Part shown: positions 1 to 41,189 of the stretch, one piece after another
Numbering within the stretch: the stretch's first letter is position 1
Layout of the letters: every line of letters begins with the position of its first letter
Virus record (IMG/VR): IMGVR_UViG_3300043395_000366
Coordinates: 1 to 41,189 of that record
Length of the DNA: 41,189 nucleotides
Source of the DNA: a virus
Direction: 5' to 3' (one strand)
Notes under the pieces: generated by a model
What the model saw: the letters and a program-made list of their open reading frames with translations, nothing else
Databases searched by the model: none
Told to the model about the DNA's origin: nothing
Made by a program: the position numbers and the translations under genes

Positions 1-98
1 TTAACAGCAGGAACAATTGAACCGATCCTCTTCTTACTTACCTTAGCGTGTTGCTTAACTTCCCAGTTATCCATATCATCATAGTCATCAGCAGCCAT
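1..98 (-). CDS. Hypothetical protein, C-terminus outside window
   Basis: An ATG at 96-98 on the minus strand opens a frame that runs off the left edge, so 32 codons are visible. A GGAG about 8 nt upstream fits a ribosome-binding site. The visible N-terminus is acidic (AADDYDDMDNW) and then becomes basic (VSKKR). I do not recognise it. It follows the SpeD gene closely, so it is probably co-transcribed. Confidence 0.55.
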   Translation of the reverse strand, partial: MAADDYDDMDNWEVKQHAKVSKKRIGSIVPAV

Positions 99-116
99 AA
101 TCATTCTCCACTCCTA

Positions 117-482
117 TTAGGCTTGTCTTGTTAGATAATTTGGTCGAACATACTTCGCACCAAAGTATTCCTTGACCAGATTGATAACAACCTGATCGTC
201 ATATTCCTTACATGAGAAAACGTCAAGATACATAGCATTGCCACCCATTCCATCATCAGGAACAAAGTGGGCGCAAATGTTTGACGTTTCAATCAACTGG
301 ACTAGAGTGTATCCAGCCTTATTACCAGATCCAAAGTTTACGATCTGGGGTTCACCATAGGCTACCATGTCGATATCTTTGACAAGGCGCTTCGTGAAAT
401 TGTAGATAGTATCATAGCTGGTAATTGCTGCGTTGTCAAGTTCTGCGCAGTCGAGAACTAAGTGATAACCCCAATATGCCAT
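117..482 (-). CDS. speD: S-adenosylmethionine decarboxylase proenzyme (SpeD-like)
   Basis: This pyruvoyl enzyme decarboxylates S-adenosylmethionine to supply aminopropyl groups for spermidine synthesis. The 121-aa length matches the short bacterial class. By comparison with the Thermotoga-type enzyme, the serine that becomes the pyruvoyl group is Ser67 (in IETSNICAH). The proton-donor His is His72 and the catalytic Cys is Cys91 (DVFSC). The residue before the self-cleaved serine is Thr66, where the family usually has Glu; Glu65 is one position further away. The start is supported by AGGAG seven nt upstream of the ATG. SpeD genes are known in marine T4-like phages. The role here, adjusting host polyamines during replication, is inferred. 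Confidence 0.8.
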   Translation of the reverse strand: MAYWGYHLVLDCAELDNAAITSYDTIYNFTKRLVKDIDMVAYGEPQIVNFGSGNKAGYTLVQLIETSNICAHFVPDDGMGGNAMYLDVFSCKEYDDQVVINLVKEYFGAKYVRPNYLTRQA

Positions 483-491
483 GTTAGTCTC

Positions 492-1448
492 CTAAAGTCG
501 TTCGAAAGATTTACTGCTTCGTGTATCGTAAGTCCACTCATACCATGTTTCAAAGAATGCGCGAACAGCTTTCTCGTCGAACTTAGGATCCCTTAGGATA
601 TCGACGATGTTATCAGTCGTAGCTCTATTACTCACACAATCATACTCACATCTACCAAATGTAACAATCGGCGTTTTATGTAACAGCGTTTCCATGCCCG
701 TGCCAGAGTTGACTACAATAACTGCTTTTGCTCGGGGAATTAGGTCGTGAATTGATACGTTGTCGACCCAGAAAACGTGTTTGAATTGACTAGCCGCTTG
801 ATAAAGATTAGCCATGCTGCCAGGATTGACAGGGTGCCCCTTTACGATTAGTGGTATATTTAGTCTTTCGGTGGCTTTACAAGTCGCAACCAGAGCGTCT
901 AATACAGAAACGTCTGAATGATATTTGATCGTTTCGTCGTGAGGAATCTGACACGGGAAGAAGAAATACTCCTCAGGTAGATTTAGCTTTTGCGAAGGAG
1001 GCTGCTCAAACTTGCTTCCGCCCATCGCAGCTCTAACTTGCATCTCAGAATAGAAACTGTTTGCTGGAACGTTTCGGTCTTTGTCAATTAGGAACGGATA
1101 GCACGAAGATCCACCAGCGAATCCCTTGGAGTCAATATAGAACTGCCACGGAAAAACCGATTGCATATAGTAGCGAACGATCTTATCGCGAACAGGGAAT
1201 GTTTCTACAGACTTATGCGGGATATAAACGATATCCGAATCAAGTGATTCTACGAACTCAGGAGTAAACTGCCAGAGCGGCTTTTCAATGAACTGGACCT
1301 GATCACCTTTCGTGCGATGACGATGAAGAAGTCGGTCTCCCATCGTCTGCCACGGAATACGAATTGGAGGAATTTCACCTCGCGTTTCAGGAACTGGACC
1401 TTCCTTGAACATGACGTCAAGACGAGGAAATAGAATTGCTACTTTCAT
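492..1448 (-). CDS. Capsule-polysaccharide-type glycosyltransferase (KpsS/LipB-like)
   Basis: The C-terminal half (about residues 195-280) carries the signature of capsule synthesis or export proteins: a KGHP motif, then a spacer, then AVIVVNSGTGMETLL and a TPIVTFG segment. In the family this is a GT-B-like sugar-nucleotide binding half. The N-terminal half is less conserved. The gene overlaps the upstream glycosyltransferase by 4 nt (ATGA), so the two are translationally coupled. It may modify a surface glycan of the host or virion; the acceptor cannot be read from the sequence. Confidence is good for the fold and low for the substrate. Confidence 0.65.
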   Translation of the reverse strand: MKVAILFPRLDVMFKEGPVPETRGEIPPIRIPWQTMGDRLLHRHRTKGDQVQFIEKPLWQFTPEFVESLDSDIVYIPHKSVETFPVRDKIVRYYMQSVFPWQFYIDSKGFAGGSSCYPFLIDKDRNVPANSFYSEMQVRAAMGGSKFEQPPSQKLNLPEEYFFFPCQIPHDETIKYHSDVSVLDALVATCKATERLNIPLIVKGHPVNPGSMANLYQAASQFKHVFWVDNVSIHDLIPRAKAVIVVNSGTGMETLLHKTPIVTFGRCEYDCVSNRATTDNIVDILRDPKFDEKAVRAFFETWYEWTYDTRSSKSFERL

Positions 1449-2170
1449 CGCATCATCCTATCAAAATGTTGCTTCTTAGCAACGTATGTTGGATTATCAT
1501 ACTTACGCGGACCTTTACCAGTCCAGATTGTAGTTCCTTCCTTGAACTCCCAGTCCATGAAGTTCGCATCGAAATACTGATAGTTGTAACGATCCTTCAT
1601 GTTTTCATAGGTTTCGCTGATAGCAACTTGATCTAAGAACCAAGCGATAGGACCCTGACGAATACGATTCGCAACAGCTTGAGCAAAGTCGATCGCGCGA
1701 GACGAATAGTAAACTGCACCAGCTGCACAACGAGTTCCCTGAGCTTCCCATCCAACAGTTCCTGGCAGTGGATCGCGCAAGAACAAACCAACGTCACCAT
1801 GCAAGCTGCTTTCGCTGATAGGCTTCATTATGAGACAGTCTGTATCAATAATAAGATACTGATCAGGACGAGCAATCATCTGTGTCATAACAGAAAGAAA
1901 ACGATCCGTCGCATACAGAGTTCGAATAGTATCTTGACGAATGGCAGGATTCTGAATCCACATAGGAGCTGTTGAATGTGTAAAGTCGCTCTGTGGCCAT
2001 CCTGCGATACTGTGATATCTAGACGAAAGATGATCTAGGAATTGATGATCTTCTTCTTTCGGATCAATAACGTGAAGATGAATCGAGGTTTCGGCACACG
2101 CAGCACTTGCAACCAGAGCAGGCGCGTGCGCGCGAAGATATCCAGAATCGCATGATGCAAAGAGTTTCAT
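1445..2170 (-). CDS. Glycosyltransferase, GT-A fold with DxD motif
   Basis: The protein is 241 aa. Its N-terminus (MKLFASCDSGYL) reads like the first strand of a nucleotide-sugar binding fold. A metal-binding DTD lies in LIIDTDCLIMKP near residue 110. A later GAVYYSS segment and FLDQ are typical of GT8-like or capsule-linked transferases. The stop codon of the upstream gene (TAA) is immediately before the ATG, and the end overlaps the KpsS-like gene by 4 nt. The three genes from 492 to 2899 form one coupled glycan unit. Donor and acceptor are unknown. Confidence 0.65.
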   Translation of the reverse strand: MKLFASCDSGYLRAHAPALVASAACAETSIHLHVIDPKEEDHQFLDHLSSRYHSIAGWPQSDFTHSTAPMWIQNPAIRQDTIRTLYATDRFLSVMTQMIARPDQYLIIDTDCLIMKPISESSLHGDVGLFLRDPLPGTVGWEAQGTRCAAGAVYYSSRAIDFAQAVANRIRQGPIAWFLDQVAISETYENMKDRYNYQYFDANFMDWEFKEGTTIWTGKGPRKYDNPTYVAKKQHFDRMMR

Positions 2171-2899
2171 TTATCGTCCAATGATGCTATAGGAACCGAA
2201 CGTATCATTATGTAGATTAGGAGTCCATCCATTCAACGCAGCTTCTGCTCTCGTATCATGCCAGAGCTTCACCAAATCCTGACGCGGATGCTCGCGACCT
2301 TCACCAGTGAACCAAGCAGGCTTCCACGGTTGTGTAGCCATTTCAGTATAGTGTAAATGCCAGATATCGTCAATTGTGCGACCATCACCGTCATGACAGT
2401 TCCAGCGCGGATCAAGATCGAGGACGTGATCACTTCCACTGAACATATTGATATATCGGTGATGCGCGTCTGGATTCGGTTTCATTCTTGAAACAGGTGA
2501 AAGCAGATTACCCATCAGTTCGCAGTCAAAGAGGATGACACAAAACTCATGACCTCCAAAACGAGCGCCACGGCGAGCAGCAAGAGGCTTACTTTGCATA
2601 TCAATGCAATACAGTTCAGCAATATCCTTGAGATTGAGTTGGTCCACATCCATGTAAATGGCGCGACCATGAAATCCGCACGCTTCCGGAATCGCCCAAC
2701 GGAATCCGCTAAAAGGCGTCGACCAGCGTTGAGTCTGCCAACCACCCCATACACTAGACTCATCCCGTGACTGACGCATCCAAGTGATATCGAGCGGAAG
2801 AGTCGTATTCTTGCGGAGTGTATACTCGAGAACCATTTCTGCTTCTGCGTCTTCATTGTTCGCGGACGTCCCCACAAAGATACGAATAGGCTCAATCAT
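2171..2899 (-). CDS. Glycosyltransferase, GT-A fold
   Basis: I chose the ATG at 2899 (MIEPIRIFVGTS) because GGAG lies 9 nt upstream; an in-frame TTG further up is less likely. The product is 242 aa. RIFVGTS is the first Rossmann-like strand, and RAIYMDVDQL supplies the DxD metal site. The protein ends shortly after a His-rich stretch (WHLHYTEM) of the kind seen in GT8-like enzymes. It overlaps the end of the BI-1-like gene by 8 nt. It is probably the first enzyme of a three-gene sugar-transfer unit. Confidence 0.65.
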   Translation of the reverse strand: MIEPIRIFVGTSANNEDAEAEMVLEYTLRKNTTLPLDITWMRQSRDESSVWGGWQTQRWSTPFSGFRWAIPEACGFHGRAIYMDVDQLNLKDIAELYCIDMQSKPLAARRGARFGGHEFCVILFDCELMGNLLSPVSRMKPNPDAHHRYINMFSGSDHVLDLDPRWNCHDGDGRTIDDIWHLHYTEMATQPWKPAWFTGEGREHPRQDLVKLWHDTRAEAALNGWTPNLHNDTFGSYSIIGR

Positions 2900-3608
2900 T
2901 TTTTCTATCTCCAATTAGTTGAAGCAGGCTTGTAAAGATATTGATGAAATCTAGATAGAGCTGAAGCGCACCAAAGATGCCAGCCTTCTCACGTTCATCG
3001 CCAATCTCTGCGTCATATACTGTTTTCAGGTTCTGCGTATCATAGGCTGTCAGACCAGTAAAGATAAGAACGCCAAGACAGCTGATAACGAAAGCAAACA
3101 TCGAACTCTGTAGAAACAGATTAACGACGCCCGCAATAACCAAACCTAATGCTCCCATTATAAGGAATGAACCGAAACTTGTCAAGTCCTTTTTCGTAGT
3201 ATAGCCATAGAGCGAAGCTGCACCGAACGTGGCTGCACTAATGAAGAACACCTGAGCAATGCTACCCATCTTGAACACGAGGAAGATAGATGAGAGTGAT
3301 AAGCCCATGAGAGCAGCGAAAGCAAACAAAGCCATCTGAGCTGTGCGGGAGTTCATCTTATCAAAGAAAAACGTAAACGCAAGTGAAGCTGCTAGTGGTG
3401 AAAAGATAGCGATCCACTTGAATCCAGTTCCCCAGATCGCAGCCATAAGCGATTGATTGAAGTTCAGCCCAAGAGCAACAAGACCGCTGATTGCAAGAGC
3501 GATTGTCATGTTGTTATAGACTTGAAGCATGAAGTTGCGCAGACCTTCGTCATAAGCGATTTGATCTGCGCGTGTGATTACTACATTATCACTAGGAATG
3601 TAACCCAT
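2892..3608 (-). CDS. Bax inhibitor-1 / YccA-family multispan membrane protein
   Basis: The 238-aa protein has about seven hydrophobic helices. It carries the family landmarks YGYTTKKDLTSFGSFL in the middle and TAYDTQNL near residue 190, followed by ALQLYLDFINIF at the C-terminus. BI-1 proteins (YccA, YbhL and YetJ in bacteria) are inner-membrane proteins linked to calcium leak, cytochrome bo3 or FtsH modulation, and protection from death. AGGAG precedes the ATG. The gene sits between a methyltransferase and the glycosyltransferases, overlapping each slightly. A role in host membrane physiology or lysis timing is a guess. Confidence 0.85.
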   Translation of the reverse strand: MGYIPSDNVVITRADQIAYDEGLRNFMLQVYNNMTIALAISGLVALGLNFNQSLMAAIWGTGFKWIAIFSPLAASLAFTFFFDKMNSRTAQMALFAFAALMGLSLSSIFLVFKMGSIAQVFFISAATFGAASLYGYTTKKDLTSFGSFLIMGALGLVIAGVVNLFLQSSMFAFVISCLGVLIFTGLTAYDTQNLKTVYDAEIGDEREKAGIFGALQLYLDFINIFTSLLQLIGDRKND

Positions 3609-4225
3609 TATCGTCTCCTAAAGAACATACCAGTTGTTTGCATGAATGGCTTTTGCATAGTTGACTTTTGTGTTCGAATAAGCTGCGTTACATCATTATC
3701 GTAATCGAAACCATACTTATCAAATACATCACGCCAATATGTTAGCGGTTGACAGTTTACATGATGATGTCCAGGATAGCCTGGAGGCGCAGCAGTTGCT
3801 ACGACATATTTACAACGAGCGAATGCTTGCATATAGTTGTCTTGATACTTTTCTTCGACGTGTTCAAGAAACTCTACTGACCAACCAAGATCAAATTCAG
3901 CCTTCGTAGTGAAGCAAGGACCATTGGTGAAGTCGTGAATGAGAATCAGCGCGTCCTTTTCTTTTTCTACTTCCCAGTCACCGTCAATACCAAGTGCTTC
4001 CAGACCGCGCATTTGAGCAAGCGCAACCATACCGCCAGGACCACAACCAATATCAAGGAACGACTTGATACCGAATTCGCTAATCAAAAACGAAAGTGTT
4101 CCGCGATCATTGTGGGTCTTGTTGAGATGTCCGCCCAGATGCGAGGGTAGAGAATCTTGATTTACTTCTGATGTGTTCTGGGCTTCTGTGCCACTTGCCA
4201 TTGATGTTGTCATTGATGTAATCAT
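3608..4225 (-). CDS. Class I SAM-dependent methyltransferase
   Basis: A Rossmann methyltransferase motif I (FLDIGCGPGGM) begins near residue 56, an acidic residue ends the second strand (LGIDGD), and motif IV-like DLGWSVEFLEH follows near residue 115. Later HHVNCQPL and YWRDVFDKYGF resemble small-molecule or glycan methyltransferases, not DNA enzymes. It could act with the adjacent glycosyltransferases, but the substrate is unknown. The first ATG is at 4225, so the gene overlaps the GIY-YIG gene by 119 nt, which is unusual here. Start codons at 4213 and 4201 would reduce this only slightly. Its stop overlaps the BI-1 start (TAATG). Confidence 0.7.
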   Translation of the reverse strand: MITSMTTSMASGTEAQNTSEVNQDSLPSHLGGHLNKTHNDRGTLSFLISEFGIKSFLDIGCGPGGMVALAQMRGLEALGIDGDWEVEKEKDALILIHDFTNGPCFTTKAEFDLGWSVEFLEHVEEKYQDNYMQAFARCKYVVATAAPPGYPGHHHVNCQPLTYWRDVFDKYGFDYDNDVTQLIRTQKSTMQKPFMQTTGMFFRRR

Positions 4226-4571
4226 CCCGTTCTAATACTTCATGCGCAAACTGTTCGCGCACTTCTTCATAGTTCACACGACCTTTAGTGCTATGTAATG
4301 AAATTATTTCTCGCTTGAAGAGGGACTTGTCGGAATCTTTGATCTTAGCTTTGAGTAGCTCACTGGATCCATAGTATGTTTTCCAGTCGGATTCGGATCG
4401 CTGGCGGCGACTCTTTCCACGGGCTTTACGGATAGACCAGAAGTATTTTCTTCCGATATACTTCTGGCCTTCCGGCGTTGTAATAAGATACACAAACCCG
4501 TAGGAGTTCCCGATATCTTCACTTGTAAACTCTTTTCCGTCGAATGTCCATGGATTATCATAATCTGCCAT
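4107..4571 (-). CDS. GIY-YIG superfamily nuclease-like protein
   Basis: The 154-aa product has GFVYLI near residue 25 and KYIGRK near residue 37, the paired strands of a GIY-YIG core. A basic segment (SIRKARGKSRRQR) and WKTYYGSS follow, the latter resembling phage Seg-type or junction-acting relatives. A candidate metal-binding Glu lies in KREII. The last 40 residues are encoded inside the methyltransferase reading frame. No clear Shine-Dalgarno sequence precedes the ATG. It could be a homing endonuclease or a nuclease of phage DNA metabolism; the sequence does not decide. Confidence 0.6.
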   Translation of the reverse strand: MADYDNPWTFDGKEFTSEDIGNSYGFVYLITTPEGQKYIGRKYFWSIRKARGKSRRQRSESDWKTYYGSSELLKAKIKDSDKSLFKREIISLHSTKGRVNYEEVREQFAHEVLERDDYINDNINGKWHRSPEHIRSKSRFSTLASGRTSQQDPQ

Positions 4572-4575
4572 GAAC

Positions 4576-4782
4576 TTATATAGTGTAACTAGAAAGCTCC
4601 TCTGGATACTGCTCTTCCAGTCGTTTCAGATTAGCTTCTAGTTTTTCTAGTTCAGTCATCGCTGCTTCTAGTTCTTCTGCAGCAATAAGATGAAAGTTAG
4701 CACGAATGCTATCAATCTTATCTATGATGTAGTTATATTTTTCATTCACTGTTATGAGGCTGTCATTCATCTTCGTCATCAT
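4576..4782 (-). CDS. Small coiled-coil hypothetical protein
   Basis: The 68-aa acidic protein is predicted to be almost entirely helical. A heptad-like stretch rich in Glu, Leu and Ala (from about residue 34) suggests a coiled coil. I do not recognise the family. The start overlaps the zinc-ribbon gene; ATGs at 4782, 4779 and 4770 are all possible. The last lies within ATGAATGA at the upstream stop and would give classical coupling. Confidence 0.5.
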   Translation of the reverse strand: MMTKMNDSLITVNEKYNYIIDKIDSIRANFHLIAAEELEAAMTELEKLEANLKRLEEQYPEELSSYTI

Positions 4783-4921
4783 CCTCTAGTTCTAGACCTT
4801 CAGCAGCACCGTCGGCTCCGCAGAATGGGCAGAACGACGGATTTTCTTTTTTACCGCGACGCTCGTAACATACAACGTAATCATATTCTCCACAGGGGCA
4901 AGTGAGTTCTTTGTCTGGCAT
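4763..4921 (-). CDS. Small zinc-ribbon protein (52 aa)
   Basis: A short frame of 52 codons runs from the ATG at 4919-4921 to a TGA at 4763-4765. It encodes CPC at residues 8-10, Cys18, and CPFC at 31-34, followed by an acidic tail (EDDDEDE). The paired cysteines indicate a structural zinc ribbon. The gene starts 3 nt after the ribonucleotide reductase stop. Small zinc ribbons of this sort are common next to phage nucleotide-metabolism genes; the function is unknown. Confidence 0.6.
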   Translation of the reverse strand: MPDKELTCPCGEYDYVVCYERRGKKENPSFCPFCGADGAAEGLELEDDDEDE

Positions 4922-4924
4922 CGG

Positions 4925-6832
4925 TTAGATCTCGCATCCACCAGCCACACAAGCAAGCTCTTGCGCTCCCGTTGTAGTATCAGTTTTCTCATAATCCTTG
5001 AGTCTATTCCAGTCAATACTCTTGGGCATCTTAGTAGCGAATGCTTCATATTCTTCCTTCGAGCAATCCTGATATGGAGCTTGCTTATAGACATGCTCGG
5101 AGAACGGAAGGAACGAAACACCAGACATCTTGTCAAAGTGATTATAGACCCACGCACCAACATCAAGCCACTCATGTTCCTTCACGGAGATAGTGACAGA
5201 TGGTTTGTGCTCACACCAGTGATCCTGATAAGTTACCCACAGTTCCAGCTGTTCAATAGCAGACATATCCTGACGGAATACAGCATTCTCTGGAGCCTTC
5301 ATTGGGAACGAGAACACATAGACGTTGTTTGGACGCATCACGCAATCTTCAACTGGAACACCAGCGTCGATCATTAGTGCCGCAAGAGGGTCTTTCTTAT
5401 CCGCACGAACAGTTCTAATATAGTATGGATTGTGGCGTGCATGAATACCAGAAGCAGCATCAGTAAGCTGGCTAACAGTGCCAGAGGGCTTAACACAAGT
5501 GACAGCAGCAGATTGGGGGACGCCAATATCCTTAGCGAATTTTTTGTTTGTCTCGACAGCGATTCTTCTGAGTGTTTCAAGACGCTCTGCGAGTCCTGGT
5601 TCTTTTCCGTTTGTGAGGTCATTGTCCATAATACCTGTCATTGAAACGCCGAGTAGACGTTCTTCTTCGCAGTTTTTCTTCCATGATGAAGATAGATAAC
5701 GGAAGTTAGTCAGAGTTGACTGCCACGTTCCTAGGATAGTTGCCCAGTAGACCTTCTCCTTCAAAGTTTCCATCGTGTCAGTTTCACGAATAACAACTTC
5801 TGACAGATTACAGAATTCCTTGTCACGGAGAATGATCTCAGAGCAAGGATTCGTTCCGAAGTCGTAGTTAGGATCGCGACGACCATGCTTTGCTACAGTA
5901 GCCTTAGCAGATGCTCTGTTGAAGATACCACGCTCACCAGACTTTGATTCATAGAGCGACTTCCACTCTTCCATGAAAATACCCATATCAGGCTTTTCTT
6001 TGTAGATAGCGGAGTTGTTAGCAAGCGCACGTTGTGATTCGTCAAGCCACCACTGACCAGACTTAGCTGTGCGCATACGGTCGTCATTCAGATCTGAAAG
6101 AGAAATAAGAGCAGAACGACGAACGCCACCCACAACAACAATATCAGCAATTTTACATACAATGTCATGGCATTCCAATGTGTTTAGACGACGACCAGAA
6201 GCCTTCTTGAAGATGTCGACGCAGAACTTGAACAGAGCGTCGAGTGGTTCTGGACCAGATGCACGACCACCGAAAGTCTTGAGCGGTGTTCCTGCTGGAC
6301 GAATCTTGGATAGATCCCAACGAGGAATCTGACCAGAGTAGAGAAGATGAATGAGTTCTTTGAGAGCTTTAGCCCAACCGAGCTTTGAGTCTGCAACCAT
6401 AATGGTTGTGTCTGACGGATGGAAGTCTTCTGCGATAACAGGAAGCTGCTCTACGTCCTTTGACTCGACAGAGAAACCGACGCCGGTTCCGTTCATCAGG
6501 ATGTAGAGAATCTCGTCAAACGAACGTGGGCTATTGACAGCAACATACGAGCAGTTGTAAGCAGCAACGTTCTCGCGCTTGAGTGCTTCACCTGCGGTCA
6601 TGACGCAACGCATCGAAGGCATGACCTTCTGCGACAGAACAGCTTGCTCAAGTTCCTTACGATAGTCCTTGATGTCGTAGTTATGCTGTTCCTTTAGATG
6701 TGATTCGAAGAAGTCAAAGAAACGTCCGATTGTTTCTTCCCAACTTTCTCTGCGACCCTGATCCCACAAAAATCTTGAATAACGTGAAAGATGAATGAAC
6801 TGCTGATAGAGGGTCGGTAGAGAATTAGACAT
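4925..6832 (-). CDS. nrdJ: Adenosylcobalamin-dependent (class II) ribonucleotide reductase, monomeric type
   Basis: This enzyme reduces ribonucleotides to deoxyribonucleotides using coenzyme B12 as radical generator, so it needs no oxygen and no NrdB. The key residues of the family are present: Cys94 in AAYNCS and Cys341 in EFCNLSE form the reducible pair, and Cys330 and Glu332 in NPCSEI are the thiyl radical site and its partner. The C-terminal shuttle cysteines are Cys628 and Cys633 (CVAGGCEI). At 635 aa it is shorter than the Lactobacillus leichmannii enzyme (739 aa), which is the closest class by motif. GGAG precedes the ATG. The glutaredoxin gene at 23.6 kb could supply electrons, and the CobS/CobT-like genes at 38-41 kb may relate to its cofactor. 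Confidence 0.9.
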   Translation of the reverse strand: MSNSLPTLYQQFIHLSRYSRFLWDQGRRESWEETIGRFFDFFESHLKEQHNYDIKDYRKELEQAVLSQKVMPSMRCVMTAGEALKRENVAAYNCSYVAVNSPRSFDEILYILMNGTGVGFSVESKDVEQLPVIAEDFHPSDTTIMVADSKLGWAKALKELIHLLYSGQIPRWDLSKIRPAGTPLKTFGGRASGPEPLDALFKFCVDIFKKASGRRLNTLECHDIVCKIADIVVVGGVRRSALISLSDLNDDRMRTAKSGQWWLDESQRALANNSAIYKEKPDMGIFMEEWKSLYESKSGERGIFNRASAKATVAKHGRRDPNYDFGTNPCSEIILRDKEFCNLSEVVIRETDTMETLKEKVYWATILGTWQSTLTNFRYLSSSWKKNCEEERLLGVSMTGIMDNDLTNGKEPGLAERLETLRRIAVETNKKFAKDIGVPQSAAVTCVKPSGTVSQLTDAASGIHARHNPYYIRTVRADKKDPLAALMIDAGVPVEDCVMRPNNVYVFSFPMKAPENAVFRQDMSAIEQLELWVTYQDHWCEHKPSVTISVKEHEWLDVGAWVYNHFDKMSGVSFLPFSEHVYKQAPYQDCSKEEYEAFATKMPKSIDWNRLKDYEKTDTTTGAQELACVAGGCEI

Positions 6833-6873
6833 GAATAACTCCGTTTCTTTTTATTAGACAATAATTTTCCGTT

Positions 6874-6892
6874 CGCAAACGTTGCGTTTGCG
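6874..6892 (-). terminator. Hairpin directly after the primase stop
   Basis: A perfect 8-bp inverted repeat, CGCAAACG and CGTTTGCG with a 3-nt loop, starts at the base after the primase stop codon. On the minus strand it is followed by an A/T-rich stretch (GGAAAATTATT) without a clean U-run. It is probably a terminator or an mRNA 3-prime-end stabiliser between primase and nrdJ. Confidence 0.45.
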
Positions 6893-7900
6893 TCAACACT
6901 TTTTCCAGTCTCGGATTGCCAGTTTTAGGGCTAAGCCCTTGAACGTGGATTTATTTAGTAGATGCTCGATCTGCGAACCACTAAGTCCAGACAAAACAGC
7001 ATCATTGATATCTTTATAAGTCCAGCTTGTGTTCCACACTACCATCGTATATCCACGTTGAACAAATGACTCAACGCGCTTCACAACTTGTTTGTTGCGC
7101 GGCTGATTGTCGAACACAAGGACGACGTTCTCACCGTTCAAGCTATATAGCGCACGCTGAAAGTCCGTTCCACCAGCTGCAATAGAATTATCAAGAAACA
7201 TACTGTCGATCGGACCTTCCACAACGTATATAGTTTTGCCACGTTTTACGCGATCAAGACCATAAATCAACGGGTCGTCAGTGATTCTTACAGTAACATA
7301 GCGCAAGGATGAGTTACCCATGGCGCGTCCAGTAACGCCGGTGAGTAACCCATCCTCGCGTCGAAACGGAATAACCAAACGTTCGTCGGAAGTCAAACGA
7401 CCATCGTAGGCTGGATTCAACGTTTCGAGTTCTTTGAAATCACGCGCATAGTAGAGATCCTTCCAACGATCTTTTGGGATCTGTCGGGCTTTGACGTATT
7501 CTACTGCGCGGTGATGTGAAGGGAGTTGATCGAGACGCGAAAGCATCTCGTCAAGAATAATCGGAGGACGTTCAACTTCCGTCTTAGGAATAATGAACGT
7601 ATCCAATTCTGTATTTGCTGCTACACGATCCTTGTAGGATTCTAGTCTGTATGACTTGGCCAGACCAGGATCAACGAGATCAATAAGTTTACCAAGATTA
7701 GTGCCAACATCGCAATTATGACATTTGTAAATGAGCCCACCAGACTTTTCGAACAGGTAGCCTCTAGCCTTCAATTTGTTCTTTTGTGAGTCGCCACAGA
7801 AAGGACAGCGGAAATTATAGACTCGCTCAGACTTCCGCTTGAACAGCAGAAGCTTGTGCGAAATCATCTGTGCATATTTGTGATCAGTGATAATAGACAT
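6893..7900 (-). CDS. DNA primase, T4 gp61-like
   Basis: The 335-aa protein makes RNA primers for lagging-strand synthesis with the gp41 helicase. An N-terminal zinc ribbon is formed by Cys32, Cys35, Cys60 and Cys63 (CPFCGD and CHNC). A TOPRIM domain follows, with Glu228 in VVEGPIDSMFL and Asp264 in LVFDNQ as metal ligands. The ATG at 7900 gives an N-terminus of the length expected before the zinc ribbon. It lies only 6 nt after a consensus -10 box and has no Shine-Dalgarno sequence, so the mRNA is predicted to be leaderless. A hairpin follows the stop. Confidence 0.9.
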   Translation of the reverse strand: MSIITDHKYAQMISHKLLLFKRKSERVYNFRCPFCGDSQKNKLKARGYLFEKSGGLIYKCHNCDVGTNLGKLIDLVDPGLAKSYRLESYKDRVAANTELDTFIIPKTEVERPPIILDEMLSRLDQLPSHHRAVEYVKARQIPKDRWKDLYYARDFKELETLNPAYDGRLTSDERLVIPFRREDGLLTGVTGRAMGNSSLRYVTVRITDDPLIYGLDRVKRGKTIYVVEGPIDSMFLDNSIAAGGTDFQRALYSLNGENVVLVFDNQPRNKQVVKRVESFVQRGYTMVVWNTSWTYKDINDAVLSGLSGSQIEHLLNKSTFKGLALKLAIRDWKKC

Positions 7901-7906
7901 AGATTC

Positions 7907-7935
7907 ATTATAATAAGCTCAAGGAAGATTGTCAA
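7907..7935 (-). promoter_or_regulatory. Consensus sigma70-type promoter for primase
   Basis: On the minus strand the sequence reads TTGACA, 17 bp, TATAAT: a perfect match at both hexamers with ideal spacing. The -10 ends 6 nt before the primase ATG, so the predicted transcription start falls at or next to the start codon. Confidence 0.85.
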
Positions 7936-7940
7936 GACTT

Positions 7941-8300
7941 TTATTGACTTTCTGGGTTAGGCTGCTGGTTTTTGTAGTATTCTTTATAGGCTGCGATCAC
8001 TGAGTTCTGCTGTTCGATATACTTACGAAGTTCAGCCACGTTCATGCTCAGTGTTTGATAGCCCTGAGACGTGAGCGCAAAGAATACAACGTTTCCTTTG
8101 CCAGCTAACTCTTCAGCTTTTGCCGCATAGTTTTCTGGCGTGATAACAACCCATGTCAGATCATTCTGAACGATAGGCTGTGTAGGCGGTAGGATCAGTT
8201 CAGCCCTTTCGACTAGAACTGGTTTATCGAATACTTTAGTTGTTTCTGTGCAAGCTGTCAAGAACAATCCGCAGAACGAAGCAATAATAATCTTCTTCAC
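7941..8300 (-). CDS. Outer-membrane lipoprotein, probable o-spanin
   Basis: The 119-aa protein starts with a signal peptide ending in a lipobox (LTAC, Cys17) and is otherwise soluble with a helical C-terminus. It overlaps by 4 nt the end of a gene encoding a membrane-anchored coiled-coil protein. This is the arrangement of two-component spanins, which fuse inner and outer membranes at the end of phage lysis. The central DLTWVVITPEN segment resembles lipoproteins paired with Rz-like proteins in other large phages. The spanin assignment rests on architecture and is moderately sure. Confidence 0.6.
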   Translation of the reverse strand: MKKIIIASFCGLFLTACTETTKVFDKPVLVERAELILPPTQPIVQNDLTWVVITPENYAAKAEELAGKGNVVFFALTSQGYQTLSMNVAELRKYIEQQNSVIAAYKEYYKNQQPNPESQ

Positions 8301-8764
8301 TTTGCAGCCTCCTTCTTTGGAATCTGTCGATCAATGATGTTCTGGCAGATATTGTTTTTGGCTTTACCGCTGAGCTCATCAGGAGTGAGTGGAGCGCCAG
8401 TCACCAGCTCATTACAACGAAGCGCATCTCGTGTTCCGCGATTCACACGGATTTCAACGTCTGCTGGCTTTTTGGCTGCTGACATAGCAAGGTCGCGCTG
8501 CTGGAATTTACGATTAAGAGCATTGACATCGTTCTGTGCTTGCTGAGCTACCTTAGCGACTTCCGCATTGATAGCCTGCATCTTCTTCATGTCAGCCTGC
8601 TGCTGTTCCATGACCATCTTCTGTTGTGTGATCACGCCTTCCATGCGCTGCTGAACTTCAGCTGCTGCTTCTAGCTTGCCTTGTAATGCTTGGATGTAGA
8701 AGTATCCGCCCGAGATGACGGAGAATAGAATAGCTGCAATCGCAATCTTTATACCGAAGCCCAT
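8297..8764 (-). CDS. Rz-like i-spanin (N-terminal anchor plus coiled coil)
   Basis: The start is the ATG at 8764 (MGFGIKIAIAAILF), 4 nt after the upstream stop, with AAAGGG nearby; a longer open frame upstream lies inside the preceding gene. The 155-aa product has one N-terminal transmembrane helix (about residues 5-22) and a long Gln/Met/Lys-rich coiled coil. A C-terminal module with two cysteines (ALRCNEL and NNICQN) follows, with GAPLTPDE typical of Rz-type proteins. Together with the overlapping lipoprotein it should span the periplasm. Confidence 0.65.
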   Translation of the reverse strand: MGFGIKIAIAAILFSVISGGYFYIQALQGKLEAAAEVQQRMEGVITQQKMVMEQQQADMKKMQAINAEVAKVAQQAQNDVNALNRKFQQRDLAMSAAKKPADVEIRVNRGTRDALRCNELVTGAPLTPDELSGKAKNNICQNIIDRQIPKKEAAK

Positions 8765-8768
8765 TTTC

Positions 8769-9368
8769 TTACCCTTTGTGTTTGAAGTATTGGACTTGGC
8801 GTTCTCTTCTTTCTGCGCCCGCCCTCGAAGGATACGTTCCGAGATTTTTTCCTGACGCTTTGGAGACGAGTCGATACTTGCTTCCAACTTTGACAATACG
8901 TTCTTGGAGTCCACTATTTCTTTCAACAACTGCATTTGCGTGTTCGCGTTGAACACTTTCGCCTCCGTTCCCACCTGATCCATCACTACCATTCCCCATA
9001 GCTGAAGTGCGACTGACCGCTTTCACTCTCTTACCAATTGATTTATAATAGACAGTTGCTTCGTTTACGTTCTTACGGCGCATAACTGCTTTGAAGATCA
9101 TGGGCTGACCATATTTCTTCAATGGTCCTTTCATGCCAATACGAGGTTGGCGCTTGCTCCAATGAACATCTGATGTGCTTGTTGCTGGACCAGCATGATT
9201 GGCGGGACCGCCTTCGCCGTCTTCCTTGATAGTGCCTACTTTAGACTTCAGCCATGCTTTCTTTACGGCGATATCTAGAGTTTTACGAGCAGCAGGAGAC
9301 TTAGCTGGTTTTGATAGACGAGCTTTGTTGACTTTCCCTACAAGTCCTGGAGATAATTCCTTTAGCAT
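8769..9368 (-). CDS. Conserved phage virion-module protein, possible protease-processed precursor
   Basis: The basic 199-aa protein has two recognisable modules. The N-terminal module (GLVGKVNKARLSKPAKSPAA and a KKAWLKSK segment) and the C-terminal module (YRLVSKASGKNLGTYPSR, then RRERQVQYFKHKG) both recur in proteins of T4-like phages. A glycine/serine-rich linker lies at about residues 122-137. VNE-A at 101-104 matches the T4 prohead-protease preference (hydrophobic, any, Glu, then a small residue), like sites in the 1250-aa protein. Function is unknown. It overlaps the following conserved gene by 1 nt. Confidence 0.6.
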   Translation of the reverse strand: MLKELSPGLVGKVNKARLSKPAKSPAARKTLDIAVKKAWLKSKVGTIKEDGEGGPANHAGPATSTSDVHWSKRQPRIGMKGPLKKYGQPMIFKAVMRRKNVNEATVYYKSIGKRVKAVSRTSAMGNGSDGSGGNGGESVQREHANAVVERNSGLQERIVKVGSKYRLVSKASGKNLGTYPSRAGAERRERQVQYFKHKG

Positions 9369-9757
9369 TATATCTTCCTTAGAACATCTACGACTCGCAT
9401 GTCCATGACAATCTCGTTTGATCTTATAGTTTTGTTATCAGAACCTATGTTATCTACTACTTCAGGCCAGTAGTTCATTAGCATAAGGAACGGTTTCAGT
9501 ATATGCAGTTGGTCATATAGTTTGAACACAAGCATTCGCGTTAGAGCTTTTGGCTCAAACACATTATACAAAATCATCAAATGGTTTATGATCAATCTTT
9601 CTTTTAGCTCACCATGTTTTTCATATCTACTAAACAATCTACGAACATTTTTGATTCTTGTCAAATCATCCATAAACTCTTGTTCATCTACACACGGATT
9701 CATATAATGATGTGCAGCATAAAGAAAGAAATTCGAATCGTCCAATTTACCTTTCAT
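9368..9757 (-). CDS. Conserved T4-like phage protein of unknown function
   Basis: The 129-aa helical protein has the pattern FFLYAAHHYMNPCVDEQEF, then RYEKHGELKERLIINHLMILYN, then a KALTRMLVFK segment. I recognise this from conserved hypothetical proteins of marine T4-like phages. No catalytic motif or membrane segment is visible. It lies between a membrane protein and a virion-module protein, which suggests an assembly role, but this is inference. Confidence 0.6.
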   Translation of the reverse strand: MKGKLDDSNFFLYAAHHYMNPCVDEQEFMDDLTRIKNVRRLFSRYEKHGELKERLIINHLMILYNVFEPKALTRMLVFKLYDQLHILKPFLMLMNYWPEVVDNIGSDNKTIRSNEIVMDMRVVDVLRKI

Positions 9758-9758
9758 C

Positions 9759-10094
9759 TCACTTTTTTAGTTCTTTGGCAGCCTCTACGATATCTGTGTT
9801 AGCTGCTTCTGCTTTAATGAAAAAGCGCGCAGTCATAGACAGCACGCCCCATGCTAAAAATCCGATAACTGCACCAGCTGCGAGTAAATGTTCCATCGTA
9901 AGTTTTGTTTCAAGATACTCACATAAAACTGGAGCAAAGATAATGGCGGCGCCTGTGCAAACGCCGCCACGAATTGTTGCGTCAAGAATCGTTTTAGGTC
10001 TCATGAATGCAAACATAGTCAAACCGCCAAGCATACCACCAGCTGCTGAAGCTGATTTAGCTGCGACGTATGATCCTGCTGCTTCAAATGACAT
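9759..10094 (-). CDS. Small membrane protein, holin-like
   Basis: The 111-aa protein has three hydrophobic segments (about residues 12-30, 42-58 and 68-88) separated by short charged turns and a charged C-terminal tail (AAKELKK). This size and layout resemble phage holins. Its first codon overlaps the stop of the upstream fibre-type gene by 1 nt. A better holin candidate sits next to the endolysin at 31.6 kb, so this could be a second holin, an antiholin or a structural membrane protein. Confidence 0.45.
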   Translation of the reverse strand: MSFEAAGSYVAAKSASAAGGMLGGLTMFAFMRPKTILDATIRGGVCTGAAIIFAPVLCEYLETKLTMEHLLAAGAVIGFLAWGVLSMTARFFIKAEAANTDIVEAAKELKK

Positions 10095-10474
10095 TAGAAT
10101 GTATCCAGTGATACGCGCTTGATTGTTGTTGAGTTCACTGCAATATACAAATGAGTGTTCGTAAAACGAATTTCACCGACGCCCATGCCAACAGAAGTCG
10201 CGTTATTTGATCCTGGAGTAGAACCAAATGTAATCTTGACTGTGTTAGCAGTGAGCGTCTTTGTGATATTTACGTTTGACGCAAGCTGAACTCTGTTACC
10301 AGAAACAGTTACGTTTGCACTGAATACCGTATTCGACGGAACAGAACCGAAGAAGCTCTTTACTGTGATCTTCTTCGATACTGGTGTTCCGTTTGGATCG
10401 TCAACAATCATCAGCAGATCTGGAGCCGCTGTTGTCGTCAACGCTGTAAGTTGTGTTACCTTCTTGTCAGCCAT
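10094..10474 (-). CDS. Probable virion fibre or tail-associated protein
   Basis: The 126-aa protein begins with MADKKVTQLTAL and a DLLMIVDDPNGTPVSKKIT stretch. I know this N-terminal pattern from fibre- and tail-associated proteins of marine phages, where it probably attaches to the particle. The rest is beta-rich with repeated Asn, Thr and Val. It lies in the virion block next to two other structural-looking genes. Confidence 0.55.
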   Translation of the reverse strand: MADKKVTQLTALTTTAAPDLLMIVDDPNGTPVSKKITVKSFFGSVPSNTVFSANVTVSGNRVQLASNVNITKTLTANTVKITFGSTPGSNNATSVGMGVGEIRFTNTHLYIAVNSTTIKRVSLDTF

Positions 10475-10492
10475 TTAGCGACTCCAAACCTA

Positions 10493-11233
10493 TTAAACGC
10501 CCTTTGGCGATACTGTGAAATTGGTGATACGATTACCCCAACCGTTTGCAAGGTTGTTGGCAACTGCGCCTGTGATTACGAGGTTAGCAGCATGCTTTGT
10601 TGCGTTCGAACCAGCTTCTGGATAGTAAAGTGAATTACCACCACCAGTTACAGCCAACGACTGAGCATTGACGTGATACGTTGCCTTTGCAGAACCTGTG
10701 CCACCTTGCAGCTTAGGCATAGCAAACACGAGAACGTTGTTAGCTGTGTTAGCACGACCACCGAGATAACGAGCAACACCGTTGTTACCACCAGCTGTAT
10801 TTGCAAGGTTGATTGTGATTGTATTACCAGATGCCTTGAATGCAACTGGCATATTGAACACAACATAGAGGTTAGCAGACACGTTTGCTGAAATTACGTT
10901 GTTTGCGTTTGTCTTGACGTAGATTTCTACGATATCTGGATTGCCCAGATAGGTATTTGCATTGTAGTTGAATCCTGATCCAGGAGACGCAGCAACAAGG
11001 ACTTCGTCAAACTGACGAACGTTTCCGTGTGTATCTACGCGATTCTGACGACGAACCCAACCCTTATCAGTTGCAATTACGTTGCGCTTGTTAGCAACCT
11101 GAATATTAGTTGTGCCGTCGGCTTGTGAACCAGAAGCAACTGGAAGAGGGCGATAACCCTTTACAATACCAGCTACTGTATTTGCACCAGATGCTACCTG
11201 ATTTGATTCTCTTGAAAAACCCCAAAGTGCCAT
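10493..11233 (-). CDS. Probable virion structural protein
   Basis: The 246-aa protein is rich in Asn, Gly, Ala and Val with no charged helices, as in beta-sheet phage decoration or tail proteins. An N-terminal MALWGFSRESN and a KGWVRRQNRVDTHGN segment precede a beta-rich C-terminus. No enzyme motif is seen. An AAGGA-type ribosome site precedes the ATG, and a late-type promoter box lies about 56 nt upstream. Exact location in the particle is unknown. Confidence 0.6.
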   Translation of the reverse strand: MALWGFSRESNQVASGANTVAGIVKGYRPLPVASGSQADGTTNIQVANKRNVIATDKGWVRRQNRVDTHGNVRQFDEVLVAASPGSGFNYNANTYLGNPDIVEIYVKTNANNVISANVSANLYVVFNMPVAFKASGNTITINLANTAGGNNGVARYLGGRANTANNVLVFAMPKLQGGTGSAKATYHVNAQSLAVTGGGNSLYYPEAGSNATKHAANLVITGAVANNLANGWGNRITNFTVSPKGV

Positions 11234-11288
11234 TTGTCTTTTCCTTTCCGCTTTTCGTTAGTTGACTACTCGGCATAATATAGTTTAG

Positions 11289-11295
11289 TATTTAG
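11289..11295 (-). promoter_or_regulatory. Candidate T4-like late promoter box (CTAAATA)
   Basis: CTAAATA on the minus strand overlaps the stop codon of the 346-aa gene and precedes a structural gene, leaving a leader of about 50 nt with a ribosome-binding site. It is close to the T4 late -10 consensus TATAAATA. Confidence 0.45.
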
Positions 11296-12332
11296 TCTTT
11301 TTTTGCCTGTGCCTTCTTGTGAGCCAATTCAACACCAGCTTTTCTATTCTTAAGTTTAAGAGCAGCATTCTTAACACCAACGCCGCCAGTTCTCTTAGCA
11401 AGACCTATAGCGTTTGTTCTTACAATCTGATCGTGAGCTTTATGACCATAGCGATATAGAGTTTTTGAACTTAGCTCATCGACCTGCTCTGCATCTTCCT
11501 TGATACCAGCTGACTTTTTAGCTGCTGCCATACCAACCGCATATGGTTCATTTACCTTTGACTTATGCTTGATAAGTGACTTGGCAATCTCATGTCCTTT
11601 TGTAACGACCTTCTTAGGAAGATCGCTGGCTTCACGGAGTGGAGGATTGACTTCAATCTTTTCCTTACCACCCTTGATACCATTACCCTTGTCGCCATGA
11701 ACTTCGCACTTCATTTTTGATTCGTTTGTAGTGCCGCAGCTGCACTTATCATTTGAAGCATTGATGCTCGACAGACGCTTGTTAGCTTTAGCCTGCATTG
11801 CTGACATCTGCTTCTGAGCGATTTTCTGCTGAATCTGCTTCTGCATCGCATCTTTCTTAGCAGCAATCTGCTTTGCTACTGCGTCTTCGGCTTCAGTGAC
11901 TTCAACGCTTTCATACGTTTTCTTACCACCGCCGCCTACTTTGACATAACGTCCAATCATCTTGTTCCAAGAAGTGCGAACGCCTTGGCTACGATTTTTA
12001 GTTTTCAGATTACGAGCTTTTTTTACTGCTTCGGAATCTCCTGGCTGATGACTAGCACTATGAGCCATTGCCTTTGTGCGATAGCTCTGAAGCGTCTTAT
12101 CAGAAATTTCATCGACCTGCTCTACTTCTTCTTTGAAAGCAGGACGCATTTTATCGTATTGAGGCTTAGCAACTAATTTCGTATCTTTCTTCTGACGAAG
12201 AAGTTTGAAATCGTGAGCGTCAATTTTGTTATTCTTATTAGCATCAATCTTATGCTGATCGCCCTTGAGAGCTTCCTTTACGGTTTCTACAAGAGATGGC
12301 GTAAGACCAAACTTCTTTGGATCTACTGACAT
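11292..12332 (-). CDS. Lysine-rich mosaic virion protein with EF-hand-like loop and repeated VDEL modules
   Basis: The 346-aa basic protein holds several modules. An EF-hand or dockerin-like loop is complete at residues 30-41 (D30, N32, N34, I37, D38, D41). A motif of the form VDE(I/L)S-KTL-(Q/Y)-Y occurs twice (73-84 and 284-295), each followed by Lys/His/Ala-rich sequence. Cys197, Cys199 and Cys209 could bind metal. Glu-Ala bonds at 147/148 (VTE-A) and 234/235 (LRE-A) resemble prohead-protease sites. The VDEL modules recur in virion-associated polyproteins of T4-like phages. It is probably a capsid-internal or scaffold-like precursor; the function is unproven. Confidence 0.55.
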   Translation of the reverse strand: MSVDPKKFGLTPSLVETVKEALKGDQHKIDANKNNKIDAHDFKLLRQKKDTKLVAKPQYDKMRPAFKEEVEQVDEISDKTLQSYRTKAMAHSASHQPGDSEAVKKARNLKTKNRSQGVRTSWNKMIGRYVKVGGGGKKTYESVEVTEAEDAVAKQIAAKKDAMQKQIQQKIAQKQMSAMQAKANKRLSSINASNDKCSCGTTNESKMKCEVHGDKGNGIKGGKEKIEVNPPLREASDLPKKVVTKGHEIAKSLIKHKSKVNEPYAVGMAAAKKSAGIKEDAEQVDELSSKTLYRYGHKAHDQIVRTNAIGLAKRTGGVGVKNAALKLKNRKAGVELAHKKAQAKKD

Positions 12333-12333
12333 G

Positions 12334-12570
12334 TTAGTTACCCTTTCTAGTGGTCATGTAATCGTGAACTGTTGTTACATAATCTTCAGCTGTTGTGATC
12401 TTGCTCTGAACCCAGGCTTCCAGCTGCATATCGTCTGTCATCATCTCAGCAAGAGCAGCGGCGCGCTTTGCAATCATCTGCAACTGAGCGCGAGCCATCT
12501 GACCTTCGTAGTCTGCTTCTTCTTTTACTGCGCCGAAGCGGATTGTGTTTTCTAAACTACGATACGACAT
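12334..12570 (-). CDS. Conserved small virion-region protein
   Basis: The 78-aa protein is helical and acidic, with a C-terminal WVQSKITTAEDYVTTVHDYM stretch. I recognise this motif from short proteins in the structural region of T4-like marine phages. A weak ribosome site (GGA) precedes the ATG. Function is unknown; co-location suggests virion assembly. Confidence 0.55.
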   Translation of the reverse strand: MSYRSLENTIRFGAVKEEADYEGQMARAQLQMIAKRAAALAEMMTDDMQLEAWVQSKITTAEDYVTTVHDYMTTRKGN

Positions 12571-12579
12571 TTGTTTTCC

Positions 12580-13896
12580 TTATCTTGAAATCTCTTCCCA
12601 GTCCATAGAAGCATAGATATCAGCACCAGCATTGTCGGCTGCAGCAACCAATGTAAGTTCATAAGGTGTTGACGTAAGACCATTACGCTCTAGCTGGAAC
12701 TTGAACAGCGCTTCTTTTAGAATATCTGTTGGCGTTGAACCCTGAGCTGATCCATTCAAGAATCCGCTTGCCATAGTGCGACCACCAGCGAAACTTGTTC
12801 CTGTCAGATTATACTCAACAGCAGAATCAGATCCAGCATCTACCCAAGAACCACCAGTTGTAGTTCCACCCGTCACAACTTTCCAGTTATAGTTTGCGTT
12901 GTTTGTAATTCCCATCAGAGAAAGTGCTGTAAGAATAACAATAGCATCAAGTCTATTAGGTGATGTTTTTAGTCTAAGAGAAATGACTGGATAGTATGTT
13001 CTAAGTGTAGTAAGATCACGAGGTGAACCGATTGCAGTTTGAATTGCTTGTTGTGAACCGCGAAGTTCGTAACCACCTTCCGAGATAACAGAAGTGCATA
13101 TCTGTTTCAACGTGCTATTGCTTGCTGTTGCACCAGTATTCTTGATCTCGTATCGAACAGGTAACGAAGCAGTTGAAATATATGTCGACGTTATAAAATT
13201 GGCATGATGAAACGAGTGACAGTGAATTAGCTGACCGTCGATAACAAATCCGCAACGAACTGAACCAACGCCGAGCCACTCAATATCAGAAAATAGAATC
13301 TGAGCTTTTGTTAGATCAAGCGTTCTATGTGATGGGCTAGAATTGACGTTACCTAATAGTGTGTCGATATTCCAGCTTGATTGAGGAACACGAGTTTCTA
13401 CAAGAGCACCAGTATTCCAGCTTCGCTCAACAAAGTAAATATCGCTGTTCGATTGCTCAAGATAGATGCCGTTATTTGCACCAAAGTATCCAACACGTTG
13501 ACGCAATCCAGTTTTAGCTGGTTGCATCACGAACGTATTCAAAACCTGTAGTGACTTGCCTGGCTGATACGAGAATACTTTTATTGATTCACGAATGATT
13601 TCTTGATTAGCTCCAGTTGTTACGTTGAGCTTTACAAGACCTTCGTTCTGATTGAACTCATATGATGTGCCGGCTGTATTGGATGTTGACCACAATCCGT
13701 TGTCGCGGTATCTATGCGACGAATCGAATAGTGTAAGCGGTGTTGTTACACGCGCTCGCCCGAAAGCATCAACCGCCATTCCTGATGGATTGGCAGGACC
13801 GATACGATTTCCATACGGATCCGACAGCATCACGACTTCGAAAATCGTGTTGCAGTTCGGTAGATATCTACTCGTATCGGTTCTAAACTGTGCCAT
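12580..13896 (-). CDS. Virion structural protein, beta-rich
   Basis: The 438-aa protein opens with a region (DPYGNRIGP, GMAVDAFGRARVTTP, LFDSSHRY) that I associate with abundant structural proteins of T4-like marine phages. The body is beta-rich with many Ser, Thr and Asn, and it ends with DWEEISR. No enzymatic motif is present. The start overlaps the Dps-like gene stop (TAATG). Position in the virion is not evident; a capsid-surface or tail protein is most likely. Confidence 0.65.
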   Translation of the reverse strand: MAQFRTDTSRYLPNCNTIFEVVMLSDPYGNRIGPANPSGMAVDAFGRARVTTPLTLFDSSHRYRDNGLWSTSNTAGTSYEFNQNEGLVKLNVTTGANQEIIRESIKVFSYQPGKSLQVLNTFVMQPAKTGLRQRVGYFGANNGIYLEQSNSDIYFVERSWNTGALVETRVPQSSWNIDTLLGNVNSSPSHRTLDLTKAQILFSDIEWLGVGSVRCGFVIDGQLIHCHSFHHANFITSTYISTASLPVRYEIKNTGATASNSTLKQICTSVISEGGYELRGSQQAIQTAIGSPRDLTTLRTYYPVISLRLKTSPNRLDAIVILTALSLMGITNNANYNWKVVTGGTTTGGSWVDAGSDSAVEYNLTGTSFAGGRTMASGFLNGSAQGSTPTDILKEALFKFQLERNGLTSTPYELTLVAAADNAGADIYASMDWEEISR

Positions 13897-14336
13897 TACT
13901 CGCCTTTAGTAAACGAACGCAGCATCCAACCATGCTTGTCATGAGTATCAATACGATCCTCAAGGAAGTTTACGATTCCGCGCTTACCAAGCATCTCAGC
14001 TTCGCGATGAGCTGCCATGAGATCAGACAGAACGCGCTGATTGTCAGCGAGCAACTTAGCCATCATCATACGAGCAGTTGGGACGCTCATCTCGTCTTCG
14101 ATTGAAGATAGCTGCTGGAAACGAGTAAACGATCCAGGAGCATAGGCATCGAGGGTGCGGATGTGTTCTGCAATAGCATCAACCGCACCCCAAACTTCCG
14201 CGTAGAGATCACCCAAGAATGCGTGATACTCCGAGAAGCTATGACCTTCCACGTTCCAGTGATAGTTATGAGCTTTCAGATAAAACGCAAAGCTAGTAGC
14301 TTGCGCCTTCTTGAGTGCCTCTACGAGTTGTTCCAT
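13896..14336 (-). CDS. Dps-like ferritin
   Basis: The 146-aa four-helix protein has the Dps ferroxidase signature region HNYHWNVEG (residues 23-30), then EYHAFLGDLYAEV and VDAIAEHI. In Escherichia coli Dps the iron site uses His51, His63, Asp67 and Glu82. Here His26, His38 and Glu57 are the apparent equivalents. The position four after His38 is Gly42, with Asp43 next, so one ferroxidase Asp is displaced or lost. Dps proteins store iron and coat DNA. The neighbouring structural genes and the following lysine-rich protein suggest a role with virion or host DNA. It overlaps its neighbours by 1 nt or nearly so. Confidence 0.85.
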   Translation of the reverse strand: MEQLVEALKKAQATSFAFYLKAHNYHWNVEGHSFSEYHAFLGDLYAEVWGAVDAIAEHIRTLDAYAPGSFTRFQQLSSIEDEMSVPTARMMMAKLLADNQRVLSDLMAAHREAEMLGKRGIVNFLEDRIDTHDKHGWMLRSFTKGE

Positions 14337-14337
14337 A

Positions 14338-14613
14338 TTACTTCTTTCCCTTCTTTACTGCCTTCTTAGGAGCAGCCTTCTTAGCTGGCGCTTTCTTAGC
14401 AGGAGCAGTCTTCTTAGGAGCTGCGGTTTTCTTAGCTGGAGCTTTCTTAGCAACCACTGCTGTTTCTTCCTTTACTGGTGCTGGAATTGGAGCAGGAGCC
14501 GGTTCTGGCTTCACTGGATCCAACTGAGCTGGCTTTTCATCCTTTGGCCATAGCAACCATGCAAAAGCAATAACAGCAACGACTAGACCACCCCAAACAT
14601 ACATATCATTCAT
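14338..14613 (-). CDS. Membrane-anchored protein with histone H1-like Lys/Ala/Pro tail
   Basis: The 91-aa protein has one N-terminal transmembrane helix (about residues 5-22, ending in WLLWPK) and a Pro-rich linker. From residue 55 there is a tail of repeated KKAPAKK, AAPKK and APAKKA units ending in KKGKK. Such tails bind DNA non-specifically in bacterial H1-like proteins. The membrane helix would hold this tail at the inner membrane, facing the cytoplasm if N-out. It lies directly before the Dps-like gene. Function is inferred from composition only. Confidence 0.6.
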   Translation of the reverse strand: MNDMYVWGGLVVAVIAFAWLLWPKDEKPAQLDPVKPEPAPAPIPAPVKEETAVVAKKAPAKKTAAPKKTAPAKKAPAKKAAPKKAVKKGKK

Positions 14614-14625
14614 TTCATTTTCTCC

Positions 14626-17600
14626 TTAACAATCCCATGCTCTACGCGACCAGTAGTTAGCACTGGTCTTTTTGGTTAGATTACCCTGACCGCTTGAGCG
14701 AGCACAGTATGATCTCTTACGGGCAGGTTGATCCTTCTTGATACTCAGTTTCTTATCACCAAAGTTTACCTTCTTGATGTTTCCTGTTGATGGATCGCGA
14801 ACATAAACTTTAGACTTTTTGACGTCGCCTTTCATAGGCTTATTCAGTTGAACGTTACGTCCTTGATATATAGCTTCGTTCATCGCATCTTCTTGTGCTT
14901 CAAGTGCTTCCTGAACTTCTGGATGATGTTCAAACGAAGACTGAACTGTGATGCCATAGTCGCGAGCAAGCGGAGCAAGTTCAAATCCTGCAGCGAATGA
15001 TTCGTTTAGTTCGTTTGACTCACGAATACCACCAAGCGCCTTACGGATATCACTCAGATGTTTCTTAGAAAGATCCTGCTTAGCCTGATTAGCAAGAACG
15101 CGCTGATGACCAGCATCTGAATCAGACGGTGGCATCGTGTATGCTGGTTTATCTACAGCAAACGGAGCAGTTACAAACTCAGTTGTCTGTCCTGGCGTAG
15201 CAGCCGCATAGTTTCTACGAATAGCATCTGTTCCTACGAAACGATTTGATGGATCGTTCTTGTTTGAGCTTGTTGGCTCAGATCCAGTATATCCTTCGCT
15301 AGCTGCTCTTACTTTCTTAGGAAGCGCATCACGAAGTTCCTTGTTTGTTTGACCTGAATACGGAACTTTTCCAGTAGGATGCGGATGCGTCTTCTGAAGA
15401 GTGATATGCGGATGCGACGCTTCCATCTGAACAGCTGTTTTTTTATGTTCTTTACGATAAACAATCTTACCGTCAGGCAGCTTTACCTTTACCATCTTTA
15501 CGTCAACGCGACGATTAGCTTCGTTGGTTGGTTTTGGATGCCATGCATGAAAACTTTTGACGCGCTTCGTTCTCTGTGAAAGAGGAGTTGCACCATGAGT
15601 CGACATCTGCTCAGTAATCTTACTAGCCTGATTTGGCGTCATATACTTCTTAGGCTTTACATAAGACTTGATCGTTTTCTTTCCTGGTTCAATCTTTTGA
15701 ACAGAACCACCTTTAGCAAGGAAATCCTTCATAGCTGCTGCAGAGTCTTTTGCTAAGTCAGCTTTGAATGGAGTGAACTTACGATCAACGAATGACTTTT
15801 TCTTTCCATAGTTCAGATAAGCAACTGTAGAACGTTCTCCGTCCTTACGAGCTTTAGCCCAGTTAGCCTGACCTTCCTTTACTTCATGACCCTTGTCACT
15901 AATCTGATGCACAGTATATTTACCACCAACGCGAGTAATTTTATTACCACGATCTGCGTGTGCATCAGCTTTTGACTTATCCTTGAACACACGAGAGCTG
16001 TTCTTATACTTACCCTTATCGTCGTGATACTTTACAATGTATCCTTCAACCTGAGTTTCTTCTTTTGGAACACAGTTAGGAACCTTTCGACCATTCTTCA
16101 TCTTCATACCAACTGCTGTGTATCCCTTCCAGCATGCGCTCTTCAAACCGCCTGTTGGAGCTTTTACTTTTTCAGACAGATCCTTATCCATTTCAGCAGC
16201 CTTTCCGCCAGCAATGAATGAGTTGACGCGAGAAAATGCTTCGTTGATATCTTCGTTCTGTTCGTATCCACGAGCAAATACTTCAAAGATGATATCTACG
16301 TCAACACCAGACTTTTCAGCTTTATTGAGAAGCGCATATGCTTCTTTAGTTTGAACACGATAGCGAACACGTGAGTATGTCGCTGGATCTTGTGTCGTAA
16401 GATCAATCAACTTGTCGAGCAGATCAGCGAGCTTTGAACGCATTTCAGGTGACTGAAGCGCAGCCTTCTTTGATGAACGCAGCGCACGACGATACTTCTG
16501 AAGTTCGTCAGCATCTGAAAGACCAAGACGAAGAAGTAAATCTAGCTTCTGTGAAAGTGGGCGCGACTTATTAGGATCGGTAGGACGATCTTCATCTTTT
16601 GCTGCTTCTGCGATACGACGAGTTCCTGGCGGTTCATCAGAGTCTTGTGGATATGGGGCGTTGGTGCGATTACGACCAGTTCCCATATAGAACTCTTTGA
16701 ACTGTTTTCCACCAAGAGAGATCTTCTTACCCTGCTTTTCGATTCCGTGAGTAAGAACGTTCTTGAATGAAGCAAAAGATTTACCAGCCTGAATAGTCAT
16801 ATCGTGCTTGTCTGCTGGTAAACGAGTAGCAGCAAACTTATCAAGCATCTTGTTAGCATCAGCAACAGAAATTTTATGCTTAGACTTATCAGAGAAAACA
16901 ACTTCATGATTGCCACGAGACAAAAGAACTTTGCGTAGCTGATACATGATATTTGTATCGCCAGCATCTTGTGCGTCAACTGTTCCCTTACGACCTTCAT
17001 CAACAGAACGAGCGTAGTGTGCGAGCTTTCTGTTCAGATGCAAGTGACCGTGCTTCGGGTTTGGTGCTTCACGATCGTTCTTTGTTGGATCAATTTTCAG
17101 AGTATCCAGTTTGGTTGGATCGATGTTCAATGGCGAGTCATGTTTAGCGTCAGCCTTTGTCTTTTCCCAGTCAGAAACAGACATACCACGCTTTGCAGCT
17201 TGGATCTTATCCTGAGCTACGTCCTTCGCTGAACCTTCTTTTTCTTTTGCTTCAATTACAAGTGACTCTTTTACTTCACGAGCTTTCTTTGTATATTCCT
17301 GAGCCTGCTTACGAACGCGAGGCATCAAACGTGTAGCCAAACGACCAACGAGTGAGTTTAGGTTCTTACCGAAACGCTGCACGAGTGCTGTGTCTACTGC
17401 AATACGCTGTGAACGTGACAGTGAGCTATACTCAAGATTTTTTTTACCAGTTGCGCGCTTACGGAGAAGCATGATAGCAGCCTTACGTGCGCGCATCTTC
17501 AGACGCTGCTGTGCTGGCATCTGCTTTGCTTTGATTTGACGGAGACGAGCAAGACGCTTGCTCATCGACTTCATGCGCTGAGAAAGTTTCTGGCGCTGCT

Positions 17601-18378
17601 GGAATCCAAGCACCTTGGCTTCATTCATTTCGTTATTGTCGCTTTCTTCGCCGTCGACAATAATATCAAGCATCATGGCGTCTGAGTCGTCAAGATCAAG
17701 ATCATCTGCGCTCAGCGAATCGAAATGCTTAGTGATTTCACCATCAGACGGTAGATCAGAAAAGTCATCGTCCTTCATATCCGATTCAAAAATGAACTCG
17801 AGGAAACGTTCGTTGTGTCCGTATTCCATTGCGTCTTCTCCCAGTAATGCTTTGCGCACAGCAGCATACATGCTTTTTGCTTGTGCAGCTTTGAGTGTAT
17901 TTGGTGCGCCACGAAGGAACTCTGCGATCTTTTCGTTTTTAGCCAATGCGCGCATTTTACTTGCTGACATTCCAGATACGTCATCAGCGTCTGGATCACG
18001 TTCGCCAGCAGACTTGACTGTGATTTTCTCGAATGTATATTCTTTGCCATTATATGCGTTGAGCAACTTGGTGAACTCAGGAACACGATCCGAACCAGCG
18101 AACATCGTGACGTGAGTAAAACCTTCTTTCTGTAAGTCTTTTAGAATCTGAATGACGTTCTTAGAGTTTGACTTACGCACAATCGCTCCGAACGCTGCAC
18201 GAGCGAACGAGAGTTTCTTATCGTATGAAAGGGGATCTTTCTTTCCGACAGAATGGGAAAGATAAACGCGAGGTGTCGATCTATTCTGATGCGCGTATGC
18301 GACCAGCTTGTTGACCAACAGCTGGTGACCTGTGGTGGGCGGATTCATACGCCCGAATGTGAATACAACGCTCTTCAT
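14626..18378 (-). CDS. 1250-aa mosaic protein: N-terminal nucleotidyltransferase plus virion modules
   Basis: Residues 1-180 form a cytidylyltransferase/NMNAT-like domain: GRMNPPTTGH (9-18) is the HxGH-type loop, with Thr in place of the first His, and SGMSASKMR (135-143) is the C-terminal substrate motif. An acidic linker follows. A strongly basic helical domain (about 254-370) comes next, then several modules joined by charged linkers. One is a CWKGYTAVGMKMKNG segment with PNCVP (749-771). The C-terminal module (1170-1250) has VNFGDKKLSIKKDQPARK and ends YWSRRAWDC. I know these last modules from virion-associated proteins of marine T4-like phages. Linkers carry MNE-A, VIE-A, IAE-A, INE-A, LNE-S and MNE-A bonds resembling prohead-protease sites. 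It is probably processed and packaged. Confidence 0.65.
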   Translation of the reverse strand: MKSVVFTFGRMNPPTTGHQLLVNKLVAYAHQNRSTPRVYLSHSVGKKDPLSYDKKLSFARAAFGAIVRKSNSKNVIQILKDLQKEGFTHVTMFAGSDRVPEFTKLLNAYNGKEYTFEKITVKSAGERDPDADDVSGMSASKMRALAKNEKIAEFLRGAPNTLKAAQAKSMYAAVRKALLGEDAMEYGHNERFLEFIFESDMKDDDFSDLPSDGEITKHFDSLSADDLDLDDSDAMMLDIIVDGEESDNNEMNEAKVLGFQQRQKLSQRMKSMSKRLARLRQIKAKQMPAQQRLKMRARKAAIMLLRKRATGKKNLEYSSLSRSQRIAVDTALVQRFGKNLNSLVGRLATRLMPRVRKQAQEYTKKAREVKESLVIEAKEKEGSAKDVAQDKIQAAKRGMSVSDWEKTKADAKHDSPLNIDPTKLDTLKIDPTKNDREAPNPKHGHLHLNRKLAHYARSVDEGRKGTVDAQDAGDTNIMYQLRKVLLSRGNHEVVFSDKSKHKISVADANKMLDKFAATRLPADKHDMTIQAGKSFASFKNVLTHGIEKQGKKISLGGKQFKEFYMGTGRNRTNAPYPQDSDEPPGTRRIAEAAKDEDRPTDPNKSRPLSQKLDLLLRLGLSDADELQKYRRALRSSKKAALQSPEMRSKLADLLDKLIDLTTQDPATYSRVRYRVQTKEAYALLNKAEKSGVDVDIIFEVFARGYEQNEDINEAFSRVNSFIAGGKAAEMDKDLSEKVKAPTGGLKSACWKGYTAVGMKMKNGRKVPNCVPKEETQVEGYIVKYHDDKGKYKNSSRVFKDKSKADAHADRGNKITRVGGKYTVHQISDKGHEVKEGQANWAKARKDGERSTVAYLNYGKKKSFVDRKFTPFKADLAKDSAAAMKDFLAKGGSVQKIEPGKKTIKSYVKPKKYMTPNQASKITEQMSTHGATPLSQRTKRVKSFHAWHPKPTNEANRRVDVKMVKVKLPDGKIVYRKEHKKTAVQMEASHPHITLQKTHPHPTGKVPYSGQTNKELRDALPKKVRAASEGYTGSEPTSSNKNDPSNRFVGTDAIRRNYAAATPGQTTEFVTAPFAVDKPAYTMPPSDSDAGHQRVLANQAKQDLSKKHLSDIRKALGGIRESNELNESFAAGFELAPLARDYGITVQSSFEHHPEVQEALEAQEDAMNEAIYQGRNVQLNKPMKGDVKKSKVYVRDPSTGNIKKVNFGDKKLSIKKDQPARKRSYCARSSGQGNLTKKTSANYWSRRAWDC

Positions 18379-18419
18379 CGTTTCCTCGCGGGATTGCCGT
18401 GGCCTGACCGCATATGAGT

Positions 18420-18452
18420 AGGGAGCAGGATTGCCTTAGCTTTCTGCTCCCT
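18420..18452 (-). repeat. 9-bp inverted repeat in leader of the 1250-aa gene
   Basis: AGGGAGCAG (18420-18428) pairs with CTGCTCCCT (18444-18452) around a 15-nt loop. On the plus strand the hairpin is followed by a T-rich run, so it could end antisense transcription. On the minus strand there is no U-run. A late-type box at 18454-18461 would start transcription inside one arm. Confidence 0.5.
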
Positions 18453-18453
18453 T

Positions 18454-18461
18454 TATTTATA
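18454..18461 (-). promoter_or_regulatory. T4-type late promoter box TATAAATA
   Basis: This is an exact match to the T4 late promoter -10 consensus on the minus strand. It lies 75 nt upstream of the 1250-aa gene. The predicted start site is near 18448. Confidence 0.65.
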
Positions 18462-18469
18462 AAAAGTGC

Positions 18470-18498
18470 TTGACAAATTCACTAAAAGCCATTATAAT
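18470..18498 (+). promoter_or_regulatory. Perfect sigma70 promoter on the plus strand
   Basis: TTGACA (18470-18475), a 17-bp spacer and TATAAT (18493-18498) face rightward, against all nearby genes. Transcription would start near 18505 and run antisense to the 48-aa gene. A small hairpin, GCGCC-ATT-GGCGC, followed by CTTTTGCTTT lies at 18513-18535 and could terminate a very short RNA. Confidence 0.6.
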
Positions 18499-18506
18499 GA
18501 GTAGTG

Positions 18507-18653
18507 TTACGAAGCGCCATTGGCGCCTTTTGCTTTAGCAATGAGTTTGGCTACCCATGCTGGCTGAGTCAGGAAGTTCCATCCAACGATGAGTCCTGCT
18601 ACGAAACCGATAACCATTGGTGATGTTGCGATATTCCAGATACCTTCTACCAT
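18507..18653 (-). CDS. Small membrane protein (48 aa)
   Basis: The frame from the ATG at 18651-18653 to a TAA at 18507-18509 encodes 48 aa. A strong AAGGAG lies 8 nt upstream. The N-terminus is MVEGIWNIATSP. A single hydrophobic helix (about residues 12-27, ending VGW) follows, then a short basic tail (AKLIAKAKG). It could be a small holin-like or virion membrane protein. The opposing promoter at 18470 would transcribe its antisense. Confidence 0.6.
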   Translation of the reverse strand: MVEGIWNIATSPMVIGFVAGLIVGWNFLTQPAWVAKLIAKAKGANGAS

Positions 18654-18664
18654 ATGTTTCTCCT

Positions 18665-18928
18665 TTATGCTAGAAAATCATTGCCTCTATGAGATGTGCT
18701 CCAATCGCGATCATTACAGAACTTTTTCCAACCCTCGTAATCTTTATCTCTTATTTCCTGAACTAGATCATCGTATTTACTAATGAGTCGCCAAGTTGTC
18801 ATATTCTTAGAACTATGGTTGGTCCTACGAATTTGGTTTTCCAAAGTTTTCGCCATCTTAGCTAGTTTCTTTATATGCTTTTCACGATTGTATGTTTCTT
18901 CAACGATAAACTCTGAGAACTTTTTCAT
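18665..18928 (-). CDS. Small protein with T4-like capsid-targeting N-terminus (87 aa)
   Basis: I chose the ATG at 18928 because it overlaps the upstream stop as ATGA and has AAGGGG nearby. The product begins MKKFSEFIVEE, which aligns without gaps to the T4 internal-protein leader MKTYQEFIAEA. In T4 the prohead protease cuts after Glu10. The rest is helical and charged (HIKKLAKMAKTLENQI, then WKKFCNDRDW). By analogy it would be packaged in the capsid and injected. Mature function is unknown. Confidence 0.65.
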   Translation of the reverse strand: MKKFSEFIVEETYNREKHIKKLAKMAKTLENQIRRTNHSSKNMTTWRLISKYDDLVQEIRDKDYEGWKKFCNDRDWSTSHRGNDFLA

Positions 18929-20157
18929 CGTTCCCACCCCTTGATAATGTCTGGACTGAAATTGGCTTGACTGAATCCTAAACGATCAACCAGTTTTACT
19001 GCTCCACCAGTCAAGTGATCTACAGCAACATAACCTTCTGGTGATGTGACCTTCAAACCCTGTCGCGTGCGCAGGAACGTATTCATAGTTCCTGCTGAGT
19101 TCATCTTCGATATGATCATCATCTTAGCTTCGACTACTAGATTCATGAAGTCGAAAATAGACTTGAGCTGAACGAGCGGAGTCTTGATGATAGGTCCGAA
19201 CGACTGCATCTTCTTTTGCTTAACTGCATTTTTGCCAGCAGGCGTTTTCTTCTTATCTTCTTCTTTCTGATAGTAGTCATTCATGTAGTGTATAAAACCA
19301 GCAACATGAGCTGTAGTATTCGTGATCTTTTCACCAGCACGAACTTTAGAGTTATTATATGTCTTGACGCGAATCAGTAGCTCAGGATCATTCGAGAACG
19401 CATCGACTGCTTGTGCAGGAAGCTTCTGTAGAATAGTTCCAGCTAAATGTAAAATAGTATTGAAACGAGATGTTTCAGCAGCGGTGAATGTAGCTGTTCC
19501 GCTCATGTCCTTATATGTCGCATCGTCCATCCAGATAGTGCCTACTTGATTTAGCTTTTCGACGATGCCCTTACCGAATGATGCGCGCATACTTTCAAAC
19601 GAATCACCAGAGTATGTTGTATGCCAAACAACACCAACACTTGCTTTTGAAATGGATTTTCCTAATGCAGAATCTACAGGCACTGCATATACGATAGTAT
19701 TAGGTTGAAAGGTGTAATACTTCTCGTCGTCGATCACTTCTGTTTTGACGTCACCTTTCGTGAACATCAAGTCGCCTTGATATACACCAGATTTGATTCC
19801 GAGCTTCTTGAACTCACGCAAAGCGATGGTGAACTTAGCAGCTAGATCACCTTCTAGGTCTGCGTTGATATCTGCTTGTGTTTTGTATAGCTTAGGCGTC
19901 TTGTTAAAGATACCTTTCTTAGCAATAAAGAACTTCCCGTCGCGTGGATCAACACCAGCGAAGATAGCAGGAGCACCGTCCCATTTAACTGTAGCGGAAA
20001 CCTTAGCCTTCGAGTGACCAGCAAGCATATCACGAGTCGCCTTTAGGAATCTAAAGATCTGCTGTGCGCCATAAACGCCTTCATTGAAGATCAAGTCCTC
20101 AATGTGCTCCATGTGGAGATTCTTTTCTTCAGTAATAAATGTGGATAGCTTTTTCAT
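18925..20157 (-). CDS. Ligase-like nucleotidyltransferase with capsid-targeting N-terminus
   Basis: The 410-aa protein begins MKKLSTFITEE, again aligned to the T4 capsid-targeting leader with Ile8 and Glu10. The body has motifs of the covalent nucleotidyltransferase superfamily (DNA/RNA ligases and capping enzymes): KWDG at 58-61 (motif I, Lys58 as nucleophile), VYQGDLMF at 125-132, PEGYV at 373-377 (motif IV-like) and VKLVDR at 387-392 (motif V-like). I recognise the family from T4-like phages but not an assigned reaction. It overlaps the 87-aa gene by 4 nt and follows the nuclease-like gene with no gap. If packaged, it would act on nucleic acid ends or RNA soon after entry. Confidence 0.6.
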   Translation of the reverse strand: MKKLSTFITEEKNLHMEHIEDLIFNEGVYGAQQIFRFLKATRDMLAGHSKAKVSATVKWDGAPAIFAGVDPRDGKFFIAKKGIFNKTPKLYKTQADINADLEGDLAAKFTIALREFKKLGIKSGVYQGDLMFTKGDVKTEVIDDEKYYTFQPNTIVYAVPVDSALGKSISKASVGVVWHTTYSGDSFESMRASFGKGIVEKLNQVGTIWMDDATYKDMSGTATFTAAETSRFNTILHLAGTILQKLPAQAVDAFSNDPELLIRVKTYNNSKVRAGEKITNTTAHVAGFIHYMNDYYQKEEDKKKTPAGKNAVKQKKMQSFGPIIKTPLVQLKSIFDFMNLVVEAKMMIISKMNSAGTMNTFLRTRQGLKVTSPEGYVAVDHLTGGAVKLVDRLGFSQANFSPDIIKGWER

Positions 20158-20961
20158 TTATGCTTTCGTATCAAATCTAACAACAACTTCATTCAGTCTA
20201 ACTTCTTTGCCAGCGACTATTTCTTTACCGCGACCCTTTAGAGCTATACGAACGGAAGTTTTATTCGCTACAGTTTTGATGAGTTCCGAAGTAACAGGTT
20301 CTAGTTTTTTCTCAGATAAAATATGATCAGCTGAAAGTTTAGATGTTGCACCAAACGTAAACTTACCAGTGATAGCTTCTTCTATAATAGCCAATTTGAT
20401 ATTTTCGTATTCTTTCGAAACGACGGGTTTCTTACCAGACCCAAGAATGTTTTGAAGCAGTTCGTTGTATCTTTCTGTTTTACCGATAACAACGTCTGCT
20501 TGTGTTCTAGGCATCTTACCTAGATCACCATACTTACTATCTAGCTCAGCTAAAACTGACATGATAGACTTGATCTTTTTAGCATCGTATCCTTTCGATT
20601 TAGATACGTTGGCTAAAATGCCGTTTAGGAATTTGACTGTAGTTTTAACTCCACCAGACGAAAGCTGAATAGATCCACCGTGTTTCAATGAACATTTGAT
20701 CTTCTTTTTAGCACACGAAATGTATAAATCGGTTTTTGGTTCTACACCGCCGCCAGAAGTTTTTTCGATGTCGTTAATCTTACCATACTTTGCTTCTATC
20801 ATCTTGATGGCATTTTGAGCGTCTTTCTGAACAGATTTTTCAGACGCAGCATAGTTAGCCTTTGCAGTTTTTGCATTAGGATCGTTTGCGAATTTTTTAG
20901 GATTCGTCATTGCGACTAGATGGTAGATACACCACTCAAACTGAAGACCTTTGTTTGCCAT
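20158..20961 (-). CDS. Putative PD-(D/E)XK-type nuclease-like protein
   Basis: The 267-aa protein has a pattern that fits a restriction-endonuclease-like core: Glu9 in LQFEW, Asp78 in EPKTDLYI, and Ser91-Leu92-Lys93 in KCSLKHGGSIQLSSGG. The metal-binding E/Q of the ExK pair would be Ser91, a substitution that lowers confidence. The C-terminal third is charged and unfamiliar. It lies between the HAD phosphatase (1-nt overlap) and the ligase-like gene (no gap) and lacks the targeting leader of its neighbours. A role in cutting nucleic acid in the same pathway is inferred. Confidence 0.45.
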   Translation of the reverse strand: MANKGLQFEWCIYHLVAMTNPKKFANDPNAKTAKANYAASEKSVQKDAQNAIKMIEAKYGKINDIEKTSGGGVEPKTDLYISCAKKKIKCSLKHGGSIQLSSGGVKTTVKFLNGILANVSKSKGYDAKKIKSIMSVLAELDSKYGDLGKMPRTQADVVIGKTERYNELLQNILGSGKKPVVSKEYENIKLAIIEEAITGKFTFGATSKLSADHILSEKKLEPVTSELIKTVANKTSVRIALKGRGKEIVAGKEVRLNEVVVRFDTKA

Positions 20962-21569
20962 TAGCCGTTATACCTCGTGATACGTCCATCTTCGTGGATG
21001 AGGAATGCTTCGAAGCTGACTTTAGGAAACTCTGTGTGAAGCTCGATGAACTTATCTAGGTTTGCTTTTGCATCATCGAACATACGAACGATGCTGTAGT
21101 TTCCACCTTTCATCTGATCACGAATGATTTGCTTCTTAGCTTCTGCGCCAGGAGCTTTGATATTGCCAGCGCGATAGATATGAACTTGACCTGTATCGAA
21201 TCCATACTTGCGGAATGTATCAAGGAACAGATGCTTGTCGTCTAGATCAGCACGAGCCGTTACAACGATGATACGCTTGTTAGGATGAGCGCGAAAACGA
21301 TTGATCATTTTCTTCGCAGTTTTGAATACAGTTTGAATTGGCTTTGCTGTGTCAGCGAATACCTTAGCTGAACGGAACTGAGCAAAGTCAAACTCTTCTC
21401 CTGCCTTCAGCTTGTAGACATTGAATTCGGCGGGGGAAAGTTCGCCGACCCTCTTTCCCCCTTTAGTGACATACACCTTTGTAGTCGTGTGGAACAGCGT
21501 ATCGTCGATATCGAAAATCGACAAGCTACCACTGACTTCTTCGGCGATATATTCTTTGAACTTTAGCAT
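20961..21569 (-). CDS. HAD-superfamily phosphatase with capsid-targeting N-terminus
   Basis: Catalytic motif I is FDIDDTLF with nucleophile Asp20 and Asp22, motif II is VVTAR (Thr104), and motif IV is FDDAKAN (Asp165 and Asp166). These define an active HAD hydrolase; T4 Pnkp uses the same fold as a 3-prime phosphatase. The N-terminus MLKFKEYIAEE aligns with the T4 internal-protein leader MKTYQEFIAEA, with Ile8-x-Glu10 in register. A late box (TATAAATA) ends 7 nt before the ATG, and a terminator lies just beyond. It is first in the packaged-enzyme operon. The substrate is unknown; nucleic acid 3-prime ends or a nucleotide are possible. Confidence 0.75.
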   Translation of the reverse strand: MLKFKEYIAEEVSGSLSIFDIDDTLFHTTTKVYVTKGGKRVGELSPAEFNVYKLKAGEEFDFAQFRSAKVFADTAKPIQTVFKTAKKMINRFRAHPNKRIIVVTARADLDDKHLFLDTFRKYGFDTGQVHIYRAGNIKAPGAEAKKQIIRDQMKGGNYSIVRMFDDAKANLDKFIELHTEFPKVSFEAFLIHEDGRITRYNG

Positions 21570-21576
21570 CTTAGCC

Positions 21577-21584
21577 TATTTATA
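21577..21584 (-). promoter_or_regulatory. T4-type late promoter box TATAAATA
   Basis: This exact TATAAATA on the minus strand is placed after the terminator of the preceding unit. Its last base is 7 nt from the HAD ATG, so the predicted transcript has a leader of only about 2 nt. Confidence 0.7.
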
Positions 21585-21593
21585 AAATGAAAA

Positions 21594-21618
21594 GGGGAGC
21601 GGCACCACACCGCTCCCC
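21594..21618 (-). terminator. Rho-independent terminator
   Basis: On the minus strand a 9-bp GC-rich stem (GGGGAGCGG with CCGCTCCCC, 7-nt loop) is followed by TTTTCATTTTAT. It ends the lipoprotein transcript and isolates the HAD operon. Confidence 0.85.
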
Positions 21619-21650
21619 GACTAATGACGAAAAACACACCTCCTTAGTCA

Positions 21651-22478
21651 TCAGCCAATTCTTCGATATCCTAACAGTAGATTTGCAGGATAGTAAGCGA
21701 CATTGACTTCCTTGCGCTGGTTACCACCCAGCACTAGGATATAGCGGACTCCGTCGATGATTTCCTCACCGACATAGAATCCTACATGACCAGTCCACTG
21801 ATCGCGCCCACGCGCGAATACGACAATATCACCATACTCAGGATGTTTTGTCACGCTTCCATAATTGAGGAAGCTACGAGCTTGGAGTGAATTTGTTCCT
21901 TCGAATCCACTCTGCTTTAGAATTGTATTGACGAACGCAGCACACCATGCAACTGATAATGGATCAACACTAAGTGCTTGCTGCAATTCTTTTCTGTCAC
22001 GAACTGCGTGTTTACCTTCCCAGTTTTTTGCGATCGCGACAGGTTTTTTCATTCCATTACCGAACAGGCTGAATGAACCTGATCTATCGAATGAAGATTG
22101 TTTTCTAAAGAACGCTGCGCCAGAATCATCTTCACTACGAGTCGCAGTTACTATGTCATCTCTAGTAGTCTTTTGTGCTGGTTTTGCGGCGAACTTGCTT
22201 TGATCAGGAATAGTCACGTTAGGATCTAATGGGCTTGGTTGCGGTAACTGTGCAACCGCAGGTTTCCTGAACTGACAATAATAAGAATATCTTTCTTTGC
22301 CTGGAAGCAAACTTTGATTACACAGTATCTCAGCTTGAGATAGATTTACTCTGCGTTTCGGTTCTGCTTTCTTTGAAAGAGGTTTCACAGCAGCTGGTTT
22401 TTGTGTCTCTACTGGAGTTGGTGCTGTAGCACATCCAGCAAGCATAAGAGCTGCTAAGAGTATTGTTATATGTTTCAT
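21651..22478 (-). CDS. Lipoprotein with CHAP/NlpC-type peptidase domain
   Basis: The start is the ATG at 22478, with AGGAG upstream. Residues 1-16 are a lipoprotein signal with lipobox LAGC (Cys16). After a low-complexity Pro/Lys linker and a middle region with three cysteines, residues 165-275 form a CHAP-like (TIGR02594-like) domain. Its catalytic Cys179 lies in SVAWCAAFVN, His231 in GHVGFY and Asn253 in GGNQ. Such enzymes cut peptidoglycan peptides or amides. The lipid anchor points to the outer membrane, which is unusual for an endolysin. It follows the RlpA-like lipoprotein gene and ends at a strong terminator. Confidence 0.75.
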   Translation of the reverse strand: MKHITILLAALMLAGCATAPTPVETQKPAAVKPLSKKAEPKRRVNLSQAEILCNQSLLPGKERYSYYCQFRKPAVAQLPQPSPLDPNVTIPDQSKFAAKPAQKTTRDDIVTATRSEDDSGAAFFRKQSSFDRSGSFSLFGNGMKKPVAIAKNWEGKHAVRDRKELQQALSVDPLSVAWCAAFVNTILKQSGFEGTNSLQARSFLNYGSVTKHPEYGDIVVFARGRDQWTGHVGFYVGEEIIDGVRYILVLGGNQRKEVNVAYYPANLLLGYRRIG

Positions 22479-22530
22479 TTTATCTCCTATTTTTGCTTTC
22501 GCTACGAAAGGAAGATAGCATAACGACAAG

Positions 22531-22905
22531 TTATCTAGACTGTTTTAGTTCTTCGACAAAGACCTTAGCTCTGCCTTTTTTGATTATCCCTAATTGCTGG
22601 GCACCTCCTCTCGATATGTCTAGATCCACGCCTTTCGTAAATGGACCACGATCATTAACTCTGACGACTATGGACCTGTTGTCGTCTGGGTTAGATACTC
22701 GCAAGAGCGTTCCAAATGGGAGCGTCTTATGAGCAGCCGTGAGTCCGTCTGGGTTAAACCTTTCGCCGTTGGCAGTTCTACTGCCGTGCATATACCAAGT
22801 CGCATTCAAATGATATGATTTGGTTACAATATGCGCGTCATCCGTCGTTGTAGCGCAAGCGCCCAACATGGTGAATGAAATCATTGCTAAAATTAAATTG
22901 CGCAT
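22531..22905 (-). CDS. rlpA: RlpA-like lipoprotein with double-psi beta-barrel
   Basis: The 124-aa protein has a signal with lipobox LGAC (Cys17). It is then almost entirely an RlpA domain: ATWYMHGSRTANGERFNP, TAAHKTLPFG, VVRVNDRGPF (Asp85) and VDLDISRG. Bacterial RlpA is an outer-membrane lipoprotein; the Pseudomonas enzyme is a lytic transglycosylase acting on naked glycan strands. It lacks the SPOR domain that targets RlpA to septa, so it would not be confined to division sites. It is adjacent to the CHAP lipoprotein and probably co-transcribed. The family is clear; the role in infection is not. Confidence 0.85.
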   Translation of the reverse strand: MRNLILAMISFTMLGACATTTDDAHIVTKSYHLNATWYMHGSRTANGERFNPDGLTAAHKTLPFGTLLRVSNPDDNRSIVVRVNDRGPFTKGVDLDISRGGAQQLGIIKKGRAKVFVEELKQSR

Positions 22906-23009
22906 TTCTTATTTAGGGATTTTTGGTGTGTTATGTTTTTATAAATATGAGTATCGGTCGCGATACTGGTAATATCCACCGATTCTATGCTCGATACGGA
23001 GACACAGCT

Positions 23010-23480
23010 ATGACTACTTATTGCATCCATTGCTCTTCTGAACTTCCTTCTGATAAGCCAAGAAACGTATTTTGCGACTTTTCTTGCGCAGCATCCCATA
23101 ATAATAAACTTCGTCTCAAAACACGTGCGACTTGCTCGGTTTGCTATTCTGTCGTAGATAAGATAGGAAACAAATATTGCTCTCGCGCATGTAGCTCTGC
23201 ATCTAGAAAGAAATCATACAAAGAACTATCGTCGAATAATGCAGAAAGACAAAGTCGTTATAGACAAAAAAGATATCGCGACATCGATCCAGCAGCCAAT
23301 CGTCAAAAGATTAAAGATTTTTATTTAAATCGTCCAGCGGGATACGAAGTTGATCACATAGTTCCTTTGTCTAAGGGCGGCATGCATCACGAATCTAATT
23401 TACAATATCTTACAATAGAAGAGAACAGAAAGAAAGGGAATAGAATGGTGGGGATGGTAGGATTCGAACCTACGAAATAA
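23010..23480 (+). CDS. HNH homing endonuclease-like protein
   Basis: This is the only convincing plus-strand gene. I chose the ATG at 23010 (GGAG 8 nt upstream), giving 156 aa. The N-terminal half has repeated CxxC and CxxxC pairs (CIHC, CDFSC, CSVC, CSRAC) for zinc fingers. The HNH core is EVDHIVPLSKGG, then HHESNLQYL and ENRKKGNR. The last ~11 residues are encoded antisense to the tRNA, so the stop lies inside the tRNA gene. Orientation opposite to all neighbours and the site beside a tRNA fit a mobile homing gene. Confidence 0.8.
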   Translation: MTTYCIHCSSELPSDKPRNVFCDFSCAASHNNKLRLKTRATCSVCYSVVDKIGNKYCSRACSSASRKKSYKELSSNNAERQSRYRQKRYRDIDPAANRQKIKDFYLNRPAGYEVDHIVPLSKGGMHHESNLQYLTIEENRKKGNRMVGMVGFEPTK

Positions 23481-23524
23481 AACCGTTATGAGCGGCTGGC
23501 CTTAAACCACTTGGCGACACCCCC
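23446..23524 (-). tRNA. tRNA with CAT anticodon (Met or Ile2)
   Basis: The cloverleaf can be folded by eye. The acceptor is GGGGGTG with CATCCCC (one G-T), the D stem GCC/GGC, the anticodon stem AGCCG/CGGTT with loop CTCATAA, and the T arm GTAGG-TTCGAAT-CCTAC. Discriminator A and an encoded CCA end follow. The variable region is 7 nt. The anticodon CAT could be Met, or Ile if the C is modified to lysidine. The acceptor and D arm look more like alphaproteobacterial tRNA-Gln than an elongator Met tRNA. Confidence 0.9.
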
Positions 23525-23530
23525 ACTAAG

Positions 23531-23761
23531 CTATGCGAGCGAATTGTAATGAGAAAGAAGAACGTCATAGCCACCAGCTAGTTCTTCATTGATGAGGATG
23601 TATGGAACAGTTCGCACGTTCGGGAACTGTTCCATAAACTCTTCGCGAGTGATATCACGACCAATTTTGATTTCGCGATAAACTGCATCTTTACTATACA
23701 TCAGTTCCTTAGCACGATCACACCACGGGCAGGTATCTTTACTATAGATCACCATCGTCAC
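23531..23761 (-). CDS. Glutaredoxin
   Basis: The 76-aa single-domain protein has redox motif CPWC (11-14), cis-proline in TVPYI (Pro53) and a glycine pair near the C-terminus (LAGGYD). It transfers electrons from glutathione and is comparable to T4 NrdC. The obvious client is the class II ribonucleotide reductase at 4.9 kb. The start overlaps the metallopeptidase end by 20 nt. The tRNA lies 6 nt after its stop. Confidence 0.9.
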   Translation of the reverse strand: MTMVIYSKDTCPWCDRAKELMYSKDAVYREIKIGRDITREEFMEQFPNVRTVPYILINEELAGGYDVLLSHYNSLA

Positions 23762-24284
23762 TATACAATACTCCAGTCTTTTGTTTGAAATGATATCCGT
23801 GAGCTTTCTTCCATTCGCTCAGAATTACTTCCTGATCACGTCTTGCTTCAACTTCCCAAGGCAGATCAAAGTAGTTTACCTTTCCTCTACCTTCAGACTT
23901 GATCATCTTGTTCTTCCACTTGCAGTAGTCTGCTTGTGTAGCTAGATCTTTTAGATCACCTGTAGCATACTGCCTGATGTGAACGATCTCATGAGCAAGA
24001 ACTCGATACAGCATTCTATCTTTTAGATAGTTGCATAGTTCCATATCGTATTCACGAGGTCGATGATTGTCATCTTCCCAAATGACTGAACCATAGAACT
24101 TAGTATCTTTCAGAGATTCATCTAAGCGAATGTTTAGTTTTATGTTGTGTGCGAGTCTGGTGCCGAGGGTATATCCCAGCATCCATCTAGCAGCTTTCTT
24201 TACCAATTTTCTTTTACGAGCCGTTCCGCCCGTGATATGAATTTCAGCCGAGTTTTTGGCGTATTCCAATGCTTCTGGGACCAT
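23742..24284 (-). CDS. Zincin metallopeptidase-like protein (SprT-like)
   Basis: The start is the ATG at 24284 with an excellent GGAGGTGCT site; a longer frame would overlap the helicase. The 180-aa product has HEIVH at 98-102 (zinc ligands and catalytic Glu99) and LPWEVEAR at 141-148, which supplies the third ligand region. This pattern resembles small zincins of the SprT type in phages. Substrate is unknown. Both a sigma70-like promoter and a late box lie upstream. Confidence 0.65.
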   Translation of the reverse strand: MVPEALEYAKNSAEIHITGGTARKRKLVKKAARWMLGYTLGTRLAHNIKLNIRLDESLKDTKFYGSVIWEDDNHRPREYDMELCNYLKDRMLYRVLAHEIVHIRQYATGDLKDLATQADYCKWKNKMIKSEGRGKVNYFDLPWEVEARRDQEVILSEWKKAHGYHFKQKTGVLYSDDGDL

Positions 24285-24308
24285 AGCACCTCCCTCGCTT
24301 ATTGGACT

Positions 24309-24337
24309 ATCATACTCTATTGGCGTATCAATGTCAA
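24309..24337 (-). promoter_or_regulatory. Sigma70-type promoter for metallopeptidase-glutaredoxin-tRNA
   Basis: TTGACA, 17 bp, TATGAT on the minus strand, 25 nt before the metallopeptidase ATG. A CTAAATA late-type box lies just upstream at 24347-24353, so the unit may have early and late starts. Confidence 0.7.
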
Positions 24338-24357
24338 GAACATTCCTATTTAGGCTA

Positions 24358-25779
24358 TCAGAATTTGAAGTTATTGAACTTGGATTTGGGCTTGTTACGC
24401 TCACGATCTTCCATCCCGAACTTGGTATTATCCATCACCGCCTCAGATCGCTTAGTTTTACCGCCACGGCTATCATCAATGATATCGTCTTGGGCTGACT
24501 CCTCCAGATCGAAAAGGCGCATTTTCACACGATCGACGCCAACGAAGAAACGTTTGTTTTCTGACGGGTCGCTGTAGCGATTCTTGAGCTGCTTGACCTG
24601 TAGCTGACCACGCTCATCCATATCATCATCACGGATCAAGGCGATCATGAAGTCGGCTGTTGCAGGTAGACCGAACGACTCTGAAGTATCTTCAAGTCCA
24701 GGATCGCTGCTGCTATAACCAGAACGAGTCGTCTGAGTTGCAGATACGATTGGTAGATTACGCTCAACTGCAAGACCACGAAGTTCTTCAGCGATAGCTT
24801 TGACGTAAGTGTAGCTGTTGACGTTTGATCCAGCCTTAATACGAGATGAGCAACAGATATTCAGATAGTCAATGTAGATGATATCAGGAACAAAGTTGCG
24901 CTTGAGATTCAACTCGTTCAACACATGACGGAAGTGACCAACGTGAGCAGAAGCAGTTGGATACTCCTTGATGATCAGCTTGCCTTGTGTCTTAGTCTTG
25001 AGACGAGCAATTTTGTTCTCGTAGAGTTCACGAGGAAGCTGCTTGATATCTTCTGTGGCGATGTTGAGTAGGTTTGCGTCGATACGTTCAGCGATACGTT
25101 CTTCAGCCATTTCCATAGTAATGTATAGAACGTTCTTACCCATAGCAAGATTAGCTGCAGCAAAGTGACACATCGCAAGAGTCTTACCGACACCAGTGCC
25201 CGCAAGGATAATGTTGAGTGACTTACGAGACAGACCACCACGAGTGATCTTGTTCATCAACTCAATATCGAACGGAACCTTTTCTTCGACACGATGATAG
25301 TAGTCGAATCGCGTTTCGAAGTCGTCGATGAAGTCGTGACCGATATGACTATCGAACGACACACCAAGAGCTTCTGACAGAATTTCAGGGATAGAGTTCT
25401 TAGTGCGATTCTTATCTTTGCCGTCGAGGATAGCGATACTATCCATGACTGCATTGAACACTGCACGTTCTTGACAGAATGCTTCTGTCGATTCAAGTAG
25501 CCAGTCCATAGTTACAGGCTCTGGCTCAACAAGCGCACGAACGAGTTCCATCGAACGCTTGTGTTCTTCTTCGCTTAGATTATTGCTAGACTCAATCTCA
25601 ATCCCAATCGCTTCACGAGTAGGACGTGAGTTATACTTTGTCATGAAGTCAGCGATTCGTTTGTAGATAATACGCTCTGACGAATCGCTGAAATAATCTT
25701 CTTTGAGAAATGGTAGAGTCTTACGGGCGAAGTCTTCGTTATGAACCAGATTCTTTAGAATCGTCAGTTCGATCTTCAT
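24358..25779 (-). CDS. Replicative DNA helicase, T4 gp41-like
   Basis: This DnaB-family hexameric helicase drives the fork and partners the gp61 primase. The ATG at 25779 has GGAAGG upstream and gives 473 aa, close to T4 gp41 (475). Walker A is GTGVGKT at 194-200 with GGLSRKSLNIILA before it. Walker B is DIIYIDYLN from residue 299, and a Q-type ATQTTRSGYSSSDPG motif follows. The N-terminal helical domain resembles that of DnaB. The start lies inside the end of the 113-aa gene (41-nt overlap). Confidence 0.93.
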   Translation of the reverse strand: MKIELTILKNLVHNEDFARKTLPFLKEDYFSDSSERIIYKRIADFMTKYNSRPTREAIGIEIESSNNLSEEEHKRSMELVRALVEPEPVTMDWLLESTEAFCQERAVFNAVMDSIAILDGKDKNRTKNSIPEILSEALGVSFDSHIGHDFIDDFETRFDYYHRVEEKVPFDIELMNKITRGGLSRKSLNIILAGTGVGKTLAMCHFAAANLAMGKNVLYITMEMAEERIAERIDANLLNIATEDIKQLPRELYENKIARLKTKTQGKLIIKEYPTASAHVGHFRHVLNELNLKRNFVPDIIYIDYLNICCSSRIKAGSNVNSYTYVKAIAEELRGLAVERNLPIVSATQTTRSGYSSSDPGLEDTSESFGLPATADFMIALIRDDDMDERGQLQVKQLKNRYSDPSENKRFFVGVDRVKMRLFDLEESAQDDIIDDSRGGKTKRSEAVMDNTKFGMEDRERNKPKSKFNNFKF

Positions 25780-26080
25780 TCCCAATCCTTCCTACTTGTT
25801 TCTGTAAAATGTCAAAAAGAATAGACGCGATAGTATCTTCAAATCTCGACTTGATACTAACTGTGAGCATCTCTTCGGCGATGAACGATTCTACGATATG
25901 ATAGTTGAAGTTTAGAAGAGCACCGTCTTCGTTTTCTTCACCAACTTTCAAGTTCTCGTAGTGATACACCATTCCTTCAAACTCGCCTTCGTCAATTCGA
26001 ATGCAGATGAATTTAGGCACATCTTCACGCTCAGAATAACTATACTTCACTGCGACTGGATTGTCAACGGCGCTTACCAT
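25739..26080 (-). CDS. Conserved replication-region protein (113 aa)
   Basis: This is an acidic alpha/beta protein with CIRIDEGEFEGMVYHYENL, FNYHIVESF and a helical FEDTIASILFDILQK. I recognise homologues only as hypothetical proteins between uvsX and the helicase in T4-like phages. It overlaps the 68-aa gene by 17 nt and the helicase by 41 nt, implying coupled translation. A helicase- or recombination-linked role is inferred from position. Confidence 0.55.
   Translation of the reverse strand: MVSAVDNPVAVKYSYSEREDVPKFICIRIDEGEFEGMVYHYENLKVGEENEDGALLNFNYHIVESFIAEEMLTVSIKSRFEDTIASILFDILQKQVGRIGNEDRTDDSKESGS
26039..26067 (-). promoter_or_regulatory. Possible internal sigma70-type promoter
   Basis: TTGACA, 17 bp, TATAGT lies inside the N-terminal coding region of the 113-aa gene. 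It could provide extra helicase mRNA. Coding constraint may explain it by chance. Confidence 0.4.
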
Positions 26081-26270
26081 TTTGCACCACCTTTATTCCC
26101 ATCGTATAGTTTTCTGCAGCAGCTTCAGCCCAGCTTTGACTCTTGCCTGGATAGCCTTCTGTCATAATGAATGTATCTTCTTCAAAGAAATCGACGTGAA
26201 ACTCACCTTCGATCTTATGAACTTGAGCTTTTTTCTTTTTGTCGTCGCTCCAATACTCACTGATCAGCAT
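26064..26270 (-). CDS. Conserved small protein downstream of uvsX (68 aa)
   Basis: The 68-aa protein has YWSDDKKKKAQVHKIEGEF, an acidic middle and SQSWAEAAAENYTMGIK. It overlaps uvsX by 14 nt and the 113-aa gene by 17 nt. The conserved location suggests an accessory to recombination or helicase loading, but no domain is visible. Confidence 0.55.
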   Translation of the reverse strand: MLISEYWSDDKKKKAQVHKIEGEFHVDFFEEDTFIMTEGYPGKSQSWAEAAAENYTMGIKVVQNGKRR

Positions 26271-27306
26271 CTTCGTCCTCCGATAGGATTGCGCCGTGCG
26301 CGATTGAATACTTCTCCTTGATGTAAGTAGCGAAGTCAGTTTCCTTGAATACCTTTTTCCAGAAGTCTGCGTTATCTACAATGTCACCAGCTCTCATGTT
26401 GGGAGCAAGGACTTCTCCCGTTTCCTTATCTACTCTAGCATACCAACCAACTTTAGGCTTAGCAATGTAACCGCCGTCAATAGCAACATCCAGTAGACCA
26501 GACCACCGATTAATACCTCCTTCATAGTTGATAGTAATAGGGATCTTTGACTTTTCTTTGACATAGCGTGACTTCTCCACGTTGATCACAAAGTGATAAC
26601 CTTGGATACCATCAGAATCTTTGTCTTGCTGACGACCCAGAATCCAAATATTGTCTGAACCGTAGTAAGAACCAGTGCCACCACCAACGATATCCTTTGG
26701 ATAGAGACCGATCTCTTTATATGTATGATTCACCACGACCATAGGAATATCTTTCATCGTCAGATATGGTGTGATCATACGGAACAGCGACTTGAGCTGC
26801 TTTGCGCGAGACATATCAGCAACCGACTTCTCGTTAAGCGCATCTTCAACTTCTTTCTTGGAAGCAAGATTACCAATCGAGTCGATGACGATCATGACAC
26901 GCTCACCGCGCTCCAGACCAGTCAGCTGCTTCATGATATCAAACTTCAGCTGCTCTACGTCCATGACTGGCGTATGAACAACTGCATCAAATGGAATACC
27001 GAATGTGTTGAAATACGATTGAGGCGTTCCAAATTCTGAGTCATAGAAAAGAACTACACCGTCAGAATACTTCTTCAGAAACGCAGAAGCCATAAGCAGA
27101 GCGAAACCAGTCTTGAAGTGCTTAGATGGACCAGCCAGCATCGTGATGCCAGGAACCAGACCACCATCTACAGAGCCAGACAACGCAACGTTGATCATAG
27201 GCACGCTGGTAGGGATAACATCTTTCTTAGTAAAAATCTTTGAGTCTTCCAGCGTGGCTGTAAACTCGATGGTTGAATTCTTAATCAGTTTTTCTCTTAG
27301 TGACAT
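26257..27306 (-). CDS. uvsX: UvsX, RecA-family recombinase
   Basis: The 349-aa protein performs strand exchange for recombination-dependent replication and repair. Walker A is the T4-type variant GPSKHFKT at 59-66, and Walker B is VMIVIDS near 137-143. The ATG has an excellent GGAGGTGA site. The C-terminus is acidic (ILSEDEDADQ), as in T4 UvsX. A sigma70-type promoter precedes it. It is the first gene of a run ending with the helicase. Confidence 0.95.
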   Translation of the reverse strand: MSLREKLIKNSTIEFTATLEDSKIFTKKDVIPTSVPMINVALSGSVDGGLVPGITMLAGPSKHFKTGFALLMASAFLKKYSDGVVLFYDSEFGTPQSYFNTFGIPFDAVVHTPVMDVEQLKFDIMKQLTGLERGERVMIVIDSIGNLASKKEVEDALNEKSVADMSRAKQLKSLFRMITPYLTMKDIPMVVVNHTYKEIGLYPKDIVGGGTGSYYGSDNIWILGRQQDKDSDGIQGYHFVINVEKSRYVKEKSKIPITINYEGGINRWSGLLDVAIDGGYIAKPKVGWYARVDKETGEVLAPNMRAGDIVDNADFWKKVFKETDFATYIKEKYSIAHGAILSEDEDADQ

Positions 27307-27324
27307 ACTTCACCTCCAATGATC

Positions 27325-27353
27325 ATATTACTATACAACATCATAATTGTCAA
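27325..27353 (-). promoter_or_regulatory. Sigma70-type promoter for uvsX
   Basis: TTGACA, 17 bp, TAATAT on the minus strand, 18 nt before the uvsX ATG. Confidence 0.65.
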
Positions 27354-28171
27354 GACTTTTTTTCTAGAATGACAGGTTCCCATAGATCTCCGTCTGTAGT
27401 TACAGCTTCTATTCTATCTACATCTAGCTTTAGATTTTTACTGGCTGCGATAATCATCAATACCGCCAAAGGATCGACGACAAGAACAAGAAGTAGAATC
27501 ATAATTCGGATAGCTGCTTCTAGATCACGCTCATTACCTTCGCCATAGATCATTTCAGCAACATAGCGGATAGGACCAACCTCTAACTTGATTGCGCGAG
27601 TCGCAGCCATAAGTGGCGCTTTCTCGTCTAGCAGTTTATCAATGTTGATCTGTGCGTCTTTCATCTCAGCTGCAATCTGATCGCGCTCTTTCTTCTGTTG
27701 AGTGCGAACTTGCATAGCTGTTTGTGCGCGATTGTTTCTGTCGATGATTGCGTCGATAGCCTTATCCATCTGCGCTAGTTGCTGCTCGCCTCGCGTGATG
27801 CGCATACGCTCGCGCGCGAGTGATCCTTCGATACGTTCAATCTTTGCAGCTACGTCTCCAGCAGGAGCAGTCTGTTCAAGATGTGCTTTGGAAAGGAATC
27901 CGAAGATACCCATGCTAGTGATAAGCATGAGAACAAGCAATGCGCTTGTGAAATATGTCTTCATCAGAAACGGAACGTGATTCCAATTTCGATAAAGCCA
28001 TGAAGCAAGAACGATCTTACCGAACTCTAACGTTCCGCCGAGAATGATAACAGCCCAATACGCTCCTGCGAAAATTGCAGTAAGACCTGTGACTGAATAC
28101 CAAGCAGCAACGACGGAGAGAGCAATCCCCGTCGTCATAATCATCCAGCGATCTAAGTTAATCTTTCTCAA
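27350..28171 (-). CDS. Multispan membrane protein with central coiled coil
   Basis: The 273-aa protein has three N-terminal transmembrane segments (about residues 10-30, 33-55 and 73-92), a long charged coiled coil (about 105-200) and a fourth hydrophobic helix near 222-245 (IMILLLVLVVDPLAVLMII). The start is probably TTG at 28171, because NLDRW next to it is conserved in phage relatives; an ATG at 28144 is the alternative. It overlaps the 72-aa gene by 14 nt. Similar proteins of unknown role occur in T4-like marine phages. Confidence 0.55.
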   Translation of the reverse strand: MRKINLDRWMIMTTGIALSVVAAWYSVTGLTAIFAGAYWAVIILGGTLEFGKIVLASWLYRNWNHVPFLMKTYFTSALLVLMLITSMGIFGFLSKAHLEQTAPAGDVAAKIERIEGSLARERMRITRGEQQLAQMDKAIDAIIDRNNRAQTAMQVRTQQKKERDQIAAEMKDAQINIDKLLDEKAPLMAATRAIKLEVGPIRYVAEMIYGEGNERDLEAAIRIMILLLVLVVDPLAVLMIIAASKNLKLDVDRIEAVTTDGDLWEPVILEKKS

Positions 28172-28376
28172 TCTTTGAAATCTTTCTACGCCCGATAGTT
28201 TGATTCATGCGAGCGCGGATCTGAGCGTTTTCCCAAGTCCAACACTCTCCCGTGTCATCTTGAAAGCAAACCCACATCAAGTCATTTTCCATTCCGTAAT
28301 CAATAATGAAATGAGCCATCGCCCTTCCCTTCGGCGTCATGATAGGGATAGGAGGATTCAGCTGTGTCATACTCAT
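28158..28376 (-). CDS. Conserved T4-like phage protein (72 aa)
   Basis: The pattern LNPPIPIMTPKGRAMAHFII, then a DYGMENDLMWVCFQDDTGECW stretch and ending IRARMNQTIGRR, is a conserved hypothetical family of T4-like phages. The WTWENAQIRA segment may bind nucleic acid, but nothing proves it. It overlaps both neighbours. Confidence 0.6.
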   Translation of the reverse strand: MSMTQLNPPIPIMTPKGRAMAHFIIDYGMENDLMWVCFQDDTGECWTWENAQIRARMNQTIGRRKISKIEKD

Positions 28377-28666
28377 TACAAACCTCTTGTCGTCTTCAAT
28401 ACCTTGTCAAGCATTTCCTGACACTTATCTTTACGGTTCGGCCAGTGAATGTATGCTTTGTCTGATGTTTTGATCAGATTATTAAGAAGTGGAACGATGA
28501 TAGCTTCTAGCGTCTTGATCTTTTGCTGAAGCTCTTGTTCCTTCTCAGTTAGAGCTTGATCCTTTTCGCTAAGTGCGTCAAGAACGTCTTGCTTAATTTC
28601 GTGTTCATCGACTCCAGTGAATCCAAAGTCAAAGTCTGCATATTCTTGTGGAACTTTGATAGCCAT
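28376..28666 (-). CDS. Small coiled-coil protein after the polymerase (96 aa)
   Basis: The N-terminus FDFGFTGVDE is followed by a helical heptad region (residues 27-55) and a basic tail. The start overlaps the polymerase stop (TAATG). Comparable short coiled-coil proteins occur in the same place in other T4-like phages; function is unknown. Confidence 0.55.
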   Translation of the reverse strand: MAIKVPQEYADFDFGFTGVDEHEIKQDVLDALSEKDQALTEKEQELQQKIKTLEAIIVPLLNNLIKTSDKAYIHWPNRKDKCQEMLDKVLKTTRGL

Positions 28667-31176
28667 TAGAAAAAATCCTCTAGGGTGCTTTGCTTTTCAG
28701 CGTGCCAGTTGATAACTTCAAGGATAGCGTTGAGCGGAGCCATAAACGCTTTCTCGAATTGAGTTTCATGGTCAATATACTGTTCTAAACCAAACTCGTC
28801 TGGTAACGATGAAAATGATGAAATGACATTTGTTCTGAGCGGATTTGGCATTTTAAGATACGAGAAACGAATCTTTTCGCCATCCTTGATGAGCTCATAC
28901 TTCTTCTGGAGCTTCATCGACTTTACAAGTCCGTTGTATAGCAACGCACCACGAACGTGAATAGGAACACCTTTTGTTTCGCGTTCATATTTAGCTAGAT
29001 CCTGAACAGATCGTGGGAATGCAACATGCTCGAACGAAAGCTGAGAGAACTTAGTTTTGAATTCAGCAATGAACTTATGTAAGTCCTCTTCATCCTTGGT
29101 CATGATGATGTTCAGCGCATCTTTGATAGCCTCGCGGCATACAGCGGGAGTAGATGACTTGACCGCTTCAATACCCATGATCTTCAGTTTTGGCTTTGCG
29201 TAACGAACGCCTTCAGAATCATGCACGTTGAGGATGTATCGCTTCTTCGCAGTCCAGATACCACGATCAGCGATAACCTCACGCTTCATGTTCATCTTTT
29301 GTTGGAACGATGCCATCCGATCAGCAAGATCCTGATAAATCTTATCAATAACAGGTTCAAGTTTCTCGCGAGCCACCTTGTCCAAAAAGTCAACGACCAT
29401 CTGCTTCGAATCTTCAGAAGAATCAAGTTTCTTTCCTCGTTCTTCAAAGACCATTTGTATAAGTCGATCAAAGCAGATGTATAACGAATCCGTATCTGCA
29501 GCAATGACATAATCTGCGTCCTTTGTTTTGAATAGCCTATTCAAATACTTATTCATCTCGTTTTCAGCCCAACGAATGGAAAGCTGACCACCGAGTGTAA
29601 TCGCAGTTGCTTGGTTGATATCGAAGAAGCGGAAGTATGGATTACCGATCGCACCGTAAGCTGAGTTCAACTGAACTTTCTTAGCAAGCTGCATATTCTT
29701 GTATCGTGAGATATCTTTAGACGCTTGCTTTGACTTGGTTGCTTCATACTCTTTCTGAGCAGCAATCATCTTTTCTTTATAGACGACACGATCATTATAC
29801 ATACGTTCCATGATCTCAGGCAAGAATCCTTGATGCGACTTATCAAAGAAGCATCCATTCGCTGCCAGTCCATATCCTTCAGGAACTTCAGGGAACACTC
29901 CATCAAGCAACTCATCGACGCTCGTCTCAACCTTCATCGCATTACCTCGTTTATCACGAAGCAAAGTTTCAGGACTGATGTTATACTGCATGATGAGATG
30001 CGGATACAGAGAGTTCAAGTCAAACGACATGACCCAATCATAAGCACCAGGCTTAGGTTCCTTAACGTGAGCGCCAACATACTGTTCTTCTTTTGATCCA
30101 CCGCCTTCGACAGGAACCGCAATCTTCTGCTTATAGAGATGGTTATGAATGATAACATCCCACATACGCACTTGGGTGAATACGTCAAGCAGAGTAACCT
30201 TCGCGTCGTATGCGAGCGCGAGAGCCATATCAATCAGCTTCATCTTATCATCGAGCTTTTCAACAAGTTCAGTATCTCGAATGTTATACTCGATGAATCG
30301 CTGGAAGTCATTCATATAGAACTCATGCAGCGTTTCGTATTCGTCATACGATAACTTTCGCTCACCGAGTTCAACGAACGCGATGTGATCTAGCTTGTAG
30401 CTTTCCTGCTGAGAGTATGTGAACTTCATATACATCTCGAGATAGTCGAGAGTTGCAACACCGCAGATAGTATATGCGAGTTCGTCTTTGAACTTTGTGC
30501 GAACCTGACGTTCCTTAAACATACGCCAAGGAGAGAAACGTTTAGCTTCACTTTCACCAAGGACCGTGTTCATACGACGAACAAGATATGGAATATCGAA
30601 GAACGTGACGTTCCAACCAGTCACGATGTCTGGATACTCATTGCTCCATTCGCTCAGGAACTTGATGAGAAGTTCTTTCTCGTTGTTGCACTGATAGTAT
30701 TGAACGTCTGCGCGATCAGTCTTGAACTCACCATATCCCCAAACGTGGAAGATACCATCTTTCTTGAGAGTGATAGCAGTGATTGTATCCGATGCACGTT
30801 CTACTGTAGGGAAACCAAACTCTGAACTGACTTCGATATCAATGTATGCTACTTTGATGAGCTCACGATCATAAACGATTTCATCTGGATACTCTTCGTT
30901 CAGATACGCATACATGAAACGAGGCATACCATACAACTTGAAGTTGCTGACGTCTTCGTATCGTTTTAGGAAGTCTTTGGCATCACGCATGGACTCGAAT
31001 GGCATCGGGTCGAGCTGCGCGCCACGAATGTCTTTCCACTCTGCGCCTTCACTCTTAGATGGAAGATAGAGTGTTGGCTTGTATGGAATCTTTTCGTTGA
31101 AGGCTCGTCCGCGATCGTAACCGCGAACGAGAATATTGTTACCATACTCAATGGCGTTTGTGTAAAACTTTGTCAT
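28666..31176 (-). CDS. Family B DNA polymerase, T4 gp43-like
   Basis: The 836-aa polymerase has an intact 3-prime-5-prime exonuclease: Asp113/Glu115 (YIDIE), Exo II near 186-195 with Asp194, and Exo III YNIRD with Asp301. Polymerase motif A is SFDLNSLYP (Asp386), motif B KVQLNSAYG (500-508) and motif C ADTDS (Asp561, Asp563). The C-terminus QSTLEDFF is a clamp-binding peptide. The length is near that of T4 gp43 (898), and no split or intein is seen. The ATG lies 6 nt after the -10 box and has no Shine-Dalgarno sequence, so the mRNA is predicted to be leaderless. Confidence 0.96.
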   Translation of the reverse strand: MTKFYTNAIEYGNNILVRGYDRGRAFNEKIPYKPTLYLPSKSEGAEWKDIRGAQLDPMPFESMRDAKDFLKRYEDVSNFKLYGMPRFMYAYLNEEYPDEIVYDRELIKVAYIDIEVSSEFGFPTVERASDTITAITLKKDGIFHVWGYGEFKTDRADVQYYQCNNEKELLIKFLSEWSNEYPDIVTGWNVTFFDIPYLVRRMNTVLGESEAKRFSPWRMFKERQVRTKFKDELAYTICGVATLDYLEMYMKFTYSQQESYKLDHIAFVELGERKLSYDEYETLHEFYMNDFQRFIEYNIRDTELVEKLDDKMKLIDMALALAYDAKVTLLDVFTQVRMWDVIIHNHLYKQKIAVPVEGGGSKEEQYVGAHVKEPKPGAYDWVMSFDLNSLYPHLIMQYNISPETLLRDKRGNAMKVETSVDELLDGVFPEVPEGYGLAANGCFFDKSHQGFLPEIMERMYNDRVVYKEKMIAAQKEYEATKSKQASKDISRYKNMQLAKKVQLNSAYGAIGNPYFRFFDINQATAITLGGQLSIRWAENEMNKYLNRLFKTKDADYVIAADTDSLYICFDRLIQMVFEERGKKLDSSEDSKQMVVDFLDKVAREKLEPVIDKIYQDLADRMASFQQKMNMKREVIADRGIWTAKKRYILNVHDSEGVRYAKPKLKIMGIEAVKSSTPAVCREAIKDALNIIMTKDEEDLHKFIAEFKTKFSQLSFEHVAFPRSVQDLAKYERETKGVPIHVRGALLYNGLVKSMKLQKKYELIKDGEKIRFSYLKMPNPLRTNVISSFSSLPDEFGLEQYIDHETQFEKAFMAPLNAILEVINWHAEKQSTLEDFF

Positions 31177-31182
31177 GATGAT

Positions 31183-31211
31183 ATATTACCACATCAGGAC
31201 GCAGTTGTCAA
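31183..31211 (-). promoter_or_regulatory. Sigma70-type promoter for DNA polymerase
   Basis: TTGACA, 17 bp, TAATAT on the minus strand, preceded by GTGG as in the promoters near 39 kb. It overlaps the end of the Sm-like gene. The predicted start is at or near the polymerase ATG. Confidence 0.75.
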
Positions 31212-31541
31212 GATCCCTTTCTTAGGAAGGACTAAGCCTGAACCGAAGTTTTGGTTATACGCAGACTCGATCTGACTGTCTGGCTCGTAGGTGAACATAA
31301 CATTGCGGGGATCAAGGATGATCTCTTTAGTTTTAGCCATAGGAATAAAATCGACCAACGCCATCTGTGCTTTGCCAGCAGCTCCTGGTTGAACCATAAC
31401 AGCGGCGGGTTTCACGACCTTGATCATGTTACCCACCACTCCGACTTTCCCTACGATTTCATCGCCATTCAATAGACGAAGCATCATAACTTCAAGTTGA
31501 GCATTTTGAACTTCATTCACGTTCACAGGATTCACATTCAT
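31194..31541 (-). CDS. Sm-like fold protein (conserved phage family)
   Basis: The 115-aa protein carries LRLLNGDEIVGKV near residue 26, the first strands of an Sm/Hfq-like barrel, and a DPRNVMFTYEP segment near residue 77 that could be the Sm2 region. Similar proteins are found near the polymerase in marine T4-like phages. RNA binding is a reasonable guess, but Hfq-specific residues are not obvious. The last 18 nt overlap the polymerase promoter. Confidence 0.5.
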   Translation of the reverse strand: MNVNPVNVNEVQNAQLEVMMLRLLNGDEIVGKVGVVGNMIKVVKPAAVMVQPGAAGKAQMALVDFIPMAKTKEIILDPRNVMFTYEPDSQIESAYNQNFGSGLVLPKKGILTTAS

Positions 31542-31550
31542 ATCATTTCC

Positions 31551-32030
31551 TTACTTCGTTACGCCTTGGATCTTTTCTTGACCACGGGACCATGCGGCAA
31601 TACCAAGGACGGCACCCATTGCGAGATGGAATAGACCAGCGCCTTGCAGCGTGAGAGGATTCCATTGTGTCAATGGCATCTTGACCATAACCTGTGCGAT
31701 TGACCACAGGACAGGGAAGATAGCCATATCAAGAACGCAGATGACCATATAGCACCAACCCATAGCGGGACGCCACTTCTTGACCATCCAGTCTTCATTC
31801 TGCTTTGCGTTTTCAGCTTCCCACTGCTTCTTTTCAAGTTCAATCTTAGCAAGCTGAGCTGCTTCTGACAACTGAGGAGCAGCTGGTGCAGCGCCGTAGC
31901 TGCTGCGTGGTGAAGGATCTACCCAATTAGTTTGAATAGAAGCACCTGCACCTTTCGTAGCAGGTGGTAGCTGATCCATCGCTGGTTTTGGCGTTGGTTC
32001 GTCTGTCTCTATTGAGAAACGTGGCATCAT
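31551..32030 (-). CDS. Holin, GTA-type three-transmembrane family
   Basis: The 159-aa protein has a Pro/Ala-rich N-terminal region and a helical EAAQLAKIELEKKQWEAENA-type linker. KKWRPAMGWCYM then introduces transmembrane helices near residues 92-112, 118-126 and 131-147. This WRP-type layout matches holins of alphaproteobacterial gene transfer agents and phages. The stop of the GH19 endolysin overlaps the ATG region (GGAGGTTAATG), so the pair forms a lysis cassette. Confidence 0.7.
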   Translation of the reverse strand: MMPRFSIETDEPTPKPAMDQLPPATKGAGASIQTNWVDPSPRSSYGAAPAAPQLSEAAQLAKIELEKKQWEAENAKQNEDWMVKKWRPAMGWCYMVICVLDMAIFPVLWSIAQVMVKMPLTQWNPLTLQGAGLFHLAMGAVLGIAAWSRGQEKIQGVTK

Positions 32031-32650
32031 TAACCTCCAAAGATTTCTAAGGCTGCTTCATAATGATGCTTACGATCTTCGAGACCGATTGTTCCACCGT
32101 TGATTTTCTTGGTTACTGTAAGGATGTCACCTTTATCAGCCCATTGATTTAGTTCACGAGAATCCCAGAACCAACCAGCAGACCAAGCTGCACCCTCTTC
32201 GTTTTCCAACCATTCAGTCGCTTCAGCAAGATCCATGTTCATGTCAGAAGCGAATGCTTGATAGTTGCTCTTACCCGTCAGCTGGATAAGACCGCGACCG
32301 CAGTAGCGATAGCCATCCCCAGACTCAGGAGGACCGTTACCCATTCTATTTGCATAGACGAGATTGGCAATCTTTGCTGGTTGCTTTGCATAGTCGTTTG
32401 GATTCTTACCACGGAAATACTTGGGGAAAACTTTCAAGAGCGTTTCTGCTCTGTAGTTTAGATTTTCTTTTCTTGCTCTTAATCCACCTGATTCATGACC
32501 AACTTGAGCTAGAAACATAGAAATACGTTGTGGCGTATTAATCTCGTAGAACTCCATCACTTCATTCAGGGGTTCCACAAACGGTTCGATGATATCTTCG
32601 TTAGTGTCTTCAAAGAACTCGTTTAATTGCTCAAAAGTTACTAATGCCAT
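32030..32650 (-). CDS. Endolysin, glycoside hydrolase family 19
   Basis: The 206-aa enzyme cuts peptidoglycan glycan strands. The catalytic acid is Glu53 in GHESGGL and the second Glu is Glu62 in KENLNYRAE. The conserved YCGRGLIQLTGKSNY and TKKINGG segments follow. There is no signal peptide, so it should exit through the adjacent holin. Its GGAGG ribosome site is sequestered in a GNRA hairpin, and a late-type promoter box lies at the hairpin foot. This implies that read-through early RNA is silent and late RNA is translated. Confidence 0.9.
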   Translation of the reverse strand: MALVTFEQLNEFFEDTNEDIIEPFVEPLNEVMEFYEINTPQRISMFLAQVGHESGGLRARKENLNYRAETLLKVFPKYFRGKNPNDYAKQPAKIANLVYANRMGNGPPESGDGYRYCGRGLIQLTGKSNYQAFASDMNMDLAEATEWLENEEGAAWSAGWFWDSRELNQWADKGDILTVTKKINGGTIGLEDRKHHYEAALEIFGG

Positions 32651-32654
32651 GAGC

Positions 32655-32670
32655 GCCTCCTTTCGGAGGC
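32655..32670 (-). promoter_or_regulatory. Hairpin sequestering the endolysin ribosome-binding site
   Basis: On the minus strand GCCTCC-GAAA-GGAGGC forms a perfect 6-bp stem with a GNRA tetraloop. The GGAGG of the ribosome-binding site is the 3-prime arm, 5 nt before the ATG. Confidence 0.8.
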
Positions 32671-32677
32671 TATTTAG
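32671..32677 (-). promoter_or_regulatory. Candidate late promoter box (CTAAATA) for endolysin
   Basis: CTAAATA abuts the 5-prime arm of the hairpin. By T4 spacing, transcription would start at or near the GAAA loop, removing the 5-prime arm and freeing GGAGG. Confidence 0.55.
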
Positions 32678-32751
32678 CCGTAGAAACGATTACCCATCAT
32701 GGAACGGAGCATAGATTTGAATTCAGCGAAAAGATTGAGAAGGGATACCAT
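32674..32751 (-). CDS. Candidate microprotein (25 aa)
   Basis: The ATG at 32751 has GGAG 5 nt upstream. The frame ends at a TAA that is part of the CTAAATA box. The peptide begins MVSLLNLFAEF and ends in GNRFYG. It overlaps the end of the DUF1127 gene by 29 nt. It is amphipathic and basic. It may be a real small protein or a leader peptide whose translation affects the downstream hairpin. Confidence 0.45.
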   Translation of the reverse strand: MVSLLNLFAEFKSMLRSMMGNRFYG

Positions 32752-32893
32752 TTGATCTCCAGTATTCTTTGAGTGCTACCTGTGCGATATCGAAACGTGT
32801 GAGACCAAGATGGTTCAGTTCTTTGTCTGTGAGTTTAGAAAGTTCGATGATTGTGTTATAGTATCTGTATGTATCTTTGATCCATTTGATCAT
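32723..32893 (-). CDS. DUF1127-like small protein (56 aa)
   Basis: The start is the ATG at 32893 with AGGAG 8 nt upstream. The sequence ELSKLTDKELNHLGLTRFDI is the DUF1127 signature, common in alpha- and gammaproteobacteria. Some members (such as CcaF1 in Rhodobacter) are RNA-binding regulators. The protein follows the small heat-shock gene across a terminator. A role in modifying host RNA metabolism or growth is inferred. Confidence 0.7.
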   Translation of the reverse strand: MIKWIKDTYRYYNTIIELSKLTDKELNHLGLTRFDIAQVALKEYWRSNGIPSQSFR

Positions 32894-32915
32894 TGTGTGT
32901 CTCCTGTGCAAACGG

Positions 32916-32944
32916 AAAAAGCTGGGCGACTGCTGCCGCCCAGC
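32916..32944 (-). terminator. Rho-independent terminator after the small heat-shock gene
   Basis: On the minus strand the 8-bp stem GCTGGGCG/CGCCCAGC with an 8-nt loop is followed directly by TTTTT. Confidence 0.85.
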
Positions 32945-32970
32945 GCATAATGAAAATCTCAATAAAGGAA

Positions 32971-33432
32971 TTAGTCCTTGATGTCGATCTTCTTAGGCTT
33001 CTTATGCTCAGGGATAAAGTTCTCGAGCCATACCTTAAGAATACCGTTAACCATTTCTGCGTTCTTGATTTCTACAGAATCAGCAAGAGTGAACGTGCGA
33101 GTAAATGCGCGCTCTGCGATTCCCTTGTAGAAGTAATACGCATTAGCATTATCCACGTCGTTGGCGTCCTTTGTCTTACCAGTGATGGTTAGCTTACCAC
33201 CATCCAGCGTGACTTCCAGATCCGTCTTAGCGAATCCAGCGACTGCCATTTCGATGACATACTTGTTCTCATCAACCTTCTTGATGTTGTATGGCGGATA
33301 GCCAGGAACATTCTTGCCGATAGTTTCGAGCTGATCAGCAAGCAGTTTGAATGTCTTGTCGAAACCGACAGACATAGGATCAAACTTATCGAAGAGTGAT
33401 GGGATCTTTGTGAATTGTGCGTAGTCGTTCAT
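32971..33432 (-). CDS. Small heat-shock protein (Hsp20/IbpA-like)
   Basis: The 153-aa protein has an alpha-crystallin domain (about residues 45-135): YVIEMAVAGFAKTDLEVTLDGGKLTITGK, then FTRTFTLADSVEI and GILKVWL. The C-terminal tail (HKKPKKIDIKD) is charged. The N-terminal FDKTFKLLADQL is typical of IbpA-type proteins. Phage versions probably protect virion proteins during assembly. AGGAG precedes the ATG. A late-type box lies about 60 nt upstream, and a strong terminator follows. Confidence 0.9.
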   Translation of the reverse strand: MNDYAQFTKIPSLFDKFDPMSVGFDKTFKLLADQLETIGKNVPGYPPYNIKKVDENKYVIEMAVAGFAKTDLEVTLDGGKLTITGKTKDANDVDNANAYYFYKGIAERAFTRTFTLADSVEIKNAEMVNGILKVWLENFIPEHKKPKKIDIKD

Positions 33433-33488
33433 AGTAATGTCTCCTATTAAGCGAGATTATGTTATGTGACCCCGAAGGCATCACGTTC

Positions 33489-33495
33489 TATTTAG
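33489..33495 (-). promoter_or_regulatory. Candidate late promoter box (CTAAATA) for the heat-shock gene
   Basis: CTAAATA on the minus strand in the gap between regA and the heat-shock gene. The 50-nt leader contains an imperfect UUCG hairpin (33466-33484) and AGGAG. Confidence 0.45.
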
Positions 33496-33500
33496 CACGA

Positions 33501-33908
33501 TCAGTCGTTGGTTCGCTTTTTACCAATATTGTATTTGGCTTCCAACTTCCATTCATGCTTTTCCTTATGCGCTAGAATCTTGATTTGATTCAGTGGCGCA
33601 ACAGGATCCTTAGTTCGCTCTGTATCAACAACATCAATCAACTCCCATTCGGCAAGCAGATTGGCGATTGTGTTACGACGAGCCTTGTCTTCATCTGAGA
33701 AGTTTGTGGGCTTACCGTCTAGGGCGAACAATTCTTTGAAGTGAACGATATAGTATCTACCCTGCTTATGCAGGATATGACATGACTGAAACAATACCTT
33801 ATCGCGTCTAGATGCGACTCCGATACGAGTTAGTGTTTCGCGAATCTTTAGGAAATCTTCTGCTGATCGAAGTTTGACTTCGACCATGTTTTCAACCGAT
33901 GCGTTCAT
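33501..33908 (-). CDS. regA: RegA translational repressor
   Basis: The 135-aa protein matches T4 RegA closely along its length: EVKLRSAEDFLKIRETLTR, KVLFQSCHILHKQGRYYIVH and EKHEWKLEAKYNIG. RegA binds start regions of early mRNAs and blocks their translation. It is translationally coupled to gp62 by ATGA. Targets in this phage could include the polymerase and clamp-loader mRNAs, as in T4. Confidence 0.93.
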   Translation of the reverse strand: MNASVENMVEVKLRSAEDFLKIRETLTRIGVASRRDKVLFQSCHILHKQGRYYIVHFKELFALDGKPTNFSDEDKARRNTIANLLAEWELIDVVDTERTKDPVAPLNQIKILAHKEKHEWKLEAKYNIGKKRTND

Positions 33909-34300
33909 CCTTTTCCACCTTTATCGAGTGCTACCTCGATCATGGCTAGCTGTTCATCGGTCAAGACTCTGAGCACCTGCTCCGCCTTAGCACGACCATA
34001 GCCGAAATACTCCATGATCATTTCGACGGTCGCGTCGGGTTTATCTTTGCCCCATTTGGAGCCTTTCCTCTTCCGCTTCCGCAGGCTATTTAGGAAATAC
34101 TCATATTGCAACTTGTTCTCGAGATGAGAACGCATATTCATTTCGTTGGCGTAAAGGACACAATCCTGAAAGTAGGATAGCGAACGATTCGTCAGAAATG
34201 GCTTATACAGCTTTTCTGATAGCTCGTCGTTCGCCGACCCGCGCATCAGGTTCTTTTTAGAGTTAGTGACACTCTCGACGTATACGAATGGATTACTCAT
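33905..34300 (-). CDS. Clamp-loader small subunit, T4 gp62-like
   Basis: The 131-aa subunit stabilises the gp44 ATPase ring. The segments YKPFLTNRSLSYFQD, YANEMN and YEYFLNSLRKRKRKGSKW are those of gp62 in T4-like phages. It is shorter than T4 gp62 (187 aa). It overlaps the zinc protein gene by 8 nt and regA by 4 nt. No ribosome site is visible, so translation depends on coupling. Confidence 0.85.
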   Translation of the reverse strand: MSNPFVYVESVTNSKKNLMRGSANDELSEKLYKPFLTNRSLSYFQDCVLYANEMNMRSHLENKLQYEYFLNSLRKRKRKGSKWGKDKPDATVEMIMEYFGYGRAKAEQVLRVLTDEQLAMIEVALDKGGKG

Positions 34301-34598
34301 TTGAGATAAAGTTCATAACAGTGTTAGCGGGAACTTCGTTTTTACGTTTCCTCTGAGAGAGCTTTTTCTCATCCCAGCATACGACACAGATCCGTTCATG
34401 AAGGTCAGTGACCTTATCGAATCGCTTCGATATGCCTTTGTAGTAGAACTGACCTAGAGCTTTTGTTTCACCACAAGACGGACAGCATTTGGCACGGATA
34501 CCTTGCTTGCCGTCGAGTGTGTTCACGAACATTTCAGTTTCATCTGGAACCTTGCGCCAAACTCTAGCGCCTTTACCTTCACGTCTTGCAGCAGTCAT
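34293..34598 (-). CDS. Zinc-finger protein between gp44 and gp62 (101 aa)
   Basis: The protein has CCPSCGE and CVVCW, about 33 residues apart, forming a zinc-binding knuckle, and basic tails on both sides (REGKGARVWRK, then LSQRKRKNE). Nucleic-acid binding is likely. GGAG lies 7 nt before the ATG. I do not recognise a named family. Position within the clamp-loader operon suggests replication control. Confidence 0.55.
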   Translation of the reverse strand: MTAARREGKGARVWRKVPDETEMFVNTLDGKQGIRAKCCPSCGETKALGQFYYKGISKRFDKVTDLHERICVVCWDEKKLSQRKRKNEVPANTVMNFISNE

Positions 34599-34625
34599 AA
34601 TATATCTCCATCAGATTTCAAGATG

Positions 34626-35564
34626 TTATTTGAACTCACAGTCCAACATAATCTGAGTCATACAAGCAGCCAAATTGATCTCCTGATCCACAACGAACGC
34701 AGCCTTATACTGATAGTCAGCCAAAGCCATAACGAGCAAAGGAATAGACTCAGGTTTCATAACGGTGCTTGCTGCGTCATAGAGCTTGCGGAACAGAACA
34801 TTCACATCCATGCTAGAGTTCTGACCAACCCACTTACGCATAGCTTCGTATTCTCTGCTTTTCAGATACTTAACAAGTTCCTTGATCTCTATGTTATCAA
34901 CAGAAGCCAAGATACCAGAGTCGATCTGACCTCTAGCTGAGTATCGCTGCAACTCATTCAACACTCGACGCCAATCAGGGAAGTGCTTCATGATAACTTC
35001 AGCAAGAACCTTCTTATCGTAGCCTACGTTCTCCTGATCAAGGATCCCGCATGCGCGCGAAAGAAACTGCTTTGCAAGCTCTGCCTTTTCACTCGCACCA
35101 ATCTTGAACTCGATTACAGAGCATCGAGAATGCAAAGGATCGATGATACGATTGACAAAGTTACAAGTGAGAATGAAACCACAGTTCGACGAGAACTCCT
35201 CCATGAAGTTACGGAGTGCTGGTTGAGTTGAATTTGCGTTTAGATAGTCGGCTTCGTCAAGGATAACATACTTACGTCCGCCTGTGAACGATACGGTCGC
35301 AGCGAAGTTACGAATGTCGTGTCGTAGAGTGTCGATGTTACCATTCATTGATCCGTTGATGACGATGTAGTCCGCGTTGATTTCTTCGAGCATGGCACGA
35401 GCCACTGTAGTTTTACCAACACCAGCACTACCAGAGAGAAGAAGATTTGGAATATCACCATTGTTCACAAACTGTAGGAATGTTAGTTTAAGATCTTCAG
35501 GCAGAATACAATCTGCAATCTTGCGAGGACGATACTTTTCAACCCAGAGGAATTCTTCGCGCAT
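34626..35564 (-). CDS. Clamp-loader ATPase, T4 gp44-like
   Basis: This AAA+ protein of 312 aa (T4 319) opens and loads the gp45 clamp. Walker A is SAGVGKT (46-52), Walker B is VILDEAD with DEAD at 103-106, and the arginine-finger SRC motif is at 146-148. The C-terminal helical collar follows. GGAG precedes the ATG. A strong terminator separates it from gp45, so relative amounts of clamp and loader may be set there. Confidence 0.94.
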   Translation of the reverse strand: MREEFLWVEKYRPRKIADCILPEDLKLTFLQFVNNGDIPNLLLSGSAGVGKTTVARAMLEEINADYIVINGSMNGNIDTLRHDIRNFAATVSFTGGRKYVILDEADYLNANSTQPALRNFMEEFSSNCGFILTCNFVNRIIDPLHSRCSVIEFKIGASEKAELAKQFLSRACGILDQENVGYDKKVLAEVIMKHFPDWRRVLNELQRYSARGQIDSGILASVDNIEIKELVKYLKSREYEAMRKWVGQNSSMDVNVLFRKLYDAASTVMKPESIPLLVMALADYQYKAAFVVDQEINLAACMTQIMLDCEFK

Positions 35565-35575
35565 TTTGGCTCCAT

Positions 35576-35608
35576 ATCAAAAAGAAGGAAGGGGACCGAA
35601 GTCCCCTT
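35576..35608 (-). terminator. Rho-independent terminator between gp45 and gp44
   Basis: On the minus strand AAGGGGAC-TTCG-GTCCCCTT gives an 8-bp stem with a UUCG tetraloop, followed by CCTTCTTTTT. Partial read-through would favour clamp over loader. Confidence 0.88.
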
Positions 35609-35612
35609 ATAA

Positions 35613-36281
35613 TCACTCACCGTATTTGCTGCTCTGTTCAGTAGCAATCCAGTATTCAACATCATTAGTCTTAGAAGCAAAGTGCGCGATACCTTTAGCG
35701 GAAACGCGAACTTCATAATTGCGATTCAGGATCTTCAGGTTTTCAATCTTGAAGATCATCTTATAGTTTACCTTAGCTTCACCAACTTCATACTCAAATG
35801 AGTTTGATGCTTCGTTGCGAGAATCGATCGCAGCAAGATATGCTTTACCGTTACGACCGACAAGAGCAAGCTCAGGCAGAGAAAGAACACCAGCTGCACG
35901 AAGCGCACTCTGCAGTGCAGTGTCTTCGAGAGTAAAGCTGATCTCTGTAGAAGGAAGATTGATTTCCTTAGACGGAGGTGACTGGATCAAATCGCTCTTT
36001 GCATAACGAAGAGTTGTCTTAGCCTTACCATTGCTGATGACGATGGACTCATCACCGAGCTTCAGATCAGGATCATCAAACATTGAAACAGTAGAGATAA
36101 ACTGAGACAAGTCGTAGATAGCAAACTCCTTGTCGAAGTTTTCGCTGACGTTAGCCTTAGCAAGAACTGTCTTCTGTGGCGAAACAGTTTTCTGAATCTG
36201 ACCAGCCTGAAAGATCAGGGATGGATTGATAGCAGCGAAGTTCTTGAGGATTTCCGTAGTTTCTTTAGATAGCTTCATCAT
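35613..36281 (-). CDS. Sliding clamp, T4 gp45-like
   Basis: The 222-aa processivity factor is close to T4 gp45 in size (228). It has the two-domain PCNA-like pattern, with LKNFAAINPSLIFQAGQ at the N-terminus and VSMFDDPDLKLGD in the middle. AGGAGG precedes the ATG; two adjacent ATGs are possible. It has its own promoter and is followed by a terminator. Confidence 0.93.
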   Translation of the reverse strand: MMKLSKETTEILKNFAAINPSLIFQAGQIQKTVSPQKTVLAKANVSENFDKEFAIYDLSQFISTVSMFDDPDLKLGDESIVISNGKAKTTLRYAKSDLIQSPPSKEINLPSTEISFTLEDTALQSALRAAGVLSLPELALVGRNGKAYLAAIDSRNEASNSFEYEVGEAKVNYKMIFKIENLKILNRNYEVRVSAKGIAHFASKTNDVEYWIATEQSSKYGE

Positions 36282-36299
36282 ATAACCTCCTAGATGTAA

Positions 36300-36328
36300 A
36301 TAGTATCACGTTTATGTGCAGTTGTCAA
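36300..36328 (-). promoter_or_regulatory. Sigma70-type promoter for gp45
   Basis: TTGACA, 17 bp, TACTAT on the minus strand, 18 nt before the gp45 ATG. Confidence 0.7.
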
Positions 36329-36333
36329 GTGTT

Positions 36334-37191
36334 TCATTTCAGCTTCTTTGGTTTAGAGCTCTCGTCAGCAGTAGCGCCAGCACCAATCTGAGCCAGATCA
36401 ATAAGCGAACCGCCAAACACATAAGAACCCATGTGCTGGAGCTTCATCCAAGGACACAACCAAGTTTTGATACCGATATCCCAAGCTTTTTGGCAGAACC
36501 AGTAGTCTTCTGATAGATATCGCTTAGATGCTGGATCAACTTCAGCTTGGAAAGCCATAAGGATCTCGCGCGAACCATCGAAGTGTTCTGTGCGAACGTG
36601 ATCTGGCTTATACATGTATTGTGGATATGCAGCCTGGAACTTTTCCAACGCAGCGCGTTGAATCATCATGAAGCCAGTGCCGCCTTCAAGAACTTCAACT
36701 GGTTCATCGAGAGCGATAGATCCAGTGCCTTCCTTTGGATTGAAGACGTAGTCGCCAACATACTTTTCAAGAACGCTAGGATCTTTGTCTGCGAATCCTT
36801 TATCGACTGCGCGCTTAATCTTTTCCCAAGCGATACACTTCTTTGGATAAGGACCGCATACAATATGCTTGTCTGATCCTTCTTCTGCGATAACAGAAAG
36901 AGCGATAACGTCGTTCGGGTCAAAGCCAATGTCCGAGTCAATGAACATCAGGTGAGTGCAGTCTGAACGCAAAAATTCGTCCACGAGATAGTTTCGTGCA
37001 CGAGTAATGAGTGATTCATTGAAGAGATAGAAGAAGCGAACGTCCATACCATACTGAGCAGCCAGCATAGCAAGATCAGCTGTTGACTTACAATACTGTC
37101 CACCACAGATGCCGCCATACATTGGCGTAGCGACGAAGATCTTCTTTTTGCGTAGTTCTTCAATAGATACTGAAATTTCAATTGCTGCCAT
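36334..37191 (-). CDS. Glycosyltransferase family 2-like protein
   Basis: The 285-aa protein has IFVATPMYGG at the first strand and HLMFIDSDIGFDP near residue 83, where DSD is the metal-binding DxD motif. GGTGFMMIQR follows near the acceptor loop, then SEDYWFCQKA, whose ED is a typical catalytic-base position. This family is frequent in T4-like phages; the acceptor may be DNA bases or virion proteins. GGAG lies before the ATG. It is probably co-transcribed with bS21. Confidence 0.75.
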   Translation of the reverse strand: MAAIEISVSIEELRKKKIFVATPMYGGICGGQYCKSTADLAMLAAQYGMDVRFFYLFNESLITRARNYLVDEFLRSDCTHLMFIDSDIGFDPNDVIALSVIAEEGSDKHIVCGPYPKKCIAWEKIKRAVDKGFADKDPSVLEKYVGDYVFNPKEGTGSIALDEPVEVLEGGTGFMMIQRAALEKFQAAYPQYMYKPDHVRTEHFDGSREILMAFQAEVDPASKRYLSEDYWFCQKAWDIGIKTWLCPWMKLQHMGSYVFGGSLIDLAQIGAGATADESSKPKKLK

Positions 37192-37232
37192 GATTACTCC
37201 AAAGTGAAATGATGATATTATGTATGCTAGGC

Positions 37233-37472
37233 TTACAGCGTTTCAGCAATCTCAGCCTGCTTTTTTCTCCAACGAACCACAGCAGCTTGCTTCTTCATGC
37301 GTCGCTTGATAGAAGGCTTTGTATAGTGTTCGTGCTCAGCAAGATCACGCAGAAGGTTTTCACGCTGAACCTTTTTCTTCAAAATGCGAAGAGCACCGTT
37401 CACATCGTTATTACGAACAGTGACAGAAATTCCCTTGAGGTGTTCCCAAGGTTCACGATTATCAGTAGCCAA
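37233..37472 (-). CDS. rpsU: Ribosomal protein bS21
   Basis: The 79-aa protein matches bS21: SVTVRNNDVNGALRILKKKVQ, then EHYTKPSIKRRMKK and a basic C-terminus. bS21 sits near the 16S anti-Shine-Dalgarno region and helps initiation. The start codon is TTG at 37472: GGAG lies 6 nt upstream, and the only in-frame upstream ATG is followed after two codons by a stop. The first ~12 residues are an extension compared with short bS21. Viral bS21 has been described in large phages; it may bias ribosomes toward phage mRNA. Confidence 0.9.
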   Translation of the reverse strand: MATDNREPWEHLKGISVTVRNNDVNGALRILKKKVQRENLLRDLAEHEHYTKPSIKRRMKKQAAVVRWRKKQAEIAETL

Positions 37473-37491
37473 TTATAACTCCATAGAAGTA

Positions 37492-37523
37492 AGAGGGGAG
37501 ACGTAATGGTCCATCCCCCCTCT
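37492..37523 (-). terminator. Possible terminator between winged-helix and bS21 genes
   Basis: On the minus strand AGAGGGG pairs with CCCCTCT across an 18-nt loop, followed by TACTTCT. The U content is weak, so it may attenuate more than terminate. Confidence 0.45.
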
Positions 37524-37530
37524 ATATAGC

Positions 37531-37794
37531 TTACGCTGCGTGCGTGAAAACTTCGTTGCCCATCATAGCATAAGCAAGCGAAACCATCTTGCGCGAAGGC
37601 GTGCCGAGGCGATACTTCAGGGTGACTTCACCCTTTGAATTAGTGCGCTCGTTCAGATAGATAGCGTGACCAGATTCACGGAGCGAACGAATCACTTCAT
37701 GAGGATTGCCTGCACCGAATCGCGAACGAATCTGTGCAGCGGTCAGTTCCTCACCATTCTGGAGAGCGGTGAGAACGGATGCAGTCTTAGTCAT
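37531..37794 (-). CDS. Winged-helix DNA-binding protein
   Basis: The start is the ATG at 37794 with GGAG 9 nt upstream, giving 87 aa. ALQNGEELTAAQIRSRFGAG with HEVIRSLRESGHAIYLN looks like a winged helix-turn-helix, and the wing is RTNSKGEVTLKYRLG. Similar small proteins recur next to bS21 or CobS in marine phages. It may regulate phage transcription. An internal promoter in the preceding gene could drive it. Confidence 0.65.
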   Translation of the reverse strand: MTKTASVLTALQNGEELTAAQIRSRFGAGNPHEVIRSLRESGHAIYLNERTNSKGEVTLKYRLGTPSRKMVSLAYAMMGNEVFTHAA

Positions 37795-37827
37795 AACAAT
37801 ATACTCCATTGGTGGTTTGAATTACAC

Positions 37828-39012
37828 TCAGAAAGAAACTTCCTGAGTGTTCTCCGCTGCGGGTGGAGCAGCCGGAGTCTCGGGGACGGGATTGATCGTA
37901 GGATCAACCTTTGCATAGAGATCAAGGAACGCAGTCTTTGTCTCTTCGTCGAAACGATTGATGCACAAACGGATAGCCTTCATGCGATCGCCGATCATGC
38001 GATACGTCTGTGCAATATGAACAAGGCGACGAGTTGAGATGAGTTCGTCAATCGCACCTTCGGTGAAAGTCTTGCGGATGATTTCCGACCAGACAGTAAG
38101 ATGCTCGATGAGCGCCTTATCATCTTCAGTAATTATATCATCACTGAGATAGTTTGTCAAGATCTTTTTCTCGATAGCAGCAGTCGGATATTCCTGCTCA
38201 ATCGTGATCGGGAAACGCTCGAGCCAAGCATCGTCGAGCATCGTAGCAGCGACATAACGACCGTCGTCAGAACCACGACCCTTGGTATTAGCAGTCACGA
38301 TCACGTTGAAGCCATGAGCAGCCTGAACGATTTCGCCAGTCTTCTTCATGTAATACGGCTTGCCTTCGAGGATACCCTGCAAGCACATAGCCTTGCCAGG
38401 ATCAGCACGGTCAGCTTCGTCGATGAGAAGCAGCGCACCGATTTCCATCGCGCGAAGCACTGGACCCTTCATGAACTTCGTTTCACCGTCGATGAGACGG
38501 AAACCGCCAATCAGATCGTCTTCATCAGTCTCACGCGACATCTGAACGCGGATCATCGGACGCTTGACTTTGGCACAAACCTGCTCGACCATGAACGTCT
38601 TGCCGTTGCCAGAGTGACCAGAGATGAACACAGGGAAAAACTTGCCAGAAGCAACGATCTTCTCGATCATCTTGAATTCACCGAACGGAACGTAGTGCTT
38701 ATCCTTAGCCGGAACCTGAGCATAGTCGTGCTCAGAAACTGCATTCGGATCAAACTTCTTGGGAGCCACAGTAGTCTCACGACGGATAGAGATAGGAACG
38801 ATATCGGCAGCCATCTCCACATGAGATTCACCGCCAGGAATACGATAGAAACCACGAGTCACGCGATGCTCCGGCTTAATCATCCACCAGAAATCGACGC
38901 CACGAACACCCTGTTCTTCAGCGAACGCAACGATCTCGTTACGATCAACCGTATTACCTGCACCGAACTTAGCAACAGCAAGCTCGAGAAACTTCTTCTG
39001 ACCGTCCTTCAT
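37828..39012 (-). CDS. cobS: CobS-like MoxR-family AAA+ ATPase
   Basis: The 394-aa protein has an N-terminal region of ~100 aa and an AAA+ core. Walker A is GHSGNGKT (132-139), Walker B LLLIDEAD (194-201), followed by a VTANTKGRG sensor 1. In aerobic B12 synthesis, CobS works with CobT and CobN to insert cobalt into hydrogenobyrinate diamide. Phage CobS homologues are known. A CobT-like VWA partner lies upstream, so the pair is complete apart from CobN. Alternatively it is a MoxR/VWA remodelling chaperone. A perfect sigma70 promoter precedes it and another lies inside it. Confidence 0.8.
   Translation of the reverse strand: MKDGQKKFLELAVAKFGAGNTVDRNEIVAFAEEQGVRGVDFWWMIKPEHRVTRGFYRIPGGESHVEMAADIVPISIRRETTVAPKKFDPNAVSEHDYAQVPAKDKHYVPFGEFKMIEKIVASGKFFPVFISGHSGNGKTFMVEQVCAKVKRPMIRVQMSRETDEDDLIGGFRLIDGETKFMKGPVLRAMEIGALLLIDEADRADPGKAMCLQGILEGKPYYMKKTGEIVQAAHGFNVIVTANTKGRGSDDGRYVAATMLDDAWLERFPITIEQEYPTAAIEKKILTNYLSDDIITEDDKALIEHLTVWSEIIRKTFTEGAIDELISTRRLVHIAQTYRMIGDRMKAIRLCINRFDEETKTAFLDLYAKVDPTINPVPETPAAPPAAENTQEVSF
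38132..38160 (-). promoter_or_regulatory. Perfect sigma70 promoter inside the CobS-like gene
   Basis: TTGACA, 17 bp, TATAAT occurs in sense orientation within codons for LTNYLSDDIIT. It would drive the winged-helix and bS21 genes. Confidence 0.6.
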
Positions 39013-39042
39013 AGCCTATCACCTTTCCTCATCATATAATAT

Positions 39043-39071
39043 ATTATACCACAGGGCGACTTGATTGTCAA
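39043..39071 (-). promoter_or_regulatory. Perfect sigma70 promoter for the CobS-like gene
   Basis: TTGACA, 17 bp, TATAAT with TGG just before the -10 (extended -10). The -10 is embedded in a palindrome, ATAATATATTAT, which may be an operator. The -35 directly follows the 50-aa gene stop. Confidence 0.85.
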
Positions 39072-39072
39072 G

Positions 39073-39225
39073 TCACATGCGCTCAATAGTGGGCTTACCA
39101 ACTAGCCCAGCAGAATTCATCAGCAGACGCATGAACGTGAACGCATCCTTCAGATAACGAAACGTGGCGGATTCATCCGTCAACAGCTTATTTTCGCCCT
39201 TGAGAGTATAAGTTACCTTGAACAT
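39073..39225 (-). CDS. Small hypothetical protein between CobT- and CobS-like genes (50 aa)
   Basis: The start is the ATG at 39225 with AAAGGAG upstream; earlier in-frame ATGs lie within the promoter leader. The protein begins MFKVTYTLKGENK, has a helical middle (RYLKDAFTFMRLLM) and ends with TIERM. I do not recognise it. It has its own promoter upstream. Confidence 0.6.
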   Translation of the reverse strand: MFKVTYTLKGENKLLTDESATFRYLKDAFTFMRLLMNSAGLVGKPTIERM

Positions 39226-39255
39226 GACGCCATCTCCTTTTCTCATCATATACTT

Positions 39256-39284
39256 ATGATACCACATTGGCGGGGAATTGACAA
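39256..39284 (-). promoter_or_regulatory. Sigma70-type promoter for the 50-aa gene
   Basis: TTGTCA, 17 bp, TATCAT with GTGG before the -10, as in the 39.05 kb promoter. The two leaders share TATATGATGAG. The -35 lies in the loop of the hairpin at 39267-39301. Confidence 0.65.
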
Positions 39285-39301
39285 GCCCCTTTCCCCGCCA
39301 A
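39267..39301 (-). repeat. 10-bp GC-rich inverted repeat after the CobT-like gene
   Basis: TTGGCGGGGA pairs with TCCCCGCCAA around a 15-nt loop, 5 nt after the CobT-like stop. No U-run follows on the minus strand. It may be a processing or terminator hairpin, or an operator. Confidence 0.6.
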
Positions 39302-39306
39302 AATTC

Positions 39307-41189
39307 TCATGCAGCGATCTTTTCGATGAATTTACCGAGAACTGCACGGCTTGCGCCACGCTTATTCTGGGCGGTGATAAAGGCGCGAGCCAGCTGACCC
39401 TTCTTCATATCATTGTTGGCTTCATCGAACGCAGCTTGTTGGCTACGAAGATTACGACCACCGTTGATGATATAGAACTCATCGAAGTTGAGCATGTTAG
39501 GGATAACTGCGCTCTTGTTCTTCTTCCACTTCTCTTGGAAGTGAACGCCTTCGGTGTAGCTCAGATAACGATACGAAACGTGACGAACGTCATACGAACC
39601 ACCAACGATATAGAAGCCAACGAAGTTAGCATCCTGAGACTGACGAACAGTTCGCGCAAGCATACCAGTGATCTCATGCGCATTATTGAACTTCATAGAA
39701 GTCTGAATGCGAGATTCTTCATCTACGAAGATCGACACGTGCTTTGAACTACCACCGAACGGAAGCGATTCATAATGGTTATTATGACCGCCGCTCGAAT
39801 GAGCACGATAGAACGACGAGTGATTGCTCTCACCGTCAGTGATGCACACAAAGTTCATGATCTGAATGTTCTTTTCCTTGCGGAACTTAGCCATCAGGTC
39901 GCGAGACACGAGGATCGCATCGTTGAGCGGAGTCCCACCAAGACCAAGATACTCAAACGCAGTAGACCAAGCATCAGCCTGCATTCTTTCGTTGATCCAG
40001 TGACGAATGTATTGACCGTCGATCATTTCGTTCATGTCCATTTCCATCATCTTCGATGAAATGAGCAACGTGCCAACCATCGCGTTGAAGTCCTTCAACG
40101 ACATAGACTCGTGGAAAAACTCAACGAGATCAAAGCCAGTATCAGGGAACACGAACGACTTGTTGCTGAGTCGCGCTTTGATAGCCTGGAGCTTGTTCTG
40201 CTTTGCCTTGTAGCGATTCGGATCTTCCTTGTAGAAACGATTGGTCACCTGAGTGAAGCCATAGATACGATGAGGAATACCAACGCGACGACAGAACATA
40301 GCAAGACAGATCAGCTGGTCCATCGCGCCACGATAGTTCGCAGACATAGAACCAGACATATCGAGAACAACGACAACACCGTGATTCTTGCCAGTCGGCT
40401 CGATGTTCAGGCGCTTGAAGATATCATCGTTGAACTTGTAGCTGTGCAGCTTGTTCACGTCGATAACACCAGTCTTCGCTTGCTTCGTGCGGCTATACGA
40501 CAGAGCTGCTTTCTTACGCTCAAACTCCTTGACCATATAGTTGATGGCGGAGTTGTTCTCGGAGCGGAACTTGTTCAACAGCGTGTTACGATAGCTGATA
40601 ACTTCAGCACCGCCCTTAGCTTTGGCTAAGTCGCTGTTGATGATATCCAGCAGCTTGCGATAGCTGACCGTGAACTCTTCGTGAGTCAAGTCCTTCGGGA
40701 AGTGGACATAGCTGAACGTGCGATTAGCCAAAGAAGGATCGAGCAGTTCTTCCATGCGCTCAGACATAGACTGATCAGTCGTTGCTTCTTCCAAAGGCTT
40801 GCTAGAGCTTCCGCCTTGCTTGCCGTCACCGCCTTCGTTATGTTTCGATTCAGTCTTATCACCTTCTTCCGAACCAGAAGAAGCTTCAGTATCTTCTTCG
40901 CCTTCATCATCGAAGTCAAAATCTTCATCAGATTCATCTTCGCCGTCTTCGGACTTGATAGTGATGCTCAGCTGTTCTTCTTCATCTTCGTTCTCTTCCT
41001 TCTTCTTCTTAGCATAGGCTAGAAGATCTTCAGCCAGCTTCACGACTTCGTCGAACGTGAGCGTCTGCTCTGCTCGTTTCACGAACACAGCTTCTTCTTC
41101 GTTGAACTTGATACGGATACGTGCGCCGAGCTTGAAGTAGAGATTGATACGATCAATCAGCGACAGCTCATTGACTTCGCGAGACTTAA
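39307..41189 (-). CDS. cobT: CobT-like von Willebrand A domain protein, N-terminus outside window
   Basis: The frame stays open to the right edge, so the true start is beyond it; a GTG at 41088 is internal. The visible part has an N-terminal helical region (ELSLIDRINLYFKLGARIR), a long acidic linker (Glu/Asp/Ser-rich) and a basic region. The C-terminal VWA domain has MIDAS motif DMSGSMS and a FVCITDGESNH segment. This acidic-linker plus VWA layout is that of CobT, the partner of CobS. The two genes flank only a 50-aa gene. It is the metal-chelatase-like or chaperone adaptor of the CobS ATPase. Confidence 0.8.
   Translation of the reverse strand, partial: KSREVNELSLIDRINLYFKLGARIRIKFNEEEAVFVKRAEQTLTFDEVVKLAEDLLAYAKKKKEENEDEEEQLSITIKSEDGEDESDEDFDFDDEGEEDTEASSGSEEGDKTESKHNEGGDGKQGGSSSKPLEEATTDQSMSERMEELLDPSLANRTFSYVHFPKDLTHEEFTVSYRKLLDIINSDLAKAKGGAEVISYRNTLLNKFRSENNSAINYMVKEFERKKAALSYSRTKQAKTGVIDVNKLHSYKFNDDIFKRLNIEPTGKNHGVVVVLDMSGSMSANYRGAMDQLICLAMFCRRVGIPHRIYGFTQVTNRFYKEDPNRYKAKQNKLQAIKARLSNKSFVFPDTGFDLVEFFHESMSLKDFNAMVGTLLISSKMMEMDMNEMIDGQYIRHWINERMQADAWSTAFEYLGLGGTPLNDAILVSRDLMAKFRKEKNIQIMNFVCITDGESNHSSFYRAHSSGGHNNHYESLPFGGSSKHVSIFVDEESRIQTSMKFNNAHEITGMLARTVRQSQDANFVGFYIVGGSYDVRHVSYRYLSYTEGVHFQEKWKKNKSAVIPNMLNFDEFYIINGGRNLRSQQAAFDEANNDMKKGQLARAFITAQNKRGASRAVLGKFIEKIAA

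Follow-up and report, generated by a model that had tools for sequence, protein, structure and literature searches.

The stretch of DNA analysed here (the window) comprises positions 1 to 41,189 (41 kb) of the IMG/VR virus record IMGVR_UViG_3300043395_000366. Its source is a T4-like relative of the Kyanoviridae, and it encodes a gp43-type polymerase, a gp41-like helicase, a gp61-like primase and NrdA/ribonucleotide reductase. The Kyanoviridae gene order gp41, DUF6267, cytidyltransferase, gp61 and nrdA is kept in the window and is the same in S-SM1 and in three other loci (L002, L004 and L005). On the minus strand, the genes for a HAD-family protein, a nuclease-like protein, a DUF6267 protein and a basic protein of 87 aa follow one another, and all of these except the nuclease-like protein carry an N-terminal leader. 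As the ends of the genes overlap or abut, the four are regarded as one operon. Beyond the 87-aa gene, in the 3' direction, the locus continues with a small ORF that resembles a membrane-protein gene, another late promoter and the gene for a protein of 1250 aa. The features of the locus are the following:

21594..21618, minus strand: hairpin resembling a terminator, immediately 5' of the operon (11-pair stem with 8 G-C pairs, T-rich tail)
21577..21584, minus strand: T4-type late promoter TATAAATA, separated by 7 nt from the start codon of the HAD gene
20961..21569, minus strand: HAD-family phosphatase, 202 aa, with leader (ORF, HAD motifs)
21537..21569, minus strand: capsid-targeting leader MLKFKEYIAEE of the HAD protein (alignment with T4 ipII/ipIII)
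20158..20961, minus strand: nuclease-like protein, 267 aa, without leader (EPKTD...CSLK signature)
18925..20157, minus strand: DUF6267 ligase-like nucleotidyltransferase, 410 aa, with leader (KWDG, QGDL, PEGYV and KLVDR motifs)
20125..20157, minus strand: capsid-targeting leader MKKLSTFITEE of DUF6267 (alignment, conservation)
18665..18928, minus strand: basic protein, 87 aa, with leader (ORF)
18896..18928, minus strand: capsid-targeting leader MKKFSEFIVEE of the 87-aa protein (alignment)
18454..18461, minus strand: T4-type late promoter TATAAATA, upstream of the NMNAT-like ATG by 83 nt, measured from start to start
14626..18378, minus strand: 1250-aa protein with an NMNAT/cytidylyltransferase-like domain (residues 1-185) and a basic patchwork of small modules
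17785..17805, minus strand: internal leader-like motif F192-LEFIF-E198 in the 1250-aa protein, kept in close relatives

The true start of the 87-aa protein is the ATG at 18928; the GTG at 18937 given in the ORF list adds MGT. Its net charge after the putative cut at E10 is +5. A near-DNA search of a phage collection yielded no match to the window, and neither did PADLOC and NCBIfam searches.

N-terminal leaders and the T4 capsid-targeting sequence

The N-termini encoded by three of these four genes follow the pattern M-x-x-[F/L]-x-x-[F/Y]-I-x-E. The leaders MLKFKEYIAEE, MKKLSTFITEE and MKKFSEFIVEE could be aligned without gaps to MKTYQEFIAEA, taken from ipII and ipIII of T4 record NC_000866, with I8-x-E10 in register. 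The preliminary description of three such leaders in one operon was borne out. Mutagenesis of the T4 leader has shown that residues 4 and 7 govern targeting while residues 8 and 10 govern processing (reviewed in PMC9026906). The positions that are fixed in the window leaders are exactly these targeting (4, 7) and cleavage (8, 10) positions.

The strict motif is matched in 64 of the 80 IMG/VR loci with DUF6267, and most of the remaining loci have near variants such as MKFSTFLTEQ and MLTLKQHLVEE. The anchors of the leaders are kept and the other positions vary: when unfiltered alignments were used, E10 was at least 90 % conserved in DUF6267, and F4, I8 and E10 were at least 90 % conserved in the HAD proteins. 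The regex-selected set gives entropy values with a bias at the anchor positions, and these values were excluded from the evidence. Across 110 related IMG/VR loci, 115 distinct coding-strand proteins start with the motif, versus 1 to 6 for motifs with scrambled or altered anchors. The one other ORF start in the window that fits the regex is that of a 52-aa antisense GTG ORF, and one in 900 internal Met residues of the S-CREM2 proteome begins a match. The 154.7-kb relative G001, whose DUF6267 shares just 32 % identity with the window protein, contains only two matches, the HAD protein and DUF6267, both of which are at this locus. Four of the five matches in the complete phage C48C1 (156 kb) are located within one stretch of 6.6 kb. 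Residues 1-11 of the HAD protein (its leader) and residues 1-16 of DUF6267 (leader included) have pLDDT values below 50 in the predicted models, in which the leaders are disordered.

The late promoter TATAAATA is present three times in the window, two of the copies being located at the starts of the HAD-operon and NMNAT-like transcription units. Its spacing to the HAD gene is conserved in relatives (15-17 nt, start to start), and that to the NMNAT-like gene is 71-86 nt in many relatives and 45-48 nt in others. The related loci carry 138 distinct copies on the coding strand versus 6 on the other, and 58 of the 138 stand directly before leader or NMNAT genes. Late expression of the leader genes is indicated by these promoter sequences. 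Of the T4-type head machinery, gp21 and gp23 are absent from the window, a 41-kb fragment; all six long relatives encode a gp21-type protease as well as gp23, and gp23 N-termini carry L-x-E sites (FLTE, LLGE and LLQE).

Proteins with the leader have been detected in virions of cultured relatives. Six of the 218 proteins of S-CREM2 fit the strict motif, and five of these six are in the published virion list (PMC10665884, Table 3), which comprises 52 of the 218 proteins overall (Fisher p = 0.0032; p = 0.00024 with 24 known structural proteins removed). The five are the SAM hydrolase gp6, gp13, the kinase gp14, gp136 and the cytidylyltransferase gp154, while in the Cas9-like gp12, which is listed as well, the motif lies close to the N-terminus (LRFASFMAEA). 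This association was first noticed in the N-termini and the statistics were applied afterwards, using a motif that had been fixed earlier from other phages. The authors of the list warn that abundant proteins may carry over in CsCl preparations (PMC10665884). The S-SM1 virion protein T4-GC190 (PMC3037559) begins with MKKFSAFLNEA, and the cytidylyltransferase detected in the S-SZBM1 virion begins with MRFRQFIIEA. A leaderless DUF6267 adjoins the latter in the S-SZBM1 genome and is absent from the virion MS list of 30 proteins, as are the leader ORFs 191 and 192; with one of three leader ORFs detected in a shallow proteome, from a scan of all but the last 9 kb of the genome, this phage adds no weight. 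NMNAT-like proteins have repeatedly been detected as nonstructural virion proteins of cyanophages (PMC9602691, PMC10665884, PMC3037559). The leader goes unmentioned in the available passages of the cyanophage proteomics papers.

The T4 mutational map, the conservation of the anchors, the late promoters and the tagged proteins in virions of relatives together support the earlier proposal that the leaders behave as T4-type capsid-targeting sequences (CTS). Homology provides good support for the targeting of these enzymes to the capsid, the probability of which is estimated at roughly 0.8. The locus would then be a late-expressed internal-head-protein (capsid cargo) locus. The 10-residue leader would bind the assembling scaffold core, by which the tagged enzymes would be built into the prohead. 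A gp21-type protease would cut after Glu10 and free the mature basic enzymes among the DNA, with which they would leave the head at infection. We infer such packaging, cleavage and ejection for the window phage, the ejection of the cargo because of the T4 precedent, and this phage probably delivers preformed enzymes to the next cell.

A portable leader and its exceptions

The leader also starts NMNAT-like proteins, a SAM hydrolase, a P-loop (zeta-toxin-like) kinase and several proteins of no named family in relatives, and the kinase at the DUF6267 locus of S-CRM01 begins with MISFDQFLSEK. Carried by several different cargos, it is a portable module among T4-like freshwater and marine phages. 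As it is a general cargo tag, the tagged proteins need not share one pathway. Co-conservation of the leader in homologues, which had been put forward as a check, was seen in part. It extends to the 64 DUF6267 loci mentioned above and to the DIDDTLF-type HAD proteins near DUF6267, all of which have it (13 of 13 loci), but not to the HAD homologue of locus L108, which is without leader, nor to DUF6267 of the Kyanoviridae examined, which is leaderless except in C48C1. The HAD gene is present in a minority of the loci (14 of 39). Because of this and of the leaderless DUF6267 in most Kyanoviridae examined, the 'kit' is not obligate. Judged from gene order, the trio of nuclease-like, DUF6267 and cytidylyltransferase genes is old, since the nuclease-like homologue SSM1_188 (E 3e-35) likewise precedes DUF6267 and the cytidylyltransferase in S-SM1, and the leader moves between the members of this trio. 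A nuclease-like homologue precedes DUF6267 in G001 as well.

The NMNAT-like protein of the window clade has no N-terminal leader; instead, F-x-x-F-[IV]-x-E is present right after the NMNAT-like domain. All 10 aligned sequences from close relatives, the window included, have this internal motif (residues 192-198), which is the one leader-like site conserved among the I/L-x-E sites of the 1250-aa protein. Pieces of this protein resemble, in a by-eye reading, separate leader-bearing proteins of C48C1 and other loci, suggesting a fusion of cargos. That it would be cleaved at the internal leader-like site is a guess. Cutting of a 1250-aa polyprotein at many I/L-x-E sites was rejected, as 8 such sites were seen versus 6.0 expected after residue 185.

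Possible functions of the cargo enzymes

In DUF6267, K58-W-D-G61, Q127-G-D129, E374-G-x-V377 and K388 are invariant in 46 sequences. The KWDG, QGDL, PEGYV and KLVDR motifs correspond to motifs I (KxDG), III, IV (EGxV) and V of ligase/capping nucleotidyltransferases, present in this order. The DUF6267 model gave no Foldseek match at E <= 0.001. A VIA structure comparison yielded mostly RNA/DNA ligases at modest Z values of 5-6.5, among them T4 Rnl2 (Z 6.5, rmsd 4.3, 155 residues), and an unrelated entry reached 6.9. No literature on DUF6267 was found. In the HAD protein, DxDxT (DIDDT), T104, K145 and DD165-166 are invariant in 22 sequences, and T4 PNKP and Pnkp1 are among the best structural matches of its model (Z about 11, rmsd 3.0, 122-133 residues), other HAD families scoring equally. 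Sequence searches of solved structures with the DUF6267 and HAD profiles found nothing, and a search with the NMNAT-like domain found weak matches to designed proteins only. The cargo identities of the preliminary description are supported in part: the motifs of DUF6267 and the modelled fold of the HAD protein are consistent with a ligase-superfamily nucleotidyltransferase and a PNKP-phosphatase-like fold, respectively, while the Foldseek result was not significant and the HAD comparison does not single out PNKP. The EPKTD...CSLK signature of the 267-aa protein suggests a PD-(D/E)XK-type nuclease.

Nucleic-acid end processing is a tentative best guess for the chemistry of the cargo. The HAD protein would act as a 3'-phosphatase and DUF6267 as a nick- or RNA-sealing ligase, and the processing of ends would shield nucleic acid of the phage or the host against host nucleases that act early. 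The 'nucleic-acid repair kit' is a plausible hypothesis. A head-packed set for repair and nucleotide metabolism, under one portable 10-residue code, by which nuclease damage would be repaired before phage gene expression, is conceivable, albeit rather unlikely. Such a set would consist of the ligase, the end-healing phosphatase and the NMNAT-like enzyme, the latter as part of a protease-cleaved polyprotein.

The cargo might alternatively act on NAD+, in that the NMNAT-like protein rebuilds NAD+ and the others process NMN/NAD derivatives, thus countering NAD-depleting host defences. This possibility, which is also on the unlikely side, fits the repeated detection of NMNAT-like proteins in the cyanophage virions cited above and the linkage of the nuclease-like, DUF6267 and NMNAT-like genes in S-SM1 too, but DUF6267 resembles RNA/DNA ligases in its model, PNKP is among the best structural matches of the HAD protein, and NAD synthesis by the NMNAT-like family is putative. 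All mature cargos are basic (+5, +7 and +11), like the T4 internal proteins, and loss of IPIII in T4 slows head assembly (PMC9026906), as would be expected if the tagged proteins served chiefly as scaffold/core or genome-condensing parts in head assembly, had enzyme folds that are vestigial and were not delivered for action in the cell. The invariance of the catalytic residues in the DUF6267 and HAD sequences makes this improbable, as does the variation of the cargos between relatives with the leader alone in common, which is expected for effectors. T4 Ip1-3 inhibit GmrSD Type IV restriction enzymes (PMC12373910), and the tagged proteins could be anti-restriction decoys or inhibitors of this kind that use enzyme-like folds for binding; this is quite improbable, as intact and invariant catalytic motifs argue for catalysis whereas Ip1-3 are specific inhibitors. 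That the motif, which is short and has four constrained positions, is a coincidental common N-terminal pattern without targeting role has a negligible probability: chance origin of the leaders is ruled out by the scrambled-motif controls and by whole-genome scans such as that of G001, and the virion enrichment in S-CREM2 and the fit of the anchors to T4 mutagenesis also argue against it.

Comparison with known systems

The available literature yielded no description of a large environmental phage group in which a T4-type CTS is portable and tags enzymes, nor, the T4 review aside, of any link between CTS and cyanophages. With capsid targeting as the preferred reading, the enzymes in cyanophage virions, suspected of carry-over by the authors, would become a predictable class marked by a short sequence code. 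As this code can be read from any genome, the injected enzymes of uncultured phages would be predictable, and the long-standing question of what T4-like phages inject besides DNA would become directly testable.

The leaders resemble the CTS of T4 IPI, IPII and IPIII in being N-terminal, in their length of 10 residues, in the hydrophobic or aromatic residues at positions 4, 7 and 8 and in Glu10. The mature proteins are, given the predicted cut, basic like the T4 internal proteins, a T4 late promoter is present and T4-type gp21 and gp23 are encoded in relatives. The window cargos have enzyme folds (ligase-like, HAD and NMNAT-like), whereas those of T4 are small restriction inhibitors; no similarity is recognised beyond the leader, of which a copy is also present inside a long protein in the window.

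The cyanomyovirus T4-GC190 proteins of S-SM1, S-CREM2 and S-SZBM1 carry the same leader, in a related gene neighbourhood in S-SM1 and S-SZBM1; in the window, the domain homologous to them forms the N-terminal part of the 1250-aa protein. In contrast to T4-GC190, the window clade has the leader on its ligase-like, HAD and 87-aa proteins, and its NMNAT-like protein has an internal copy instead of an N-terminal one.

The pairing of a HAD phosphatase fold with a putative nucleotidyltransferase of the ligase superfamily is reminiscent of T4 Pnkp with Rnl1/Rnl2 and of bacterial Pnkp1/Rnl/Hen1, and the best structural matches of the modelled window proteins include the T4 PNKP phosphatase, Pnkp1 and T4 Rnl2. 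Unlike these systems, the window proteins have no kinase domain, show very low sequence identity and carry a head-targeting leader.

The ejection proteins of the giant phages phiKZ and SPN3US are likewise carried in the head and some are cut by a gp21-like protease (PMC5694885, PMC7411985). Head carriage is known for those proteins and would be expected for the window proteins, which differ from them in having a short CTS of the T4 type, at a T4-type locus of smaller phages.

Leader positions in the NMNAT-like protein and its counterparts

14626-18378, minus strand: 1250-aa protein with an N-terminal NMNAT-like domain
17785-17805, minus strand: leader-like motif FLEFIFE within this protein
14626-14870, minus strand: C-terminal module KKSKVYVRDPSTGNIKKVNFGDKKLSIKKDQPARKRSYCARSSGQ...YWSRRAWDC (phrog_7595)
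L001 (phage C48C1), 10688-12031: cytidyltransferase

The motif FLEFIFE lies directly C-terminal of the NMNAT-like domain and is conserved in all ten of the close relatives in the aligned set, while the counterparts of the 1250-aa protein in other relatives carry the leader at the N-terminus instead of internally. The open reading frame of the C48C1 cytidyltransferase continues upstream as far as VIKNFSQYLLEEEREVYFTFGRMNPPT, and its deposited start seems to have been placed too late. Upon starting at VIKNFSQYLLEEEREVYFTFGRMNPPT, the protein would gain both a leader and the beginning of the nucleotidyltransferase domain. In many phages, the proteins at this locus contain shuffled modules, namely the phrog_7595 module and a CW...VPNC peptide.

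Promoters and small genes around the leader operon

21569-21584, minus strand: late promoter TATAAATA to the HAD start codon
18470-18498, plus strand: perfect sigma-70 promoter, TTGACA-N17-TATAAT
18507-18653, minus strand: 48-aa ORF that has a good ribosome-binding site and contains a hydrophobic segment
23446-23524, minus strand: tRNA-Met (CAT) gene

The HAD phosphatase start codon is located only 7 nt past the end of the late promoter, a spacing also observed in about ten relatives, and the transcript may have little or no 5' untranslated region. The sigma-70 promoter, between the 87-aa and NMNAT-like genes, is directed antisense into the leader operon. The 48-aa ORF has the 87-aa gene on one side and the second late promoter on the other. 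The tRNA gene and an HNH-like ORF encoded on the other strand partially overlap at the end of the ORF.

A leader-like sequence in S-CREM2 gp12

L122 (cyanophage S-CREM2), 7704-10313: gp12, annotated as Cas9-like

Close to its N-terminus, gp12 contains the leader-like sequence LRFASFMAEA. The protein was detected in virions by the S-CREM2 authors and is possibly a packaged nuclease.
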